The translations under genes and the position numbers were made by a program. Shown here piece by piece: positions 1-64,000 of a DNA stretch of 64,000 nucleotides. The DNA lies in NCBI GenBank assembly GCA_022822325.1, contig JAJEBW010000045.1, forward strand, positions 1 to 64,000, in the 5' to 3' direction. Below the pieces are notes generated by a model that saw only the letters and a list, made by a program, of their open reading frames with translations, was not told the origin of the DNA and did not search any database. Numbering within the stretch: position 1 is the first letter of the stretch; every line of letters begins with the position of its first letter. Source of the stretch: Gemmatimonadota bacterium (GTDB taxonomy: Bacteria; Gemmatimonadota; Gemmatimonadetes; Longimicrobiales; Gaopeijiaceae).

Positions 1-220
1 CGGCGGAGCGGAGGCGCCAGACCATGTCGGTGTGGCGTTGGCCGAGGCGCCTGGTGACGAAGCTGGCGGGGAGGCGTTCGAGGGATTCCAGCTCGAAGTG
101 GCGGACGAGGCCGCGGGCGGTCCCCCGAAGGGTGTCGGCGACGGTGCGCGGGTGGCGGAAGAGCCTCTTGTAGGCGGCGTCGTGCGGGGGCCGCCGGGGC
201 GGGGCGGGTTGGTCCGGCAT
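1..220 (-). CDS. Rpn-family recombination-promoting nuclease / putative transposase (N-terminal part)
   Basis: Partial gene read on the minus strand from an ATG at 220 and running off the left edge, so only the first 73 residues are visible. The translation has the N-terminal pattern of Rpn/YhgA-like proteins: HDAAYKRLFRHP, then LERLPASFVTRRLGQRHTDM, then a VWRL strand. Members of this family are PD-(D/E)XK-type nucleases that stimulate RecA-independent recombination. The acidic catalytic residues normally follow in the RHTDM...VWR region and beyond, so only the start of the nuclease core can be checked. It is divergent from the exported propeller gene at 507. No terminal repeats are visible, so I do not call an insertion element. 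Confidence 0.72.
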   Translation of the reverse strand, partial: MPDQPAPPRRPPHDAAYKRLFRHPRTVADTLRGTARGLVRHFELESLERLPASFVTRRLGQRHTDMVWRLRSA

Positions 221-506
221 GGTTCTTCAGGGTTCGTGTCGGGTGGCGGGTCCGGCCGGTCGGTTGGGGCGTCGAACCGGGTGCGTCGGTGGGCGCCGGG
301 ACACGATCGGCGAATTCCGCTGGCAAGGGAATGTCGAAATGGGACAGCTTGTCGGGCGAGCCGAAGAGAAGCTCGGCGGACGGGCTCGAGCGGTTCCCCG
401 CGCCCCGGAAGTCCCGCCCTTCTCTCCACGCCGGTCCAACCCTACCTTGCATCCTGCGCCCCGCTTCGTATTCAACTCGTCGCCTCGCCAAGGAAGGAAG
501 CCCGCC

Positions 507-2924
507 ATGACCTCCATCCGTCCCGCCATCGCCGCTCTCGGCGGCGTCTGCCTCGCCATTCTCGCGCCTGTGCCGGGCGCTCTCGCCCCGTCCCCCCTCT
601 CCGCCCAGCAGTTCGGCGGCGCGGCGGTCGCGCTGTCCGGACAGGCTGCAATCGGCGAACCCGGGAACCGCACGATGCCCGGGGTCGTCTACATCTACGA
701 CCGCGCGGATGGCGGCTGGACCGAAGCCGGACGGCTCGCAGTCTCCCCCGTGACCGATCCCCCCGACGGATTCGGGCACGCGCTCGCGGCAGGCGCGGAC
801 CTCCTCGCGGTCGGGGCGCCCCTCCTGGATGGCGGACGCGGCGCGGTGGTGTTGTACAGCGGATTCGGACGTCCCCTTCCTCCCCTCGTCGGCGAAGCGG
901 GCCGGAGAGAGACGCTGCGGCTTCAGGCCGAAATGCCCGCGGAGGACGCCAACTTCGGCGCGGCTCTGGCCCTGGACGGCAACCTGCTTGCCGTGGCGGC
1001 TCCCGGCGAGAACGACGGCGCGGGCGCGGTTCACCTCTTCATGCGGGACGGCGACGGCTGGATGTCGCGGAGCATCGTGCAACCCGGCGACGATGCGGCC
1101 CCCGGTTTCGGCGCCCAACTTGCCCTTCACGAAAGCTCCCTGCTCGTCGCCACCACTCCCGGCCGCGGCAACCCGCCCGAGCTTCACGCCTTCCGGATCG
1201 ACCCCGCCACCGGCGCGGCCGCGCCCCTGGGACGGCTCGACGCCGGGGAGTTCGCCGACAACGCCGGATTCGGCTCGGCGATGGCGGTCCGCGGATCCAT
1301 GGCGCTGGTCGGCGCCCCGCGGGCGGGCGGCGCGGGCGCGGTCGCGCTCTACCGCCTCGACGACACGGACGGCGGCTGGGAGAGCGCGGGTGCGCTGCGT
1401 CCCTTCCACGCCGACGGATTCGATCAGTTCGGCGCCGCGATCGGCTTCGAGGGCGATGTCCTCTGGGTCGGCGCTCCAGGGACCAACGGCCGCGGCGGCG
1501 CCATCCATCGCTTTGCCGCCGATCCCTCCGGTTCCGGCTGGAGCGGCGCGACCCGCGTCACGCACGACGGTCTTCCCGATGCCGCCTCCTTCGGCGCTTC
1601 GGTTGCAATCGCGGACGAGGTGGCCGTGGTGGGCGCGGGCGGAATCGATGGCCGGGCCGGGGGCGCGGTTCTCATGGCGCGCGCGGAGGACGGGATGTGG
1701 ACCCCGGGCGAGCTGGTGGTGGGCGAACACCGCGGCCTCCCCGCCATCGTCGGCCGCGACGACGAGATCGAGTGCGAGGACAACGCCGCCGCCGGCTACG
1801 ACTGCGACAACGTCAACATCATCTCCTTCCTGCCGATCAACGAGATGGCCGGCGGGCGGGGATCGCGCCTCAACGACATCTGGGGTTGGACCGATCCCGA
1901 ATCCGGTCGCGAAATCGCGATCGTGGGGCGCACCGACGGCACCGCCTTCGTCGATCTCACCGATCCCTACAACCCGGTCATGCTCGGTGACCTGCCCAAG
2001 ACCCCGGGATCCCGCAGCGCGGCCTGGCGCGACATGAAGGTCTACCGCGATCACACCTATATCGTGGCCGACGGAGCGGGCGCGCATGGCGTCCAGGTCT
2101 TCGATCTGCGGCGGTTGCGCGATGTGGCGGGCGATCCTCCGACCTTCGAGCCCGACTTCCTCTACGAGGGCATCAACAGCGCGCACAACATCGTCCTCAA
2201 CGAGCAGACCGGCTTCGCCTTCGTGGTGGGCGCGAGCGGCGGCGGTGAGACCTGCGGCGGCGGTCTGCACATGCTCGACCTGAGCGAACCCGGGCGGCCC
2301 GCCTTTGCCGGTTGTTTCTTCGATGGCGAGACCGGGCGGCGCGGCACGGGGTACTCCCACGATGCGCAATGCGTCGTCTACCATGGCCCCGACGAAGCGT
2401 ACCAGGGCCGCGAGATCTGCCTCGGCTCGAACGAGACCGCCCTCAGCATCAGCGATGTCAGCGACAAGGACAACCCCGTCTCCATCTCGATCGCCGACTA
2501 CCCCAATGTGGCCTATGCGCACCAGGGCTGGCTCACCGAGGACCATCGCTTCTTCTACATGAACGACGAGGGCGACGAGCCGCAGGGCCTGGTCGAGGGC
2601 ACGCGCACCCTGATCTGGGACCTCGAGGATCTCGATGAACCGGTCCTCGCGGGCGAGTACATTGCGCAAACCCCCGACACCGATCACAACCTGTACATCC
2701 GCGACAACCTCATGTACCAGTCCAACTATGGCGCGGGGTTGCGCATCCTCGACATCACCAATCGCATCGAACCGGAAGAGATCGCCTACTTCGACAACTC
2801 TCCCTACGGCGGCGCCTCGTGGAGCAACTATCCCTACTTCGCGAGCGGCGTGATTGTGATGACAAGCACAGGCGACGGGTTGTTCATCGTGCGCAACACG
2901 GCGCGGCGGAACCTGATTCCCTGA
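507..2924 (+). CDS. Exported FG-GAP / choice-of-anchor B protein
   Basis: An 805-residue secreted protein of unknown substrate. The ATG at 507 was chosen because a strong AGGAAGG ribosome site sits just upstream and it opens a clean signal peptide ending near PLSAQQ. Residues of about 35-420 hold six or seven FG-GAP-like repeats of the pattern FG..LA..G..L.VGAP....GAV.L, as in integrin-type propellers. From about 430 to the end the sequence matches the choice-of-anchor B / LVIVD-type propeller: GRTDGTAFVDLTDP, HNIV, and TDHNLYIRDN. Proteins of this type in Gemmatimonadota and Bacteroidota are surface or periplasmic. The predicted role is binding or display; no catalytic motif is seen. It is followed after 33 bp by the amidohydrolase gene on the same strand. 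Confidence 0.82.
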   Translation: MTSIRPAIAALGGVCLAILAPVPGALAPSPLSAQQFGGAAVALSGQAAIGEPGNRTMPGVVYIYDRADGGWTEAGRLAVSPVTDPPDGFGHALAAGADLLAVGAPLLDGGRGAVVLYSGFGRPLPPLVGEAGRRETLRLQAEMPAEDANFGAALALDGNLLAVAAPGENDGAGAVHLFMRDGDGWMSRSIVQPGDDAAPGFGAQLALHESSLLVATTPGRGNPPELHAFRIDPATGAAAPLGRLDAGEFADNAGFGSAMAVRGSMALVGAPRAGGAGAVALYRLDDTDGGWESAGALRPFHADGFDQFGAAIGFEGDVLWVGAPGTNGRGGAIHRFAADPSGSGWSGATRVTHDGLPDAASFGASVAIADEVAVVGAGGIDGRAGGAVLMARAEDGMWTPGELVVGEHRGLPAIVGRDDEIECEDNAAAGYDCDNVNIISFLPINEMAGGRGSRLNDIWGWTDPESGREIAIVGRTDGTAFVDLTDPYNPVMLGDLPKTPGSRSAAWRDMKVYRDHTYIVADGAGAHGVQVFDLRRLRDVAGDPPTFEPDFLYEGINSAHNIVLNEQTGFAFVVGASGGGETCGGGLHMLDLSEPGRPAFAGCFFDGETGRRGTGYSHDAQCVVYHGPDEAYQGREICLGSNETALSISDVSDKDNPVSISIADYPNVAYAHQGWLTEDHRFFYMNDEGDEPQGLVEGTRTLIWDLEDLDEPVLAGEYIAQTPDTDHNLYIRDNLMYQSNYGAGLRILDITNRIEPEEIAYFDNSPYGGASWSNYPYFASGVIVMTSTGDGLFIVRNTARRNLIP

Positions 2925-2957
2925 ATCCGGATCCCCAGGGGGGGAGAAAGCGCGACG

Positions 2958-5900
2958 ATGGCGGCAACGGCGGCGGGCGCGGGCGCAGAGACGGGGCGGC
3001 GCGAGCGTCCGTCAAGCCTGCGGGAGTTCCCTGCGGGCAGGCGGCGCGCGAGCGGCGGCCTCCTCTGCGGGCCCGGCGGCATGGAAGGGCGGCCGGGTCG
3101 GTCGCGCGCTTGCGGTGGCCGGTCCTCCCGGACCCGTTCCTCGCGATTGGCATGGAGCCGGCTCCCGCCGTGGCGGCGCTGGCGGCGGATGGCGGCGCTG
3201 GCGGGATTCCTGTCGGCAATCGCGGCCGCCGATCTCCTCCGGCCTTCCCCCATGCGGGCGCAACGGGCCGCCGCCGGCACCCTGTCGGCTCCCATCCAGG
3301 TCACCCTCACCGAGGGAACCAATCTCGCGACCGCGCTCTCGCCCGATCGCCGCACCCTTGCCATGGATCTCCTGGGGCGCATCTGGGTTCTGTCCGCCGA
3401 GGGCGGCCGGGCGCGCGCACTCACCGACCCGGATGGCGACGCCCGCCAACCCGCATGGTCGCCCGGCGGCGACCGCATCGCATTCCAGGCCTACTGGGAC
3501 GGCAACTACCAGATATGGAGCGTCCGGCCCGATGGCGACGATCTGCGCCGCCACACGCGCGGCCCCTGGGACCACCGCGAGCCGCACTGGTCGCCGGATG
3601 GGAACCGGATTGCCTTCAGCTCGGACCGGGGCGGCAGCTACGACATCTGGACGGTGGCGGTGGCGGGCGGAATCCCCGGCGCGCCCGAACGGATCACCGA
3701 TGCGCCCGGAAGCGAGTACGGGCCGGCCTTCTCGCCGTCGGGCGACAGAATTGCCTACGCGGCCGGGGGTGCGGGCGCGGTGGCCGAGATCCGGGTGTTG
3801 GAGACGGGGGGCGGGGCGGAGGCGATTGTCCTGGCGCGAGCGGGCCCGGACGAGTCCGATGCGCAGTTCAACGCCCCGGGATGGAGCGCGGACGGCGGCA
3901 CAGTGATCTTCAACCGGATCTCTTTCGGGCGGTCGGCGCTGCGGGCCGTGGACGCGGAACCGGGCCCGGAGGCGCAACCCGCCCTCGCGACCACCCTCAC
4001 GGACCCGTCGGAGGACGTCTTCCCCTTCCGCCCCTCCGCCACCCCCGGCGGCTTCCTCCATACCGCGGATGGCCGCATCCGCCACCGGGCCGCCGACGGC
4101 AGCGCCCCGCGCGACATTCCCTTCGCCGCCACCGTTGCCCTGGAGCGTCCACCCTACACCCGCCGTCCCCGCGACCTCGCCGCTCCCGGGCCCTTTGCCG
4201 CGCTCGGCATCGTTTCTCCAGCAGTCTCGCCCGATGGCACGCGCATTGCCTTCTCGGCGCTCGGCGACCTCTGGATTCACACCATCGGCCGCGGCGCCGA
4301 GCGCATCACCGACGACGCCTCGGTCGAGACCGATCCCGCCTGGTCTCCCGACGGCTCCCGCCTGCTCTTCGTCTCCGACCGCGGCGCCCCCGCGCGGGAA
4401 TCCGGCCCCGCCGCCGAGGAGGCTCCCGATTCGCCTGCGCTCCTCGATCTCTACCTTCTCAACCCCGCCGACGGCGCGATCGAGCGCATTACCGAGGGCG
4501 CGGGCGCAACGTTGCCCTCCTGGTCCCCCGATGGGGAGCGGATCGCCTTCGTCGGTTCGGGATACCAGGTCGGGGTGCGGGTGCTCGAGCCGGCCACCGG
4601 GCGCGCGCGCACCCTGCGGGCGGGCCTCAATGGCGCCGGTCGTCCCACCTGGTCGCCCGATGGGGAATCGGTGGCGGTCTCGACGCACTGGCGCTACTCG
4701 GCGCGCTTTCGCGAGGGGGTGAATCGCGCGCTGGTCCTTCGGGCCGCGCCACCCCCGCCGGTCATGTGCGAGCTCCAGGATGCGCCCGCCGAGCGCTTCC
4801 TCGATCTGCCGGGGCTCTCGGTCGGAACGCGCGGCGCCGACGGGCCGGTTCGGTCCCCCGACGGCGCCTGGATGGCCTACGTATCGGAGGGCGTGCTGTG
4901 GGCGGTCCCGGTGGATGCGGAGGGCAACGCGACCGGCTCCGCGCGGCGGCTCACCAACGATGCGGCGGCCGATCCCACCTGGACCGGCGATTCCCGGTCG
5001 ATCGTCCACCTGTCGGGAAGCCGCCTGCGGCGCGTCGGTCTCCTCGACGGGGCCATCGAGGAAATTCCCCTGGATCTTCGCTGGGAGCGGGCCCGCCCGC
5101 CCGAATCGCTCCTGATCCGGGCCGGGGCGATCTGGGATGGAGTCGCCGGCGCGCTGCGTGCGGATGTGGATATCGTCGTTCGCGAGGGCAGAATCTCCGA
5201 AGTCGCCGACCGCGACCCGTCCCGCACCGCCGGCCGCGTGCTCGACGCGACCGACGCCGTGGTCATGCCGGGGCTGATCGAGATGCACGCGCACGGGGGA
5301 ATCGCCGGGGGCGAAGAGGCCGGACGGGTGTGGCTCGCCTACGGGGTGACATCGGTGCGCTGTCCGGCCTGCGACCCCTACGAGAGCGCGGAGTTGCGCG
5401 AGGCGGGGGAATCCGGCAGACGCATCGGGCCGCGCTGGTTCGGGACCGGCGGCACGATCGACGGCAGTCGCATCTACTACCCCGGCGCTCCGGCGCTGGG
5501 CGGCTCCGCGCAGGTCGAACTGGAGATGGCCAATGCGCGCGAACTCGGCTACGACCTCGTCAAGACCTACGTGCGGCTCCCCGATCCGGTGCAGCGGCGG
5601 GTGGTCCGCGAGGCTCACGCCCTGGGGCTTCCGGTCACCTCGCACGAGCTCTATCCGGCGGTGGCATTCGGCGCGGATGGCGTCGAGCATGTGCGGGGCA
5701 CGAGCCGCCGCGGCTATTCGACCAAGGTTTCCGAACTGCAGCGAAGCTACGGCGACGTGGTCGATCTTCTCGCCGCCTCCGGGATGACGATCACCCCGAC
5801 GATCGGGATCTATGGCGCCTACGGCCTCCTCGCCATCGACGATCCCTCCCTCTTCGACGACCCGCGCGTCGACGCCTTCTTCCCCTGGGCGCCCCTTTCC

Positions 5901-6287
5901 GCGCGCCCGCCCGCCGACCCGGTTCTCGCCCGCCGCCTTGTCGAAGCGATGGCTTCGCTGCCGCGCCGGGCGCTGGAGGCGGGGGGACGGGTGATCGTGG
6001 GGACCGATGCGCCGATCAATCCGCCGGGGCTGAGCTTCCAGGTTGAAATGGAGGCGATGGTTCGCTACGGTGGCATGACCCCGGTGGATGTGCTGCGAGC
6101 GGCGACCTCGGCGCCGGGCGGCGAGTTGGGATACGAGGGACGCCTGGGGGTGATCGCGCCCGGCGCCTTCGCCGATCTGATCGTGATCGGGGGCGACCCC
6201 CTGGCCGACATTCGCGCCACCCGCGATGTGAGGATCGTCGTGCGGAACGGCCATCTCCACCCGTCGGAGCGGCTTCGCCGGAGGTGA
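2958..6287 (+). CDS. Amidohydrolase with N-terminal TolB-like (PD40) propeller
   Basis: A protein of up to 1109 residues. Roughly residues 110-700 carry repeated WSPDG.RIAF-type blades typical of TolB/PD40 propellers. Residues of about 715-1105 form an amidohydrolase of the imidazolonepropionase-like group: HAHGG metal motif (His777, His779), a HELYP strand, and GTDAP with the metal-binding Asp at about 1017, ending in a typical AFADLIVIGGDPL segment. Such exported enzymes are often annotated as peptidase or prolidase-like; the substrate is unknown. The start is uncertain. The ATG at 2958 follows a GGGGAG site but gives an Arg-rich leader; ATGs at 3081 or 3189 would put a hydrophobic signal segment (LAGFLSAIAAADLL) nearer the N-terminus. 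The next gene begins about 47 bp downstream. Confidence 0.85.
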   Translation: MAATAAGAGAETGRRERPSSLREFPAGRRRASGGLLCGPGGMEGRPGRSRACGGRSSRTRSSRLAWSRLPPWRRWRRMAALAGFLSAIAAADLLRPSPMRAQRAAAGTLSAPIQVTLTEGTNLATALSPDRRTLAMDLLGRIWVLSAEGGRARALTDPDGDARQPAWSPGGDRIAFQAYWDGNYQIWSVRPDGDDLRRHTRGPWDHREPHWSPDGNRIAFSSDRGGSYDIWTVAVAGGIPGAPERITDAPGSEYGPAFSPSGDRIAYAAGGAGAVAEIRVLETGGGAEAIVLARAGPDESDAQFNAPGWSADGGTVIFNRISFGRSALRAVDAEPGPEAQPALATTLTDPSEDVFPFRPSATPGGFLHTADGRIRHRAADGSAPRDIPFAATVALERPPYTRRPRDLAAPGPFAALGIVSPAVSPDGTRIAFSALGDLWIHTIGRGAERITDDASVETDPAWSPDGSRLLFVSDRGAPARESGPAAEEAPDSPALLDLYLLNPADGAIERITEGAGATLPSWSPDGERIAFVGSGYQVGVRVLEPATGRARTLRAGLNGAGRPTWSPDGESVAVSTHWRYSARFREGVNRALVLRAAPPPPVMCELQDAPAERFLDLPGLSVGTRGADGPVRSPDGAWMAYVSEGVLWAVPVDAEGNATGSARRLTNDAAADPTWTGDSRSIVHLSGSRLRRVGLLDGAIEEIPLDLRWERARPPESLLIRAGAIWDGVAGALRADVDIVVREGRISEVADRDPSRTAGRVLDATDAVVMPGLIEMHAHGGIAGGEEAGRVWLAYGVTSVRCPACDPYESAELREAGESGRRIGPRWFGTGGTIDGSRIYYPGAPALGGSAQVELEMANARELGYDLVKTYVRLPDPVQRRVVREAHALGLPVTSHELYPAVAFGADGVEHVRGTSRRGYSTKVSELQRSYGDVVDLLAASGMTITPTIGIYGAYGLLAIDDPSLFDDPRVDAFFPWAPLSARPPADPVLARRLVEAMASLPRRALEAGGRVIVGTDAPINPPGLSFQVEMEAMVRYGGMTPVDVLRAATSAPGGELGYEGRLGVIAPGAFADLIVIGGDPLADIRATRDVRIVVRNGHLHPSERLRRR

Positions 6288-6334
6288 CTGATCCGTTGAC
6301 TCCTTCTCCCGCTGACCCCGGAGGACTTCCCCGA

Positions 6335-7033
6335 ATGACTCGTCCATCCCAGGTCGTCGAGACCCGGTTCCTGAAGCCCCGATCCGGCGCCGTTCGCCCG
6401 GTGCGCGTCTCCCGCCCCCGGTCTTCGCCGCTGGCCGGCGCCTTCGCCCTGCTTCCCCTTCTCCTTCCCTTCGCCTCGGGCTGCGCGAGCGGCGGCAGCG
6501 GTCCGCCGGTTTCGGGGGAGGCCGCCTCCTCGCTCTTCGCCTCCTACTCCGGACGATGGGAACTCGACGAATCGACCAGCACGCCGCAGATCCCCAACCA
6601 GCTCGAAGGGGTCCCGGACGAGACCCCGACCGCGGACATCTCGCGCAACGAGTCCCGCGAAATGCGCAGGTACCGTCGCATGATCGAGTCGCGCCGCGTT
6701 TCGGTGGCGCATATGCGGACGACGATCGAGGTGCTGCGCCGTCGTCCCGCCACCCTGATCCTCTCGCTGGACGAGAGCGGCCTGGTCTACACCCCGATCC
6801 CGGGACGAACGCTGAACGTTCCCCTGGACGGCTCCGAGGTGGAGATGCGCGAGGGCGAGCATCGGGTGCGCACCAGTCTGGAGTGGGAGAGACGGATGCT
6901 CTCGCTGCGTCACCAGGTGGTGTCCGGCGGGTCGGTTCGCGAAAGGCTCGAAGTGGTGGGGGACCGCCTGATCATGACGCGCACGATGGCCAATACCGAG
7001 CAAGCGCTCGTCCTGGCCTTCGACCGGAGCTGA
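6335..7033 (+). CDS. Putative lipoprotein of unknown function
   Basis: A 232-residue protein that I do not recognise by family. The ATG at 6335 is preceded by a GGAGG site at 6320-6324; an earlier in-frame GTG at 6284 overlaps the previous stop but has no better site. The N-terminus has a basic stretch, a hydrophobic run (AGAFALLPLLLPF) and a lipobox-like ASGC, so an outer- or inner-membrane lipoprotein is likely. The mature part is hydrophilic and Arg/Glu rich, with a short conserved-looking strand region (YTPIPGRTLNVPLDGSEVEM) suggestive of a small beta domain. It is transcribed with the amidohydrolase and converges on the selenoprotein gene. Confidence 0.62.
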   Translation: MTRPSQVVETRFLKPRSGAVRPVRVSRPRSSPLAGAFALLPLLLPFASGCASGGSGPPVSGEAASSLFASYSGRWELDESTSTPQIPNQLEGVPDETPTADISRNESREMRRYRRMIESRRVSVAHMRTTIEVLRRRPATLILSLDESGLVYTPIPGRTLNVPLDGSEVEMREGEHRVRTSLEWERRMLSLRHQVVSGGSVRERLEVVGDRLIMTRTMANTEQALVLAFDRS

Positions 7034-7229
7034 GTCGGCGTCCGATTCCCGCACCGCCCGCGTCTCTCGTGTCACCCGTTCGCGCAACCAAAAAGCGGGG
7101 CCGCGAGATCGAGTTGGCCTGACAATCCCCGCCACCGAGCCTTCCAGCCTGGGCCGGCACCGGACCGCACGATCTTCCTGGCCGGCGGTTCCTTTGGTTC
7201 CGGAGAGTCAGGATGCGGAGCGCACGGCC

Positions 7230-7760
7230 TCACTCGCTCCCCGTCAGCGCCGCGACGATCTCGTCCACCGCGTCGGCGGCCATCCGCTCCAACTCCCCGG
7301 GGCGCCGGTTTTGAACCGGGTGCGGCACCCACACGATCGCGGGCTCGAAGCCGAGCGATGGAATCTGGTGGGCCGCCGCATCGCGAAAGGCGGTGGTGGC
7401 GACGAGGACCCCGGGGATGCCGAGATCGTCCAGGGCCTTGATGTCATGCAGACCGCATGATGTGCAGGATCCTCAATCGGCCAGCGCCTCCACAACGACG
7501 TCCGCCCCCTCGGCGATGTCCCCGACGATGGCCGGGGTGGCGGGCTTGGCGTTGGTCGGCTTCGCGAAGCGGGCGGTCGCGATGCCGCGGGCGCGCAGCC
7601 GGGGTTGGAGATAATCCAGGAACTCGTCGGCGCGCGCCTTGCCGATGTCGAAGAGCGCCACCGTCCTGCCATCGAGAGAGGGCGGGGGAGAGCGGCGGGG
7701 GCGTAGCGCGGAGGCGGTCTCGGAGGTGGGGTCGTGGAGGAGGGTGGGGGAAGCGTTCAT
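7230..7760 (-). CDS. UGSC-family selenoprotein, in-frame UGA = selenocysteine 96
   Basis: A 176-residue protein if the UGA at 7475-7473 is read as selenocysteine. The reading frame continues without a break for 80 more codons to the UGA at 7232-7230. The motif at the UGA is U96-G-S-C99-T-S-C102, the signature of the UGSC family of (seleno)proteins. Similarity to the family is present on both sides: an N-terminal DPTSE...LDGRTVALFDIGK.RADEFLDYL part, and a C-terminal LHDIKALDDLGIPGVLVATT ... VWVPHPVQNR part. A bacterial SECIS hairpin lies directly after the UGA (separate entry). The family is presumed redox-active (selenol/thiol); its substrate is unknown. Conventional gene finding would truncate it at residue 95 or miss it. 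It lies 87 bp downstream of a thioredoxin-fused partner on the same strand. The genome must carry selABCD elsewhere for this to work. Confidence 0.9.
7441..7475 (-). promoter_or_regulatory. Bacterial SECIS element of the UGSC selenoprotein
   Basis: Immediately 3' of the UGA (7475-7473) the mRNA can fold a 6-bp stem UCAUGC/GCAUGA (7460-7455 with 7449-7444) closed by the five-base loop GGUCU (7454-7450). Exactly 18 nt separate the UGA from the loop. The exposed GG(U) in the loop is what SelB recognises, and the E. coli fdhF SECIS has the same GGUCU loop at, as I recall it, the same distance. A weaker lower helix (CCU with AGG) may extend the stem. The element lies wholly within the coding sequence, as is normal for bacteria. 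Confidence 0.85.
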
Positions 7761-7847
7761 GGGATCGGGCTCGTTCCGTGTCGTGGATGGTGGCAGGCCG
7801 GTGCGGCGAGTTCGAAGCCGTTGCGGGCGAGGTGCGCCGCCGCGGGG

Positions 7848-9668
7848 TCAGTCGGCGATTTCTCGCGTCACGGGATGGGATTCCTCGAGGAGGCGGCCGC
7901 CGGGCCAGCCCGAGAGGATGGCCGAGAAGAGTCCCGCCGGACCCCCGGCCCGGACCAGGAGCAGGCCCTCCCGGTGAAACTTCGGCAACCGCTCGCCCCG
8001 GCGCGACCTGGGCATTCCTTCGGCGACGCCCCGCGCTCCAACGATCACCTCCTCGCCGCTGACGACGAGCTCGCGGTGCAGCGCATCGGCAATCCGCCTC
8101 CGCGTCCATCCGGCCTCGCGGTAGGTCGCATAGTGTTCCGGCGAGATGACCAGCACCGCCGGGGCCCATTCGCAGAGCTTCGGGTGTCCCACCGCCCGCA
8201 GCGCCATCGCCAGCGACCGGGTGAGCTCGCCCGGCCTCCGCGCCCTCTGGTCGCTTACGCCCTGAACCCCTTCCCCCGCGAACACCGTTACCGCGCTCCT
8301 GCCCGGCGCCACTCCGCGCGAAACGGAAAGCGGTTCCCAATGCGGGTCGCTCTCGTCCTCGGCAAAGCAGAAGGTGTACTTGCCCGGCGATCCCAGCGTC
8401 GCGCGATCGATCTCGCCCGGACGCCCGCCGCCGACATTGCGCACCACCAGATTCACCGCCCGCCCGATCGTCGCGTTGGCGCGGTTGCCCTGTCCCAGCG
8501 CATTCAGCCCCGCATTCATCCCGATCCGCCGCGCGATCGGTCCGTTCACGATGATGACCGGGCCGGAGTGGCAGGTGCTGCAGGTCACTCCGTGCAGGGT
8601 GAAACCGGGATCGAGGGCGGCCTCCAGCGCAGCCAGCACCACCGGCAGGTACTCGGGGCGGCACCCGGCCATGACCGCATTGATCGCCGCCTTCTCGATC
8701 GTGCAGGGCGCCAGCTTGGGGGGAATGAGGCCGACCACCTCATGCGGGTCGCGCCGCGTGCCGCCCAGCATTCGCAGAATTCGTTCCGGCGTCGGGGGGA
8801 CGACGGGCAGGCCGTCGGTCCAGCCGCGATCGTAGCAGAGTTCGACCGGATCGGTCTCGGGGGCCGCCTCGACTCTCCGCGCGCGGATCCCCGTCTCGCC
8901 GTAGCGCACCGTCAGCCGCTCGCGCATCCCGGGCTCCTGCGTTCGCGAGCCGCACCCGGGACGGTGGGGCGGGAGGCCTTCGCCCAGGTCGGCGATTCCG
9001 GTCAGCGCGCGCCAGTCGTCGCGGATCCACCCGATGGCGCGGCCGGTCTCGGTGCCGGTTCGGGACGCCTGGTGGGTCGGGAACGTGGCGTTCGTTGGCG
9101 ACGCGCGGTTGGTTCGGGGCGCGGGACTTGTTGGGGGCGCGAGGCTTGTTCGGGACGCGGGACTTGTTGGGGGTGCGAGGCTTGTTCGGGACGCAGCGTC
9201 GGGGCTGTTCTCCCTTTCGTCGGCAGGGTGCGGTGCGCGGTCGCCAGGCGCGGTGGGCGGCGGCGCAGCGGCCGGGTCCATCCCCGGCTCCATCCGGATC
9301 AGCGTCGGGACGGTTTCGATGCCGAGGCGAAAGGAGCGCTCCAGGGCGCGGTCGTCCACGGCGAGGGGCGCGAGCCCGGGACCGAGAAAGGCGCCGTCGT
9401 CCTGCCAGACGATGGCGAGGTCGCGGCCGGAATGCGCGATCTCGTGCAGGACGGGAAGGACCAGGTGGCAGGTCTCGCATTCGTCCTTGACCACGACCAC
9501 GAAGCGGGGGGCGGCGGGTTGGCCGCCAGTGGACGCACTCCGAGCGGCATGATCCACGGACCGCCGACCATCGCGGTGGGCGTTTCCCGCGCGGGAGGTC
9601 GCGGGAGCCGGGGCCGCGCCATGATCGGGCGGTGGTTGGGGGGTGCGAGGGCCGTCGAGCGGGGTCAT
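7848..9668 (-). CDS. Thioredoxin-like domain fused to a UGSC-associated uncharacterised domain
   Basis: A 606-residue protein. Residues of about 54-145 look like a thioredoxin fold: strand FVVVVKDE, redox motif C64-E-T-C67, and a cis-Pro region IETVPTLIRM. A low-complexity Pro/Ser/Thr linker follows (about 150-205, including two 12-residue repeats). The C-terminal part of about 370 residues has conserved blocks CYDRGWTDGLPVVPPTPER, AAINAVMAGCRPEYLPVV, IVNGPI, NALGQGNRANATIGRAV and GSPGKYTFCFAEDE. I know this as a widespread hypothetical family found beside UGSC proteins but not as a characterised enzyme. It has its own CxxC (C363-S-T-C366). The gene ends 87 bp before the selenoprotein start, suggesting co-transcription and a thiol/selenol relay. 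The start at 9668 gives a non-conserved N-terminal tail and is uncertain. Confidence 0.75.
   Translation of the reverse strand: MTPLDGPRTPQPPPDHGAAPAPATSRAGNAHRDGRRSVDHAARSASTGGQPAAPRFVVVVKDECETCHLVLPVLHEIAHSGRDLAIVWQDDGAFLGPGLAPLAVDDRALERSFRLGIETVPTLIRMEPGMDPAAAPPPTAPGDRAPHPADERENSPDAASRTSLAPPTSPASRTSLAPPTSPAPRTNRASPTNATFPTHQASRTGTETGRAIGWIRDDWRALTGIADLGEGLPPHRPGCGSRTQEPGMRERLTVRYGETGIRARRVEAAPETDPVELCYDRGWTDGLPVVPPTPERILRMLGGTRRDPHEVVGLIPPKLAPCTIEKAAINAVMAGCRPEYLPVVLAALEAALDPGFTLHGVTCSTCHSGPVIIVNGPIARRIGMNAGLNALGQGNRANATIGRAVNLVVRNVGGGRPGEIDRATLGSPGKYTFCFAEDESDPHWEPLSVSRGVAPGRSAVTVFAGEGVQGVSDQRARRPGELTRSLAMALRAVGHPKLCEWAPAVLVISPEHYATYREAGWTRRRIADALHRELVVSGEEVIVGARGVAEGMPRSRRGERLPKFHREGLLLVRAGGPAGLFSAILSGWPGGRLLEESHPVTREIAD
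9120..9191 (-). repeat. Two tandem 36-bp units in the interdomain linker
   Basis: Units 9120-9155 and 9156-9191 differ at one base (C/T at the 20th position) and keep the reading frame, encoding a 12-residue Ser/Pro/Thr/Arg-rich repeat. A decayed partial unit lies on the lower-coordinate-numbered side near 9100. The repeat sits in the flexible linker between the thioredoxin-like and C-terminal domains, so linker length is probably variable between strains. Confidence 0.85.
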
Positions 9669-9752
9669 GCCGGAAAGCTGGCGAGGCGTGGCGGTCGCGA
9701 CAAGGGGGACCAGGCGCGTCCCCCGGTCGAAGATCCCGACGGTCCCGTCCGC

Positions 9753-12500
9753 CTATCCCAGCCAGTAGCTCAGCTTCACCATGAAGACATCCGAACCCGG
9801 CTGGTCGAAGAGGGTGCCCAGGTCGTTGCGGAAGGAGAAGGCGCCGTCGCGGCTGTAGTGATCGCGTCCCTGCGACCAGACCACGAAGAGCGTCGAGCCG
9901 GGCCGGTATTCCCAGCGCAGCACCGCATTGGAGCGCAACTGCTTGAAGCTGAAGTCCGGTCGCCGGAAGGCTTCCTCGCTGCCGTCCCCGTCGATGTCCG
10001 CCAGGAGCGAACCCTCACCGTCGGCGCGCGTGCCCACGGGCGCGAAGCGGTCGGCGAAGCGCTCGGCCCGGGGCTCCTCCACCCGCCGGAAGTCGTCGTA
10101 GCGGCCCGCCGAGACGAAGGGCTGCGCGTAAAGCTGCAGCGAGAGCGTCGGCGAAAAGGTCCAGTCGGCGCGCGCGGTCAGCCCGGCCGTGGTCTGGTTC
10201 AGCCGCCCGAAGAGGTAGTCGTTCGCCTCCAGACCGGTGTCGGCAAGGTCGGAATCGCCGGCGACGGGGAATCTTCCCACCCACTGCACGCCCTCGTCGG
10301 TCCAGTTGACGAAGGGTCCGGCGGAGATCGTTGCGCGCGAAGACGGCCTCCAGCGCAGATTGCCGTCGGCCCCGAATCGGTGCGAATCGGTGTCCGGGTT
10401 CACCCCCCAGTTTCCCCCCGCCTCCACCTGCAGCGCCTTGCGCGAATCGGTCCACATCCCGAACCACCCGCCCCACGACGGGTCCCGCCGCAGCATCGGG
10501 CCGCCCCGCAGCGAGGCGTTGCTCAGTCCCGAACTCTCGCGCATCGCTCCCGCGTAGGCGCCCCAGAAGTTCTTGAAGGTCACGTTGCCGTTGACGTTGG
10601 CGCCCTTCTGAAAGGCCTCGCCGCCCAGGCTGTACGGAGTCCAGGCATTGAAGTTGACGCTCCAGCTTCGCAGATGCTCGGTGGGCTGGTAGTGCTGGTA
10701 GGCGACCCAGACGAAGGGGCTGACGAAGTCGGTCTCGCGCATGAAGCCGAGGTCGTTGGAATCGAAGCCGGGCGAGCGCGCCATTCCGCCGCCGGCGAAG
10801 CGCCAGAACCCGCCCGCGAGCTTGCCGAAGAGCGCCGAAGCCGCCCAACCGCCCAGCGAGGTGCGCCCGGGGTCGAACTCGGTGTGACCGGCGTCGGGAC
10901 GCTGGAAGTAGCGCGCGGGGGAGCGTTGGGTGCGAGCGACCGCCTCGGCCGAGCCGCGCACCGTCGAACCCAGGAGGTAGCCCTGAAACATGAAGCGGTC
11001 ATCGCCGAATCGGTGCCGCGCATCGATGCCGCCGGTGTAGGCGCGGTCGTGCAGATCGAGGGCCGCGGCGCCGCTCCGGTCGCGGGCGGTCCAGGTGGAG
11101 ATGACGCCGACCGCGCTCCGGCCATCGCGGAAGTCGCGGACCAGGCGCGCCATTCCATGGTGCCCCGCCGGTTCGACGAGCTGGTCTCCGAGCGGTCCCG
11201 ATGCGTCGGCGGTCTGCGCATTCTCCTGGGCCGTGAGCGCGTGCAGCAATCCGATCGACCAACCCGACCGCGTCTTCCCCGAGAGCTTGGCGGCGCCCAG
11301 GATCCGCGTCCGTTCCGGCGCGTCGGCGTAGGCGGCGCCCCGTGCCCGGCCGCGCGGCGCCCGCCCGATCCGCCGGGAATAGAAGAGTCCCTCGCTGGCC
11401 ATGTCGCCGTCGCCCTCCGAGAAGCGGAAGGCGAAGATGTTCGATCCCTCCGCGAAGAAGGGCCGTCGTTCGGGCAGGAAGGTCTCGAAGGCGGTGAGGT
11501 TGACCTGCGCCGGATCGGCCTCCACCTGCCCGAAGTCGGGATTGATCGTCAGGTCGAGGGTGAGGTCGGTCGTGATCCCGTACTTGACGTCCGCGCCCGC
11601 CGCCGAGGAGAGATCGCGGGGATCGTGGAAGGGATCGGCGGCGCTCCCGGGCGCGGCCTCCATCCGCAGGAGCGAGTAGGGCATGACCTCCACGCGGGCC
11701 GGGGGCGAGAGATCGCGCAGCCCCTCCAGCTCGCCGAAGCGCGAGACCAGCGCGCCGTCGCCCTTCGAGATCGGGGCCCAGAGGCTGCGTTCCATGTGCC
11801 GGGCCACGAAGCGGGCGAAGTTGATTCCCCAGGTCTGCCGCGCGGCTCCGTCGAAGCGCAACTGCGAATACGGGATCCGGAACTCGGCGGTCCATCCCTC
11901 CTCGTCGGTCTGCGTCGCCACCTCCCAGACCGCGTCCCAGGCGTCGTCCTCCTGCACATCGTCGTACATGTAGCCGTCGGACTTGACCCCCGCCGGATTG
12001 ACCCCGAAGCGAAAGGCCGTGCGGCGGTCGTGGTAGCTGTCGATCACCACGTCCACCCAATCGGAGTGCGGCCGGTCGTCGCGGCGTGCCAACTGCGCCA
12101 CGATCGAGTCGGGCGCCGAATCGAAGGCGCGAATGCCCACGAAGATTGCCTCGGCGCCATAGAGCACCCGGACTTCGGTTCTCTGCGAGGGACGCGCACC
12201 CTCGTCGGGCTCGAAGACCACGAAGTCCCGCGCGACGGCGGCGGCCGCCCAGTCGGCCTCGTCCAGAAGGCCGTCGATCCGGGGCTCCGCTCCGCCCAGC
12301 CTGTGAGCCGGCAACGACGGCGGCGCCGCGCGCGTCCCGGCGGCGGTCGCAACGGCCGCCTTTTCGGGCGACTGACCCGGGAGGGCCTGGGGCGCTCCAC
12401 CCACCACCGCCACCGCTCCGCCCAGCCACCACACCGCCCCCCGCACACCCATCCTCGTCCCCAGCCCCCGCACCCACGTCGAGAAATGCACCACGTCCAT
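9753..12500 (-). CDS. CBM9-like / DUF5916 outer-membrane protein
   Basis: A 915-residue protein. The ATG at 12500 is chosen because a strong GGGGGAGGGG site lies 7 bp upstream; an ATG at 12539 has none. A signal segment (AVWWLGGAVAVVGGA) ends near PGQ. Residues of about 70-260 match the CBM9-like fold: PRIDGLLDEADW, YGAEAIFVGIRAFD, RRTAFRFGVNPAGVKSDGYMYDD, and a WTAEFRIPYSQLRF strand. The rest matches DUF5916, with DLTLDLTINPDFGQVEADPA, NLTAFETFLPERRPFFAEGS and many amphipathic strands ending in YWLG, as in an outer-membrane beta-barrel. In this phylum the family is common and unassigned, possibly linked to carbohydrate or peptide uptake. It is transcribed divergently from the dapF homologue. 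Confidence 0.85.
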   Translation of the reverse strand: MDVVHFSTWVRGLGTRMGVRGAVWWLGGAVAVVGGAPQALPGQSPEKAAVATAAGTRAAPPSLPAHRLGGAEPRIDGLLDEADWAAAAVARDFVVFEPDEGARPSQRTEVRVLYGAEAIFVGIRAFDSAPDSIVAQLARRDDRPHSDWVDVVIDSYHDRRTAFRFGVNPAGVKSDGYMYDDVQEDDAWDAVWEVATQTDEEGWTAEFRIPYSQLRFDGAARQTWGINFARFVARHMERSLWAPISKGDGALVSRFGELEGLRDLSPPARVEVMPYSLLRMEAAPGSAADPFHDPRDLSSAAGADVKYGITTDLTLDLTINPDFGQVEADPAQVNLTAFETFLPERRPFFAEGSNIFAFRFSEGDGDMASEGLFYSRRIGRAPRGRARGAAYADAPERTRILGAAKLSGKTRSGWSIGLLHALTAQENAQTADASGPLGDQLVEPAGHHGMARLVRDFRDGRSAVGVISTWTARDRSGAAALDLHDRAYTGGIDARHRFGDDRFMFQGYLLGSTVRGSAEAVARTQRSPARYFQRPDAGHTEFDPGRTSLGGWAASALFGKLAGGFWRFAGGGMARSPGFDSNDLGFMRETDFVSPFVWVAYQHYQPTEHLRSWSVNFNAWTPYSLGGEAFQKGANVNGNVTFKNFWGAYAGAMRESSGLSNASLRGGPMLRRDPSWGGWFGMWTDSRKALQVEAGGNWGVNPDTDSHRFGADGNLRWRPSSRATISAGPFVNWTDEGVQWVGRFPVAGDSDLADTGLEANDYLFGRLNQTTAGLTARADWTFSPTLSLQLYAQPFVSAGRYDDFRRVEEPRAERFADRFAPVGTRADGEGSLLADIDGDGSEEAFRRPDFSFKQLRSNAVLRWEYRPGSTLFVVWSQGRDHYSRDGAFSFRNDLGTLFDQPGSDVFMVKLSYWLG

Positions 12501-12706
12501 CGTCAACCCCTCCCCCTTCTCGAACCCTCCCGGGCCCATCCATGTCGTCTGTTGTCAGCGTTGCGGCGCCCCGGCGAAGTTTCTCTTCGGCGATCCGTCC
12601 CCGGCGGCGCGTCCCGGCGATTTTGTCGGGCGGCCGGGTTTCCGCGACGGGGCCGAAGGGCGGTTTTCCGCAACGGGCCGATAGGACGAGGGAGGGGGAG
12701 AAAAGG

Positions 12707-13858
12707 TTGCGAAAAGGTTTCAGAGCGGGTTTCGCGGAGCGGCGGGCGGGCGCGGGTCGCAAGGGCGGAACGACGGCATACTCGGCGGGTGGGGCGCGCG
12801 CGGGTCTGGCAGCGGCGGGTGCGTCGCCGGGTGCGTCGCGGATCGGCGCCGGGGCCGGGCCGGAAGGCTCCGCGGGGGCGACGACGAACCGGCCGCGGCC
12901 GCGCATTCGTCCCCACTTCTTCAAGGCGCATGGCCACGGCAACGACTACCTGGTCTTCGAAGAGGGCGACGGTCCGGTGCTGACCGCGGAGGCCGTGCGG
13001 CGCATCTGCGATCGGCGCCGGGGCGTGGGCAGCGACGGGATCGTGGTGGTGGAGGCGGGGAGAAGGGGGATGGGGCGCGGCGAGGTCGCGGTTGCGGAGG
13101 GCGCAGGGGTGGGCGCGGCGTTGCCCGGGACGGGGGAAGTGGGGCCGGTCCGGCTGCGGATGTTCAATCCCGACGGGGGCGAGTTCGAGCGCAGCGGGAA
13201 TGGACTGCGAATCGCGGCGGCGTGGCTGCGACGGCGGCGTCAGGTCGGCGGCGACCCCTTTCCAGTGCGCGTCGGCGGCGACCGGGTCGAGATGCGGGTC
13301 GGTGCGGCGGATCAGTCAGGAGTGCGCGACGCCGCGGTGGAGATGGAGCGCGCGGAGTTCCCGGTTGGGCCGCCCTTCGTTGCGCCGGGTGCGGTCGGAC
13401 GGGACGGCCGGGTCCGCCTGGCGGTCGATCGGCCAAAGAAGGAGGAGCGCGTCGTCAGGGCCGTGGCGGTCTCGATCGGCAATCCGCACGCGGTGATCTT
13501 TGGCGAGGGCTGGACCCGGGGCGAGATCGTGCGCCTGGGGCCGCGAATCGCCACGCACCCCGCCTTCCCGCAGGGAACGAATGTACAGTTCGCCGAGCCC
13601 CCGCGCGGTCGCCGCCTTCGGATCCGGATCTGGGAGCGCGGCGTCGGACATACGTTGTCGTCGGGAACCTCGGCCTGCGCGGCGGTGGCGGCCGCGGTGA
13701 GGACGGGGCGGTTGGCGCCCGGCCGCGCCACCGTCGCGATGGAGGGGGGCGCGATGGAGGTGACGGTTTCGGCCGACTGGAGGGTGGGGTTGCGGGGACC
13801 GGTTCAGGATATCTGCACCGGGACGCTGGCGCCCGGGCTGCTGGCGCAGATTCCCTGA
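12707..13858 (+). CDS. dapF: Diaminopimelate epimerase-like protein with Ser/Ser active site
   Basis: DapF-fold protein of about 383 residues from a TTG at 12707 (GGAGGGGGAG site 6 bp upstream). An in-frame ATG at 12542 lacks a site, and the true start could be nearer the conserved FFKAHGHGNDYLVF at about residue 71. Conserved blocks follow: RGVGSDGIVV, FNPDGGEFERSGNGLR, SIGNPHAVIF, THPAFPQGTNVQF, ERGVGHTLSSGTSACAA. DapF converts LL- to meso-diaminopimelate in lysine and peptidoglycan synthesis using two cysteines. Here the positions expected to be Cys in CGNG and ACGTG are Ser at about 163 and 319. It may be a Ser-type subfamily or act on another substrate. The N-terminal Gly/Ala/Arg-rich extension is also unusual. 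Confidence 0.8.
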   Translation: MRKGFRAGFAERRAGAGRKGGTTAYSAGGARAGLAAAGASPGASRIGAGAGPEGSAGATTNRPRPRIRPHFFKAHGHGNDYLVFEEGDGPVLTAEAVRRICDRRRGVGSDGIVVVEAGRRGMGRGEVAVAEGAGVGAALPGTGEVGPVRLRMFNPDGGEFERSGNGLRIAAAWLRRRRQVGGDPFPVRVGGDRVEMRVGAADQSGVRDAAVEMERAEFPVGPPFVAPGAVGRDGRVRLAVDRPKKEERVVRAVAVSIGNPHAVIFGEGWTRGEIVRLGPRIATHPAFPQGTNVQFAEPPRGRRLRIRIWERGVGHTLSSGTSACAAVAAAVRTGRLAPGRATVAMEGGAMEVTVSADWRVGLRGPVQDICTGTLAPGLLAQIP

Positions 13859-13910
13859 CCCGGCGAGAGCGTTCCAGTGGGCGCGCCGGGACCGGATTCA
13901 GGCCGAATGT

Positions 13911-13941
13911 CGGACAGTCCGTTCACCTGTCCATATGGACA
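13911..13941. other. Two adjacent perfect palindromes between convergent genes
   Basis: CGGACAGTCCG (13911-13921, five-base arms around one A) and TGTCCATATGGACA (13928-13941, 14-bp perfect dyad) lie in the 90-bp gap between the convergent dapF and propeller genes. Neither is followed by a T-run on either strand. They could be a transcription-stopping structure or a protein-binding site; the sequence does not decide which. Confidence 0.45.
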
Positions 13942-13948
13942 ACGGCGA

Positions 13949-15115
13949 TCAGCGCACGACCCGCAGCCTCACGACATACTGGATCTCGAGCTCGTCCTCG
14001 GTGACCGCCGTGACGGTTCCGTCTCCAAAGACCGGAAAGGGCTCGTCTTCGATCGGCACGGGCGGAGCGACCGGCCCGAGGTAGCGGCCGCGCTCGTCGA
14101 AGACGTCCCACACTCGAATCGGCGTCTCGCCGCGTTCCACCCAGATCCACCCGTCGGCGCCCACCGAAAATCGTTGCAGGATGCGCTTGTGCTCCGGCAG
14201 GCTCCGCGCGGGAATCCCCCGGGCGGTGGCGATGCTGTCGCGCTCCCGGCCCTCCAGCCGGGGACGCGGCCGCTCCAGCCGCACCGTGCGAATCGTGTCG
14301 CCGCTCCAGGTCGTCTCGTGCAGCTCGAAGGAAGAGGTGTGCGCCAGCCAGAGATTGCCGTTGTTGCCCACCGTCCAGACGATCCGCGGGGAATGAGGGG
14401 TCGGCGCAACGGTCATCACGCGGCTCTGCGCGTCGACGCCGCGCATGCCGCGCGTCCGCAGGGGGAGGTTCGACTCGATCCTGGGCACCGCGAGCGTGTC
14501 CAGCGGCACGATCTCCGGCCCGGGAGCGTACCTCACGATCGCCCTTTCGTCCGGGTGCCAGAGGTGAAAGCTCCGCGCGGAATCCACCCATGCCAGCCAC
14601 GGCAGACTGGCGGCGCGCCCCGACCCGAAACGCTGCGTCGCGAGGGTCTCGCCCGCGGCATCGAAGACGGTAAGGCGGTGGTGCATCGCATCCATCGCCC
14701 AGAGGAAGCCCGAAGGTTGCCAGGCGATTCCCGCCAGCATCGAAAACTCGCCCGGACCCTCGCCATTTCTTCCGATCGTCCCCAGGCACTCTCCCTGGGC
14801 CGAAAACACGCGGATCTCGTTCACCTGAAAGTCCGCCACATGAATGCGCCCGGAACCGTCCACCGCGATCGAAAACGCCCGGCCGAAGCTGTCGCAGATT
14901 TCCTCCAGCGATCCGATCCTCAGGTCTTCCACCAGCGTCGGGGCCTGAACCCCCGCGAGCCCCGGCAGATCGGGATTGGACACCACGACCCGTCCCCCCG
15001 GCAGCGTGTCCACGCGGATGGCTTCCTGCGCCCCCGCGGCGCCGGCGAGCGCGAAGAGCGGAACGCAAGCCGAAAGGAACGGACTCTTCATCGCTCTTGT
15101 CATTGCACTTGTCAT
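13949..15115 (-). CDS. Exported six-bladed propeller (NHL-like) protein
   Basis: A 388-residue protein. The start chosen is the ATG at 15115, which has an AAGGAG site 8 bp upstream; ATGs at 15103 and 15091 are in frame. A signal peptide (SPFLSACVPLFALAGAAGAQ) follows. The body contains blade motifs typical of NHL/6-bladed propellers: FSIAVDGSGRIHVADFQVNEIRVF, G.GPGEFSMLAGIAW, and GADGWIWVERGETPIRVWDVF. Such proteins are numerous in Gemmatimonadota; the function is presumably binding in the periplasm or on the surface. It lies downstream of lptG on the same strand with a gap of about 120 bp that holds a duplicated ribosome site (separate entry). Confidence 0.75.
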   Translation of the reverse strand: MTSAMTRAMKSPFLSACVPLFALAGAAGAQEAIRVDTLPGGRVVVSNPDLPGLAGVQAPTLVEDLRIGSLEEICDSFGRAFSIAVDGSGRIHVADFQVNEIRVFSAQGECLGTIGRNGEGPGEFSMLAGIAWQPSGFLWAMDAMHHRLTVFDAAGETLATQRFGSGRAASLPWLAWVDSARSFHLWHPDERAIVRYAPGPEIVPLDTLAVPRIESNLPLRTRGMRGVDAQSRVMTVAPTPHSPRIVWTVGNNGNLWLAHTSSFELHETTWSGDTIRTVRLERPRPRLEGRERDSIATARGIPARSLPEHKRILQRFSVGADGWIWVERGETPIRVWDVFDERGRYLGPVAPPVPIEDEPFPVFGDGTVTAVTEDELEIQYVVRLRVVR

Positions 15116-15144
15116 GGCACTTGCTCCTTCATGGCACTTGCTCC
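15111..15144 (-). repeat. Tandem 17-bp duplication of a ribosome site plus start codon
   Basis: Units 15128-15144 and 15111-15127 each carry GGAGCAAGTGCCATGA on the minus strand, differing only at the last base of the unit. The first ATG (15132) opens a six-codon reading frame MKEQVP whose TGA overlaps the second ATG (15115), the probable start of the propeller gene. The arrangement could make a translationally coupled leader peptide, or it may simply be a recent slippage duplication. Confidence 0.6.
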
Positions 15145-15237
15145 ATTGGGAAATGGCGCTATCCCCCCGGGTCTCCTTCCCGGTGAGGAATCCTGTCGCA
15201 AAGGGACGCAGGCCCGGGTCGGGACGGTTCGCCCGCC

Positions 15238-16305
15238 TCAGGTCCGCACCCGCGCCAGCAGGAGCAGCCCGATCACCAGAAAGACGAAGTTCGGAATCCA
15301 GGCCGCCCAGAAGGGGGGCAGGGCGCCCGCCGCCCCGATCGCGCCGAAGACCCGCATCAACAGTATATAGAGGATGGTGGATCCGAGCGAGACCCCCACA
15401 CCCAGCGCCGCTCCGCCCTTCTTCACCGTGGTCGCGAGGGGCGCGCCAAAGAGCATGATGACCAGGGTCGCCGCCGGGATCGACAGCTTCTGGTCGCGCT
15501 TGACCAGGAGTTCGCCCGGATCGCCCCCCGAACGGTAGATCGCCGCGGCCCGTCTCCCCAGCTCCTCGTAGCTCATCTCGTCCTCGTTGGCGGGTTCGTC
15601 GCGCAGCTCCTCCGGCGCCGCCGCCAACCCCGGCCGCCGGTAGCGGTCGAAGGTATAGGAGGCCTCGCGGCCATCGGGTCCGATCACGCGCAGGATGCCG
15701 TCCTGCAGAAGCCATCCCTCCGCGGCGGTGTGGAATCCCTGGCTGGCCCATACATGGCGCAACGCTCCGTCGTCGTCGCGGCTCTCGATCAGAACCCGGT
15801 CGATCGATCGATTCGAGACGAAGAGCTGCTGAATGCTGAGCGTTTCCCCGGCCTCGGTCCGATGGACGAAGTTGTTGCGCCAGTCGCTCCGCACCTCGCG
15901 GTCGCCGAAGACCTCGGCGGCGCGGCGATTGCTCGAGGGAACCACCGAACCCAGGAAGAAGACGCCCGCGGTGAGGACCAGCGCGACTGGCCAGAGCGGC
16001 AGAATCAGGCGGTGGAAGGAGATGCCCCCGGCCTTGGCCGCCAGGATCTCGCGGTGAACGGTCATCGAGTTGACGGTGAAGACGGCCGCGACCAGCGCCG
16101 CGATCGGCGCCGACCACACCATGAAGTGCGGATACATGTAGAGGTATCCGAGCGCCTGGTCGGCGATCGTAAGCTCCCGGTCCGCGAAGAGCCCCGAGCG
16201 CTCCGAATGGTCGCCCAGGACGAAGATGATCGGAATGCTCGCCACGGCAACGCCAAAGATCCAGGCGAAGGTCGATGCCACCATGCGGTCGAGGGTGCGG
16301 ATCAT
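15238..16305 (-). CDS. lptG: LPS export permease LptG-type (LptF/LptG family)
   Basis: A 355-residue inner-membrane permease. There are three hydrophobic segments near the N-terminus (STFAWIFGVAVASIPIIFVL; FMVWSAPIAALVAAVF; LILPLWPVALVLTAGVFFLG), a periplasmic beta-jellyroll region of about 110-265, and three C-terminal segments ending FVFLVIGLLLLARV. The VHREILAAKAGGIS stretch after the second helix is the usual coupling region to LptB. LptF/G with LptB extract lipopolysaccharide from the inner membrane for the LptC-A-D bridge. The ATG at 16305 overlaps the lptF stop by 4 bp. The F/G assignment follows gene order only. Confidence 0.87.
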   Translation of the reverse strand: MIRTLDRMVASTFAWIFGVAVASIPIIFVLGDHSERSGLFADRELTIADQALGYLYMYPHFMVWSAPIAALVAAVFTVNSMTVHREILAAKAGGISFHRLILPLWPVALVLTAGVFFLGSVVPSSNRRAAEVFGDREVRSDWRNNFVHRTEAGETLSIQQLFVSNRSIDRVLIESRDDDGALRHVWASQGFHTAAEGWLLQDGILRVIGPDGREASYTFDRYRRPGLAAAPEELRDEPANEDEMSYEELGRRAAAIYRSGGDPGELLVKRDQKLSIPAATLVIMLFGAPLATTVKKGGAALGVGVSLGSTILYILLMRVFGAIGAAGALPPFWAAWIPNFVFLVIGLLLLARVRT

Positions 16306-17753
16306 CGGGCCGTCTCCATCCCTTCGCGCCTCCGCAACCGCCGCGGGAAGATTCTCCAGGCGGCCAGCCGCCGCAGCAGATTCGCCATCTCCTGGCGTCC
16401 GCCTCCGCGCGCCGAGGCGATCCAGCTTCCGAGCCGCGCGACCATCAGCGTGCCCAGCGCGAACCAGACGATGCTCGGCGCCCACATGCTCAGCGCCGGA
16501 TCGACCAGGTTGCGATCCGCCCACTTCTCGCCGCTCGTCAGTCCCCACTGGTAGACCGAGATCACGACCGCCGAGACCGCGACCACCATGCTTACCCCGC
16601 CGCGCGGAAAGCGAATCCCCACCGGCACCCCCACCAGGACGAAGACGAGGCAGGCGGTGGCGATCACCATCTTCTTGTTGATTTCGACCTTGTACTGGTT
16701 GATCTGGCGGCTCAGCGCCCCGGCGCGGGCGGCGTTGGTGCGGGCGGCCGAGGCCAGGGTGCGGGCGAGATCGTCGGTGGGGAGGACTCCGGAACCGGGC
16801 ACGGCGAGGCTCTTCGCCAGGGATGGTCCGGCAGCGCGGGCCGAATCGGCGGAAGCTCCCCGTCCCAGCGCCCTTTGCACGGCATGGATCGCCCCGGCGG
16901 CGCCGTCCGCGCGAACCGCATCCAGCTCCTCGCTCCTCTCCCGCGCCGATTCGATCAGCATCGCCACCGACATCTCGCGGTCGCTGCGCTGGTCGCTGCT
17001 CGCGTCCTGGAAGATGTTCCCGATTCCCCGCAGGACCTGGAGCTGGCGGTCGAAGCGAACCGCCTCCAGGGTTCCCCGCTCCCCGCTTTCCACCTCGTAG
17101 GTGCGGCCGTCGTAGAGGCGCAGGTGCAGATCGGTGAAGGATGGACTCAGCGCCACCTGGCCGCGCTCCGCATAGGTAGTGCGCCGGATTCCCTGCCTGC
17201 TCATATCATGGATGGTCACCCCGGTCATGACCGACGAGTCCTGGTCGATCGTCTGGGCAACCAGGAACCAGGGCCCGAGGCCGTCTTCGGCTTCGATCCG
17301 GTTGACCGCCTGTTCACGGAGCTGAAAGGTGGGACTCTTCTGACGGATCGAGTTGCGAAGGTTCTTGAGGCGGTGATTCGCCTCGGGGAGGACCTGGTCG
17401 TTGAAGTAGAAGGTCGTTGCGGTGAGCGCGGCTCCGAAGAGCAGCACCGGAAGGAAGATCCGGCGCGGGCGCACCCCGCTGCTCGACATGGCGACGATCT
17501 CGCTGTGCGTGGCGAGCTCGCCGAAGGCATAGAGCACCGCGGGCAGAACGGCCATTGGAAGGGTGACGGCGACCGTGTGCGGAAGCGACAGAACCAGCGC
17601 TTCGAGGATGATCTCGCGGGGAAGACCCTTGCCGACCCAGTCCTCGAGCTGCCGCGCCACCGTGTTGACGAAGAGCAGTCCCGTCAGGAGGGTGAAGGAG
17701 AAGAGGAAGGGACCCGTGAGCGAGCGCAGCAGGTAGCGGGTCAGAATGGTCAT
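16302..17753 (-). CDS. lptF: LPS export permease LptF-type
   Basis: A 483-residue inner-membrane permease starting at the ATG at 17753 (MTILTRYLLRSLTGPFLFSF). The second helix region AVTLPMAVLPAVLYAFGELATHSEIVAMSSSG is diagnostic of LptF/LptG. The periplasmic part (about 105-385) is longer than usual (typical proteins are 360-400 residues in all) because of a Ser/Ala/Arg-rich insertion at about 245-345. C-terminal helices follow (MVIATACLVFVLVGVPVGI; VVAVSAVVISVYQWGL; PSIVWFALGTLMVARL). It is the first gene of lptF-lptG, divergent from sprA across a 228-bp gap that must contain both promoters. Confidence 0.87.
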   Translation of the reverse strand: MTILTRYLLRSLTGPFLFSFTLLTGLLFVNTVARQLEDWVGKGLPREIILEALVLSLPHTVAVTLPMAVLPAVLYAFGELATHSEIVAMSSSGVRPRRIFLPVLLFGAALTATTFYFNDQVLPEANHRLKNLRNSIRQKSPTFQLREQAVNRIEAEDGLGPWFLVAQTIDQDSSVMTGVTIHDMSRQGIRRTTYAERGQVALSPSFTDLHLRLYDGRTYEVESGERGTLEAVRFDRQLQVLRGIGNIFQDASSDQRSDREMSVAMLIESARERSEELDAVRADGAAGAIHAVQRALGRGASADSARAAGPSLAKSLAVPGSGVLPTDDLARTLASAARTNAARAGALSRQINQYKVEINKKMVIATACLVFVLVGVPVGIRFPRGGVSMVVAVSAVVISVYQWGLTSGEKWADRNLVDPALSMWAPSIVWFALGTLMVARLGSWIASARGGGRQEMANLLRRLAAWRIFPRRLRRREGMETAR

Positions 17754-17981
17754 CTTCGGTCGGCTGGAAGAGTGGATTGCCGGGTGCGGCGGGCGTCGCG
17801 GTCCGCGGGCCCTCCCGTTCGCGCCTTCGATGCGGCGGATGCGCGTGCGGTTGTCCGGCGGGGCCGCGGGGCCCGGGCGAGCGGAATGGAAGGCCGGGGA
17901 AGGGGAGCCCGCGAGAGGCGGCCCATGAGAGGGCGCACCCCGAAAGCTAGCGAGCGAGAGCCGTCCCATGAAAGATGGCCC

Positions 17982-20900
17982 ATGAGAGGGGATCCGCGAG
18001 AGGCGGCCCGCGAAGGATCGCGCTTGCGAAGGCGCGCGCTGCGGGCGGCCGGGTTCGCTCTGGCGCTCGCGACCGGCGCGACCGCGGCCCCTGCGCAGCA
18101 ACAGGCCGTCCGGCTGGATGCGCTTCGGCTCGACACCGCCCTCTGGGTGATCCCCGAGCTGCGCGGTCCCCCGCTTCCACTCGGCTCGGCACGGCCGCCG
18201 CCTCCGCCCTCGGTCCTCCTGGGGATGGCCCGGATTCCCGTTGCCCGCCTGGTCGCCCCGGTGGAGGCGCCTCCCCCTCCGCCCCGCCCGGGAGGCTTCG
18301 CCCTCCCCCTCCCGACCGTCGCGCTACGCCTGGGGGCCTTCGGTCGCGCCATCTCCCTGGCCGATATCCCCACCCCCATCCCCCCCTCCCTTCCCCCCGC
18401 CCTCGCGGCCGACTCGCTGCGCTTTCGGAACGATCTCGCCGATCTCGCATTCTCGCTGCGCGGCAGCGGCCAGCTCGGCAGCGACTGGACCCGCTACCGG
18501 CCCTGCGACGAAGCGGTCCAGACGACCTGCGAGGTTTCGCTCCTGCCCCGCCTCTCCCCCGACCTCCGCTTTGCCGCATTGGCCACCGGAACGATCGCCG
18601 AACGGCTCGAGGTCGATGTGGACTACGACCAGACCCGCGAGTTTCAGGGCGCCAACCGGGTCAACGTCCGCTACCGGGGCCGCCCGGACGAGATCCTGCA
18701 ACACCTCGACCTGGGCGATGTGGACTTCGGTCTTCCCCCTTCGCACTTCCTCGCCGGCGCGGTTCCGACGGGCAACTTCGGCTTCCAGGCGGCGATGCGG
18801 GCGGGGCCGGTCGATCTGCGTTCGGTGTGGGCCCAGCAGAATGGCGAGGTCACGTCGCGGCGCTTCCGGCTGGAGGAATCCGGACGCGGCTACGCCCGCG
18901 CCGACACCCTGGCGCTCGACGACGCCGACTACGTCAGGGGCCAGTTCTTCTTTCTGGTCGATCCGCATGCGCTGGCCGGCGCCCCGCACATCGACCCCCT
19001 CTCGCTCTCTCGCTCCGACGCCCCGGCCGCGCTCCTGCCCGGCGCAGAACCGATCCAGCTCTATCGTTCGGAGTCCGGCGCCTACGCCCGCCAACAGGTC
19101 GAGGGCCATATCCAGGCCGATGCGGTGGCGGCGAGCGGGCCCGACACGGTGACCGAATCGGCGTGGTTCCGCTATCTCCAACCGGGACTTGACTTCGTGG
19201 TCCATCCGAGCGGTCTCTGGGTGGCGCTCCGCACCCCGCTGGCCGCCGACGAGGCGCTGGCCGTCACCTATCTCACCGAGTCGGGCGACACGATCGGCAG
19301 CTACAACCCGGAGGGCGACTACCTTCGCGGACGGCGGCCCCAACTGCGCCTGCTGCGCGCGACCTCGGCCGAGCACCAGCCCGGACGCCCCACCTGGCCC
19401 CACGAGATGCGCCAGATCTACCGCGTCTCGGCGGCGGCCGAAATCGATGCCGAATCGGTCGAGCTGGCGATCTCGCTCGGCGAGGAGAGCGCCGGACGCA
19501 CCTTCGCGCGGCGGCCCGGAGGCGACGACATCACCTGGCTGAGGCTCTTCGGGCTGGACGACGAGGCCCCCGTCGACCGCATCGATCCCTCGCAGATCTA
19601 CCATCCCGCCCTGGAATCCTTCGACGACCAGCCCCCCGTCTCCGGCGCCTTCGTCGTCTTCCCCACCCTGGAGCCCTTCGCCGAGCCCCCTCCGCTCGCC
19701 ACCCACGGCATCGGCGCCGAGGAGGCCGCCCGCATCCTGGGAACGAATCGCAACCGCCGCATCTATCATGATCCCGATCCCTTCGAGCGCGACAACGGGG
19801 GCGTCTTCCGGCTGAATCTGGTGTACGAGGCGCGGGGCGAGGGACCGGCGTCGTCCTTCGCGCTGGGCGCCGTGGGCATCCGCGAGGGGACCGAACGGGC
19901 GAGTCTGGAGGGCCGGCCGCTGGTGCGCGGCGTGGACTACCGGATCGACTACGATCTGGGCGAGCTCGTCCTGATCGATTCGGGCGCGCTCCTGGCGGCG
20001 AACCCGGGGCGCGTGCTGGACGTTTCGTGGGAGCAGCGCAGCTTCTTCCGGGTGGCGCCCTCGTCGGTCTTCGGGCTGAATGCGCGCTACGAGATGGGCG
20101 ACTACGGCGCCGCGAACGTGGTGGGTCTCTACCAGACCGAGAGCGTGCTGCTGCGTCGGCCGCGGCTGGGGCTGGAGGCGGGGGCGGTCTGGCTGGGGGG
20201 AGCGCACCTGAATCTGGATCTGGACGCGCCGCTTCTCGCTCGCGCGCTGGAGGCGGTGTCGGCGATCGGGCCCGAGGAGCGCTCTTCGCTTCACATCACC
20301 GGCGAGGCGGCGCTCTCGCTGCCCGATCCCAACCGGCAGGGCGCCGTCTATGTCGACGACTTCGACGGACAGAACAGCCGTTCCCTCTCGCTCCGGGCCC
20401 GGGACTGGAGGCGGGGCAGCCGTCCGGCCTGGCGCGACGGAGCCGAAGCGGCGCTCCCGGCCACCCTGGACGAGGGCTCGCTGGCCGCGCTGAGCTGGCA
20501 GCACGCCTGGATTCGCGAGGATGTGGCGGGCGACAGCCTGGGTGTCTTCGAGGGCTTCAATCCGGCCGAGATCGACCAGCGGATCCGGGTCACGGGCAGC
20601 GCGCTGCGCGATCCCGGTCTCTTCGTGCGCTTCCGTCCCGCGAGCGGCGACCGCGAGGGCGCGGGCGGATGGTCGTCGATCACAACCGTCCTGAGTCCCA
20701 CCGGCGCCGATCTCACCCGCAGCGACTTCATCGAGTTCTACGCGCGCGACGGAGAGTTCCTGACGCTGGTCCTCGATCTGGGGACCGTGAGCGAGGACGC
20801 CTTCTTCGTGGACACCGCCGGGGCCGCCAACGGGATCAAGCCGACGGTGCACATTCCCTGGGGGCAGGGGGTGCTCGACCAGGAGGCCGATCCGAGGCGG

Positions 20901-23900
20901 GGGGAGGTGTGGGGGCGGGTGACGGACGGGCGAGGGGTGTGGGACGAATCCTGCTTCGCCGAACGGGGACGGATCTATCCGCTCGGCGACCCGAACGCCA
21001 ACTGCACGCGCGGGAACGGCCATCCCGACACCGAGGATCTCGACGAGGACGGCAATCTCGACACCCTGGAGCGCTATCGCCGCTTCGTCATTCCGCTGAA
21101 TGGATCGTCGCGCTACCTCGTTCGCGACCGCCACGAAACCGGCACCGCCTTCCGCCTCTACCGGGTGCCGATCAGGGGTCTGGCGGGAATCGACCTGGGG
21201 GGAAGGATCGGCGACGCCGAGCTGCGGGCCGTGCGACACCTCCGCCTGACCGTGACCGGACGGCGCAACGACGCCTTCGCCCTGACGCGGATGGCGATCG
21301 TGGGATCGACCTGGATCAAGCGCTCCGCAACAGGGGTGCTGGAGGGGCTGGGGGGGGACACCGCCTCGGTGCAGGGACGCCTCGGGGTGGGGCCGGTTTC
21401 GCGCCTCACGGCCGGCGACGCCTACGCATCCCCCCCGGGGGTGATTGAACAGCTCGACGATCCGACCGTCGCCTTCGGGGGCCAGGGAGTCGAGTTCAAC
21501 GAACGCTCCCTCGCGATCTCCTTCGACGATGTGGCGCCGGACGACCGGGTCGAGGTCTACAACCGCTTTCCGCAACGGCCGCGCGACTTTCTCTCCTACC
21601 GGGAGGCCAGACTGTGGGTGGCGGCGGCGCGCGGCGACTTCGGGCTGGCCGTGCCGGCCTACTTCTTCGTCAAGGTGGGAAGCGACGCCGGCAACTTCTA
21701 CCTCTTCCGCACGCGCCTGACCCCGGTGGCCAACCCGGGCGCGGTGCGGGAGAACGAGTGGCTGCCCCAGGTCGTCGTCAACTTCGACGAGTGGCTGCGG
21801 CTGCGGCGCGAGGCCGAGGAGGAGCTGATTCGCCAGCCCCGGCTTCCCTCGGATCCCCCTCTGATTCTCTGGTCGGCGGACTCCACCCACGCCATCTTCC
21901 TGCAGGACCGGGGACGCGCGCCCAACCTGGCCTCGGTCCGTGAAATCAGCATCGGGGTCCACAACCGGACCGGAGCCCCCTTCTCCGGCGAGGTCTGGAT
22001 CGACGAGCTCCGTCTGGCCCGGGGAATTCGGGATCCCGGGGTCGCTTCCGCCATCGACGCAGAGATATTGGGCGGGGAATTTCTCCAGGCGCGGGCCTCG
22101 TGGCGCGACCGGGGCGGGTATTTCCGCCAGCTTCGCACCGAGCCCACCTTCCAGAACGACCGCTCCTTCAATGTGCACACCACCCTGCAGCTCGGCCGTC
22201 TGGCGCCCGGGGACTGGGGATTGGAGGCGCCGCTCACCGTCAGCCACGAACGGGAGGGACATGCGCCGATCTTCCTGCGGAACAGCGATGTGCGGGCCAC
22301 GGCGCTGCCGGGGGTGCGCGAACCCGGTTTCTCCCGAACGCGACTCGACATTGCGCTGCGCCGGAGGACGCCGGAGGGGGAAGGAGGGCTTCCCGGAAGG
22401 CTGGAGCTCCGGGCGGGCGTGGTGCGCTCGTCGCTGAACACGATCACGACGGAGAGCGAAGGCGGGGGAATCGATGGATTCCTCAGCTACGCGGTGGAGC
22501 CCGGGCGGCGCGAGCTGGCGATCTTCCCCGGCCCGCTGGGGACGCTGGCGCGGTGGCTGCTGCCCGGCTTTCTCGAGGAGCGGGTGGCGCGCTCGCGGCT
22601 CCGCTGGACTCCGGAGAGCTTCGGCCTGGAGAGCGAGTTGTTCGGACGCGAACTGAGCATCCATCGCTTCGACCGGATCATCCGCACGGGGGGCGACATC
22701 TTCGTCGAACCCACCGAGGCGCCGAGGCGGCGGCTGACCGGAAGGGCGCGCGTGGCATTCCGGCCGATCGAATCGGTGACCGCCGAGGCGGAGCTGCTGA
22801 GCGGACGCGATTTCCTGGCGGTGGAGCGCCTCTCCTCCGATGCGGCCACCCGCGAGCTCCTGGCCGCGGAGCGGTTGCGCGCGGCCGGGATGGACTTCGG
22901 CTGGGAGGTGGACCGGCACCTGCGCACGCGGCTGGCCTATCGTCCCCGGCTGCCGGAGTGGGCTCGCACCGGAGTGGAGCTCACGACGATTCATCTCTCG
23001 CGCCGCAACGCCGACCTGGTCGCCCCCGCCCCCCCCGCCGGCGCCCCGACGCTGCTGCGCAATGTGGACGGACAGCGCAACCTCACGGCCTCGCTCTCCC
23101 TCGATCCCTCTCGCCTGCCCGGCGCCTCCCCCCCTCCGAACGGCCGCCCGGACGGCGCCCGCGACTGGTGGGCCCGCGTCTTCGAGCCGCTCTCGATCAC
23201 CGTGGCCAGCGGGGTGACCTCGCGCTTCGACCGCGACGCCGTCGAGCCCGGCTGGATCGACGAGCTCGGCTGGGGCGGCCGCGAACGCTTCCTCGCCATC
23301 GGCCCCGACACCGCCTCCACCTTCAGCGAACGCGACCGGGCCACGGTGCGCGGCGGCCTCCGTCTTCCGGCCTCGTCGTCGGTCCGCATCGGCTACGACC
23401 GCTCCCTCGCCGAGACGCTCGACACCCGCTCCGACCGCCGGGTGAGCCGCACCGTCTGGCCCGACCTGAATGCCTCGATCGGGCGCGTGCCGCTTCCCCC
23501 GCCGCTGTCCGGCGCGGTGGAGCGCCTCTCGCTGAGCGGGGGGCTGCGGCAGGAGGAACGCCGGCTCGAGTTCGGGGTGGGAGCCTTCCAGGACCGCTAC
23601 CGCCAGGACCGCGAAGTTCCCTTCTCGGCGACCGCCGCCCTCGCGCGCGGGATCACGATGGCGTACCGGGGCCGGGTCAGCCGTGGCGACGCCCGCGATC
23701 CGACCGGCGACACCCGCAGGACGGCGGCCTCCCACAGCCTCGTCGGATCGGCCCGTCTTCGCTCGCCCCTCGGCGCCTTCCGCGACCGGGGCGCTCCGCT
23801 GCGCCTCACCGTCGAGCTTCGCTACACCGACGAGCGCCAGTGCCGCGTCACCAGTCATGAGAGCGCCTGCGTGGCCTTCATCGACCAGCTCGAACGCGAC

Positions 23901-24089
23901 GTCTCCCTGGCGGTCGATTCCTCGGTCCGGGACTTCGAGCTCGGGGTTCGGGTCCGCTACCTCGACCGGCGTTCCTTCGTGGGTCTGCGCGCCGGCTCCA
24001 CCCGGTTCCAGCTCAATCTCTTCGGCCGCTTTCTGCTGACGCCGGCGGTGCTGCCGGGTGGGGACTCGCCGGGGCCGCGCGACCGATAG
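17982..24089 (+). CDS. sprA: SprA-like giant outer-membrane translocon protein
   Basis: A protein of about 2035 residues. ATGs at 17925 and 17982 are both in frame; 17982 puts the signal peptide (LRAAGFALALATGATAAPAQQ) closest to the start. Family blocks of SprA/Sov are recognisable: VDVDYDQTREFQGANRVNVR, RYRGRPDEILQHLDLGDVDF, FGFQAAMRAGPVDLRSVWAQQ, GVDYRIDYDLGELVLIDSG, YVDDFDGQNSRSLSLRARDW, then several hundred residues of alternating strands. SprA forms the large beta-barrel channel of the type IX secretion system in Bacteroidota. Here it stands alone, with no gld or por genes nearby. Length is below the roughly 2400 residues of Flavobacterium SprA. It is divergent from lptF/lptG, consistent with an envelope role. 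Whether it acts in a full type IX system cannot be judged from this window. Confidence 0.85.
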   Translation: MRGDPREAAREGSRLRRRALRAAGFALALATGATAAPAQQQAVRLDALRLDTALWVIPELRGPPLPLGSARPPPPPSVLLGMARIPVARLVAPVEAPPPPPRPGGFALPLPTVALRLGAFGRAISLADIPTPIPPSLPPALAADSLRFRNDLADLAFSLRGSGQLGSDWTRYRPCDEAVQTTCEVSLLPRLSPDLRFAALATGTIAERLEVDVDYDQTREFQGANRVNVRYRGRPDEILQHLDLGDVDFGLPPSHFLAGAVPTGNFGFQAAMRAGPVDLRSVWAQQNGEVTSRRFRLEESGRGYARADTLALDDADYVRGQFFFLVDPHALAGAPHIDPLSLSRSDAPAALLPGAEPIQLYRSESGAYARQQVEGHIQADAVAASGPDTVTESAWFRYLQPGLDFVVHPSGLWVALRTPLAADEALAVTYLTESGDTIGSYNPEGDYLRGRRPQLRLLRATSAEHQPGRPTWPHEMRQIYRVSAAAEIDAESVELAISLGEESAGRTFARRPGGDDITWLRLFGLDDEAPVDRIDPSQIYHPALESFDDQPPVSGAFVVFPTLEPFAEPPPLATHGIGAEEAARILGTNRNRRIYHDPDPFERDNGGVFRLNLVYEARGEGPASSFALGAVGIREGTERASLEGRPLVRGVDYRIDYDLGELVLIDSGALLAANPGRVLDVSWEQRSFFRVAPSSVFGLNARYEMGDYGAANVVGLYQTESVLLRRPRLGLEAGAVWLGGAHLNLDLDAPLLARALEAVSAIGPEERSSLHITGEAALSLPDPNRQGAVYVDDFDGQNSRSLSLRARDWRRGSRPAWRDGAEAALPATLDEGSLAALSWQHAWIREDVAGDSLGVFEGFNPAEIDQRIRVTGSALRDPGLFVRFRPASGDREGAGGWSSITTVLSPTGADLTRSDFIEFYARDGEFLTLVLDLGTVSEDAFFVDTAGAANGIKPTVHIPWGQGVLDQEADPRRGEVWGRVTDGRGVWDESCFAERGRIYPLGDPNANCTRGNGHPDTEDLDEDGNLDTLERYRRFVIPLNGSSRYLVRDRHETGTAFRLYRVPIRGLAGIDLGGRIGDAELRAVRHLRLTVTGRRNDAFALTRMAIVGSTWIKRSATGVLEGLGGDTASVQGRLGVGPVSRLTAGDAYASPPGVIEQLDDPTVAFGGQGVEFNERSLAISFDDVAPDDRVEVYNRFPQRPRDFLSYREARLWVAAARGDFGLAVPAYFFVKVGSDAGNFYLFRTRLTPVANPGAVRENEWLPQVVVNFDEWLRLRREAEEELIRQPRLPSDPPLILWSADSTHAIFLQDRGRAPNLASVREISIGVHNRTGAPFSGEVWIDELRLARGIRDPGVASAIDAEILGGEFLQARASWRDRGGYFRQLRTEPTFQNDRSFNVHTTLQLGRLAPGDWGLEAPLTVSHEREGHAPIFLRNSDVRATALPGVREPGFSRTRLDIALRRRTPEGEGGLPGRLELRAGVVRSSLNTITTESEGGGIDGFLSYAVEPGRRELAIFPGPLGTLARWLLPGFLEERVARSRLRWTPESFGLESELFGRELSIHRFDRIIRTGGDIFVEPTEAPRRRLTGRARVAFRPIESVTAEAELLSGRDFLAVERLSSDAATRELLAAERLRAAGMDFGWEVDRHLRTRLAYRPRLPEWARTGVELTTIHLSRRNADLVAPAPPAGAPTLLRNVDGQRNLTASLSLDPSRLPGASPPPNGRPDGARDWWARVFEPLSITVASGVTSRFDRDAVEPGWIDELGWGGRERFLAIGPDTASTFSERDRATVRGGLRLPASSSVRIGYDRSLAETLDTRSDRRVSRTVWPDLNASIGRVPLPPPLSGAVERLSLSGGLRQEERRLEFGVGAFQDRYRQDREVPFSATAALARGITMAYRGRVSRGDARDPTGDTRRTAASHSLVGSARLRSPLGAFRDRGAPLRLTVELRYTDERQCRVTSHESACVAFIDQLERDVSLAVDSSVRDFELGVRVRYLDRRSFVGLRAGSTRFQLNLFGRFLLTPAVLPGGDSPGPRDR

Positions 24090-24228
24090 CCCGCATTTCC
24101 CGCAGCGCCGAAGGGTCGGCCGCAGCCAGTGACGCGGTCCCTGCGTTTCCGCGAAATCCGCGCGTCCGGCGAGCGCCTTTGGGCGGCGCCTTGCCGGTGC
24201 GAGGAGCGGGGCGGCGCGGCCCGAAAGC

Positions 24229-24279
24229 GAAGTTGGCCGATCTGGCTATGGAAGCGCCCATCGAAAGAGCCGACCCTGT
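24229..24279 (+). promoter_or_regulatory. Conserved 51-nt leader element, copy A (before comEA-pilT-pilC)
   Basis: Matches copy B (36068-36118) at 40 of 51 positions without gaps. The outer arms GUUGGC (24232-24237) and GCCGAC (24269-24274) pair with one G-U, and the next arms CGAU and AUCG pair inside them. Mismatches between the copies fall in the apical part and in the three bases before GCCGAC, as expected if the stem is what is kept. The element ends 47 bp before the comEA ATG. I do not match it to a known riboswitch class; it could also be a DNA operator. Confidence 0.6.
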
Positions 24280-24326
24280 CTCTCGCCGATTTCATTCATG
24301 GTCGAAGGGAGCTCGGGGAGGAGTCG

Positions 24327-24983
24327 ATGACGGAGAGGGAACGAAAGAGCATGATGGGGGCGGCGCTGCTGCTCGCGGGAGCCGCGCTGGTCCGGTTCCT
24401 GGTCGCGCCCGCACCGGCGGAGGCGCCCCTCGGGGAACGCGGATCGATCGCCGACAGCCTGCTCGCCGCGGGCGATTCGGCGCTGGAGGACCGGGAACGG
24501 CGCAGTCGCCCCTTTGAGCCGGGCGAGACGATCGACCCGAACATCGCCGGGGAGGTGGACCTCGACCGGCTGCCGGGGGTGGGGGCGTCGCGCGCCCGCC
24601 AAATCGTGGAGAACCGCAACGAACACGGTCCCTTTCTCACCGTGGAGGAGCTGGCGCGGGTGCCCGGAATCGGACCCGCCTCGGTGGAGAGGTTGCGGCC
24701 GCACCTGAAGGTGGCCGCGGCGGTGCGGGCGCCGGTGCGCGCGCGGGCCGCGCCGGAGGGGGTGGGCGGGGGCGGGGCGGGGGGGGTGGTGGTGGATCTC
24801 AACCGGGCCACCGCCGAAGAGCTGCAATCGCTGCCGGGAATCGGGCCGGTCACGGCCGGCCGGATCGTCGCCTGGCGGGAAGAGAATGGAGGATTCCGCA
24901 CGCCGGACCAGCTCATGGAGGTCTCGGGCGTCGGCGAGCGAACCTTCGCGCGGGTGGCTCCCCTCGTCAGGGTGGACCGATGA
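24327..24983 (+). CDS. comEA: ComEA-like helix-hairpin-helix DNA-binding protein
   Basis: A 218-residue protein with a single N-terminal membrane anchor (MMGAALLLAGAALVRFLVAPA) and two helix-hairpin-helix units: VDLDRLPGVGASRARQIVENR at about 77-105, and VVVDLNRATAEELQSLPGIGPVTAGRIVAWR at about 155-190. ComEA binds incoming DNA in the periplasm during natural transformation. Most ComEA proteins carry one such domain, so two in tandem is distinctive. The ATG at 24327 follows GGGGAGGAG. Its last 4 bp overlap the pilT start, so comEA, pilT and pilC form one operon, which fits pilus-driven DNA uptake. Confidence 0.8.
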   Translation: MTERERKSMMGAALLLAGAALVRFLVAPAPAEAPLGERGSIADSLLAAGDSALEDRERRSRPFEPGETIDPNIAGEVDLDRLPGVGASRARQIVENRNEHGPFLTVEELARVPGIGPASVERLRPHLKVAAAVRAPVRARAAPEGVGGGGAGGVVVDLNRATAEELQSLPGIGPVTAGRIVAWREENGGFRTPDQLMEVSGVGERTFARVAPLVRVDR

Positions 24984-26182
24984 GCGCCCGGACCGGCTTT
25001 CTTCCCAAAGAGGTCCTCCCGCTCGTTGGCGAAGAGACGGCCCCCGCGGACGGGCTCGGAGAGATCGAACCGCTTCTGCGCGAGATGGCGCGCCGGGGCG
25101 CCTCCGACCTGCACCTGACCGTGGCCACCCCGCCCCGCCTGCGGATCGACGGACAGTTGACCGAGGCGGAGACCGGGGACGGCCGCGCGCTCGAACCCGC
25201 CGATACCGACCGCCTCGCCCGCTGCATCCTCGATTCGGAACAGCGCGGTCACTTCGCCGCGCGGGGCGAGATCGACCTCGCCTTCGAGATCCCGGGACTC
25301 GCGCGCTTCCGCGGCAACTGCTTCCGCCAGCGGGGACAGGCCGCAATCGTGGTGCGGCAGATCCCCGAGCGCACCCCGCCTCTGTCCGAACTGGGGTTGC
25401 CCGCGGTTCTGCACCGCTTCGCCAGTCTTCCCCGCGGTCTGGTGCTGGTCACCGGTCCCACCGGCTCGGGCAAGTCCACCACCCTGGCGGCAATCGTCGA
25501 TCACATAAACCGTACGCGTCCGGGCCACATCATCACCCTGGAGGATCCGGTGGAGTTCGTCCATCGGCACCGGCGCTGCATCGTCAACCAGCGCGAGGTT
25601 GGCCGGGACGCCGCGAGCTTTCGTCTTGCGTTGCGGCAGGCGTTGCGCCAGGACCCGGACGTGATTCTGGTCGGCGAGATGCGCGACCCCGAAACGATGG
25701 AGACGGCGCTGACGATCGCCGAGACCGGCCATCTCGTCCTCTCGACCCTGCACACCAATTCGGCCTCCGACGCCGTCACCCGCGTGATCGACGCCTTTCC
25801 GGCCGAGCGCCAGGGGCAGGTGCGGGCACAGTTGGCGGCGGTGTTGCAGGGGGTGGCGACCCAACTTCTGGTTCCGCGCAGGGGAGGGAGCGGGAGAGTG
25901 GCCGCGGTCGAGGTCATGGTCTGCACCGCAGCCGTGCGGGCGGTGATTCGCGACGGCAAGACGCACCAGATCCGTTCCTTGATGCAGGCTGGACGGCGGC
26001 ATGGAATGCGCACTCTCAACGACGCTCTCGGGGCGCTGTATCTGAATGGCGACGCGACGCTGGAGGCGGTGCTCGGGGTCAGTCCGGATCCCGGCGAACT
26101 GCTGCGAGCCGTGGGCGAACGGGCGCCGGACGACCTTCCCGGCTTCGTCGCGGGAACGGAGGAGGGGGGATGGGGGTCGTGA
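24980..26182 (+). CDS. pilT: Type IV pilus retraction ATPase PilT
   Basis: A 400-residue secretion-type ATPase. The N-terminal PAS-like part has EMARRGASDLHLTVATPPRLR, diagnostic of PilT. Walker A GPTGSGKST lies at about 159-167, the Asp box TLEDPVEF, Walker B DPDVILVGEMRD at about 225-236, and the His box TGHLVLSTLHTNSA. PilT powers pilus depolymerisation, twitching and DNA uptake at the inner-membrane base. It is longer than the typical 345-380 residues at the C-terminus. The start overlaps comEA by 4 bp, and the end overlaps pilC by 13 bp. A PilU-type paralogue cannot be excluded. Confidence 0.92.
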   Translation: MSARTGFLPKEVLPLVGEETAPADGLGEIEPLLREMARRGASDLHLTVATPPRLRIDGQLTEAETGDGRALEPADTDRLARCILDSEQRGHFAARGEIDLAFEIPGLARFRGNCFRQRGQAAIVVRQIPERTPPLSELGLPAVLHRFASLPRGLVLVTGPTGSGKSTTLAAIVDHINRTRPGHIITLEDPVEFVHRHRRCIVNQREVGRDAASFRLALRQALRQDPDVILVGEMRDPETMETALTIAETGHLVLSTLHTNSASDAVTRVIDAFPAERQGQVRAQLAAVLQGVATQLLVPRRGGSGRVAAVEVMVCTAAVRAVIRDGKTHQIRSLMQAGRRHGMRTLNDALGALYLNGDATLEAVLGVSPDPGELLRAVGERAPDDLPGFVAGTEEGGWGS

Positions 26183-27219
26183 AGCGGGTTCCGCCCCGCG
26201 AAATCGCGGTCTTCATGCGCCTCTTCGCGACGATGATCGAGGCGGGGCTGCCGATCGTCTCCAGTCTGGCGATTCTCGGAAGACAGACGGGGCACCGGGT
26301 CCTGCGCGACGTGATCGGCGGCCTCATCCGCGATGTCCAGGCCGGGGAGACGCTGGCCGGGGCGATGCGTCGCCACCCGCGAGTCTTCTCGGATCTCAGC
26401 GTGCATATGGTGGCCGCGGGGGAGGCGGCGGGCGCGCTCGACACGATCCTGGGCCGGCTCTCCGGATTCCTGGAGAAGAGCAACGCGCTGGCTCGCAAGG
26501 TGCGCGCGGCGATGATCTATCCGGCGCTGATCCTCGTCGTGACCGGGCTCGCCGTCGGCGTCCTTCTTGCCTTCGTGATCCCCACCTTCGAGGAGATGTT
26601 CGCTTCGGCGGGGGTTGCGCTGCCGCTTCCCACCCGGCTGGTGATCGCCGCCTCCGGCTTCCTTCAGCGCAACTGGGCTGCGCTGGCGGGGACCTCGGTC
26701 CTCCTGGCGTTGGCGGCGCTGCGCTTTCGCCGGTCTCCGCGCGGACGGCTGGCGACCGATCGGTTGCTTCTGGCGCTGCCGGTGGTGGGCGATGTGCTGC
26801 GCAAGGCCGGAGTGGCGCGCTTCACCCGGACGCTGGGGACGCTGGTGGCCTCCGGGGTGTCGATTCTGAAGGGGCTGGAGGTCACCGCGCACACCGCCGG
26901 CAACCGCGTGATTCACGATGCCGTCCTCCGCTCCCGGGAATCGATTGCGGGCGGGGCGACGATCGCCGGTCCGCTCGAAGCCTCGGGCGCCTTCACCCCG
27001 ATGGTGGTGCGCATGGTGGAGGTGGGGGAGCAGACCGGCGGCCTGGACGAGATGCTGAAGCGGATCGCCGACTTCTACGACGACGAGGTGGACGCCGCGC
27101 TCGATCTGCTGATCGCCGCGGTGGAGCCGGTGATGATCGTGGTGCTGGGCGTGGTGGTGGGGGGGATGATCGTCGCCATGTACCTGCCGATCCTCGACAT
27201 GATGAATCTGGTGGCCTGA
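26170..27219 (+). CDS. pilC: Type IV pilus inner-membrane platform protein PilC
   Basis: A 349-residue protein with two T2SSF domains: about 10-135 (FMRLFATMIEAGLPIVSSLAIL) and 215-340 (FTRTLGTLVASGVSILKGLEVT). Membrane helices are at about 117-140 (AMIYPALILVVTGLAVGVLLAF), 160-185, and the C-terminus (AVEPVMIVVLGVVVGGMIVAMYLPI). It lacks the roughly 50-60 residue N-terminal lobe of the common 400-residue PilC. The ATG at 26170 follows GGAGGGGG inside the end of pilT. PilC couples the PilB/PilT motors to pilin insertion. No pilB is present in the window. Confidence 0.9.
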   Translation: MGVVKRVPPREIAVFMRLFATMIEAGLPIVSSLAILGRQTGHRVLRDVIGGLIRDVQAGETLAGAMRRHPRVFSDLSVHMVAAGEAAGALDTILGRLSGFLEKSNALARKVRAAMIYPALILVVTGLAVGVLLAFVIPTFEEMFASAGVALPLPTRLVIAASGFLQRNWAALAGTSVLLALAALRFRRSPRGRLATDRLLLALPVVGDVLRKAGVARFTRTLGTLVASGVSILKGLEVTAHTAGNRVIHDAVLRSRESIAGGATIAGPLEASGAFTPMVVRMVEVGEQTGGLDEMLKRIADFYDDEVDAALDLLIAAVEPVMIVVLGVVVGGMIVAMYLPILDMMNLVA

Positions 27220-27417
27220 CGGGTTCCGCGGCGCTCGAGGTTGCATCCGTCCCGGCGGCGACTGTAGCTTGCGCGCCGTCGGGCCGGTGCTTCCCGCTTC
27301 CCTTCCGCCGCCGCTCGCCGGGGTGGTTCGGGATCCCCGCGGGGAACTCCGCTCGCGCACATCCGAACGCGCTTCCCAATCAATTCGCGCCCCTCCCTCC
27401 CAAGGAGCCCCCACATC

Positions 27418-29139
27418 ATGGATTTTGTCCAGAGCGTCACCGACTTCCTGACCGCCTGGGTGGTCGAGGCCGGCATCTCGGTCGGCGGCGAGAAGATTCC
27501 CTTCATGGTGATGCTGCTCCTGGGGATCGGCGGATACCTGACGCTGCGGCTCGGGTTCATCCAGCTCTCGCGGCTCGGGCACGGGATCGCGGTCGCGACC
27601 GGCAAGTACGACAATCCGGAAGACGCGGGCGACGTCACCCACTTCCAGGCGCTGACCACCGCGCTCTCGGCGACGGTCGGGATCGGCAACATCGCCGGGG
27701 TGGCGCTGGCGATCCACTGGGGCGGTCCGGGCGCGCTCTTCTGGATGTGGGTCACGGCGGGGCTGGGGATGGCCACCAAGTACGCCGAGGTTACCCTTGC
27801 GCAACGCTACCGGGTCCGCGAGCACGAGGGCGAATGGGCGGGCACGGTCTCCGGCGGACCCATGTACTACATCGAGCGCGGGCTGGGACCGAACTGGAAG
27901 TGGATGGCGATCTTCTTCGCCTTCGTGTTGGGGATTACGGCCTTCCTGACCGGGAACGGAATTCAGGCCAACACCGTCGCCGACAACCTGGAGACGCAGT
28001 TCGGGATTCCCACGTGGGTCAGCGGCCTGCTGACCTCGGGTGTGGTCGCGGCGGTGATCCTGGGCGGGATCAGCCGGATCGGACGGGTGACGGCGGTGCT
28101 CGCGCCGCTGATGGCGCTGATCTACGTCGCGGGCGCGCTGATCGTCATCGCGATGAACGCCGCGGAGGTCTTCCCCACCTTCGGCCTGATCTTCCGCGAG
28201 GCCTTCAACCCGACCGCCGGCGTGGCCGGAACGGGGACCGGAGCCTTCCTGGTCACGCTGATGTACGGGGTGCGGCGGGGACTCTTCTCGAACGAGGCCG
28301 GACAGGGATCGGCGCCGATCGCCCACTCGGCGGCCAAGACCGAGGAACCGGTCTCGGAAGGGGTGGTCGCGCTCCTGGAACCCTTCATCGACACGATCAT
28401 CATCTGCACCATGACCGGCCTGCTCGTCATCATGACCGGCGTATGGAACGCCCGCTTCGAGACCGAGGTCGTTCTGAGCGGGGGCGATCTCTCCTACCGC
28501 GCGGTGCAGCTCGACGGCGGCTCGATGGAGGTGGCCTCCGACCTGCCGATCCGGATCGACGATGGCTATCACGCCGCGACGGGACCGACCGATCCGCAGC
28601 TCTCCTGGCACGAAGTTCCCATCGAGCGGCTCTTTGTGGACGTGGCGCAGACGCGGCCCTTCAGCGGAACGATCGATCCGGAGGCCGGAATGGCGGCCGG
28701 CGACGACGGCGGCACGCACACCGCGCTCTACGGAATGGCGGTCGAGAGCGGGGCGCCCCTCACCATGGCGGCCTTCCGGCAGGGGCTCGCGCCGCTGGGG
28801 GACTGGGGACACTACATCGTTCTCTTCTCGGTGCTGCTCTTCGCGATCTCGACGGCGATCGCCTGGAGCTACTACGGCGACCGTTGCGCCAACTACCTCT
28901 TCGGGGCGGGGGCGGTGATTCCCTACAAGATCATCTTCGTAGGGGTTCACTTCGTCGGCGCGTTGCTGCCGCTCAGCGTGATCTGGGCCATGGGCGACGT
29001 GCTTCTGGGGATCGTGATCTGGCCGAATCTGATCGCACTGGCGATCCTGGCCCCGAAGGTCGGGGAGATGACGCGCAGCTACTTCGATCGCCGGCCCTGG
29101 GAGAAGGTGCGCGCAGGGCGGAGCGACTCGCGGCCGTAG
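27418..29139 (+). CDS. Alanine/glycine:cation symporter (AGCS) family transporter
   Basis: A 573-residue sodium- or proton-coupled amino acid carrier with an AAGGAG ribosome site. Family motifs: FQALTTALSATVGIGNIAGVALA, GGPGALFWMWVTAGLGMATKYAEV, GPMYYIERGLG, VRRGLFSNEAGQGSAPIAHSAA, and AISTAIAWSYYGDR. Typical members are 440-500 residues. The excess is a hydrophilic stretch of about 100 residues (about 345-445) between IIICTMTGLLVIMTGVW and DWGHYIVLFSVLLF, predicted to be a large extracytoplasmic loop. The C-terminal codons overlap the convergent dinB gene by 61 bp. Confidence 0.9.
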   Translation: MDFVQSVTDFLTAWVVEAGISVGGEKIPFMVMLLLGIGGYLTLRLGFIQLSRLGHGIAVATGKYDNPEDAGDVTHFQALTTALSATVGIGNIAGVALAIHWGGPGALFWMWVTAGLGMATKYAEVTLAQRYRVREHEGEWAGTVSGGPMYYIERGLGPNWKWMAIFFAFVLGITAFLTGNGIQANTVADNLETQFGIPTWVSGLLTSGVVAAVILGGISRIGRVTAVLAPLMALIYVAGALIVIAMNAAEVFPTFGLIFREAFNPTAGVAGTGTGAFLVTLMYGVRRGLFSNEAGQGSAPIAHSAAKTEEPVSEGVVALLEPFIDTIIICTMTGLLVIMTGVWNARFETEVVLSGGDLSYRAVQLDGGSMEVASDLPIRIDDGYHAATGPTDPQLSWHEVPIERLFVDVAQTRPFSGTIDPEAGMAAGDDGGTHTALYGMAVESGAPLTMAAFRQGLAPLGDWGHYIVLFSVLLFAISTAIAWSYYGDRCANYLFGAGAVIPYKIIFVGVHFVGALLPLSVIWAMGDVLLGIVIWPNLIALAILAPKVGEMTRSYFDRRPWEKVRAGRSDSRP

Positions 29140-30296
29140 CGCTCGCGGATCCGGTCGACGGCGCGGGCGATCGTCCGATCCCGTTCCGATTCGAGCGCCG
29201 GGGCCTCGCCGAAGAGGTCCCGCTGGGCGCTCTCCGCCTGGCGCACAAGATTGGCGACCCCGACGCCCAGGAGACGGGCCGGTGCGCGGCGGCGGTGGCG
29301 GAGCGAATGGAGGAGGGGGGCGGCGGTCGCGAAGATGGCGCGATCGGTCTCGATGCCCTCGGGCTGGGTGCTCGCCGCCTGCCGGGTCCTGAAGTCATGA
29401 TCCCGCAGCTTGACGGTCACGGTGCGAGCGCGGAGTCCGGCGCGGCGAAGCTGGGCGCCGACCCCGGCGCTGAGCTGGAGGAGACGACGCTCGAGTTCGT
29501 CGTCGTCCTGGAGGTCGCTGTGGAAGGTGCGCTCCGAACTGATCGACCGCCGCGGTTCGCGAACGCCGATCTCGCTCGGATCGATCCCGCGGACCCGTTC
29601 CCAGAGCCAGGCCCCCCGCGCACTCCCGAACCAGCGTTCCAGCCACGCGCGCTCGACCGCGGCGGCATCGGCGCAGCTACGGAGTCCCTTCTTCCGCAGC
29701 CGCCGCACGAAGGCGGGCCCGATCCCCGGCAGGGCCTCGAGCGGAAAGGGCGCCATGAAGCCGGCCTCGCCGCCCGCCGGCACGATGTGCACCCCGTCGG
29801 GCTTGGCCAGACGGGTCGCGACCTTGGCCACGAGACGCTGGCTGCCGCCCCCGATCGACACCGTCACCCGGGTTCGGTCGCGCACCTCGCGGCGGATCCG
29901 CTCGGCCGTCGCGGCCGCCTCCTCGCCCTTCAACAACCGCTCCGTCCCGGTGAAGTCCAGGTAGAACTCGTCGACGGAAGCGGGCTGCACAACCGGCGAG
30001 AGCTCCTCGAGGACCGTCCTCACCGCCCGGCTGCGTTCCCCGACCGCTCCGCGCGGCACCGGCACGACCAGCGCCTCCGGACACAACCCGAGGGCGCGCG
30101 CGGTGGGCATTCCCGAACGCACTCCGTACTCGCGCGCGCCGTACGACGCCGATGTCACCACCCCGCGACCGCTCCGTCCCCCGACGAGCAGGAGCGGGTG
30201 CCTCCCGGCCCCCTCCGGGTCTTCCATCCGCGCCACCTGCACGAAGAAACTGTCGCAATCGACCAGGAAGATCGTGCGGGGCCCTTGCCTCGGCAT
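29079..30296 (-). CDS. dinB: DNA polymerase IV (Y-family)
   Basis: A 405-residue error-prone polymerase. The palm motifs with the metal-binding acidic residues are present: [18 protein letters not shown] and [13 protein letters not shown]. Also visible are the [17 protein letters not shown] finger motif, the [16 protein letters not shown] helix-hairpin-helix thumb, and a little-finger domain ([15 protein letters not shown]). The ATG at 30296 has a GGAG site in CCGGAGACACG. No clear SOS box was seen upstream. It is divergent from the superoxide dismutase gene (94-bp gap) and convergent with the AGCS gene. Confidence 0.92.
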
Positions 30297-30390
30297 CGTG
30301 TCTCCGGTCAAATTCACCTTCCCCTCACCGACAGGCGCGGCGATCAAGCCGGGCCTCCAAGCTAACCCGCCTCACTGGAGAGTCGCCACC

Positions 30391-31008
30391 GTGGCCTACC
30401 CCTTCGAACTCCCTGCTCTCGGCTATCCCTTCGACGCGCTCGAACCGCACATCGACGCTCGCACCATGGAGATCCACCACGGGCGGCATCACGCGGCCTA
30501 CACCGCCAACCTGAATGCCGCCCTCAAGGACCACGCCGGTCTCCATGGGCTGTCGGCCGAGGCGCTCCTCTCCGACCTCGACGCCCTCCCCGACTCCATT
30601 CGGGGCGCCGTGCGCAACAACGGCGGCGGCTTCGTCAATCACAATCTCTTCTGGCAGATCCTGGCCCCGGGCGGCGGCGACGCGCCGGAAGGAGCGCTCG
30701 CCGAGGCGATCGACGCGTCCTTCGGGGACCTCGACGCCTTCCGGCGCCAGTTCGCGGCCGCGGCGATGGGACGCTTCGGCAGCGGTTGGGCCTGGCTGGT
30801 TGCGGGCGGCGACGGCCTCCGGATCGCATCCACTCCCAATCAGGACACCCCGGTCATGGCGGGGCGGACCCCCATCCTCGGCCTCGACCTCTGGGAGCAC
30901 GCCTACTACCTCAATTACCAGAACCGGCGTCCCGACTACGTCGCCGCCTTCTGGAGGGTCGTGAATTGGACGGTGGCGGGCGATCGTTTCGCCGACGCGG
31001 CCGACTGA
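30391..31008 (+). CDS. sodB: Iron/manganese superoxide dismutase
   Basis: A 205-residue cytoplasmic dismutase converting superoxide to hydrogen peroxide and oxygen. The metal ligands are all present: His29 ([11 protein letters not shown]), His84 ([11 protein letters not shown]), Asp166 and His170 ([16 protein letters not shown]). The start is a GTG at 30391 with an ACTGGAGAG site upstream, giving the usual family N-terminus [19 protein letters not shown] cannot firmly assign iron or manganese from sequence alone. It is divergent from dinB and 61 bp upstream of marC. Confidence 0.93.
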
Positions 31009-31069
31009 CCCTCACCTTCTTCCCTCGCGCCCCGGTTCCCTCCAGGCGGAACCGCGCGCCGGCGATCCC

Positions 31070-31708
31070 ATGAGTTCCGACGTCTCCTTCGCGGTTGTCG
31101 CCTTCACCTCGTTGCTGATGGTGTACAATCCACTCAGCGCGATGCCGATGTTCGCCTCGCTGACCGCGGCCCAGGCCGTGCGCGAACGCCGTCAGGTCGC
31201 ATTCATGGCCGTGCTGACCTCGGTCGTGGTGATGCTGGTCTTCGCGTTGGCCGGTGCGTCGATCCTGCGCTTCTTCGCGATCACCACCGAGGCCTTCCAG
31301 ATTACCGCGGGGGTCATCTTCTTCGGAATCGGCTCGGACATGCTGCAGGCCCGCCGCTCCCGGGTCAAGACGACGCGGCGCGAGCAGGACGAAGCCGCCG
31401 GCCGCGAGAATGTGGCGATCATCCCACTGGGACTGCCCACCCTGGCGGGGCCGGGCGCAATGGTGACGGTGATCACTCTCGTCGGCCAGGCCGCGAACCC
31501 GGTGCAGATCGGCACCGTCTATCTGGCCGTGACGCTGGTGGGAGCGGTTGCGCTTCCCTGCCTTCTCCTCGCCCCGGCCGCTCTCAATGCACTGGGACGC
31601 ACCGGCCTCAACGTCGTCACCCGCATCATGGGGCTTCTGGTGATGGTGGTGGGGGTGCAGCTCGCGATCAACGGGGTCAGCGCCGTGGTCGCGAATTGGC
31701 GCGGATGA
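31070..31708 (+). CDS. MarC family (UPF0056) inner-membrane protein
   Basis: A 212-residue protein with about six membrane helices. Typical MarC features are the N-terminal FTSLLMVYNPLSAMPMFASLT, the ITAGVIFFGIGSDMLQ helix, the IIPLGLPTLAGPGAMVTVITL motif, and a final VVTRIMGLLVMVVGVQLAINGV helix. The family is conserved but its transport or signalling role is not established, and the old link to antibiotic resistance has been withdrawn. A 7-bp inverted repeat (CGGTTCC/GGAACCG, 31033-31054) lies just before the start and could affect its translation. Confidence 0.88.
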   Translation: MSSDVSFAVVAFTSLLMVYNPLSAMPMFASLTAAQAVRERRQVAFMAVLTSVVVMLVFALAGASILRFFAITTEAFQITAGVIFFGIGSDMLQARRSRVKTTRREQDEAAGRENVAIIPLGLPTLAGPGAMVTVITLVGQAANPVQIGTVYLAVTLVGAVALPCLLLAPAALNALGRTGLNVVTRIMGLLVMVVGVQLAINGVSAVVANWRG

Positions 31709-31714
31709 GGGTGA

Positions 31715-31726
31715 AAACATATGTTT
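31715..31726. promoter_or_regulatory. AT-rich 12-bp palindrome upstream of the LysM protein gene
   Basis: AAACATATGTTT is a perfect dyad in an otherwise about 70% GC context, directly after the marC stop and 47 bp before the next start at 31773. It may be an operator or contain a promoter -10 region; there is no independent support. Confidence 0.35.
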
Positions 31727-31772
31727 ACCGACCCTTCGTCAGGTGCGGCCGAAATTTGACCAGGAGACCGAA

Positions 31773-32612
31773 ATGGGAAACCGGACGACGACTCGCGCAG
31801 GGACTTCCTCCGCGCTCGGCGACGGACGCCGGCCGGGGACGCTTCTGCGGTTCGGGATTGCGGCGGCGCTCCTTGCGGTTCCGGTCCAGGGGTGGGCCCA
31901 GAGCCTGACCGGTGGCCGCTCCAGCATGCAGGAGCAGTTCAACAAGGGGATCGAGTACGACTACACCCCCCTGCGGAACGCCGCTCACGTCATGCGCTTC
32001 GTCGAGCTGGGACTCCTCGTTCGGCTTCCGGGCAACGCGGACTACACGCTTCACCAGGTCAGCTTTCCCTACGCGCGCCCCGAGGTCAGGCTTTTCGTCG
32101 AGAGGTTGGCCCGGCAATATCGGCGCGCTTGCGGGGAACAGCTTGTGGTGACGAGCCTGACCCGTCCCCTGGACCGGCAGCCCCGAAACTCGTCGCCGCT
32201 GTCGGTCCACCCCAGGGGAATGGCCGTGGATCTCCGGCGCAGCAATGTGCGCGCCTGCCGAAGCTGGCTGGAGGATGTGCTGCTCCATCTCGAACGCAAC
32301 GGCACCGTGCAGGCGACGCGGGAACGTCGTCCTCCCCACTATCACATTGCGGTCTACACGCGCTCCTACGCGGCGTACGTGGCCCAGTTGGAGAACCGCG
32401 AGCCGGAACCGGATCTGCGGGCGGCGCAGTCGGCCGGCGGCCCGGGGAGTCCCGGCGTGATTCGGTACGAGGTCACTCCGGGGGATTCGCTATGGAGAAT
32501 TGCGTCGATGTACGGCACCAGCGTGGAACGCCTTCGCTCCATGAACGGACTGAGCGGCAATCGCATCTACCCGGGACAGATCATCCGGGTGAACCCGCCG
32601 TCGCCCGGATAG
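31773..32612 (+). CDS. Exported LAS-type peptidase-like protein with C-terminal LysM
   Basis: A 279-residue protein with a CAGGAGA site before the ATG at 31773 and a signal peptide ending near PVQGWAQ. The central domain (about 50-205) has SLTRPLDRQ...SVHPRGMAVDLR and PPHYHIAVY, i.e. the H...D and HxH zinc-ligand pattern of LAS metallopeptidases (M15/M74-like), as in DUF5715 proteins. The C-terminal about 45 residues are a LysM domain (YEVTPGDSLWRIASMYGTSVERLRSMNGL...IYPGQIIRV), which binds peptidoglycan. The predicted role is peptidoglycan binding and probably cleavage in the periplasm. It is followed by the GT2 gene on the same strand. Confidence 0.78.
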   Translation: MGNRTTTRAGTSSALGDGRRPGTLLRFGIAAALLAVPVQGWAQSLTGGRSSMQEQFNKGIEYDYTPLRNAAHVMRFVELGLLVRLPGNADYTLHQVSFPYARPEVRLFVERLARQYRRACGEQLVVTSLTRPLDRQPRNSSPLSVHPRGMAVDLRRSNVRACRSWLEDVLLHLERNGTVQATRERRPPHYHIAVYTRSYAAYVAQLENREPEPDLRAAQSAGGPGSPGVIRYEVTPGDSLWRIASMYGTSVERLRSMNGLSGNRIYPGQIIRVNPPSPG

Positions 32613-32657
32613 GCGCGCACCCGGTCCGGCTGGAGACCGGCAACCGGTCGCGGACCG

Positions 32658-33491
32658 ATGCCTGAGGAAGAGACGGGGCGGGTGGCGAGGACGAAGGTGG
32701 ACGCTTCGGCGGATTTCTCCACGCAACTCACCGTATCGGTTGTGGTTCCGGTCTACAACGAGGCGGCCACCGTCGAGCGGCTTCTCCGCAGCGTCGCCGA
32801 GGTTCCGGTCTCCATGGAGATCATCGTCGTGGACGACGGCTCGACCGATGGTACGCGCAAGCTGCTTCCCCGTCTTCGCGACCAGGGATTGATCGGCCAA
32901 CTCCTCTTTCACGATCGCAACCGGGGAAAGGGGGCGGCCTTGCGCACCGCCTTCGCGCATGCCACCGGCGACGTCGTCGTCGTTCAGGACGCCGACCTGG
33001 AGTACGACCCGGGCGCCATACCGCTCCTTCTGGCCCCCATCGCCGCGGGCGCGGCCGAAGCGGTGTACGGCTCCAGATTTCTCGCCCCCCGTCCACCAGG
33101 AGGCAAGCGTTTCTCCTGGCACCGATTCGGCAACCGGACGCTGACCTCTCTCAGCAATTGCCTCACCGGCTTCCGGCTCACCGACATGGAGACATGCCAG
33201 AAGATGATCCGGACCGACCTGCTCCAATCGCTGCCCCTTACGGTCGACCGCTTCGGAATCGAACCGGAGATCACGGCCCGGCTGGCGCAGGCCAGGGCGC
33301 GCATCCTGGAACTCCCGATCCCCTACCGGGGCCGTTCCTACGCCGAGGGCAAGAAGATCGGATGGAAGGACGGCGTGGCCGCAATCTGGTTCATCGCGCG
33401 CAGCAGCCTCCTGCCGCCCCGGGCGAGGCCCTGGAAGGGTCGCAATCCGCGGAACGCGCATCCACCGGCCCGAGGGAGGACTCGCCCATGA
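32658..33491 (+). CDS. GT2 family glycosyltransferase, dolichyl-phosphate mannosyltransferase-like
   Basis: A 277-residue GT-A fold enzyme. Nucleotide-sugar binding features are visible: SVVVPVYNEAATVERLL at about 27-43, EIIVVDDGSTDGT, NRGKGAALRTAFAHATGDVVVVQDADLEYDP (DAD metal motif), and GSRF. There are no membrane helices after the catalytic domain, so it resembles the soluble DPM1-type that transfers a sugar to a polyprenyl phosphate. The lipid acceptor and sugar are inferred. Its last 4 bp overlap the next gene. The C-terminus is Arg/Pro-rich and not conserved. Confidence 0.87.
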   Translation: MPEEETGRVARTKVDASADFSTQLTVSVVVPVYNEAATVERLLRSVAEVPVSMEIIVVDDGSTDGTRKLLPRLRDQGLIGQLLFHDRNRGKGAALRTAFAHATGDVVVVQDADLEYDPGAIPLLLAPIAAGAAEAVYGSRFLAPRPPGGKRFSWHRFGNRTLTSLSNCLTGFRLTDMETCQKMIRTDLLQSLPLTVDRFGIEPEITARLAQARARILELPIPYRGRSYAEGKKIGWKDGVAAIWFIARSSLLPPRARPWKGRNPRNAHPPARGRTRP

Positions 33492-35743
33492 GCGTGAATC
33501 GTTCGGCCGGGCCTGCGGAACGCGGCCGGATGATCGGGCCGGGATCCGGCGGACGCCTGCCATCCCGTCCGGAGCGCTGCACTGCGACCGGGATTTCCAT
33601 CCTGCGGAAGGGGTCGTTCCCGGTGTCCGCCCTGATCCTTCTCACGGCTTTGTCCTGCCGCGGGGACCCGGCCAGCGACCTGAACTCCGCCATCCACCGC
33701 GATTCCGCCAACGTCGCCATCATCGAAAACCACATGGAAGACCGTCCCTTCGACGGGCGGATCGTTCGCATGGCCGACCTCGCGACGCCGGATGACGCAC
33801 TCTCTCCGCGTCCATGGGGGGTCGTGGCGCACCGGGCCACGCAACGCGTGTTCGTGGCGGATGCGGCGGGCGGAAGAATCGCCGTCTTCGACGCCAACGG
33901 CGCATTCCTGAGCGAGTTGGGACGGTTCGGAGAGGGTCCGGGGGAATTCCTGCTTCCCGGCGCGCTCGCAATCGAGGCGTGCGACGACGAATCCTGTCGC
34001 GGACTGGCCGGACGGGCCGAGGTGGTGGTCGCATTGGACCCACGGCGCGCCGTCCTTAGCCGATGGTCCGCCGACGGTGAATTCCTTGGCGAGGAACGCA
34101 TGCCGGCCGACTACAGGGGGTTTGCCTTCGCTCTCGGACCCGGCCATTTCACTTCCATCGCCTCTTCGGGGAACGCGGGCACGGTGGTCGAGCAACGGCT
34201 GGAGGTGCAGGGAGCCGCAGGAAGGCAGGTCATCCATGAAGTCACCCAGGAGATGACCCTGGCGAGTTTGCCCTGTGGGACCCTGCCCGCGCCCCGCGTC
34301 TTGTCGCCGGACCTGGTCTGGACCCCCGCCGACCGCGAGTTCCACTATCTGCACGGCCTGGGCTACCGAATCGACACCTGGTCGGACGGTGCGTTGCGGA
34401 GGAGCGTTCGCCGCCCGGTCGCGCCGATCGCGGCAACGCGCGAAATGGCCGTGGCGGCGACCCGGATCGATTCCGGCCCTTACGGCGCGTTCATGAGGCA
34501 GTGCAACGTCACGGCCGAGGAGCTTGTCGCCGCCGTGGGTCATGCGGAAGAACTGGCGCCGGTGATCGGGTTGGCGGTCGACCCCGGAGGCAGGGTCTGG
34601 GTGGCTCGAAGGATTGGCGGATTGTTGCCCGAGGCGATCGACATCCTGGACGCCGGAGGCGAATACCTGGGGACGGCGATGGCGGACGCGCTGCCCGTCG
34701 CGTTCCTCTCCGAATCGCGCTTCGTCGGGCTGCGCCTGGAATCGTCCACCGGAACGTTGCGGGCTTCGGTCCACGAAATTCGCGACGAACCGCTGTCTGC
34801 CGGGATTCAGGCACGGGCGGACGGGGCAGGGCAAGCAGCGAGGCCGCGAGCGGTCGAAGGATCGGAGGAGGTGGTGGAACCCACGCCGACCGGTAGTCCC
34901 GAGTCCCCCAACCCGGCGGGCCTGCGGGAATTCCGGGATTGCCCCTTTTGCCCCCTCATGGTGGAACTGCCGTCGGGTCGATTCCTGATGGGGCGAGCGG
35001 AGGGGGAAGAGGAGCGGGCTGGATTGAGCCGGGATCCGAACCGGCCACAGCTTGCGAGGGACAGCGAGATGCCCCGGCTGGAGGTGGAGATCGCGCAACC
35101 GTTCGCCCTTGGAAAGTACGAAGTCACCTTCGAGGAGTGGGAACAGTGCGTCGCAGCGGGTGGATGCACCCACCAGCCCACCGACCGGGGGTTTGGGCGC
35201 GGCAACCGGCCCGTGATCCACGTTTCCCGTCTGGATGCCGAAGAGTTTCTGGCGTGGCTGCGCGACCTGACAGGGCAAGCCTACCGATTGCCCAGCAGCG
35301 CCGAGTGGGAATACGCGGCGCGCGCCCGCACCAACACCGCCCGCTGGTGGGGCGACGAGCTCGGCGCCGGGCGGGCCGTCTGCAACGGATGCGGCAGCGC
35401 ATGGGACGATCGCTCGACTGCGCCCGTGGGCTCCTTTCCACCCAATCCATGGGGCCTGCACGACATGCTCTCGAATGTGTCCGAAGTGGTCGCGGACTGT
35501 TGGCACGATACCCATGTCGGCCATCCGACCGACGGGTCGCCGCGCCTTGAGGCGCCGGCGGGATGGCCGGACGGCGAATGCGCAAGAGCCACCTGGCGGG
35601 GTGGCGGCTGGTCCCACTACACCTGGACCGTGCGTGCCGCAACGCGCACCGGGGGGAACATGGGACTCGATTATCGGGCCGATCATCCGGTCGCCGGAGG
35701 CAGCCGGGGCTTTCGGGTGGCACGTACCGTGGACCATCGCTGA
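33488..35743 (+). CDS. Propeller lipoprotein fused to SUMF1/FGE-like domain
   Basis: A 751-residue protein starting 4 bp inside the GT2 gene (ATGA). The N-terminus has a hydrophobic run and lipobox-like LTALSC, then an NHL-type six-bladed propeller to about 430 (PWGVVAHRATQRVFVADAAGGRIAVFD; G.GPGEFLLPGALAI). After a Pro/Glu linker comes a SUMF1-type (formylglycine-generating enzyme-like) domain, about 485-748: CPFCPLMVELPSGRFLMG, LGKYEVTFEEWEQC, YRLPSSAEWEYAARA, NPWGLHDMLSNVSEVVADCW, WRGGGWSH and GFRVAR. The copper-binding Cys pair of true FGE near the C-terminus is not evident, so this is more likely a binding or structural homologue. The fusion of the two folds is uncommon. Confidence 0.78.
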   Translation: MSVNRSAGPAERGRMIGPGSGGRLPSRPERCTATGISILRKGSFPVSALILLTALSCRGDPASDLNSAIHRDSANVAIIENHMEDRPFDGRIVRMADLATPDDALSPRPWGVVAHRATQRVFVADAAGGRIAVFDANGAFLSELGRFGEGPGEFLLPGALAIEACDDESCRGLAGRAEVVVALDPRRAVLSRWSADGEFLGEERMPADYRGFAFALGPGHFTSIASSGNAGTVVEQRLEVQGAAGRQVIHEVTQEMTLASLPCGTLPAPRVLSPDLVWTPADREFHYLHGLGYRIDTWSDGALRRSVRRPVAPIAATREMAVAATRIDSGPYGAFMRQCNVTAEELVAAVGHAEELAPVIGLAVDPGGRVWVARRIGGLLPEAIDILDAGGEYLGTAMADALPVAFLSESRFVGLRLESSTGTLRASVHEIRDEPLSAGIQARADGAGQAARPRAVEGSEEVVEPTPTGSPESPNPAGLREFRDCPFCPLMVELPSGRFLMGRAEGEEERAGLSRDPNRPQLARDSEMPRLEVEIAQPFALGKYEVTFEEWEQCVAAGGCTHQPTDRGFGRGNRPVIHVSRLDAEEFLAWLRDLTGQAYRLPSSAEWEYAARARTNTARWWGDELGAGRAVCNGCGSAWDDRSTAPVGSFPPNPWGLHDMLSNVSEVVADCWHDTHVGHPTDGSPRLEAPAGWPDGECARATWRGGGWSHYTWTVRAATRTGGNMGLDYRADHPVAGGSRGFRVARTVDHR

Positions 35744-36067
35744 TCTCGCACCTGAATTGCCCGACCGACTCTTTCGGCGAAGTCGGTTGGCGTCGCCAGG
35801 TCGCCGCGGGGCCCGCAAGTCCACATGAACCCGATCCACGTGAACGCGGCCGGCGGCAAGCCAGGGTGACGAAGCGGCGGAACACCCCCCTGGGCAGGCA
35901 CGCCGCCAGGACGCCTGTCGATGTCTCGACGAGACCGGACGGAAGGTCGGGGTCGTTCCGGAGGAGCCCAGCCCGTCCACCGGCATCCCGTTCATGAAAC
36001 GGGAACCGCCCGGGGAACGCCGTGCATGGAATCCCAGGCAACCGACAGTGCTGCAAATACCGATCCG
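35744..36067. other. Gap with no supported gene
   Basis: This stretch lies between the propeller-SUMF1 gene and the T4P leader element. Several short frames are open on both strands, but none has a ribosome site plus a recognisable domain. A minus-strand frame opening at the ATG near 35996 is open across most of the gap but resembles nothing I can name, so a decayed gene is possible. No terminator with a T-run, tRNA or repeat was seen. Confidence 0.5.
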
Positions 36068-36118
36068 GAAGTTGGCCGATTTCGCTATTTGAATGCCCAT
36101 CGAATTCGCCGACCATGT
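36068..36118 (+). promoter_or_regulatory. Conserved 51-nt leader element, copy B (before the pilin operon)
   Basis: Second copy of the element at 24229-24279. Outer stem arms GUUGGC (36071-36076) and GCCGAC (36108-36113) and inner arms CGAU and AUCG are identical to copy A, while the apical bases differ. It ends 61 bp before the pilin ATG. Presence before both T4P/competence operons and nowhere else that I can find in the window suggests shared regulation of the two transcription units. Confidence 0.6.
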
Positions 36119-36179
36119 CGCCGCACCCGAAACGGCCCCGGCGGACGGGGTCAAGGCATTCAGAGAAAGCGAGAGAGAC

Positions 36180-36575
36180 ATGTCTGACAGAAGCGGCTTC
36201 ACCCTGATCGAACTCCTCATCGTCCTCGTCATCATCGGGATCCTGGCGGCCATTGCGGTTCCGCGCTTTTCCGCCACGCGCGAGATGGCCTACTACGCCG
36301 CGATGAAGGCCGATGTCCGGAATGTGGCGGCGCTCCAGGAGCTCCATCACGCCGGCAACTACACCTACTCGGCATCGGCGGCGACGCTCGGCTTCGTCGC
36401 TTCGGATGGGGTCAACGTCACCCTGGATGCATCCTCCACCGGCTGGTCGGCTACAGCGACTCACGATGCCCTCGATGCCGCGGAGGGCTGCGTGGTCTTC
36501 TATGGCGACGCCACCGCGCCCACTCTGGGTTCCACCACTCCGACGGCGGAGGGCCAGGTCGAGTGCACGGACTGA
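36180..36575 (+). CDS. pilA: Type IV major pilin-like protein
   Basis: A 131-residue prepilin. The start MSDRSG is followed by FTLIELLIVLVIIGILAAIAVPRF: prepilin peptidase (PilD) cleavage is expected between Gly6 and Phe7, with Glu5 of the mature protein present. The globular part has two Cys near the C-terminus (GCVVFYG and VECTD) that could form the D-region disulfide. It is the first gene of the operon, as expected for the most expressed subunit, and the ATG has a GAGAGAG site. Calling it the major pilin rests on this position and its fold, not on expression data. The stop overlaps the next gene by 13 bp. Confidence 0.85.
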   Translation: MSDRSGFTLIELLIVLVIIGILAAIAVPRFSATREMAYYAAMKADVRNVAALQELHHAGNYTYSASAATLGFVASDGVNVTLDASSTGWSATATHDALDAAEGCVVFYGDATAPTLGSTTPTAEGQVECTD

Positions 36576-37042
36576 CGACTCCGTCCGCAGTGCGGATCCC
36601 CGGGGGGAGCGGGCCACGCGCGGGGGCCTCGCTGCTGGAGGTCGCTCTGGCGCTGGCGATCGTCGCGGTGCTGGCTCCCCCCATCGTCGCGACCGCGTCG
36701 GCCGCCCGGAACGCGCTGCTTCTGCGGCAGGCGGTGGAGAGCGCGGCCCGGCTGCTGGTCGAGGCGCGCTGGACGGCGATTCGCGAAGGCGGCGCGACCG
36801 TCGAGTTCACGACCGAGCCGGCGCGTGGGCAGGTGTTCTCGTCGGCGGGCGACACCGTGTTTTCCGTCGCTCTGGGTCCCGGCGGGGTCGCACTGCATCT
36901 TTCGCGCGACCGCGCCGTCAGCCGGATCCGCTTCGGACCGCTCGGGCTCGGGTGGGTCGCGAGCCAGACGCTGCGCTTCACCCGCGCGGGCGAGGAGCGC
37001 CGGTTGGTGATTTCCTCTCTGGGAAGGGCTTCGCGGCGATGA
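36563..37042 (+). CDS. Minor pilin, FimT/GspH-like
   Basis: A 159-residue pseudopilin starting at a GTG (36563) with GGAGGG upstream, inside the end of pilA. The class III-like leader is ...GPRAGASLLEVALALAIVAVLAPPIVATASA, with Glu at +5 relative to the Ala after Gly. The cleavage-site residue after Gly is Ala rather than Phe. The remainder (VESAARLLVEARWTAIREGGATVEF ... RFGPLGLGWV) follows the GspH/FimT beta pattern. It is probably part of the pilus tip/priming complex. Overlaps by 4 bp with the next gene. Confidence 0.75.
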   Translation: MHGLTTPSAVRIPGGSGPRAGASLLEVALALAIVAVLAPPIVATASAARNALLLRQAVESAARLLVEARWTAIREGGATVEFTTEPARGQVFSSAGDTVFSVALGPGGVALHLSRDRAVSRIRFGPLGLGWVASQTLRFTRAGEERRLVISSLGRASRR

Positions 37043-37386
37043 ACCGGTCGGGGACCACCCTGGTCGAGGTCATCGTCGCGATGGCGCTGGCGGGGATCGC
37101 GGTGATGAGCGTGGCTTCGCTGACGATCGCGGCCACCCGGACGCTGGCTCGGGCGCGGGCGCTGGACGAAGCCTACGAGCTGTTGCAGAGCTTCGTGGAT
37201 TCGGCGCGGATGTCCACCGGTCCGGATGCCGGCGCGCGCGCGCACCCACTGGGCACACTGAGTTGGGAGCTGGCGGCGAGTCCCGGCGAGAGCTGGGCGC
37301 GCTTCGACCACATCGCCCTGGATGATTCCGTCGTGGTGCACTTTGCGGTTGCCTCCACCCTCGCCCCGCGCGCAACCGACCGATGA
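37039..37386 (+). CDS. Minor pilin, PilV/GspI-like
   Basis: A 115-residue prepilin: MNRSGTTLVEVIVAMALAGIAVMSVASLTIAATRT. PilD cleavage is expected after Gly5, and Glu at +5 is retained (TTLVE). It is short, with a small C-terminal beta domain and no cysteines, as in GspI/PilV-type minor pilins. It is coupled to its neighbours by ATGA overlaps at both ends. The subtype is assigned from order (H-I-J-K-like) and length only. Confidence 0.72.
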   Translation: MNRSGTTLVEVIVAMALAGIAVMSVASLTIAATRTLARARALDEAYELLQSFVDSARMSTGPDAGARAHPLGTLSWELAASPGESWARFDHIALDDSVVVHFAVASTLAPRATDR

Positions 37387-38102
37387 GGGGGTCGGCGCAT
37401 ATGCGGGGAAGTGGGGGATTCGCCCTGGCCGAGGCGATCGTCGCGGGCACGCTGGCGCTTCTGGTGATCCAGGTGGTCTGGTGGGTGGTCGCGGTTCAGA
37501 GCGCGGTCGCGAGCCGTGTCGTGCGGGAGGCGCGGGTCCTCGATGAGGCGCGGCTGGTTCGTCACCTGCTCGCGACCGAGGCGGGGCAGGGAAGGGGTGG
37601 GATGGATTGGTTCCTGGATGGGGACACGCTGCGCCTGCGTGGATTTCGGGGCGTGGCGGTGGCCTGTCACAGCCAGGACGGCGCGGCATGGCTCGCCGCT
37701 CTCTCCGGATTCCGGGCTCCCGATCCCGCCAAGGATTCGGCGCTGGTTCTGGCGGCGTCGGGGCGATGGGAGGTCTCGCGCATCGCGCGGCGCGGCAGCG
37801 CGGCCGGGGGGGCGTGCCGACCGCCGCCGGGTTTCGCCACCGAGGCACTGGTCCTTGATCCTCCCCGCCCGGGCGCCCTGGCCGCCCTCTGGTTTGAGCG
37901 GGGCGCGTATCGCTTCGCGGGAGGCACGCTTCGCTACCGCCCCGGCCGCGCGGGTTGGCAGCCCGTTACCACCGCATCGATCGACACCGACTCGACCCGG
38001 GTCGAGATCCGAAACCCGAATGTCCTGGAGGTGCGTTCCTGGTGGCAAGGCGGCGATTCGCTGCGCAGTCGATCCTGGACTCACCGGGGGCTGGAACGAT
38101 GA
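37383..38102 (+). CDS. Minor pilin, PilW/GspJ-like
   Basis: A 239-residue prepilin with a leader ending GSGG before FALAEAIVAGTLALLVIQVVWWVVAV. The Glu at mature +5 (FALAE) is present. The long beta-rich C-terminal domain (LDGDTLRLRGFRGVAVACHS ... ALVLDPPRPGALAALWF ... TRVEIRNPNVLEV) fits GspJ/PilW, the usual partner of GspI/PilV in the tip complex. The start and stop both overlap neighbours by 4 bp, so translation is coupled through the operon. Confidence 0.72.
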   Translation: MRGSAHMRGSGGFALAEAIVAGTLALLVIQVVWWVVAVQSAVASRVVREARVLDEARLVRHLLATEAGQGRGGMDWFLDGDTLRLRGFRGVAVACHSQDGAAWLAALSGFRAPDPAKDSALVLAASGRWEVSRIARRGSAAGGACRPPPGFATEALVLDPPRPGALAALWFERGAYRFAGGTLRYRPGRAGWQPVTTASIDTDSTRVEIRNPNVLEVRSWWQGGDSLRSRSWTHRGLER

Positions 38103-39157
38103 CGGCCGCCGCGGACAGTCGGGCCGGCCATGCGCTGGCGCTGGTTCTCGTGGCGATGGCGCTGCTCGGGGCAATCGCATCCACCGCCATGATCGCGGCG
38201 CTCGGACAACTGCGAGCCGCCGCCGTCTCCGGCCGGGTCTACGAAGCGCGTACGGGCGCCCGGGCCGCCCTGGACCGGGTTCTCGACCTTGCGACGGGGT
38301 TGCCGCGATCACGGGTCGGCGATACCGCCACGGTTCTGCTGAATCGTGGGCTGGGCGATCACCTGGCGACCCGCGTCGTGGACCATCGACTCGGGCCGGA
38401 GTTCCATCTCCTCCTTGGCGAGGCTCGCACCAGCGACGGAGTTGGGGCGCGGTTGGGGCGCCTGGTCTGGTGGATCGATCCCGCGTCCCGGGTCGCGACC
38501 CATCGGGCGGCGATCGAGGCACCAGCGGTCCGGATCGCGGCGGGAGCTCGGGTCGACACGACCTCGGTGCTGGATCCGCGGCGTGGGGTGGCGGCCTGTG
38601 GGCACCTGCCCGCGCTTGCGGCCTCGCCGGGCCCGTTCTTTCCCGCCTCTCGTCCACTCCCGAACCCGCCGGTCTGGGGCGCCACCGAGGCGAACTCCGA
38701 TCTGGGGAGGATCCGGTTGGGATGGCTGGGTCCGCGGCTGCTGCGGGCGCTGGCCGACCACGCCGCCGTCGAGACCGTCCCCCTCGCCGCCGCCGGATGC
38801 ACCGCATGCTGGTCCGGCCTGGTCTTCCACGACGGCGACGCGGTGATCAGCCGGGAACATGCCGGCGTGCTCGCGGTTCTCGGCGATCTGACCTTCTCGG
38901 CGGGGGCGAACTGGTCCGGTCTGGTGCTGGCGTCGGGGAATGTCGAGGTGCAGCGATCGGCAACCGTCCGCGGACTGATTCGGGCGGGCGGCACGGTCGC
39001 TCTTGCTCCCGGATCGCTTGTGGACGGATCGGCCTGCACCGCATTGGGATCGCTGGCGAATGTCGGTTCACTTCACCGTCCGGTTCCGCTGGATGCGCGG
39101 TCGTGGTTGATGCCGGTCGCCGCGGTACCGGCCCCCGGTCGCAGGGAGGAGGAATAA
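38099..39157 (+). CDS. PilX/GspK-like pilus assembly protein
   Basis: A 352-residue protein with an N-terminal helix (GHALALVLVAMALLGAIASTAMIAAL) resembling PilX/GspK-type pseudopilins. Ala follows Gly and there is no Glu at +5, as is characteristic of the GspK tip subunit. The Cys pair in AAGCTACWSG and a C-terminal region with polymer-forming/bactofilin-like repeats (AGVLAVLGDLTFSAGANWSGLVLASGNVEV...RGLIRAGGTVAL) are visible. It is the last of the pilin-like genes; its TAA overlaps the pilM ATG. The subtype is inferred. Confidence 0.65.
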   Translation: MTAAADSRAGHALALVLVAMALLGAIASTAMIAALGQLRAAAVSGRVYEARTGARAALDRVLDLATGLPRSRVGDTATVLLNRGLGDHLATRVVDHRLGPEFHLLLGEARTSDGVGARLGRLVWWIDPASRVATHRAAIEAPAVRIAAGARVDTTSVLDPRRGVAACGHLPALAASPGPFFPASRPLPNPPVWGATEANSDLGRIRLGWLGPRLLRALADHAAVETVPLAAAGCTACWSGLVFHDGDAVISREHAGVLAVLGDLTFSAGANWSGLVLASGNVEVQRSATVRGLIRAGGTVALAPGSLVDGSACTALGSLANVGSLHRPVPLDARSWLMPVAAVPAPGRREEE

Positions 39158-40197
39158 TGGGGATTTTCGGCAAGAAGCGAACGACGATCGGACTGGATGT
39201 CGGTCGCGGAATGATCAAGTTGGTCGAGCTCGATCACGGGGGCGACCGGCCCGCGTTGCGCCGCGCCATTGCCGGGCCGGTTCCGCCGGAATCGGTTGTC
39301 GACGGCGAGATCGTCCACAGGGACCAGGTAGCCGCCGCCATTCGCGATCTGGCCTCGGAAGCCGGTCTCCAGTCGGCCTCTGTCGCGACTGCGCTCGGAG
39401 GTCACAGCGTCTTTGTCAAGACCGTGGAAACCACGGCGTCCAGTGCGGAGGAGGCTACCCGGGAGGTGCGGCGCACCGCGGCCGAACACATCCCCTTTTC
39501 CCTCGAAGGCGTGCATCTGGATCTCCAGGCGTTGCGTCCGGTTTCCCGCGACGGGCCGGCGGAGGTGCTTCTCGTCGCGGCCAAGAGGGAGAGCGTGGCC
39601 GCCCGCGTCGCCCTGCTGCAGGAATGCGGATTGGGCGTCTCGTTGCTGGACTCGGAGGCGCTCGCGCTTTGCAACGCCCTTGCGCACAACTACCCGGGCG
39701 CTCGCGGCGGCAGTGTGGCGCTCGTCAATGTCGGCCACGAAATCACCAGCATCATCGTTCTCTTGGATGGTCGTCCGCTCCTCATCCGCGATCTGCCCCT
39801 CGGATTGCGGCGATTTCGCGAGCTCCTGGAACGCGTCTATGGATTGTCCCCGAGGTGGGCGGACGAGGTCATCCTGAACCGGCGCGAGTTGCAGGGGCTC
39901 GACCGAGCGCTCGAGACCGGCGCGGATGTGGTTGCGGTGGAGATCGAGCGCGCGCGGGCGGTCGTCGGAACCCGTCGGCCGGGTGGTGGGGTGGGGAGGG
40001 TGTATCTCAGCGGCGGCGGCGGATGCATGCCGGGCGTGGCCGGGTTCCTGGGGCGACGCCTCAAGATGGAAACGCACGTTGTCAATCCCTGTGCGCGGAT
40101 CGACGTCCCTTCGGGGGGTGGCGGTCGCAACGATCTCGCGCAGACCTCGCCGCTCTTCTTCCAGGCCATGGGTCTGGCGCTGCGCATCCCTGCCTAG
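39157..40197 (+). CDS. pilM: Type IV pilus assembly ATPase-fold protein PilM
   Basis: A 346-residue actin-like (FtsA/MreB fold) cytoplasmic protein that binds the N-terminal tail of PilN and links the motor to the alignment complex. Features: TTIGLDVGRGMIKLVELDH (phosphate 1), EVRRTAAEHIPFSLEGVHLDLQ, VALVNVGHEITSIIVLLDG (phosphate 2), and YLSGGGGCMPGVAGFLGRRL (adenosine motif). A GGAGGAAT site precedes the ATG. It opens the M-N-O-P-Q set. Confidence 0.92.
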   Translation: MGIFGKKRTTIGLDVGRGMIKLVELDHGGDRPALRRAIAGPVPPESVVDGEIVHRDQVAAAIRDLASEAGLQSASVATALGGHSVFVKTVETTASSAEEATREVRRTAAEHIPFSLEGVHLDLQALRPVSRDGPAEVLLVAAKRESVAARVALLQECGLGVSLLDSEALALCNALAHNYPGARGGSVALVNVGHEITSIIVLLDGRPLLIRDLPLGLRRFRELLERVYGLSPRWADEVILNRRELQGLDRALETGADVVAVEIERARAVVGTRRPGGGVGRVYLSGGGGCMPGVAGFLGRRLKMETHVVNPCARIDVPSGGGGRNDLAQTSPLFFQAMGLALRIPA

Positions 40198-40208
40198 AGG
40201 AGGACTCA

Positions 40209-40925
40209 GTGCTCGAAATCAATCTGCTTCCGGGGAAGGAGGGGGGGCGTCGCGCGTCCGTCCGGCCTCGTGCCATCCCGCGGTTCCTGGCCACCGCCCG
40301 GTTCGATCCGTGGCTGCTCTGCTCAGTCGCGGTAGCGCTGGGGTCGGCAGGGCTTTCCCTTCACCTGATTCGCCTGGGCGCCGGATTGGAGCCGGAAATG
40401 GAAGCCCAACTGCAGGATGCACTTGCGGATTCCATCGAAGGAGCGGAAGCGGCTCTCGTCCGGGAGAAGTCGGACCGAACGAGGGACTCGCTTGTGGCGC
40501 GGATCCTGCGGATCGAGAGTCTGGACCGGGGTCGGTATCGGTGGCCGCACCTGCTCGACGAGATCTCTCGCGCACTGCCCGGCGGCATCCGGATCAGCGC
40601 AATCTCGGAGGTGATGCCGGTCCCCGATCCTGCGATCGCCGGGACCTCGCCGGCCGTCGATGCGGAAGATCCGAACGCCGTGCTTCCGACCCGTTTTCGG
40701 GTGGAGGGCTTCGCGCTCGACAACTCCACCCTCACCCAGTACTGGAACCGTTTGGAGGCATCCTTTTTCATACAAAAGGTCAATCTTGTCAACACCGAGG
40801 CCGTCCACCTGGGCGGCAGCGGCGAGCCTCCCTCTTCCCGCTACCGCTTCGTGCTGGAGGCGGACTCGGAGGAGGCTCCGCCCGACGTGCTCGACCTTCG
40901 GAATCCAGGGCGGACAGCGCCATGA
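40209..40925 (+). CDS. pilN: Type IV pilus alignment protein PilN
   Basis: A 238-residue bitopic protein starting at a GTG (40209) with GAGGAGGA upstream. The conserved cytoplasmic motif LEINLLPGKE at the very N-terminus is the PilM-binding tail. One membrane helix (LLCSVAVALGSAGLSLHLIRLG) is followed by a coiled coil (about 60-100) and a periplasmic ferredoxin-like domain (RFRVEGFALDNSTLTQYWNRLE). It overlaps pilO by 4 bp. Confidence 0.88.
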   Translation: MLEINLLPGKEGGRRASVRPRAIPRFLATARFDPWLLCSVAVALGSAGLSLHLIRLGAGLEPEMEAQLQDALADSIEGAEAALVREKSDRTRDSLVARILRIESLDRGRYRWPHLLDEISRALPGGIRISAISEVMPVPDPAIAGTSPAVDAEDPNAVLPTRFRVEGFALDNSTLTQYWNRLEASFFIQKVNLVNTEAVHLGGSGEPPSSRYRFVLEADSEEAPPDVLDLRNPGRTAP

Positions 40926-41503
40926 TCGTCGGCCTTCCCACCGACCCTGCCCGCCGGGGCGCGATGCTCGCGGCGACTCTGGCGCTGGTTGGACTCTACT
41001 TCGTTCACAGTTGGATCCATGTGCCCAGGCGGGAGCGCGCGGAGGGCGTGCAGGCGCGGATTCAGGAAATCGAGTCGCATCTGCGGGCGGGTCCCGGCCT
41101 TCCTTCGACCGTTGTCGGGAGCCAACCATCGCAGATCGACCGCAACCCCCTTCTCGGCCGCCACCTCACGCACCTGGAATCCCTCATTCCGGCGGCCAGC
41201 GAACTGCCGGCGCTACTGGAATCGATCTCGACCGAGGCCGCGCGGGTCGGCGTTACAGTCACGCTGCTCCGTCCCGAACCCCCCCTGCCCGGCGAACCCT
41301 ATGCGACCTGGAGCTACCGGATCGCGGCCCGGGGCGGTTACCACGAGATCGCCGCCTTCATCACCGCGATCGCCTCGCTGGATCGCATCCTGGTTCCCGG
41401 CGACCTCCACATCCATCCATCCCCCGGCGACGAGCCGGTTCCCGCCGAAGCCGTCCTGGCCGAATTCATCATTCGCACCCATGTGAGGCCGAATCCACCA
41501 TGA
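40922..41503 (+). CDS. pilO: Type IV pilus alignment protein PilO
   Basis: A 193-residue bitopic protein: short cytoplasmic start, helix AMLAATLALVGLYFVHSWI, a coiled coil (RERAEGVQARIQEIESHL), then the periplasmic domain with LESISTEAARVGVTVTLLRPEP and RIAARGGYHEIAAFITAIASLDRILVPGDLHI, typical of PilO. It pairs with PilN in the inner-membrane alignment complex. ATGA overlaps at both ends. Confidence 0.88.
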   Translation: MIVGLPTDPARRGAMLAATLALVGLYFVHSWIHVPRRERAEGVQARIQEIESHLRAGPGLPSTVVGSQPSQIDRNPLLGRHLTHLESLIPAASELPALLESISTEAARVGVTVTLLRPEPPLPGEPYATWSYRIAARGGYHEIAAFITAIASLDRILVPGDLHIHPSPGDEPVPAEAVLAEFIIRTHVRPNPP

Positions 41504-42195
41504 CACGATGTTCCCCACTTCCCACGCCCCCCGTTCGCGCAACCCAACGGGCCCGAAGGATCGCGGTGGCTCGACGACCCGCCGACCACGCGCACGAGTC
41601 CCGGCAATGCCGAAGCGGCGGCGGGGCAAAGCGTCCTGAGCGCGTCCGCCTCGTCACGCTGCCGCCGCCGTCCAAGCCACTCGCTCCCGCAATCCGATCT
41701 CGCCAAGGCGCGGGCCGCCTGCCTTTCCCCGCCCTCGGCGCTCTCCTTGCGACGCTGGCCGGACCCCTCGCCCTCAACGGGCAAGCGTCCCCTGCCGATG
41801 ACCAGCCGCCGGAGCCGAACCCGGGCGCTCTGAGCTACGAGCGCGAATGGTTTCGCTACCAGCACGATGGCCGGCGGGATCCATTCCTGCCCACGCCGGA
41901 GCTCGGCAATCCTCTCGAAGGCGTCTCGGCGCCGTCTCCACCGGCCCGGCTTCTCGGGATCATCCACCATCCGGAACGCTCCGATCTCGGGATCGCGCTG
42001 CTTGCCGGACCGGAGGCGACGACCCGCCCCGGGGGAATGGCAGCCATCCGCTTGCGCATTGGCCAGAGCCGCGCCGGAGTTCGTCTGGCCCGGATCCTTG
42101 CCGACCGGGTGGTGATCGAGGCGGATGGATCCGGAGGAACTCTCCGCCACGCGATCCATCTGCCCGAGAGATCCCGCGAGAGGAGGCCGCGATGA
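41500..42195 (+). CDS. pilP: PilP-like pilus assembly protein
   Basis: A 231-residue protein placed between pilO and pilQ. The C-terminal half has RRDPFLPTPELG, ARLLGIIHHPERSDLGIALL, GMAAIRLRIGQSRAGVRLARILADRVVIE, matching the beta-sandwich HR domain that links PilNO to PilQ. The N-terminal 90 residues are basic and unconserved, followed by a hydrophobic stretch (GALLATLAGPLALNGQ), so the real export signal lies inside the reading frame or the frame starts later. No lipobox Cys was found, unlike classical PilP. Confidence 0.75.
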   Translation: MTRCSPLPTPPVRATQRARRIAVARRPADHAHESRQCRSGGGAKRPERVRLVTLPPPSKPLAPAIRSRQGAGRLPFPALGALLATLAGPLALNGQASPADDQPPEPNPGALSYEREWFRYQHDGRRDPFLPTPELGNPLEGVSAPSPPARLLGIIHHPERSDLGIALLAGPEATTRPGGMAAIRLRIGQSRAGVRLARILADRVVIEADGSGGTLRHAIHLPERSRERRPR

Positions 42196-43577
42196 CGCGC
42201 CGCGCACTCCTTCATCTGGCGGCCATCGGCGCAGTCTCCGCGCCAGGCGGCGCCCCCGCGCAGAATCCTCCGCCTGGGCCGGAGCCCCTTCGCGCACCCG
42301 TTACGGTCACCTTCGTCGACACTCCGATTCGCGAGGTTCTCTTCACCTTCGCCGAGTTCGCCGACCGCTCGATCGTGCCCGGCGCCGAGGTGGACGGCAT
42401 CCTGTCGGCCGAGATCCGCAACCAGCCCTGGGATGTGGCGTTGCGCGCCCTGCTGGAAGCGCACGGACTGGTCTTCCGCGAGGACTCGACCGGCATCATC
42501 CTGGTCGAGCAGGCGACCCGGCTCTTCGAACGCGAAGCCGTGCTGCCGCTTCGCACCGAGGTGTTTCCGGCGAGCTGGACCAGTGTGGGGGAGTTGCACG
42601 AAATGGCGCTTCCCCTGCTGTCCGAGCGCGGGCGGGCGTCGGCCGGATTCGAGACCAACACCCTGGTCGTGACCGACATTCCGCGCATCCTTGGCGAGGT
42701 GGGCGCGCTGGTGGAGGCGGTGGACCGGCCGGTCCGCCAGGTTGACATCGCGGCCAAGATCGTCTTCGTCAATCGCACGGAGCTCGAGGGACTCGGGATC
42801 ACCTACGACTTCAAGGATCTGGAGGGCAATCAGCTCAACCTCCTCAATGCCGGAGCCAAGGATCTGGACGGCGACGGCAAGATCGATCTCACGGAGGAAT
42901 CCGTCCCCACCGGCGCCGACGTCGTGGCGCTCGGGGGCAACTCGATCGCGGCTCTCGGCAATGCAACCAACCGGGTCGCCGGGCCAACGCTCTCGTTGCT
43001 GACCACCCTGGTCGCGGGCAGGCACACGCTGGTCGGCTTCATCGACGCCCTGGAATCGGCGCAGCTCACCGAAGTCGAGGCGCAGCCCTCGGTTCGCGTC
43101 ATGGACAACCGCACCGCGCGCGTGGTCGTGGGAGAGGAGACGCCGGTCCGGGTGCTGGACGCGGGCGCGCAGTCCCAATCCGGCGGCGAGGGCGGAGTGC
43201 AGGGCGCCTTTCCGGTGGCCACCGTCGACTACAAGGAGACCGGGGTGATCCTGGAAGTCACGCCGCGCATCGCCGCGGAGAATCGCATCCTCCTGGAGCT
43301 GGCGGCCGAGCGCTCTTCGGCGGACATCGCTCCCTCCGACGTGGGGTTCGTTTTTCGCAGACAGAAGGCGGAATCGCGCATTCTGGTGGAGAGCGGCGAG
43401 ACCGTCGCGATCGGAGGGCTGACGGTGACCGAGCTGGGCGAGGTGCGTTCGGGCATCCCCCTGCTGATGGATCTTCCACTCCTGGGATGGCTGTTTCGCT
43501 CCCGCAGAGAGTCGGCCATCCGCCGCGAACTCCTCGTCATGGTGACGCCGACAATCGTGGGAGACGCTTCCCCATGA
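42192..43577 (+). CDS. pilQ: Type IV pilus secretin PilQ with EF-hand loop
   Basis: A 461-residue outer-membrane secretin, short because AMIN domains are absent. A signal peptide (LLHLAAIGAVSAPGGAPAQ) is followed by an STN/N0-type domain at about 34-105 (VTVTFVDTPIREVLFTFAEF), an N1-like domain, then the secretin core (VEAQPSVRVMDNRTARVVVGEETPV ... VDYKETGVILEVTPRI ... GIPLLMDLPLLGWLFRSR). Residues 224-235 read DLDGDGKIDLTE, a complete EF-hand calcium loop in an insert of about 35 residues. ATGA overlap with pilP. PilQ is the gated outer-membrane pore for the pilus. Confidence 0.9.
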   Translation: MTRRALLHLAAIGAVSAPGGAPAQNPPPGPEPLRAPVTVTFVDTPIREVLFTFAEFADRSIVPGAEVDGILSAEIRNQPWDVALRALLEAHGLVFREDSTGIILVEQATRLFEREAVLPLRTEVFPASWTSVGELHEMALPLLSERGRASAGFETNTLVVTDIPRILGEVGALVEAVDRPVRQVDIAAKIVFVNRTELEGLGITYDFKDLEGNQLNLLNAGAKDLDGDGKIDLTEESVPTGADVVALGGNSIAALGNATNRVAGPTLSLLTTLVAGRHTLVGFIDALESAQLTEVEAQPSVRVMDNRTARVVVGEETPVRVLDAGAQSQSGGEGGVQGAFPVATVDYKETGVILEVTPRIAAENRILLELAAERSSADIAPSDVGFVFRRQKAESRILVESGETVAIGGLTVTELGEVRSGIPLLMDLPLLGWLFRSRRESAIRRELLVMVTPTIVGDASP

Positions 43578-43676
43578 CGGGAGCATTGGCTATCCATGTA
43601 GGCGCGCCCGGCGCCGAGTCCGGGCACCGTCCCGTCCTCCACTCCACCCGCAGCCGAGTCTCTCTCCCCGGACCTC

Positions 43677-44912
43677 ATGCCGTTTTCCCGTCTCTCCTTT
43701 CACACCGCCGGCGAGTCCCACGGGCGGGGCCTCGTCGCCATCGTCGAGGGGTTGCCCGCGGGATTGCCGCTGGATCCGGCGACCGACATCGACCCGGATC
43801 TTGCGCGCCGGCAAGGGGGACATGGCCGCGGCCGAAGAATGAAGATCGAATCGGACCGCGCCGAGATCGTCTCGGGACTCCGGCTTGGCGTCACCCTGGG
43901 TTCTCCCCTCTCGCTTCTGATCCGGAATCGCGACTGGAAGAACTGGACCACGGCCATGTCGCACCATCCGCCGGATCCGGAGGGCAATCCGAAGGCGCTG
44001 AGGCCGGTCTACCTGCCGCGGCCGGGCCACGCCGATCTGGCGGGGGTTCTCAAATACGACCGGCGGGACGCGCGCGACATCCTGGAACGGGCCTCGGCGC
44101 GGGAGACCGCGGCCCGGGTGGCGTGCGGCGCGGTTGCCAGGCTGCTTCTGCGGCGGGTGCTCGGCGCGACCGTGGGAAGTCATGTCACCCGCATCGGCGA
44201 TGTGGAGGCCGCCCACCCCGACCCCCTGCCCGAGGACCTCAATGCCGCTTCCGATCCCTCGCCCGTCCGCACACTCGATTCGGCGGCCGAAGCCCGCATG
44301 ATCGCGGCCATCGACGAGGCGCGCCGGGAGGGCGACACCCTGGGCGGCTGCTTCGAGGTGGTCGTGCGCGGCCTCCCGGTCGGACTTGGCAGCCATATCT
44401 CCTGGGACCGGAAGCTGGACGGACGACTCGCGCAGGCCGTGATGTCCGTTCACGCGATCAAGGGGGTGGAGATCGGACCGGCGCTGGCCAATGCGTCCCG
44501 GCCGGGATCCCGAGTGCACGACGCCATCTTGCGCGACGACGACGCCTCCCGGTCCGGTGGCTTCGGGCGGGCCGGAAACCGGGCGGGCGGTCTGGAAGGA
44601 GGGATCACGACCGGCTCTCCGCTGGTGGTGCGCGGCGCCATGAAGCCGATCTCGACTCTGCTGCGCAAGCGACTCCCCAGCGTGGACCTGCGAGACGGAT
44701 CGACGCGGGAGGCGACGGTGGAGCGGAGCGACGTCTGCGCCGTCCCGGCTGCCGCCGTGGTCGCGGAGGCAATGGTGGCGCTGGTCGTGGCCGACGCCAT
44801 TCTGGAGAAGTTCGGGGGGGATTCGCTCACCGAGCTTGCGCGCAACTTCGAGGGCTACATGAAGCGGCTGGCCACGCGCGGTTTCGGAACGCGCACCGGG
44901 GAGGCACGGTGA
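43677..44912 (+). CDS. aroC: Chorismate synthase
   Basis: A 411-residue enzyme converting EPSP to chorismate with reduced FMN, the last step of the shikimate pathway. Signatures: SFHTAGESHGRGLVAIVEGLPAG, RRQGGHGRGRRMKIESD, the FMN/phosphate site HADLAGVLKYDRRDARDILERASARETAARVACGA, and GGLEGGITTGSPLVVRGAMKPIST. It is slightly longer than the common 360-390. It begins 99 bp after pilQ and overlaps aroK by 4 bp. Confidence 0.95.
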   Translation: MPFSRLSFHTAGESHGRGLVAIVEGLPAGLPLDPATDIDPDLARRQGGHGRGRRMKIESDRAEIVSGLRLGVTLGSPLSLLIRNRDWKNWTTAMSHHPPDPEGNPKALRPVYLPRPGHADLAGVLKYDRRDARDILERASARETAARVACGAVARLLLRRVLGATVGSHVTRIGDVEAAHPDPLPEDLNAASDPSPVRTLDSAAEARMIAAIDEARREGDTLGGCFEVVVRGLPVGLGSHISWDRKLDGRLAQAVMSVHAIKGVEIGPALANASRPGSRVHDAILRDDDASRSGGFGRAGNRAGGLEGGITTGSPLVVRGAMKPISTLLRKRLPSVDLRDGSTREATVERSDVCAVPAAAVVAEAMVALVVADAILEKFGGDSLTELARNFEGYMKRLATRGFGTRTGEAR

Positions 44913-45517
44913 CCGCCGCGCCGGAGGGTCGGGTTGCAGGCGGCGATCCACCTCGGAATCCGGGCCCCGGCATGGACGGGACCGTCGTGCTGATCGGCTT
45001 CATGGGAGCGGGGAAGTCCACGGTGGGCGCGCTCGTGGCCAGGGAGGCGGACCGCCCCTTCTACGATCTCGACAGCGAGATCGAGCGCCGCGAAGGAACC
45101 CCGGTGGCCTCCATTGTGCGGGACCGTGGCCTCGCCGCGTTTCGGCGGGTGGAGGCCGCGGTGGCGCGAGAGCTCATGGCCCGGGGCCGCGCGGTGATCG
45201 CCACGGGCGGAGGATGGGCGGCCGAACCCGGGAACCTCGATCGGCTTGGAGCGGGGGCGACCACGGTCTGGCTGCGCGTCGGCGCGCGGACCGCACTGGA
45301 ACGAATCGCGGCCTCGGACGATATCCGTCCCCTGCTGGAGGTGCCCGATCCGCGGGCGGTTGCGGAGTCCCTGCTGCGTGAACGGACGTCCTGGTACGCG
45401 CAGGCCCACACTGCGATCGACACCGAGGGCAAGTCGCCGCGGGCCGTGGCGCGCGAGGTGCTGGCGAGTCTGGAAACCGATTCATGGAAGTGGAACCAGG
45501 GGAGAGATCCGAAGTGA
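44909..45517 (+). CDS. aroK: Shikimate kinase
   Basis: A 202-residue enzyme phosphorylating shikimate at the 3-hydroxyl. P-loop GFMGAGKST at about 30-38, FYDLDSEIERREG (metal/shikimate binding), FRRVEAAV, and IATGGGWA are present. The GTG at 44909 overlaps the aroC stop (GTGA) after a GGGGAGG site; an ATG at 44972 would also give a full domain. The GTG of topA overlaps its stop, so aroC-aroK-topA are coupled. Confidence 0.92.
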   Translation: MTAAPEGRVAGGDPPRNPGPGMDGTVVLIGFMGAGKSTVGALVAREADRPFYDLDSEIERREGTPVASIVRDRGLAAFRRVEAAVARELMARGRAVIATGGGWAAEPGNLDRLGAGATTVWLRVGARTALERIAASDDIRPLLEVPDPRAVAESLLRERTSWYAQAHTAIDTEGKSPRAVAREVLASLETDSWKWNQGRDPK

Positions 45518-48216
45518 AGTTGGTCATCGTGGAGTCGCCCGCCAAGGCGAAGACGATCGAACGATTCCTGGGCGCGGACTATCGGGTCGAGGCATCGAAC
45601 GGCCACATCCGGGATCTGCCGACGAAGGCAAGCGACACCCCCCGCGAGATCCGCGGCGAACCCTGGGCGAAGCTCGGCGTCGACACCGGGGGGAGCTTCC
45701 GGCCGGTCTGGGTGGTGCCCGAACAGAGCCGCAAGAAGATCGCGGAGTTGCGCAGGGTCATGAGCCGGGCCGACGAAATCCTCCTGGCCACCGACGAAGA
45801 CCGGGAGGGCGAATCGATCAGTTGGCACCTCGTCGAGACATTGAAGCCGAAGGTGCCCGTAAAGCGCATCGCCTTTCACGAGGTCACGCGCTCGGCGATT
45901 CGCAGTGCGCTCGCCAACCCCCGCGAGGTGAATCGCCGGCTGGTCGAGGCCCAGGAGGCGCGCCGGGTGCTCGACCGCCTCTTCGGCTTCGAGCTCTCCG
46001 AGGTCCTCTGGAGAAAGGTGCGCTACGGGCTGAGCGCGGGGCGGGTCCAGAGCGTCGCGCTGCGGTTGATCCTCGATCGCGAGGCCGAACGCCGTCGCTT
46101 CCAGCGTTCCCGCTACTGGGTGGTTCGGGCAACGCTCGCCGCGCGGGAGGGCGAGTTTCCGGCGCAACTGATCCAGGCCGGGGACAAGCGGATCGCCAAC
46201 TCGGGAAGCTTCTTCGATTCCTCCACCGGCGAGCTCCTGGCCTCGAAGAAGGCGGTCGTCCTCGATGCCGACGCAGCGGGCGCCGCGGCGGAGGCGGCGT
46301 TCGCGGCGACGCCGTGGCGGGTGTCCGGGGTAAAGCGCGAGACGCGTCGCCAGAGGCCCCCTCCGCCCTTCACCACCTCCACGCTCCAGCAGGTTGCCAG
46401 CGGGCGGCTGCGCTTGTCCCCCGACCGCACCATGCGGATCGCGCAAAACCTGTACCAGGGAGTCGAGATCGGCGGCGGCGCGCGCGAGGGGCTCATCACC
46501 TACATGCGCACGGATTCGCTGACGCTCTCGAACCGGGCGCTGGCCGACGCCGGGAAGCACATCCGGACGGCCTTCGGCGAGGACTACTACGACGGACCCC
46601 GGCGGTACCGCACCCGTTCGCGATCCGCGCAAGAGGCCCACGAGGCGATACGGCCCACCGACATCTCGCGCACTCCGGACCGGATGGCGCGCTTTCTGGA
46701 TGCGGATGCGCTGAAGCTCTACCGCCTCATCTGGATTCGCACCGTCGCCTCCCAGATGGTGGACGCACAGGTGGACCGCACCACGATCGACTTCGCGGCG
46801 GACATCGAGGGCGTCGAACACATCTTCCGCGCGACGGGGTCGGTGGTCCGTTTTCCCGGCTTTCTCCGCGTGGCTCCCGACGCCAGGACGAGCGACCAGC
46901 GCCTGCCTGCACTCGAGACCGGAGCGCTCGTTCACGCCCGTGCCGCGACCCTGGCCCGGCAAGCGGGGAAAGCGGAGGACCAGACGGGGACCGCAACGAC
47001 TCTCCTCGGGGTCGAAGCGGAGGGCAAGGAGACCCGGCCACCCGCGCGCTATTCGGAGGCTTCTCTCGTCAAGCGGCTGGAGGAGAAGGGGATTGGCCGC
47101 CCGTCGACCTACGCCGAGACGCTCCGGAAGCTGCGCCGCCGCGACTACGTGAAGAAGCGCTCAGGAGGACTCGTTCCCACCTTCGTCGGCATGGCGGTCA
47201 ACGATCTGCTGTGCCGCCACTTCACCCGCTACGTCGACACCGGCTTCACCGCGCGCATGGAGGACGACCTCGACGAGATTGCCGCGGGCGACCGGGATCG
47301 AAGCGGTTTCCTGGGCCACTTCTATTGGGGCAGCGGCGACGAACCCGGACTCAAGCCCGAGATCGAGGATCGGAAGGACGCGATCGAGTATCCCGTGATC
47401 GCTCTGGGCGACTGTGCCCGCACCGGAAAGCCGATCCGCATCCGCATCGGAAAGCGCCTGCCCTACCTGGAGCGCGGCGAGGGGCGCGACAGGGAGACGG
47501 CCAGCGTTCCCGACGACGTTCTGATCGACGAATTGACGGTGGAACGCGCCGCGGAGCTGATCGAGTCGGCGGGCGACGTGCTCATCGGCGCCGATCCCGA
47601 GAGCGGACTGCCGATCTACGGAAAGTCCGGCCCCTACGGTCCCTATCTCCAAATGGGCGAAGGAGGACGGGGGACGAAGGGGCGCCGAACCCAAAGTCTG
47701 CCGCGGGACTGGAGCCGCCACAATCTGACGCTGGAGGATGCGCTTCGCCTGCTTTCGCTGCCCCGCTCGCTGGGGAAGGACCCCGCCACCGGGCGCGAAA
47801 TCGTCGCCACCGTGGGCGGCCTCGGTCCCTTTGTCAAGCCGGCCGATGCGAAGCGGGGCGAGGCGCGCGGGATCGAGTCGCTGGACCGGGTCTTCACGAT
47901 CACGCTGGCGGAGGCGACGGCGCTGCTCGCCCAGGAGAAGAAGTCGCGCCGCCGCGGACCGGCGGTTGTGAGGTCGCTTGGGGCCGATCCGGCTACGGGT
48001 TCGAAGATCGAGATCCGCAAGGGCAGATGGGGACCCTACGCAACCGACGGAAGGGTCAACGCAAGCCTTCCGAAGGGAACCGATCCAAAGGAGATCGCAC
48101 TGGAAGAGGCGGCCGCGCTGCTGGCCGCGAAGAGGGAACGGGCCGGTGCGAAGAAGGGCGCCCCAAAGGGGAAGCGCCGGTCGCGCAGGGGCGCCGCCGT
48201 TCGGAGGTCGCGCTGA
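45514..48216 (+). CDS. topA: DNA topoisomerase I
   Basis: A 900-residue type IA enzyme relaxing negative supercoils. The Toprim domain starts at VKLVIVESPAKAKTIERFLG; LLATDEDREGESISWHL carries the DxD metal site; the catalytic Tyr is 330 in GLITYMRTDS; EAHEAIRPTD and RPSTYAETLRKL follow. The C-terminus has three topoisomerase C-terminal repeats (GPYGPYLQ, GLGPFV, GRWGPYATDGRVNASLP) rather than Cys4 zinc ribbons, and a Lys/Arg tail. The GTG at 45514 lies in the aroK stop with an AGGGGAGAG site upstream. Confidence 0.95.
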   Translation: MKLVIVESPAKAKTIERFLGADYRVEASNGHIRDLPTKASDTPREIRGEPWAKLGVDTGGSFRPVWVVPEQSRKKIAELRRVMSRADEILLATDEDREGESISWHLVETLKPKVPVKRIAFHEVTRSAIRSALANPREVNRRLVEAQEARRVLDRLFGFELSEVLWRKVRYGLSAGRVQSVALRLILDREAERRRFQRSRYWVVRATLAAREGEFPAQLIQAGDKRIANSGSFFDSSTGELLASKKAVVLDADAAGAAAEAAFAATPWRVSGVKRETRRQRPPPPFTTSTLQQVASGRLRLSPDRTMRIAQNLYQGVEIGGGAREGLITYMRTDSLTLSNRALADAGKHIRTAFGEDYYDGPRRYRTRSRSAQEAHEAIRPTDISRTPDRMARFLDADALKLYRLIWIRTVASQMVDAQVDRTTIDFAADIEGVEHIFRATGSVVRFPGFLRVAPDARTSDQRLPALETGALVHARAATLARQAGKAEDQTGTATTLLGVEAEGKETRPPARYSEASLVKRLEEKGIGRPSTYAETLRKLRRRDYVKKRSGGLVPTFVGMAVNDLLCRHFTRYVDTGFTARMEDDLDEIAAGDRDRSGFLGHFYWGSGDEPGLKPEIEDRKDAIEYPVIALGDCARTGKPIRIRIGKRLPYLERGEGRDRETASVPDDVLIDELTVERAAELIESAGDVLIGADPESGLPIYGKSGPYGPYLQMGEGGRGTKGRRTQSLPRDWSRHNLTLEDALRLLSLPRSLGKDPATGREIVATVGGLGPFVKPADAKRGEARGIESLDRVFTITLAEATALLAQEKKSRRRGPAVVRSLGADPATGSKIEIRKGRWGPYATDGRVNASLPKGTDPKEIALEEAAALLAAKRERAGAKKGAPKGKRRSRRGAAVRRSR

Positions 48217-48337
48217 ACGGGTCGCCGGGGACCGGGGGAGCGACCGTCGTCGGATGCGGGCCGGCGGCGCGGAACCAGCCGTGGTCGGAGCGCGGGACGG
48301 TGGAGGTCGCGGCGGGTCCGGCGGCGAGAGCGCGATC

Positions 48338-49243
48338 ATGAAAGAAGAGATCGCCCGGTTTCTCGACCACCTCGAGGTGGTGCGCAATCTCTCCGACCGG
48401 ACCATTGCGGCCTATCGGCGCGACCTCTGCGATCTGGAGGATTTTGTCGGGGTCTACCTGGGTCGCGAGAGCTGGGAATGGGAGGAACTCGACCGGGGCG
48501 TGGTCCGCGCATTCCTTGGGGAGGCGGGCCGACGGGGCCTGGCCGCGGCCACCATCGCGCGCAAGCTGTCGGCCGCGCGTTCCTTCTTCGCCCATCTGCA
48601 CCGCGAAGGCGTCGTCGCGGCCAACCCCCTGCGCGGCGTCAGGGGTCCCAGGCGGGACCGCACTCTGCCCGGCCACCTGCGCCTCCCCGAGATGGAGGCC
48701 CTCTTCCGGCACGCGACCGAGACGGCCGCCGAACGCAACGATCTCCCCGCGACCCGCCTCCTCGCCGCGCTGGAACTGCTCTACGGGAGCGGCCTCCGCC
48801 TCGCCGAACTCCGCTCCCTCGACCTCGCGGCCATCGACTTCGACCGCAATCAGTTGCGGGTGATGGGCAAGGGGCGCAAGGAACGGATCGTGCCGATCAC
48901 CGAAGCGGCCGCCCGCGCCATCCGCAACTACCTTCCCCGGCGCGCCGAAGCCGCCGCTCCCGACTGCGACGCGCTCCTGGTCGGCCGCCACGGCGGACGC
49001 CTCACGGACCGCTACATCCAGAAGACCGTCCGCGATGCGCTGGTCCGCTTCGCCGAGCGATCCAATCTCTCCGTCCACTCCCTTCGCCACAGCTTCGCCA
49101 CCCATCTGCTCGACGGCGGCGCCGACCTCATGGCGGTCAAGGAACTTCTCGGCCACGCTTCGCTCGGCACCACCGGCATCTACGCTCACACCTCGCGGGA
49201 ACGGTTGCGGCGCGTCTATTCCCACTCGCATCCGCGTGCATGA
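48338..49243 (+). CDS. xerC: Tyrosine recombinase XerC/XerD
   Basis: A 301-residue site-specific recombinase for chromosome dimer resolution. An N-terminal SAM-like core-binding domain (about 1-85: FLDHLEVVRNLSDRTIAAYRRDL) precedes the catalytic domain with the R-K-HxxR-H-Y set in YGSGLRLAELRSL, GKGRKERIVPI, HSLRHSFATHLL, ELLGHASLGTT and IYAHTS. XerC or XerD cannot be told apart here; the symbol follows its position before hslV, as in many genomes. Confidence 0.9.
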   Translation: MKEEIARFLDHLEVVRNLSDRTIAAYRRDLCDLEDFVGVYLGRESWEWEELDRGVVRAFLGEAGRRGLAAATIARKLSAARSFFAHLHREGVVAANPLRGVRGPRRDRTLPGHLRLPEMEALFRHATETAAERNDLPATRLLAALELLYGSGLRLAELRSLDLAAIDFDRNQLRVMGKGRKERIVPITEAAARAIRNYLPRRAEAAAPDCDALLVGRHGGRLTDRYIQKTVRDALVRFAERSNLSVHSLRHSFATHLLDGGADLMAVKELLGHASLGTTGIYAHTSRERLRRVYSHSHPRA

Positions 49244-49441
49244 GCCCGCCTCGCGCACCGGCCCTGCCCCGCACCGCACAGCGGCGCGTTATCTTTCCCT
49301 CCCTCCGAGCCCCGGGCTCCCCTTCCTCCGAATCCGGCTCCGCTCCCCTCCGGACCCGCCCTCGCCGCCGACCCGCATGATCTCCCCATGTCCCCCGACC
49401 CATCGCCCTACACCCATTCCAGCCTTCGGCCCGGCGCCCCC

Positions 49442-49971
49442 ATGCACGCCACCACCGTGATCGCCGTTGCGCGCAACGGCAGAGTCGCGATGGCGGGCGA
49501 CGGCCAAGTCACGATGGGCGACGCCGTGGTCAAGGGGGCGGCCCGAAAGGTGCGCCTGCTCGCCGCCGATCGCATTCTGGCCGGCTTCGCGGGCGCGGTG
49601 GCCGACGCCTTCACCCTCTTCGCCCTCCTCGAGGCCAAGCTCGAGAGGTGGCCTTCCAATCTGCCGCGCGCCTGCGTGGAGCTTGCCAAGGAGTGGCGGA
49701 CCGATCGCTATCTGCGCCGCCTGGAGGCGCTGCTGGTGGTGGCCGACCGCGATCACCTCTTCCTGGTCGGAGGAGACGGCAATGTGATCGAGCCCGATCT
49801 CCCGATCCTCGCCATCGGGTCGGGGGGCGCCTACGCGCTGGCCGCCGCCCGCGCCCTCTACGACCATCCCGAACTGGACGCCGCCGGGATTGCTCGCCGC
49901 AGCCTTGAGATCGCCGCCGACATCTGCGTCTACACCAACCGCGAGATCACCCTGCTGGAGCTGAAACCCGT

Positions 49972-49975
<4 letters not shown>
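49442..49975 (+). CDS. hslV: ATP-dependent protease peptidase subunit HslV
   Basis: A 177-residue Ntn-hydrolase forming the two-ring peptidase core of HslUV. The N-terminus [20 protein letters not shown] shows the catalytic Thr exposed after removal of MHA; also [16 protein letters not shown] and a C-terminal [14 protein letters not shown]. The ATG at 49442 gives the usual length; an in-frame ATG at 49388 would add 18 non-conserved residues. The last 4 bp overlap hslU. Confidence 0.93.
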
Positions 49976-51522
<1,547 letters not shown>

Positions 51523-51557
51523 CCGCTTCCATTCGCCAGCCAGCAGCGGAGTTCTTC

Positions 51558-52586
51558 ATGTCCGGCGCCACCCAGGAAGTCAGCGACCGCGGCCGCCCCC
51601 CGGCGGAGCGCGATGGTCCGGCGGAACGAAGCGGCGCCGAAGAACGCCGCCCCGGAGACCCGGCCGGCCCCGGGGAGACCCGCCACTTCATCGATCTCTC
51701 CCGTCTGGAGGCCGCCCACCTTCGCCATCTGCTCGATCTGGCCCGGCGTCTGCGCGAGGGCGATCTGCGCGGCCGTCCCCTGGCGGGGCGCTGTCTGGCA
51801 ATGATCTTTCGCAAGAGCTCGACCCGCACCCGCGTGAGCGCCGAGGCCGGAATGGCGCAGTTGGGAGGACACGCGATCATGATCTCCGACCGCGATTCCC
51901 AGGTGGGACGCGGCGAGTGCATTCGGGACACCGCCAGGGTGCTGAGCCGCTACGTCGACGCGATTCTGATTCGCACCTTCGCGCAGGCGGAGGTCGAAGA
52001 GCTGGCGCGCGCGGCCACAGTGCCGGTGATCAACGGGCTGACCGATCTGCTTCATCCCTGCCAGATCCTCGCCGACCTTCAGACGATCGTTCAGGAGTTC
52101 GACGAAGATCCCGCCGCCGCGCGCGTGGCGTGGATCGGGGACGGAAACAACATGGCCAACTCCTGGATCAACGCCGCGGAACGGTTGGGGTTTTCGCTGC
52201 GGCTCGCCTGTCCGCCCGGCTATGGACCGGATCCAGCGATTCTGGCGCGGGCGCTGGACGGCGGGGCCGATGTGGAGCGGGTCGGGTCTCCGCGCGAGGC
52301 AGCGGAGAGGGCCAATGTGGTCACCACCGACGTGTGGGCGTCGATGGGCCAGGAGGACGAGCAGAAGGAGCGTGAAGCCGCCTTCCGCGGCTGGCAGGTC
52401 GATCAGGCGCTGATGGATCTCGCCGATCCGCGCGGTATCTTCCTTCACTGTCTTCCGGCGCACCGGGGCGAGGAGGTTGCGGCCGGCGTGATCGACGGTC
52501 CCCGTTCGCGCATCTACCGCGAGGCCGAGAACCGTTTGCACACCATCAAGGCGATCCTGCTCGATCTCCTGGGCGCCGTTTCCTGA
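51558..52586 (+). CDS. argF: Ornithine carbamoyltransferase
   Basis: A 342-residue enzyme making citrulline from ornithine and carbamoyl phosphate (arginine synthesis). Carbamoyl-phosphate motif FRKSSTRTRVS, GLTDLLHPCQILADLQTI, GDGNNMANSW (ornithine site), VVTTDVWASMGQE and HCLPAHRGEEV are all present. The first about 40 residues are a non-conserved Gly/Pro/Arg tail; a start closer to HFIDLSRLEAAHLRHLL is possible. It begins 35 bp after hslU. Confidence 0.94.
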   Translation: MSGATQEVSDRGRPPAERDGPAERSGAEERRPGDPAGPGETRHFIDLSRLEAAHLRHLLDLARRLREGDLRGRPLAGRCLAMIFRKSSTRTRVSAEAGMAQLGGHAIMISDRDSQVGRGECIRDTARVLSRYVDAILIRTFAQAEVEELARAATVPVINGLTDLLHPCQILADLQTIVQEFDEDPAAARVAWIGDGNNMANSWINAAERLGFSLRLACPPGYGPDPAILARALDGGADVERVGSPREAAERANVVTTDVWASMGQEDEQKEREAAFRGWQVDQALMDLADPRGIFLHCLPAHRGEEVAAGVIDGPRSRIYREAENRLHTIKAILLDLLGAVS

Positions 52587-52618
52587 ATTCCCATTCGCCA
52601 GAACCCGAAGGCTCCGAC

Positions 52619-53722
52619 ATGCCGTTGCAACGAACGCCGCTTCACGACGCTCATCTCGCTCTGGGGGCCCGCATGGTTCCCTTTGCGGGCTTCGCCATGC
52701 CGATCCAATACCCGCGCGGAATCCGGGCCGAACACGCGGCCGTGAGGACCGCGGCGGGGCTCTTCGACGTGTCGCACATGGGCGAGTTCACCGTGCACGG
52801 GGCGGAGGCGGAGGGCTTCCTCCAACGCCTGACGGTCAACGACGTGTCGCGGATCGTTCCGGGGCAGGCGCAGTATTCGGCGTTCTGCAACGAGGCGGGC
52901 CGGGTGCTCGACGACCTGCTCGTCTACCGCTTCGCGGACCGCTTCATGGTTGTGGTGAACGCATCCAACCGCGAGAAGGATCTGGATTGGGCGCTGGGGC
53001 ACGCCGCCGGATTCGAGGTCGAGATCTCCGACGACTCGGACGACACCGCCCTGATCGCGCTGCAGGGGCCGAAGAGCCAGGAAATTCTCGCGCCGCTCGC
53101 CGATTCCGATCTCGATGGAATCGGGTACTACCGCTTTGCGGAGGGCGAGGTGGCGGGGGTGGGGGGCGTCGTCAGCCGGACCGGGTACACCGGGGAAGAC
53201 GGCTTCGAGCTCTACCTCCCGGCCACCGCCGCCGCACAGGTCTGGAACGCCCTGATTCGGGCCGGCGAACCCCACGGCCTCGTCCCGGCCGGCCTGGGCG
53301 CGCGCGACTCCCTCCGCCTCGAGGTCGGCTACGCCCTCTACGGCAACGATCTCGACGAAGACCACAGCGCGCTCGAATCCGGCCTCGGGTGGATCGTCAG
53401 GATGGACGCGGGCGACTTCATCGGCCGCGCGGCGCTCGCGGCGGAGAAGGCGCGGGGCGTGGAACGTCGTCTTGCCGGAATCCGCCTCACCGAACGCGGT
53501 TTCCCCCGGCCCGGCTACCCCATCGTCCACGATGGCGAGGAGGTCGGCGCCGTCACCTCGGGGGTGGCCAGCCCCACCCTGGGCGACGGCATCGCGCTCG
53601 GCTACCTCCCCGCCGCTCTGGCGCGGCCGGGGACCGGGATCGGGATTCGCATCCGGAACCGCATCGTCGCCGGGCGCACCGAGCGTCCTCCCTTCTACGC
53701 CGGGGGCTCGATCCGGAGGTAA
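52619..53722 (+). CDS. gcvT: Aminomethyltransferase (glycine cleavage T protein)
   Basis: A 367-residue folate-dependent enzyme that releases ammonia from the aminomethylated H protein. Family blocks: RTPLHDAHLALGARMVPFAGFAMPIQY, GLFDVSHMGEF, QYSAFCNEAGRVLDDLLVYR, NASNREKDLDW, GYTGEDGFELYLP, and the folate-binding GLGARDSLRLEVGYALYGNDLDED. No gcvH or gcvP is adjacent. It is followed after 26 bp by the sigma54 activator gene. Confidence 0.95.
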   Translation: MPLQRTPLHDAHLALGARMVPFAGFAMPIQYPRGIRAEHAAVRTAAGLFDVSHMGEFTVHGAEAEGFLQRLTVNDVSRIVPGQAQYSAFCNEAGRVLDDLLVYRFADRFMVVVNASNREKDLDWALGHAAGFEVEISDDSDDTALIALQGPKSQEILAPLADSDLDGIGYYRFAEGEVAGVGGVVSRTGYTGEDGFELYLPATAAAQVWNALIRAGEPHGLVPAGLGARDSLRLEVGYALYGNDLDEDHSALESGLGWIVRMDAGDFIGRAALAAEKARGVERRLAGIRLTERGFPRPGYPIVHDGEEVGAVTSGVASPTLGDGIALGYLPAALARPGTGIGIRIRNRIVAGRTERPPFYAGGSIRR

Positions 53723-53748
53723 ACGGACCCGTCCGGGAGTGGGACGCC

Positions 53749-55458
<1,710 letters not shown>

Positions 55459-56116
55459 CGCAGACGACGACGCCCGGCTTCGCTCCGGCGCTGTATTCGC
55501 TGCTCTTTCTCGCTGTTCCTTCGGGTGCGTTGCCCCCGGGCCCGTTCGGCCTCCACGCGGCGCAACACCTCCGTCCACGACCCGTCCTCTTCGCCGCGGT
55601 AGGACACGACGAGGTCGCGCGCGAGGTCAACCGATTCGCCAAAGGCGTAGACGGCCATCGCGCTTTCCTGCTGGGCCAGGAGTCGCGTTCCCCAGCCGGG
55701 GGTGATCGCGCGGATCGCCGCCGGGCGTTCGCGCAACCCTCGCGAGACGATCAGCAACTCGTCGGGATGGAAGGCCCGGTCCCCCTCCACGCTGGAGAAG
55801 GTCACCAGGAAGAGAACCGCCCCTTCGGCCGCGCCCTCGGGACGGTATGCCTCGGCAATGCGCTCCAGCCGCTGCCTGGCGTCCGGCGCCGCCGCCTCCA
55901 AAACCCAACCGGCCAGCGGGGTGACCTCCACCCGCACCCCCTCCGCCATCAGCCGCAGCGAGATCTGTTCCTGCCGCAGACTTCCGCGCCCGGCCACCGG
56001 CCCGGCCACCGCCTGAATCCCCCCGGCCCCCCTCCCCGCACTGCCACCCGGTCGCGCCGCCGCCGCGCACCCCTGCAGGAGTCCGGCCACCGCCACCGCC
56101 ACGACCACCGCCGCCC

Positions 56117-56755
56117 TCACGGCTTCCCCTCCGCGCGCCCGGCCCCCGCCCGTCGCGCAGGCAGCGCCAGCAACGCCTCCATCGCCTCCAGGAGCGCGGC
56201 CGCTCCCTCGCCGGTTCGAGCCGAACTCTCGACCACCTGGTCCTCGTCCACACCCAGCGACCTCGCGGCGCGAGCCGCCGTTTCCCCTCTCTCGCGCACG
56301 CTCGGCCTCAACTTGTCCACCTTGGTCAGCGCAATCAGCGTCGGCACGGCCACCTCGGCAAGCCGGTCCATGAATTCCCGGTCCCCGTCCTTCGGCGGAT
56401 GGCGCGCGTCCACGAGGTACACCACGCCGCGCAGAGGCGCGCTCTCCGCCAGATACCAGCGAACCAGAACGCGCCACTCCTCGCGCACCCGCGCCGGCAC
56501 GCGCGCAAATCCCGATCCCGGCAGATCCACGAGGCAGAACGACCCGTTCACCCGGTAGAAGTTGAGCTCCCGCGTCTTCCCGGGCGAGGCCGAAACCCGG
56601 GCGATGCGCCGTCGCGGCCGTCCCAGCAGGCGGTTGATCAGCGACGACTTGCCCACATTCGAGCGGCCCGCAAAGGCGATCTGGGGAAGGGGAGAGGGGA
56701 AGGGCTGGCCCGGCGCGGCGATCGCCCCCGCGAACTCCACACTCCGAATCATCAT
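56117..56755 (-). CDS. engB: Ribosome biogenesis GTPase EngB (YsxC/YihA)
   Basis: A 212-residue small GTPase needed for 50S subunit maturation. Motifs: G1 GRSNVGKSSLINRLLG, the switch SASPGKTRELNFYRVN, G3 DLPGSG, G4 TKVDK, and G5 ESSARTGEG. The ATG at 56755 is preceded by GGAGGGAT at 8 bp; an upstream in-frame ATG at 56794 lacks a site. It lies 48 bp after lon, an arrangement seen in many bacteria. Confidence 0.93.
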   Translation of the reverse strand: MMIRSVEFAGAIAAPGQPFPSPLPQIAFAGRSNVGKSSLINRLLGRPRRRIARVSASPGKTRELNFYRVNGSFCLVDLPGSGFARVPARVREEWRVLVRWYLAESAPLRGVVYLVDARHPPKDGDREFMDRLAEVAVPTLIALTKVDKLRPSVRERGETAARAARSLGVDEDQVVESSARTGEGAAALLEAMEALLALPARRAGAGRAEGKP

Positions 56756-56803
56756 GGCCGTGGATCCCTCCGGCGGACCGGGATGGACGCGCACACCGGA
56801 TTC

Positions 56804-59218
56804 TCAGCTCACCAGAAAGCGCTTGCCCGTCTCGCCGGGATCGTCGTCTCGCGCGACGGGCTCCTCCCGGGAAACCAGCGCTTCCCGCAGCACCTGGTCC
56901 ATCGTCTCCACCGTCACGATCTCCACCCGCTTCCGCACCTCGCCGGGAATCCTCTCGGTGTCCACCGCGTTGGCCGCCGGCATCAGCATCCGCCGGATCC
57001 CGCTGCGCCGCGCCGCCACCGCCTTCTCCTTGATCCCTCCGACTCCGAGCACTCGGCCCCGCAGCGTGATTTCGCCGGTCATCGCGAGGTCGGCCCGGGT
57101 GGGGGTGTCGGTCAGCGCCGAGATCAGGGCGACCGCGATCGTGATTCCCGCCGACGGTCCGTCCTTCGGGGTCGCGCCCTCGGGGATATGAATGTGGATG
57201 TCCAGCTCGCGATGAAAGCGCGGATCCAGGCCGAGCCAACGGGCGCGCGAACGGGCGTAGGTCACCGCCGCAAAGGCCGATTCCTTCATCACCTCGCCAA
57301 GGGTGCCGGTCAACTGAATCCGCCCGGTCCCGGGAACCGCCGCCACCTCCACCTCCAGAACCTCGCCGCCCGCCGATGTCCAGGCCAGCCCGCAGGCGAT
57401 TCCGGCGCGGTCGGTTCCTTCCTCCCGGCGCTGCGGATGATAGCTCGGCGGACCCAGGAGCGCGGCCAGCTCTCCCGCCTCCACGCACCCGCCCGCCGCC
57501 GGCTCCTGGAGCTCGGTCACTCTTCGGGCCAGCTTGCGGGCCACCCGCGAGAGACGCCGCTCAAGCTCGCGCACCCCCGCCTCGCGCGTGTAGGCGGCCA
57601 CAATGCGATCGATCGCCTCGTCGGAGATCCCCGGATCGCGAGCTCCCAGGCCGTGGCGCTCGACCTGCCGGGGCCAGAGAAAGCGCCGCGCAATCACCCG
57701 CTTTTCGGTGTCCAGATAGCCCGGCAAACGGATCACCTCCATTCGGTCGCGCAGCGGCTCGGGGATCCCGCCCAGGGTGTTGGCGGTGGCGATGAAGAGG
57801 ACGTGGGAGAGATCGAACTCCAGCTCCAGGTAGTGGTCGGTGAAGCTCCGGTTCTGCTCGGGGTCGAGGACCTCGAGGAGCGCGGCGCCGGGATCTCCCT
57901 GGAAGTTCCCGGCCAGCTTGTCCAGCTCGTCCAGCAGGAAGACCGGATTGCGCGAAGCTCCCCGGCGCATTCCCTGGAGGATCCGCCCCGGAAGGGCGCC
58001 GACATAGGTCCGGCGGTGCCCCCGGATCTCGGCCTCGTCGCGCACCCCGCCCAGACTGACCCGCACGAAGCTCCGCTCCAGGCAGCGGGCGATGCTCCGG
58101 CCCAGCGAGGTCTTGCCGACCCCGGGCGGACCGACCAGGCAGAGGATCGGCCCCTGCATCCGTCCCACCAGCGAGAGCACGGCGATATGGTCGAGGATGC
58201 GGTCCTTGACTTCGTCCAGTCCGTAGTGCGCGGCCTCCAGGATGCGCGCGGCCTCGCGGGTGTCGAGGCGGTCGCGGGTCTCGGTCTTCCAGGGAAGGGC
58301 CAGGATCCAGTCCAGATAGGTCCGAATGACCGACGCCTCCGGCGCGACCGGGTTCATCCCGCGCAGCCGCGCGAACTCCCGCTTTGCCCGCCTCCGCGTT
58401 CGGGGCGGCAGCGACGCCCGCTCGATCGCCGTCTCCAGCTCCACCCACTCCGGATCGGGGGCCGGACCTCGGGGAAAGAGCGGATCGGGGCGCGGCAGGG
58501 ATTCCTCGTCCTCCTCCGGGTCTCCGAAGATGCCAAGCTGCCGGTCCAGCCGGTCCTCGATCCTGAGCAGCTCCAGCTCGCGCAGCAGGAGCGCGTCCAG
58601 CATCTCGAAACGGCTCTGCACCTCGGTGGTTTCCAGCAGCTCCTGCTTCTCGGAACCGGGAACCTGAAGGTGGCCGGCGATGATATGGGAGATGCGGACG
58701 CGGTCGCTGATCTCGGCCAGTAGCGAGGGCACCTCCTTCGGAATCTGTTCGCAGAGGATCGCATAGCGCTCGAAGAGCCGGGTGGTCTCGGCGGCGCGTG
58801 CCCGCAGGGTCGAATCGAGGCTGGTCCCCGTCTCGCACTCGTGGGTGGCGAGCAGGGCGACGCGAGCGCGAAATCCCCCGCCCGACGGGACATGCCGGAC
58901 CACCTTCGCCCGGCCCAGCCCCTCGAGAACGACCCGCGTCGTGCCATCGGCCAGGTGCGCGAGCTGCACGATCCTCACCACGGTGCCGACCCCGTAGAGA
59001 TCGCTCCACGCCGGATCTTCGGTTGCGGGATCCCTCTGGGTGAGCAACAGCGCCACCCGGCCATTGGCCTCGGCGTCCTCCAGCGCCGCGACCGAGGGTT
59101 GCCGGCCGATCAGCAGCGGCAACACCATGTACGGAAAGAAGACCAGGTCGCGCAGAGCGATGACCGGAAGCTCGGCTGGTATCTCGCAGGAGCCGTCGAT
59201 CCGGCGCAAGGTAGCCAT
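56804..59218 (-). CDS. lon: ATP-dependent protease Lon
   Basis: An 804-residue AAA+ serine protease. The N-terminal LonN domain begins ELPVIALRDLVFFPYMVLPLLIGR; a coiled middle region follows; Walker A GPPGVGKT is at about 362-369; GGVRDEAEIRGHRRTYVGALPGRI follows; and the Ser-Lys dyad region has PKDGPSAGIT with Ser at about 689 and GGIKEKAVAARR with the Lys. It degrades misfolded and regulatory proteins in the cytoplasm. The start at 59218 avoids overlapping clpX; an upstream in-frame GTG/ATG at 59299 would overlap it by 67 bp. Confidence 0.95.
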   Translation of the reverse strand: MATLRRIDGSCEIPAELPVIALRDLVFFPYMVLPLLIGRQPSVAALEDAEANGRVALLLTQRDPATEDPAWSDLYGVGTVVRIVQLAHLADGTTRVVLEGLGRAKVVRHVPSGGGFRARVALLATHECETGTSLDSTLRARAAETTRLFERYAILCEQIPKEVPSLLAEISDRVRISHIIAGHLQVPGSEKQELLETTEVQSRFEMLDALLLRELELLRIEDRLDRQLGIFGDPEEDEESLPRPDPLFPRGPAPDPEWVELETAIERASLPPRTRRRAKREFARLRGMNPVAPEASVIRTYLDWILALPWKTETRDRLDTREAARILEAAHYGLDEVKDRILDHIAVLSLVGRMQGPILCLVGPPGVGKTSLGRSIARCLERSFVRVSLGGVRDEAEIRGHRRTYVGALPGRILQGMRRGASRNPVFLLDELDKLAGNFQGDPGAALLEVLDPEQNRSFTDHYLELEFDLSHVLFIATANTLGGIPEPLRDRMEVIRLPGYLDTEKRVIARRFLWPRQVERHGLGARDPGISDEAIDRIVAAYTREAGVRELERRLSRVARKLARRVTELQEPAAGGCVEAGELAALLGPPSYHPQRREEGTDRAGIACGLAWTSAGGEVLEVEVAAVPGTGRIQLTGTLGEVMKESAFAAVTYARSRARWLGLDPRFHRELDIHIHIPEGATPKDGPSAGITIAVALISALTDTPTRADLAMTGEITLRGRVLGVGGIKEKAVAARRSGIRRMLMPAANAVDTERIPGEVRKRVEIVTVETMDQVLREALVSREEPVARDDDPGETGKRFLVS

Positions 59219-59232
59219 CGGCCGCCCGGCGG

Positions 59233-60504
59233 CTACGCTTCCTTCCGTTGCGCTTCCGGACGGAGGACCAGGAGGGGCGGGACGCGACCGCGGGCGCACT
59301 CCGGAGGCACCACCACCTCCCGCACATCGTTGCGGGAAGGCAACTCGAACATCACATCGCGCATGATTCGCTCCATGACCGCCCGCAGCCCTCTCGCCCC
59401 CGTGCCGCGCCGCATCGTCCGCCGCGCAATCTCGCGGAGCGCGCCCGGATCGAAGGTCAGGCCGATCCCCTCAAGCTCGAACATCGCCTCGTACTGCTTC
59501 ACCAGCGCATTGCGGGGCTCCTGCAGGATGCGCACCAGCGAGTCCTCGTCGAGCTCCTCCAGCGCCACCATCACCGGCAGCCGCCCCACCAGCTCGGGTA
59601 TCAGCCCGTAGCGCTGCAGATCCGCCGGTTCGAGCCAGTCGAGCGGATTGACCTTGTCGTCGCCGGGGCCGGGTCCGTTGCGGTTGTTGCCGTCGTCCTT
59701 CGCGACCTCGTTGCCGAAGCCGATCGCGCGCTTGCCCAGCCGGTGTTCCACGATTCTCTCCAGGCCCTCGAAGGCTCCTCCGCAGATGAAGAGAATGTTC
59801 GTGGTGTCGATCTGGATGTACTCCTGCTGCGGGTGCTTGCGCCCCCCCTGGGGTGGAGCGTTGGCCACCGTTCCCTCGAGGATCTTGAGGAGCGCCTGCT
59901 GCACCCCTTCGCCAGAGACGTCGCGGGTGATGGAGGGATTCTCCGACTTGCGCGCCACCTTGTCGAGCTCGTCGATGTATACGATTCCGCGTTCGCAATC
60001 GGCGATGTTGAAGTCGCTGGCCTGCAGGAGCCGGACCAGAATGTTCTCGACGTCCTCGCCCACATAGCCGGCCTCGGTGAGCGTGGTCGCGTCGGCGATC
60101 GTGAAGGGAACCTGGAGAACGCGCGCCAGAGTCTGCGCCAGAAGCGTCTTGCCGACCCCCGTGGGACCCACCAGCAACACATTCGACTTGTCGATCTCGA
60201 CCCCGCCGAGCTTGTCGCCCTCGTGGACGCGCTTGTAGTGATTGTAGACCGCAACCGCAAGCGATCGCTTCGCCTCCTCCTGTCCGATCACGTATTCGTC
60301 AAGGACCGCCTTGATCTCGGCCGGCTTGAGGGTCGTCGCCGGCGCCGCCCGGGTTTCGCGTTCCTCCTCCTCGGCGAGGATCTCGTTGCAGAGCAGAACG
60401 CACTCGTCGCAGATGTAGACCGAGGGGCCGGAAATGAACTTCCGAACCGCCTCCTTGGACTTTCCGCAGAAGCTGCAGCGAAGGTGATTGTCAGCGGGCG
60501 ACAT
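59233..60504 (-). CDS. clpX: ATP-dependent Clp protease ATPase subunit ClpX
   Basis: A 423-residue AAA+ unfoldase. The zinc-binding domain has Cys10, Cys13, Cys32 and Cys35 (CSFCGK...[10 protein letters not shown]). Walker A GPTGVGKT, pore loop [10 protein letters not shown], Walker [13 protein letters not shown], and the [11 protein letters not shown]-type sensor segment [19 protein letters not shown] are present. An IGFGNEVAK loop (ClpP-binding IGF) is visible. An AAGGAG site precedes the ATG, which lies inside the end of clpP. Confidence 0.96.
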
Positions 60505-61123
60505 GGGGGTTCTCCTTTCCGCGGGCCGCCGCGATCTCGTTCTCCCTCTCCAGCACCCGGTCGACGAGTCCGTAGGCCACCGCCTCCTCGGCGCTCATCC
60601 AGCGGTCGCGGTCCACATCGGCGTTGATTCGCTCGACCGATTGCCCGGTGGTGGCGGCCAGAATCGCGTTGAGACGTTCGCGCGTGCCCAGAACCTCGCG
60701 CGCGGCGATCTCGATGTCGGCGGCGGTGCCCCGGTACCCCGACGACGGCTGGTGAAGCATGACCCGCGCATTGGGCAGGACATTGCGCTTCCCGCGGGCC
60801 CCGGCCGAAAGGAGAAGGGCTCCCATCGAGGCGGCCATTCCCACGCAATAGGTCGCCACCGAGGCGCGCAGATGGTTGATCGTGTCGTAGAGGGCCAGAC
60901 CGGCGTAGACGCTTCCGCCGGGCGAGTTTATGTAGAGATGAATGTCGCGTTCGGGGTCGTCGGCGTCGAGGAAGAGCATCTGGGCCACGACGATGTTCGC
61001 GACCTGGTCGTTGACCTCGGTGCCCAGAAAGACGATCCGGTCCATGAGCAGGCGGCTGAAGATGTCGTAGCTGCGTTCGCCGCGGTTCGTTCGTTCGATG
61101 ACATAGGGGGGATAGGTTGACAC
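60491..61123 (-). CDS. clpP: ATP-dependent Clp protease proteolytic subunit ClpP
   Basis: A 210-residue serine protease subunit forming the tetradecameric chamber. Catalytic Ser99 lies in [14 protein letters not shown] and His124 in [11 protein letters not shown] (25-residue spacing as in E. coli), with the Asp in the [20 protein letters not shown] segment. The N-terminus [27 protein letters not shown] is typical. The start is a GTG at 61123, with GGAG upstream inside the end of tig. Overlaps clpX by 14 bp. Confidence 0.96.
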
Positions 61124-61127
61124 GCGT

Positions 61128-62435
61128 CTAGTCTCCGGTCGGGTGTATTCCGGTCGGCGGGCCTTCCGTCGCGGCCGGAGCCGCCTGCGTGATCCGGGAC
61201 TTCTCCTTGAGGAATCCGAAGAGCCGGTCGTCGGTGATCCGGCTCCAGATCCGTTCCAGATCCCCGGATCGCTTCATTTGCGCCCGCATCGCGGAGGGTG
61301 ATTCGCCGGCCCGCTCGGCGATCGCGCGAACCACCTCCTCCACCTTGCTCTTCGGTGCGCGCAGCTCGTGCTCGTCGAGAATCCTCTCAATGAGAAGATC
61401 CTGGCGGAGAGCGTGCTCCGCGGCGGGGCGGAGGCCCTTGCGCAGCTTTTCCTCCGCGCCGGGTTCCAATTCCCTGGAGTTGTCCGCAAAGATCCGGTCC
61501 AGGCGCTCGTCGACCAGCGCGTCGGGCACATCGAAGGGGTTGGCTTCCACGACCAGATCGACGAGACGCCGCCGCAGCTCCTGCTCGGCCCGCGCCTCGG
61601 CCTCGTGCGCCAGCTTCGCTCCCAGGAAGGCGCGCAAACTCTCGAGGTCGTCGGCATCGGAGACCGTCCGCGCGAAGTCGTCGTCCAGCGGCGGGAGCGC
61701 CGCCACGCGCCTCGACGCCAACTCGATCAGAAGGCGGTGCCGCGTCCCGGCGCGTTCGGGGTCGGGGTGATCGTCGGGGAAGGCAACGTCGAACTCCCCC
61801 GCTTCCCCAGGCTCAAGGGTCCGAATCGCCCGCTCGATCCCGGGCAACGCCTGATCCTCGCCGAGGAGCAGGTCGTATTCGCGGACCTCGGAGTTGGCGC
61901 CGTCGTCCTCGGTCAGCGCGGCCACCCGCACCGAGACGGAATCCCCGTCCACCGGCTTTCCCTCCTCGACCGTCCGCCACGTTGCATTCCTCCGCCGAAT
62001 GTCGTCGACAAGCTCGTCGAGAGCGCCCGCCGGAACCTCGGCGGCCGGCTGTTCAACCTGGAAGCCCCCCAGTCGCTCCAGCGGGATCTCGGGCAGCGCC
62101 TCGAAGGTTGCGTTGAAGGTGAGAGCGGTGGCCTCGTCCTCGCCCGCATTCAGATCGTTCAGATGGACCTGCGAAACCGGGGTCAGCCCCTCGGCGGCAA
62201 TCGCTTCTTCGCTCGCCTCGCTGGCGACGCGCTTGCAGGTCTCGTCAAAGATCTCGCGTCCGTACTGGCGCATCACGACGCCCGCCGGGATGCGGCCCTT
62301 GCGGAACCCCTTGAGCCGGACCCGTCCCATGAACTCCGCGACGACGCGGTCCCGCACCGCGGCGAAGTACTCGCTCGGCACCTCCACATCGATTCTGAAG
62401 CGGCAGCGCTCGCCCCGGGTGGCGGTGAAGCGCAC
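61128..62435 (-). CDS. tig: Trigger factor (ribosome-associated chaperone)
   Basis: About 435 residues from the GTG at 62435. The N-terminal ribosome-binding domain has the signature [12 protein letters not shown]; the FKBP-type PPIase domain (about 150-245: [15 protein letters not shown] ... EFDVAFPDD) and a helical C-terminal domain follow. Trigger factor binds nascent chains at the exit tunnel. The start is set by the tRNA-Leu gene only about 50 bp upstream and by the usual length of about 430. It opens the tig-clpP-clpX-lon cluster. Confidence 0.93.
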
Positions 62436-62483
62436 CGCGCCGGGACCCCGGTCCCGCGCCGGCCGGCTCACCGGGCGGGTCCG

Positions 62484-62569
<86 letters not shown>

Positions 62570-62680
62570 TCCTGATCCATGAACAAAACCGCGCCCCGGG
62601 AGAGTTCCCGGCGGAATCCCTCCGCCGCGGGGCCCAAGGGGCAAATCGCAAAAGTAAGGTAACCCCTGCCGGGAATTGCG

Positions 62681-62720
62681 AAGGCCGCTGCGCCGCGAGG
62701 AATCGCGGCGCAGCGGCCTT
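62681..62720. terminator. Strong hairpin, probable terminator of the HtrA gene
   Basis: A perfect 18-bp inverted repeat, AAGGCCGCTGCGCCGCGA (62681-62698) and its complement (62703-62720), with a four-base loop, 22 bp past the stop of the minus-strand protease gene. No T-run follows beyond the TT of the stem, so it may act as a bidirectional stem-loop or need Rho. The rest of the 173-bp gap to the tRNA contains nothing else that I recognise. Confidence 0.6.
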
Positions 62721-62742
62721 CTGGCCCGAAAAGCGGGCGTCC

Positions 62743-64000
62743 CTACCTTGGAACGCGAATCGCGTAGAGTCTGGATTGCCACACGGGCGGATCGGAGGGC
62801 GTCGGGCTCGGTTGCGGACAGGTGGCCGTCACCCCGACCACCTCTCCGGCGCCCACCGCGTCCAGGGCGTCGCGCAGATCGTCTTCGTCTTCCACCGGGG
62901 CGTCGCCGACCTCGGTGATCACGCACCGCTGCCTGATTCCCCGTCGTTCGGCCGGTCCATTCGGCTGAAGCTCGGCCACCGCCACCCCGCCGGCGCTCGG
63001 AAGCCGGAGCTGCTCGGCCAACTCCGGGGTGACCTCGACCACATCGACGATCCCGATCTTGTCGGCCGTTCGGGAGAACCGCGCAGGCGCCCGCGCCACC
63101 TCGTCGGCCACCGGCAGCTCTCGCAGCTCGACCGTGACCTCGCGCGCCCGGCCCTCGCGGTAAATGCTGATCCGCGCCCGGTCCCCCGGCGACCTCAGCG
63201 CGATCTTGTGCTGGAGATCGTTGCCGGAACGCACCCGTTCCCCATCCACCTCGCGAATCACGTCGTTCATACGGATGCCCGCGTCCTCGGCCGCCGCCCC
63301 CCGCGTCACGTCCCTCACGATCGCGCCCCCCACATCGGGCAGATCCTGGAGCTCGGCCATCTCCATGTCGATCGTCTCCACGCTGACGCCGAGGTAGGCT
63401 CTGCGGACCCGGCCGTAGGCGATCAGGTCGTCCATCACCCGGTGCGCCAGATCGATCGGAATCGCGAAGCCATAGCCCTGGTACACGCCGGTGCGGCTCA
63501 CGATCGCGGAGTTGATTCCGATCACCTGGCCGCGCAGATTGACCATCGGTCCCCCGGAGTTCCCCGAGTTGATGACCGCGTCGGTCTGAATGTAGTCCTC
63601 GATGGCACGGCCCCGGTCCTCCTGCTCAAGGGTCTGGTTGATCAGGTTGAGGGAACGCCCGACCGCCGAGACGATCCCGGCGGTGACGGTGTAGTCGAGG
63701 CTGGCGCTGCCGGTCAGCCCCGGATTGCCGATCGCGAGAACCCATTCCCCCACCCGCACCTCCGCCGACGACCCCAGCGCGGCCACCGGAAGATTCGCGC
63801 CGTCCTCGATCCGGATGACGGCGATGTCGGTCGTGGGGTCGGTCCCGACGATCTCGGCCGCGAAGTTGCGCCCGTCGAGCAGCCAGACGGTGATCTCCTC
63901 GGCGTCTTCGACCACATGGTTGTTCGTCAGCACATAGCCGTCCTCGGAGAGGATGAAGCCGCTGCCCCCGCTGATCCGCGGCGCATCGGCGCGGGGCGCG
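62743..64000 (-). CDS. HtrA/DegP-type serine protease (5' end outside window)
   Basis: Partial; the frame runs from beyond 64000 to the stop at 62743, at least 418 residues. The trypsin-like catalytic triad is visible: His in LTNNHVVED, Asp in TTDIAVIRI, Ser in NSGNSGGPM. Two PDZ domains follow: GVSVETIDMEMAEL...GAAAEDAGIRMNDVIREVDGERV, and a C-terminal VDVVEVTPELAEQLRLPSAGGVAVAELQPNGPAERRGI. Periplasmic quality-control proteases of this family degrade misfolded envelope proteins. The signal peptide lies outside the window. Confidence 0.93.
   Translation of the reverse strand, partial: APRADAPRISGGSGFILSEDGYVLTNNHVVEDAEEITVWLLDGRNFAAEIVGTDPTTDIAVIRIEDGANLPVAALGSSAEVRVGEWVLAIGNPGLTGSASLDYTVTAGIVSAVGRSLNLINQTLEQEDRGRAIEDYIQTDAVINSGNSGGPMVNLRGQVIGINSAIVSRTGVYQGYGFAIPIDLAHRVMDDLIAYGRVRRAYLGVSVETIDMEMAELQDLPDVGGAIVRDVTRGAAAEDAGIRMNDVIREVDGERVRSGNDLQHKIALRSPGDRARISIYREGRAREVTVELRELPVADEVARAPARFSRTADKIGIVDVVEVTPELAEQLRLPSAGGVAVAELQPNGPAERRGIRQRCVITEVGDAPVEDEDDLRDALDAVGAGEVVGVTATCPQPSPTPSDPPVWQSRLYAIRVPR

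Follow-up and report, generated by a model that had tools for sequence, protein, structure and literature searches.

The window analysed here is a stretch of 64,000 nucleotides, and on its minus strand, at 7230..7760, lies a gene for a predicted UGSC-family selenoprotein of 176 residues with selenocysteine (Sec) at position 96, an assignment that draws on translation, the PF24696 and NF041046 profiles and 63 homologous loci. The reading frame begins with an ATG at 7760, meets an in-frame TGA at 7475-7473 (codon 96) and then stays open for 80 further sense codons before it ends at another TGA (7232-7230). An earlier reading of this DNA, made from the sequence alone, had described both the frame open for 80 codons past the first TGA and the motif U-G-S-C-T-S-C at residue 96 of the read-through product, and our coordinates and translation agree with both. 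The first TGA (7473..7475, minus strand) is taken as the selenocysteine codon (U96) by reference to the homologous loci and to the Cys found at the equivalent position elsewhere. Shortly after it, at 7444..7460 on the same strand, is a SECIS-type hairpin with the stem TCATGC/GCATGA and the loop GGTCT, identified by conservation, covariation and comparison with Escherichia coli fdhF. Upstream of the UGSC gene, and also on the minus strand (7848..9668), is a second gene, referred to below as the partner, which was delimited by its adjacency to UGSC, a thioredoxin (Trx) match and a gene fusion in a relative (L047). Its product comprises a Trx-like domain with a CxxC motif (residues 56-131, approximately), a linker and a domain of about 380 residues; the start codon at 9668 is provisional; translation may in fact begin further downstream. 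Further upstream, at 9753-12539 (minus strand), a DUF5916 protein with a CBM9-like N-terminus is encoded, and this gene keeps its place in 13 related loci.

The gene is one more member of the already known UGSC selenoprotein family, as the sequence-only reading had recognized. The Pfam profile PF24696 (UGSC) matches residues 9-173 with an E-value of 4.4e-35 and 121.8 bits, against a gathering score of 25. The corresponding NCBI model, NF041046 (UGSC family (seleno)protein), is matched over its full length (1-147) but is a near miss at 120.1 bits, the cut-off of 125 being a curated threshold for automatic naming at NCBI and not a biological feature. Despite this shortfall we still assign the protein to the family because of the Pfam match and the motif. 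The family was first reported in 2008 from Global Ocean Sampling (GOS) data, with 255 Sec and 21 Cys forms, and ranks among the commoner families of selenoproteins in metagenomes from aquatic habitats (PMC2398784). It has been included in reviews of 2022 and 2026 (PMC9312934, PMC13188914), and UGSC-motif selenoproteins have also been reported from a handful of genomes that carry a tRNA-Sec with a CUA anticodon (PMC5330540). The window member shares with the described family (PMC2398784; PF24696; NF041046; PMC13188914) the profile match over residues 9-173, the UGSC motif and the exchange of Sec for Cys, and differs from it in nothing basic; it is a Gemmatimonadota protein and falls slightly below the NCBIfam cut-off. 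In the open-access literature, we found no paper linking UGSC selenoproteins to Gemmatimonadota. PADLOC returned nothing for the UGSC protein or its partner.

The internal TGA and the coding sequence on either side of it are conserved. All 63 UGSC loci first collected (drawn from the source genome, its relatives and the genome_contigs set, with some representing the same contig twice) have TGA at the Sec site and conserved protein sequence both before and after it. A search of 395 genomes of the phylum gave the same picture, in that each of the 48 with a match above the PF24696 cut-off carries copies with exactly one internal TGA. Across 35 homologue comparisons, the mismatch rates at codon positions 1, 2 and 3 were 0.19, 0.14 and 0.42 before the UGA and 0.21, 0.17 and 0.46 after the SECIS stretch; the similarity of the two patterns indicates that selection at the protein level acts on the downstream half just as it does on the upstream half. 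Sister genomes were checked for loss of the downstream half, and the frame was full-length across the TGA, with no such loss in any of them. Eight of 22 genomes of the same genus have no UGSC gene match and yet keep selA; as the match is wholly missing in these eight, the absence concerns the whole gene and not a break at the UGA. The family motif, [U/C]-G-S-C, appears as UGSC in the window gene and its relatives and as CGSC in full-length homologues from Natrinema and Halalkalicoccus (haloarchaea) and Embleya (Streptomycetaceae), so that the comparison of Sec and Cys forms suggested by the sequence-only reading did find Cys at the Sec position; outside Gemmatimonadota, this comparison sampled plasmids and genome_contigs loci. 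Such Sec/Cys exchange is classical comparative evidence for a selenoprotein.

The hairpin after the UGA had been called a textbook SECIS, with a six-base-pair stem and the loop GGUCU exactly 18 nt past the UGA. The local order is TGA-GGATCCTGCACATCATGC-GGTCT-GCATGA, in which 18 nt separate the UGA from the loop and a perfect 6-bp inverted repeat closes the loop. Thus, the description holds for loop, stem and spacing, but the free energy alone is unremarkable (z = -0.72; 35 of 200 shuffled sequences fold as well or better), and the significance of the hairpin therefore rests on its conservation among relatives. In 38 distinct homologous sequences, whose kinship inflates the counts, the stem cells were paired in 97.8% of cases, compared with 93.7% in shuffles and 0.9-45% in slid controls. 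The central pair of the stem is A-U in 17 of these sequences, G-C in 17 and G-U in four; in most of them, its two bases are the last letters of a Ser codon and a His codon. The loop-closing pair is C-G in 37 sequences and G-C in the remaining one (L082), which is a double change, and a double change at the same pair is present in the copy on an Acidovorax plasmid (TCGTGG-AGTGT-CCACGA). That the helix is real is supported, at the level of sequence comparison, both by the slid controls and by the double changes.

Third-position mismatches fall to 0.24 in the 11 codons that follow the UGA, and the Ser codon of the stem, TCA, accounts for only one of 238 Ser codons in five long genes of the window, in which GGT makes up 8.5% of Gly codons. 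Three loop types were found (GGTCT, AGTTT and AGTGT), all with G at the second position. The element therefore has the features by which a bacterial SECIS is recognized, namely a hairpin within the coding region soon after the UGA, a G in the apical loop and conservation in homologues. The likeness to the E. coli fdhF SECIS noted in the sequence-only reading, in loop and in distance, was also confirmed, as a 42-nt fdhF stretch (TGA, 18 nt, GGTCT) matches 5,368 of 5,426 E. coli genomes, with the top matches annotated as fdhF. The two elements share a GGTCT loop beginning 18 nt past the UGA; however, their stem sequences differ, and the window hairpin has six uninterrupted pairs.

The source genome (G000; 3.48 Mb, 94% complete) contains all four of the genes, selA, selB, selC and selD, that together define a bacterial Sec-decoding system and that the sequence-only reading had proposed to look for. 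selA is on contig C47 (474 bits, cut-off 268), selD on contig C16 (374 bits, cut-off 125), and selB (289.5 bits, cut-off 242) is on contig C28, as is the gene for tRNA-Sec (79.7 bits, cut-off 47), to which ARAGORN assigns the anticodon TCA. Among the UGSC-bearing relatives, 28 of 30 have selA; none was detected in the other two, G053 and G059, of which G059 is 76% complete. G053 carries two UGSC genes, one on contig C81 (L043, loop AGTTT) and one on contig C62 (L091, loop AGTGT). C81 is only 3.7 kb long and its UGSC copy resembles proteobacterial ones, and misbinning of this contig is therefore likely. The selD gene of the source genome (L015) itself has an in-frame TGA, in the motif GUACK, with a possible hairpin containing G-U in its loop about 33 nt downstream, and SelD is thus probably a selenoprotein too; on that reading, the genome has at least two genes of the recoded-UGA kind.

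Two other explanations of the internal TGA have to be weighed. If it were a true stop, the gene would be a pseudogene or would encode a truncated protein of 95 residues, with the downstream frame a relic. The open reading frame under table 11 does end at this TGA as a 95-aa product, and the Acidovorax plasmid homologue is annotated as ending there. However, the codons beyond it keep a protein-like substitution pattern in the 35 homologue comparisons, every homologue retains both halves together with the TGA, and the Cys homologues read straight through, which leaves a true stop extremely improbable. Equally remote is the reading in which UGA specifies another amino acid, either Trp (code 4) or a residue inserted by near-cognate read-through. 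The frame would be open just as well under such decoding, but UGA also terminates the UGSC gene of the window and its upstream neighbour, residue 96 is Cys and not Trp in the homologues examined that lack the TGA, and a conserved SECIS-type hairpin follows this particular UGA in a genome that encodes tRNA-Sec(UCA), SelA, SelB and SelD. We have accordingly rejected pseudogene, sequencing error and UGA-as-Trp as readings of this gene. The sequence-only reading had concluded that the organism decodes UGA as Sec, and the sel genes, the conserved TGA, the covarying hairpin and the Cys homologues all support it. On this comparative evidence, the UGA at codon 96 is almost certainly decoded as Sec, and the gene should be regarded as a genuine UGSC-family selenoprotein gene.

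The partner gene is an almost constant neighbour of UGSC. A partner homologue adjoins the UGSC gene in 61 of the 64 first loci, and the remaining three (L030, L031 and L070) are truncated where their contigs stop. In most relatives, the stop codon of the partner overlaps the UGSC start as ATGA; the window has a gap of 87 nt. The partner gave no Pfam or NCBIfam family match, and its domain of about 380 residues is without a model in these collections; a sequence search of solved structures matched the N-terminus to thioredoxins only. The linker of the window protein is long and of low complexity; LPVVPPT and NAVMAGC are among the conserved blocks of the C-terminal domain. In haloarchaea, this C-terminal domain adjoins the CGSC gene without a Trx-like domain, and in one relative (L047, 1501-3120 of G059 contig C84) a divergent UGSC domain with the motif U-S-T-C seems to form a single in-frame fusion with the partner domain. 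Neighbourhood and fusion are good evidence, at the level of gene arrangement, for a joint function of UGSC and its partner. The L047 fusion is probably of the kind noted in 2008 as UGSC/Unknown_1 (PMC2398784), where a UGSC domain is likewise joined to a second conserved domain. The genes are fused in L047 and adjacent in the window, where the partner, which we infer to be the same as Unknown_1, has the Trx-like domain as an N-terminal addition. The structural match list for the partner model is taken up by its Trx-like domain; class I fumarate hydratase and cyclic amide hydrolases were considered for the large domain and rejected, the Foldseek matches (TM approximately 0.2) being too weak.

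For the UGSC protein itself, a Trx-like fold was proposed in the 2008 GOS paper (PMC2398784). A sequence search of solved structures found no relative of the protein. The AlphaFold2 model (pLDDT 93) is a (beta-alpha)5 sandwich in which U96 follows the strand 88-94 and precedes the helix 97-112, and its best structural matches are generic Rossmann/flavodoxin-like, receiver and PurE-type domains. This predicted flavodoxin-like fold speaks against the Trx-like one. Profiles for selenoprotein B of glycine reductase and its relatives (GrdB, GrdF and GrdH) give weak but recurrent matches that cover the Sec motif, with 32 members out of 37 showing one (best E-value 6.5e-5), and the cut-offs of TIGR01917, NF040794 and TIGR01918 are not reached (at most 18.4 bits, against 65 to 800). 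UGSC proteins also share the UxxCxxC spacing described for GrdB in a 2026 review (PMC13188914). They differ from selenoprotein B in having about 40% of its length, in scoring far under the curated cut-offs and in that no grd operon was seen adjoining them. No GrdB chain is among the UGSC fold matches listed, which carries no weight either way. To the known family, the present analysis thus adds a conserved partner gene, a revised fold prediction and a weak resemblance of the Sec motif to that of selenoprotein B.

The pairing of UGSC with a protein that combines a Trx-like domain and a domain of unassigned family, together with the fusion, provides a concrete hypothesis for the UGSC reaction. 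With the UGA at codon 96 almost certainly decoded by SelB and tRNA-Sec, under the direction of the SECIS hairpin within the coding sequence just after it, the product would be a subunit of a redox enzyme encoded by both genes. Its reactive centre may consist of U96 with Cys99 and Cys102 of the UxxCxxC motif, U96 probably forming a selenenylsulfide with one or other of the two. The CxxC of the Trx-like domain of the partner might then re-reduce the selenenylsulfide and so return electrons, while the large domain might supply substrate binding or catalysis. We put this functional model forward tentatively, as a hypothesis that is less likely to be right than wrong. It is somewhat more doubtful still that UGSC and its partner make up an undescribed two-subunit selenoenzyme with a built-in Trx-like electron donor, in which UGSC would be a distant, shortened relative of selenoprotein B acting on another substrate. 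The selenoprotein could, instead, work alone as a simple oxidoreductase of the thioredoxin or peroxiredoxin type, with its neighbour merely co-regulated. The fold proposed in 2008 would suit such a role, but the predicted (beta-alpha)5 structure speaks against it, and the partner adjoins UGSC in nearly every locus and is fused to it in L047; we regard independent action as distinctly unlikely.

Finally, members of this family are easily overlooked, because standard gene calling stops the UGSC gene at its UGA; the homologue on the Acidovorax plasmid is an example. On that plasmid (p2-T1 of Acidovorax sp. T1, NZ_CP021650.1; L113, 2986-3495), the gene is annotated only as far as the in-frame TGA, as a hypothetical protein of about 96 residues. 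A SECIS-like hairpin follows the TGA there too, and the partner reading frame after the UGSC gene is missing from the gene table.
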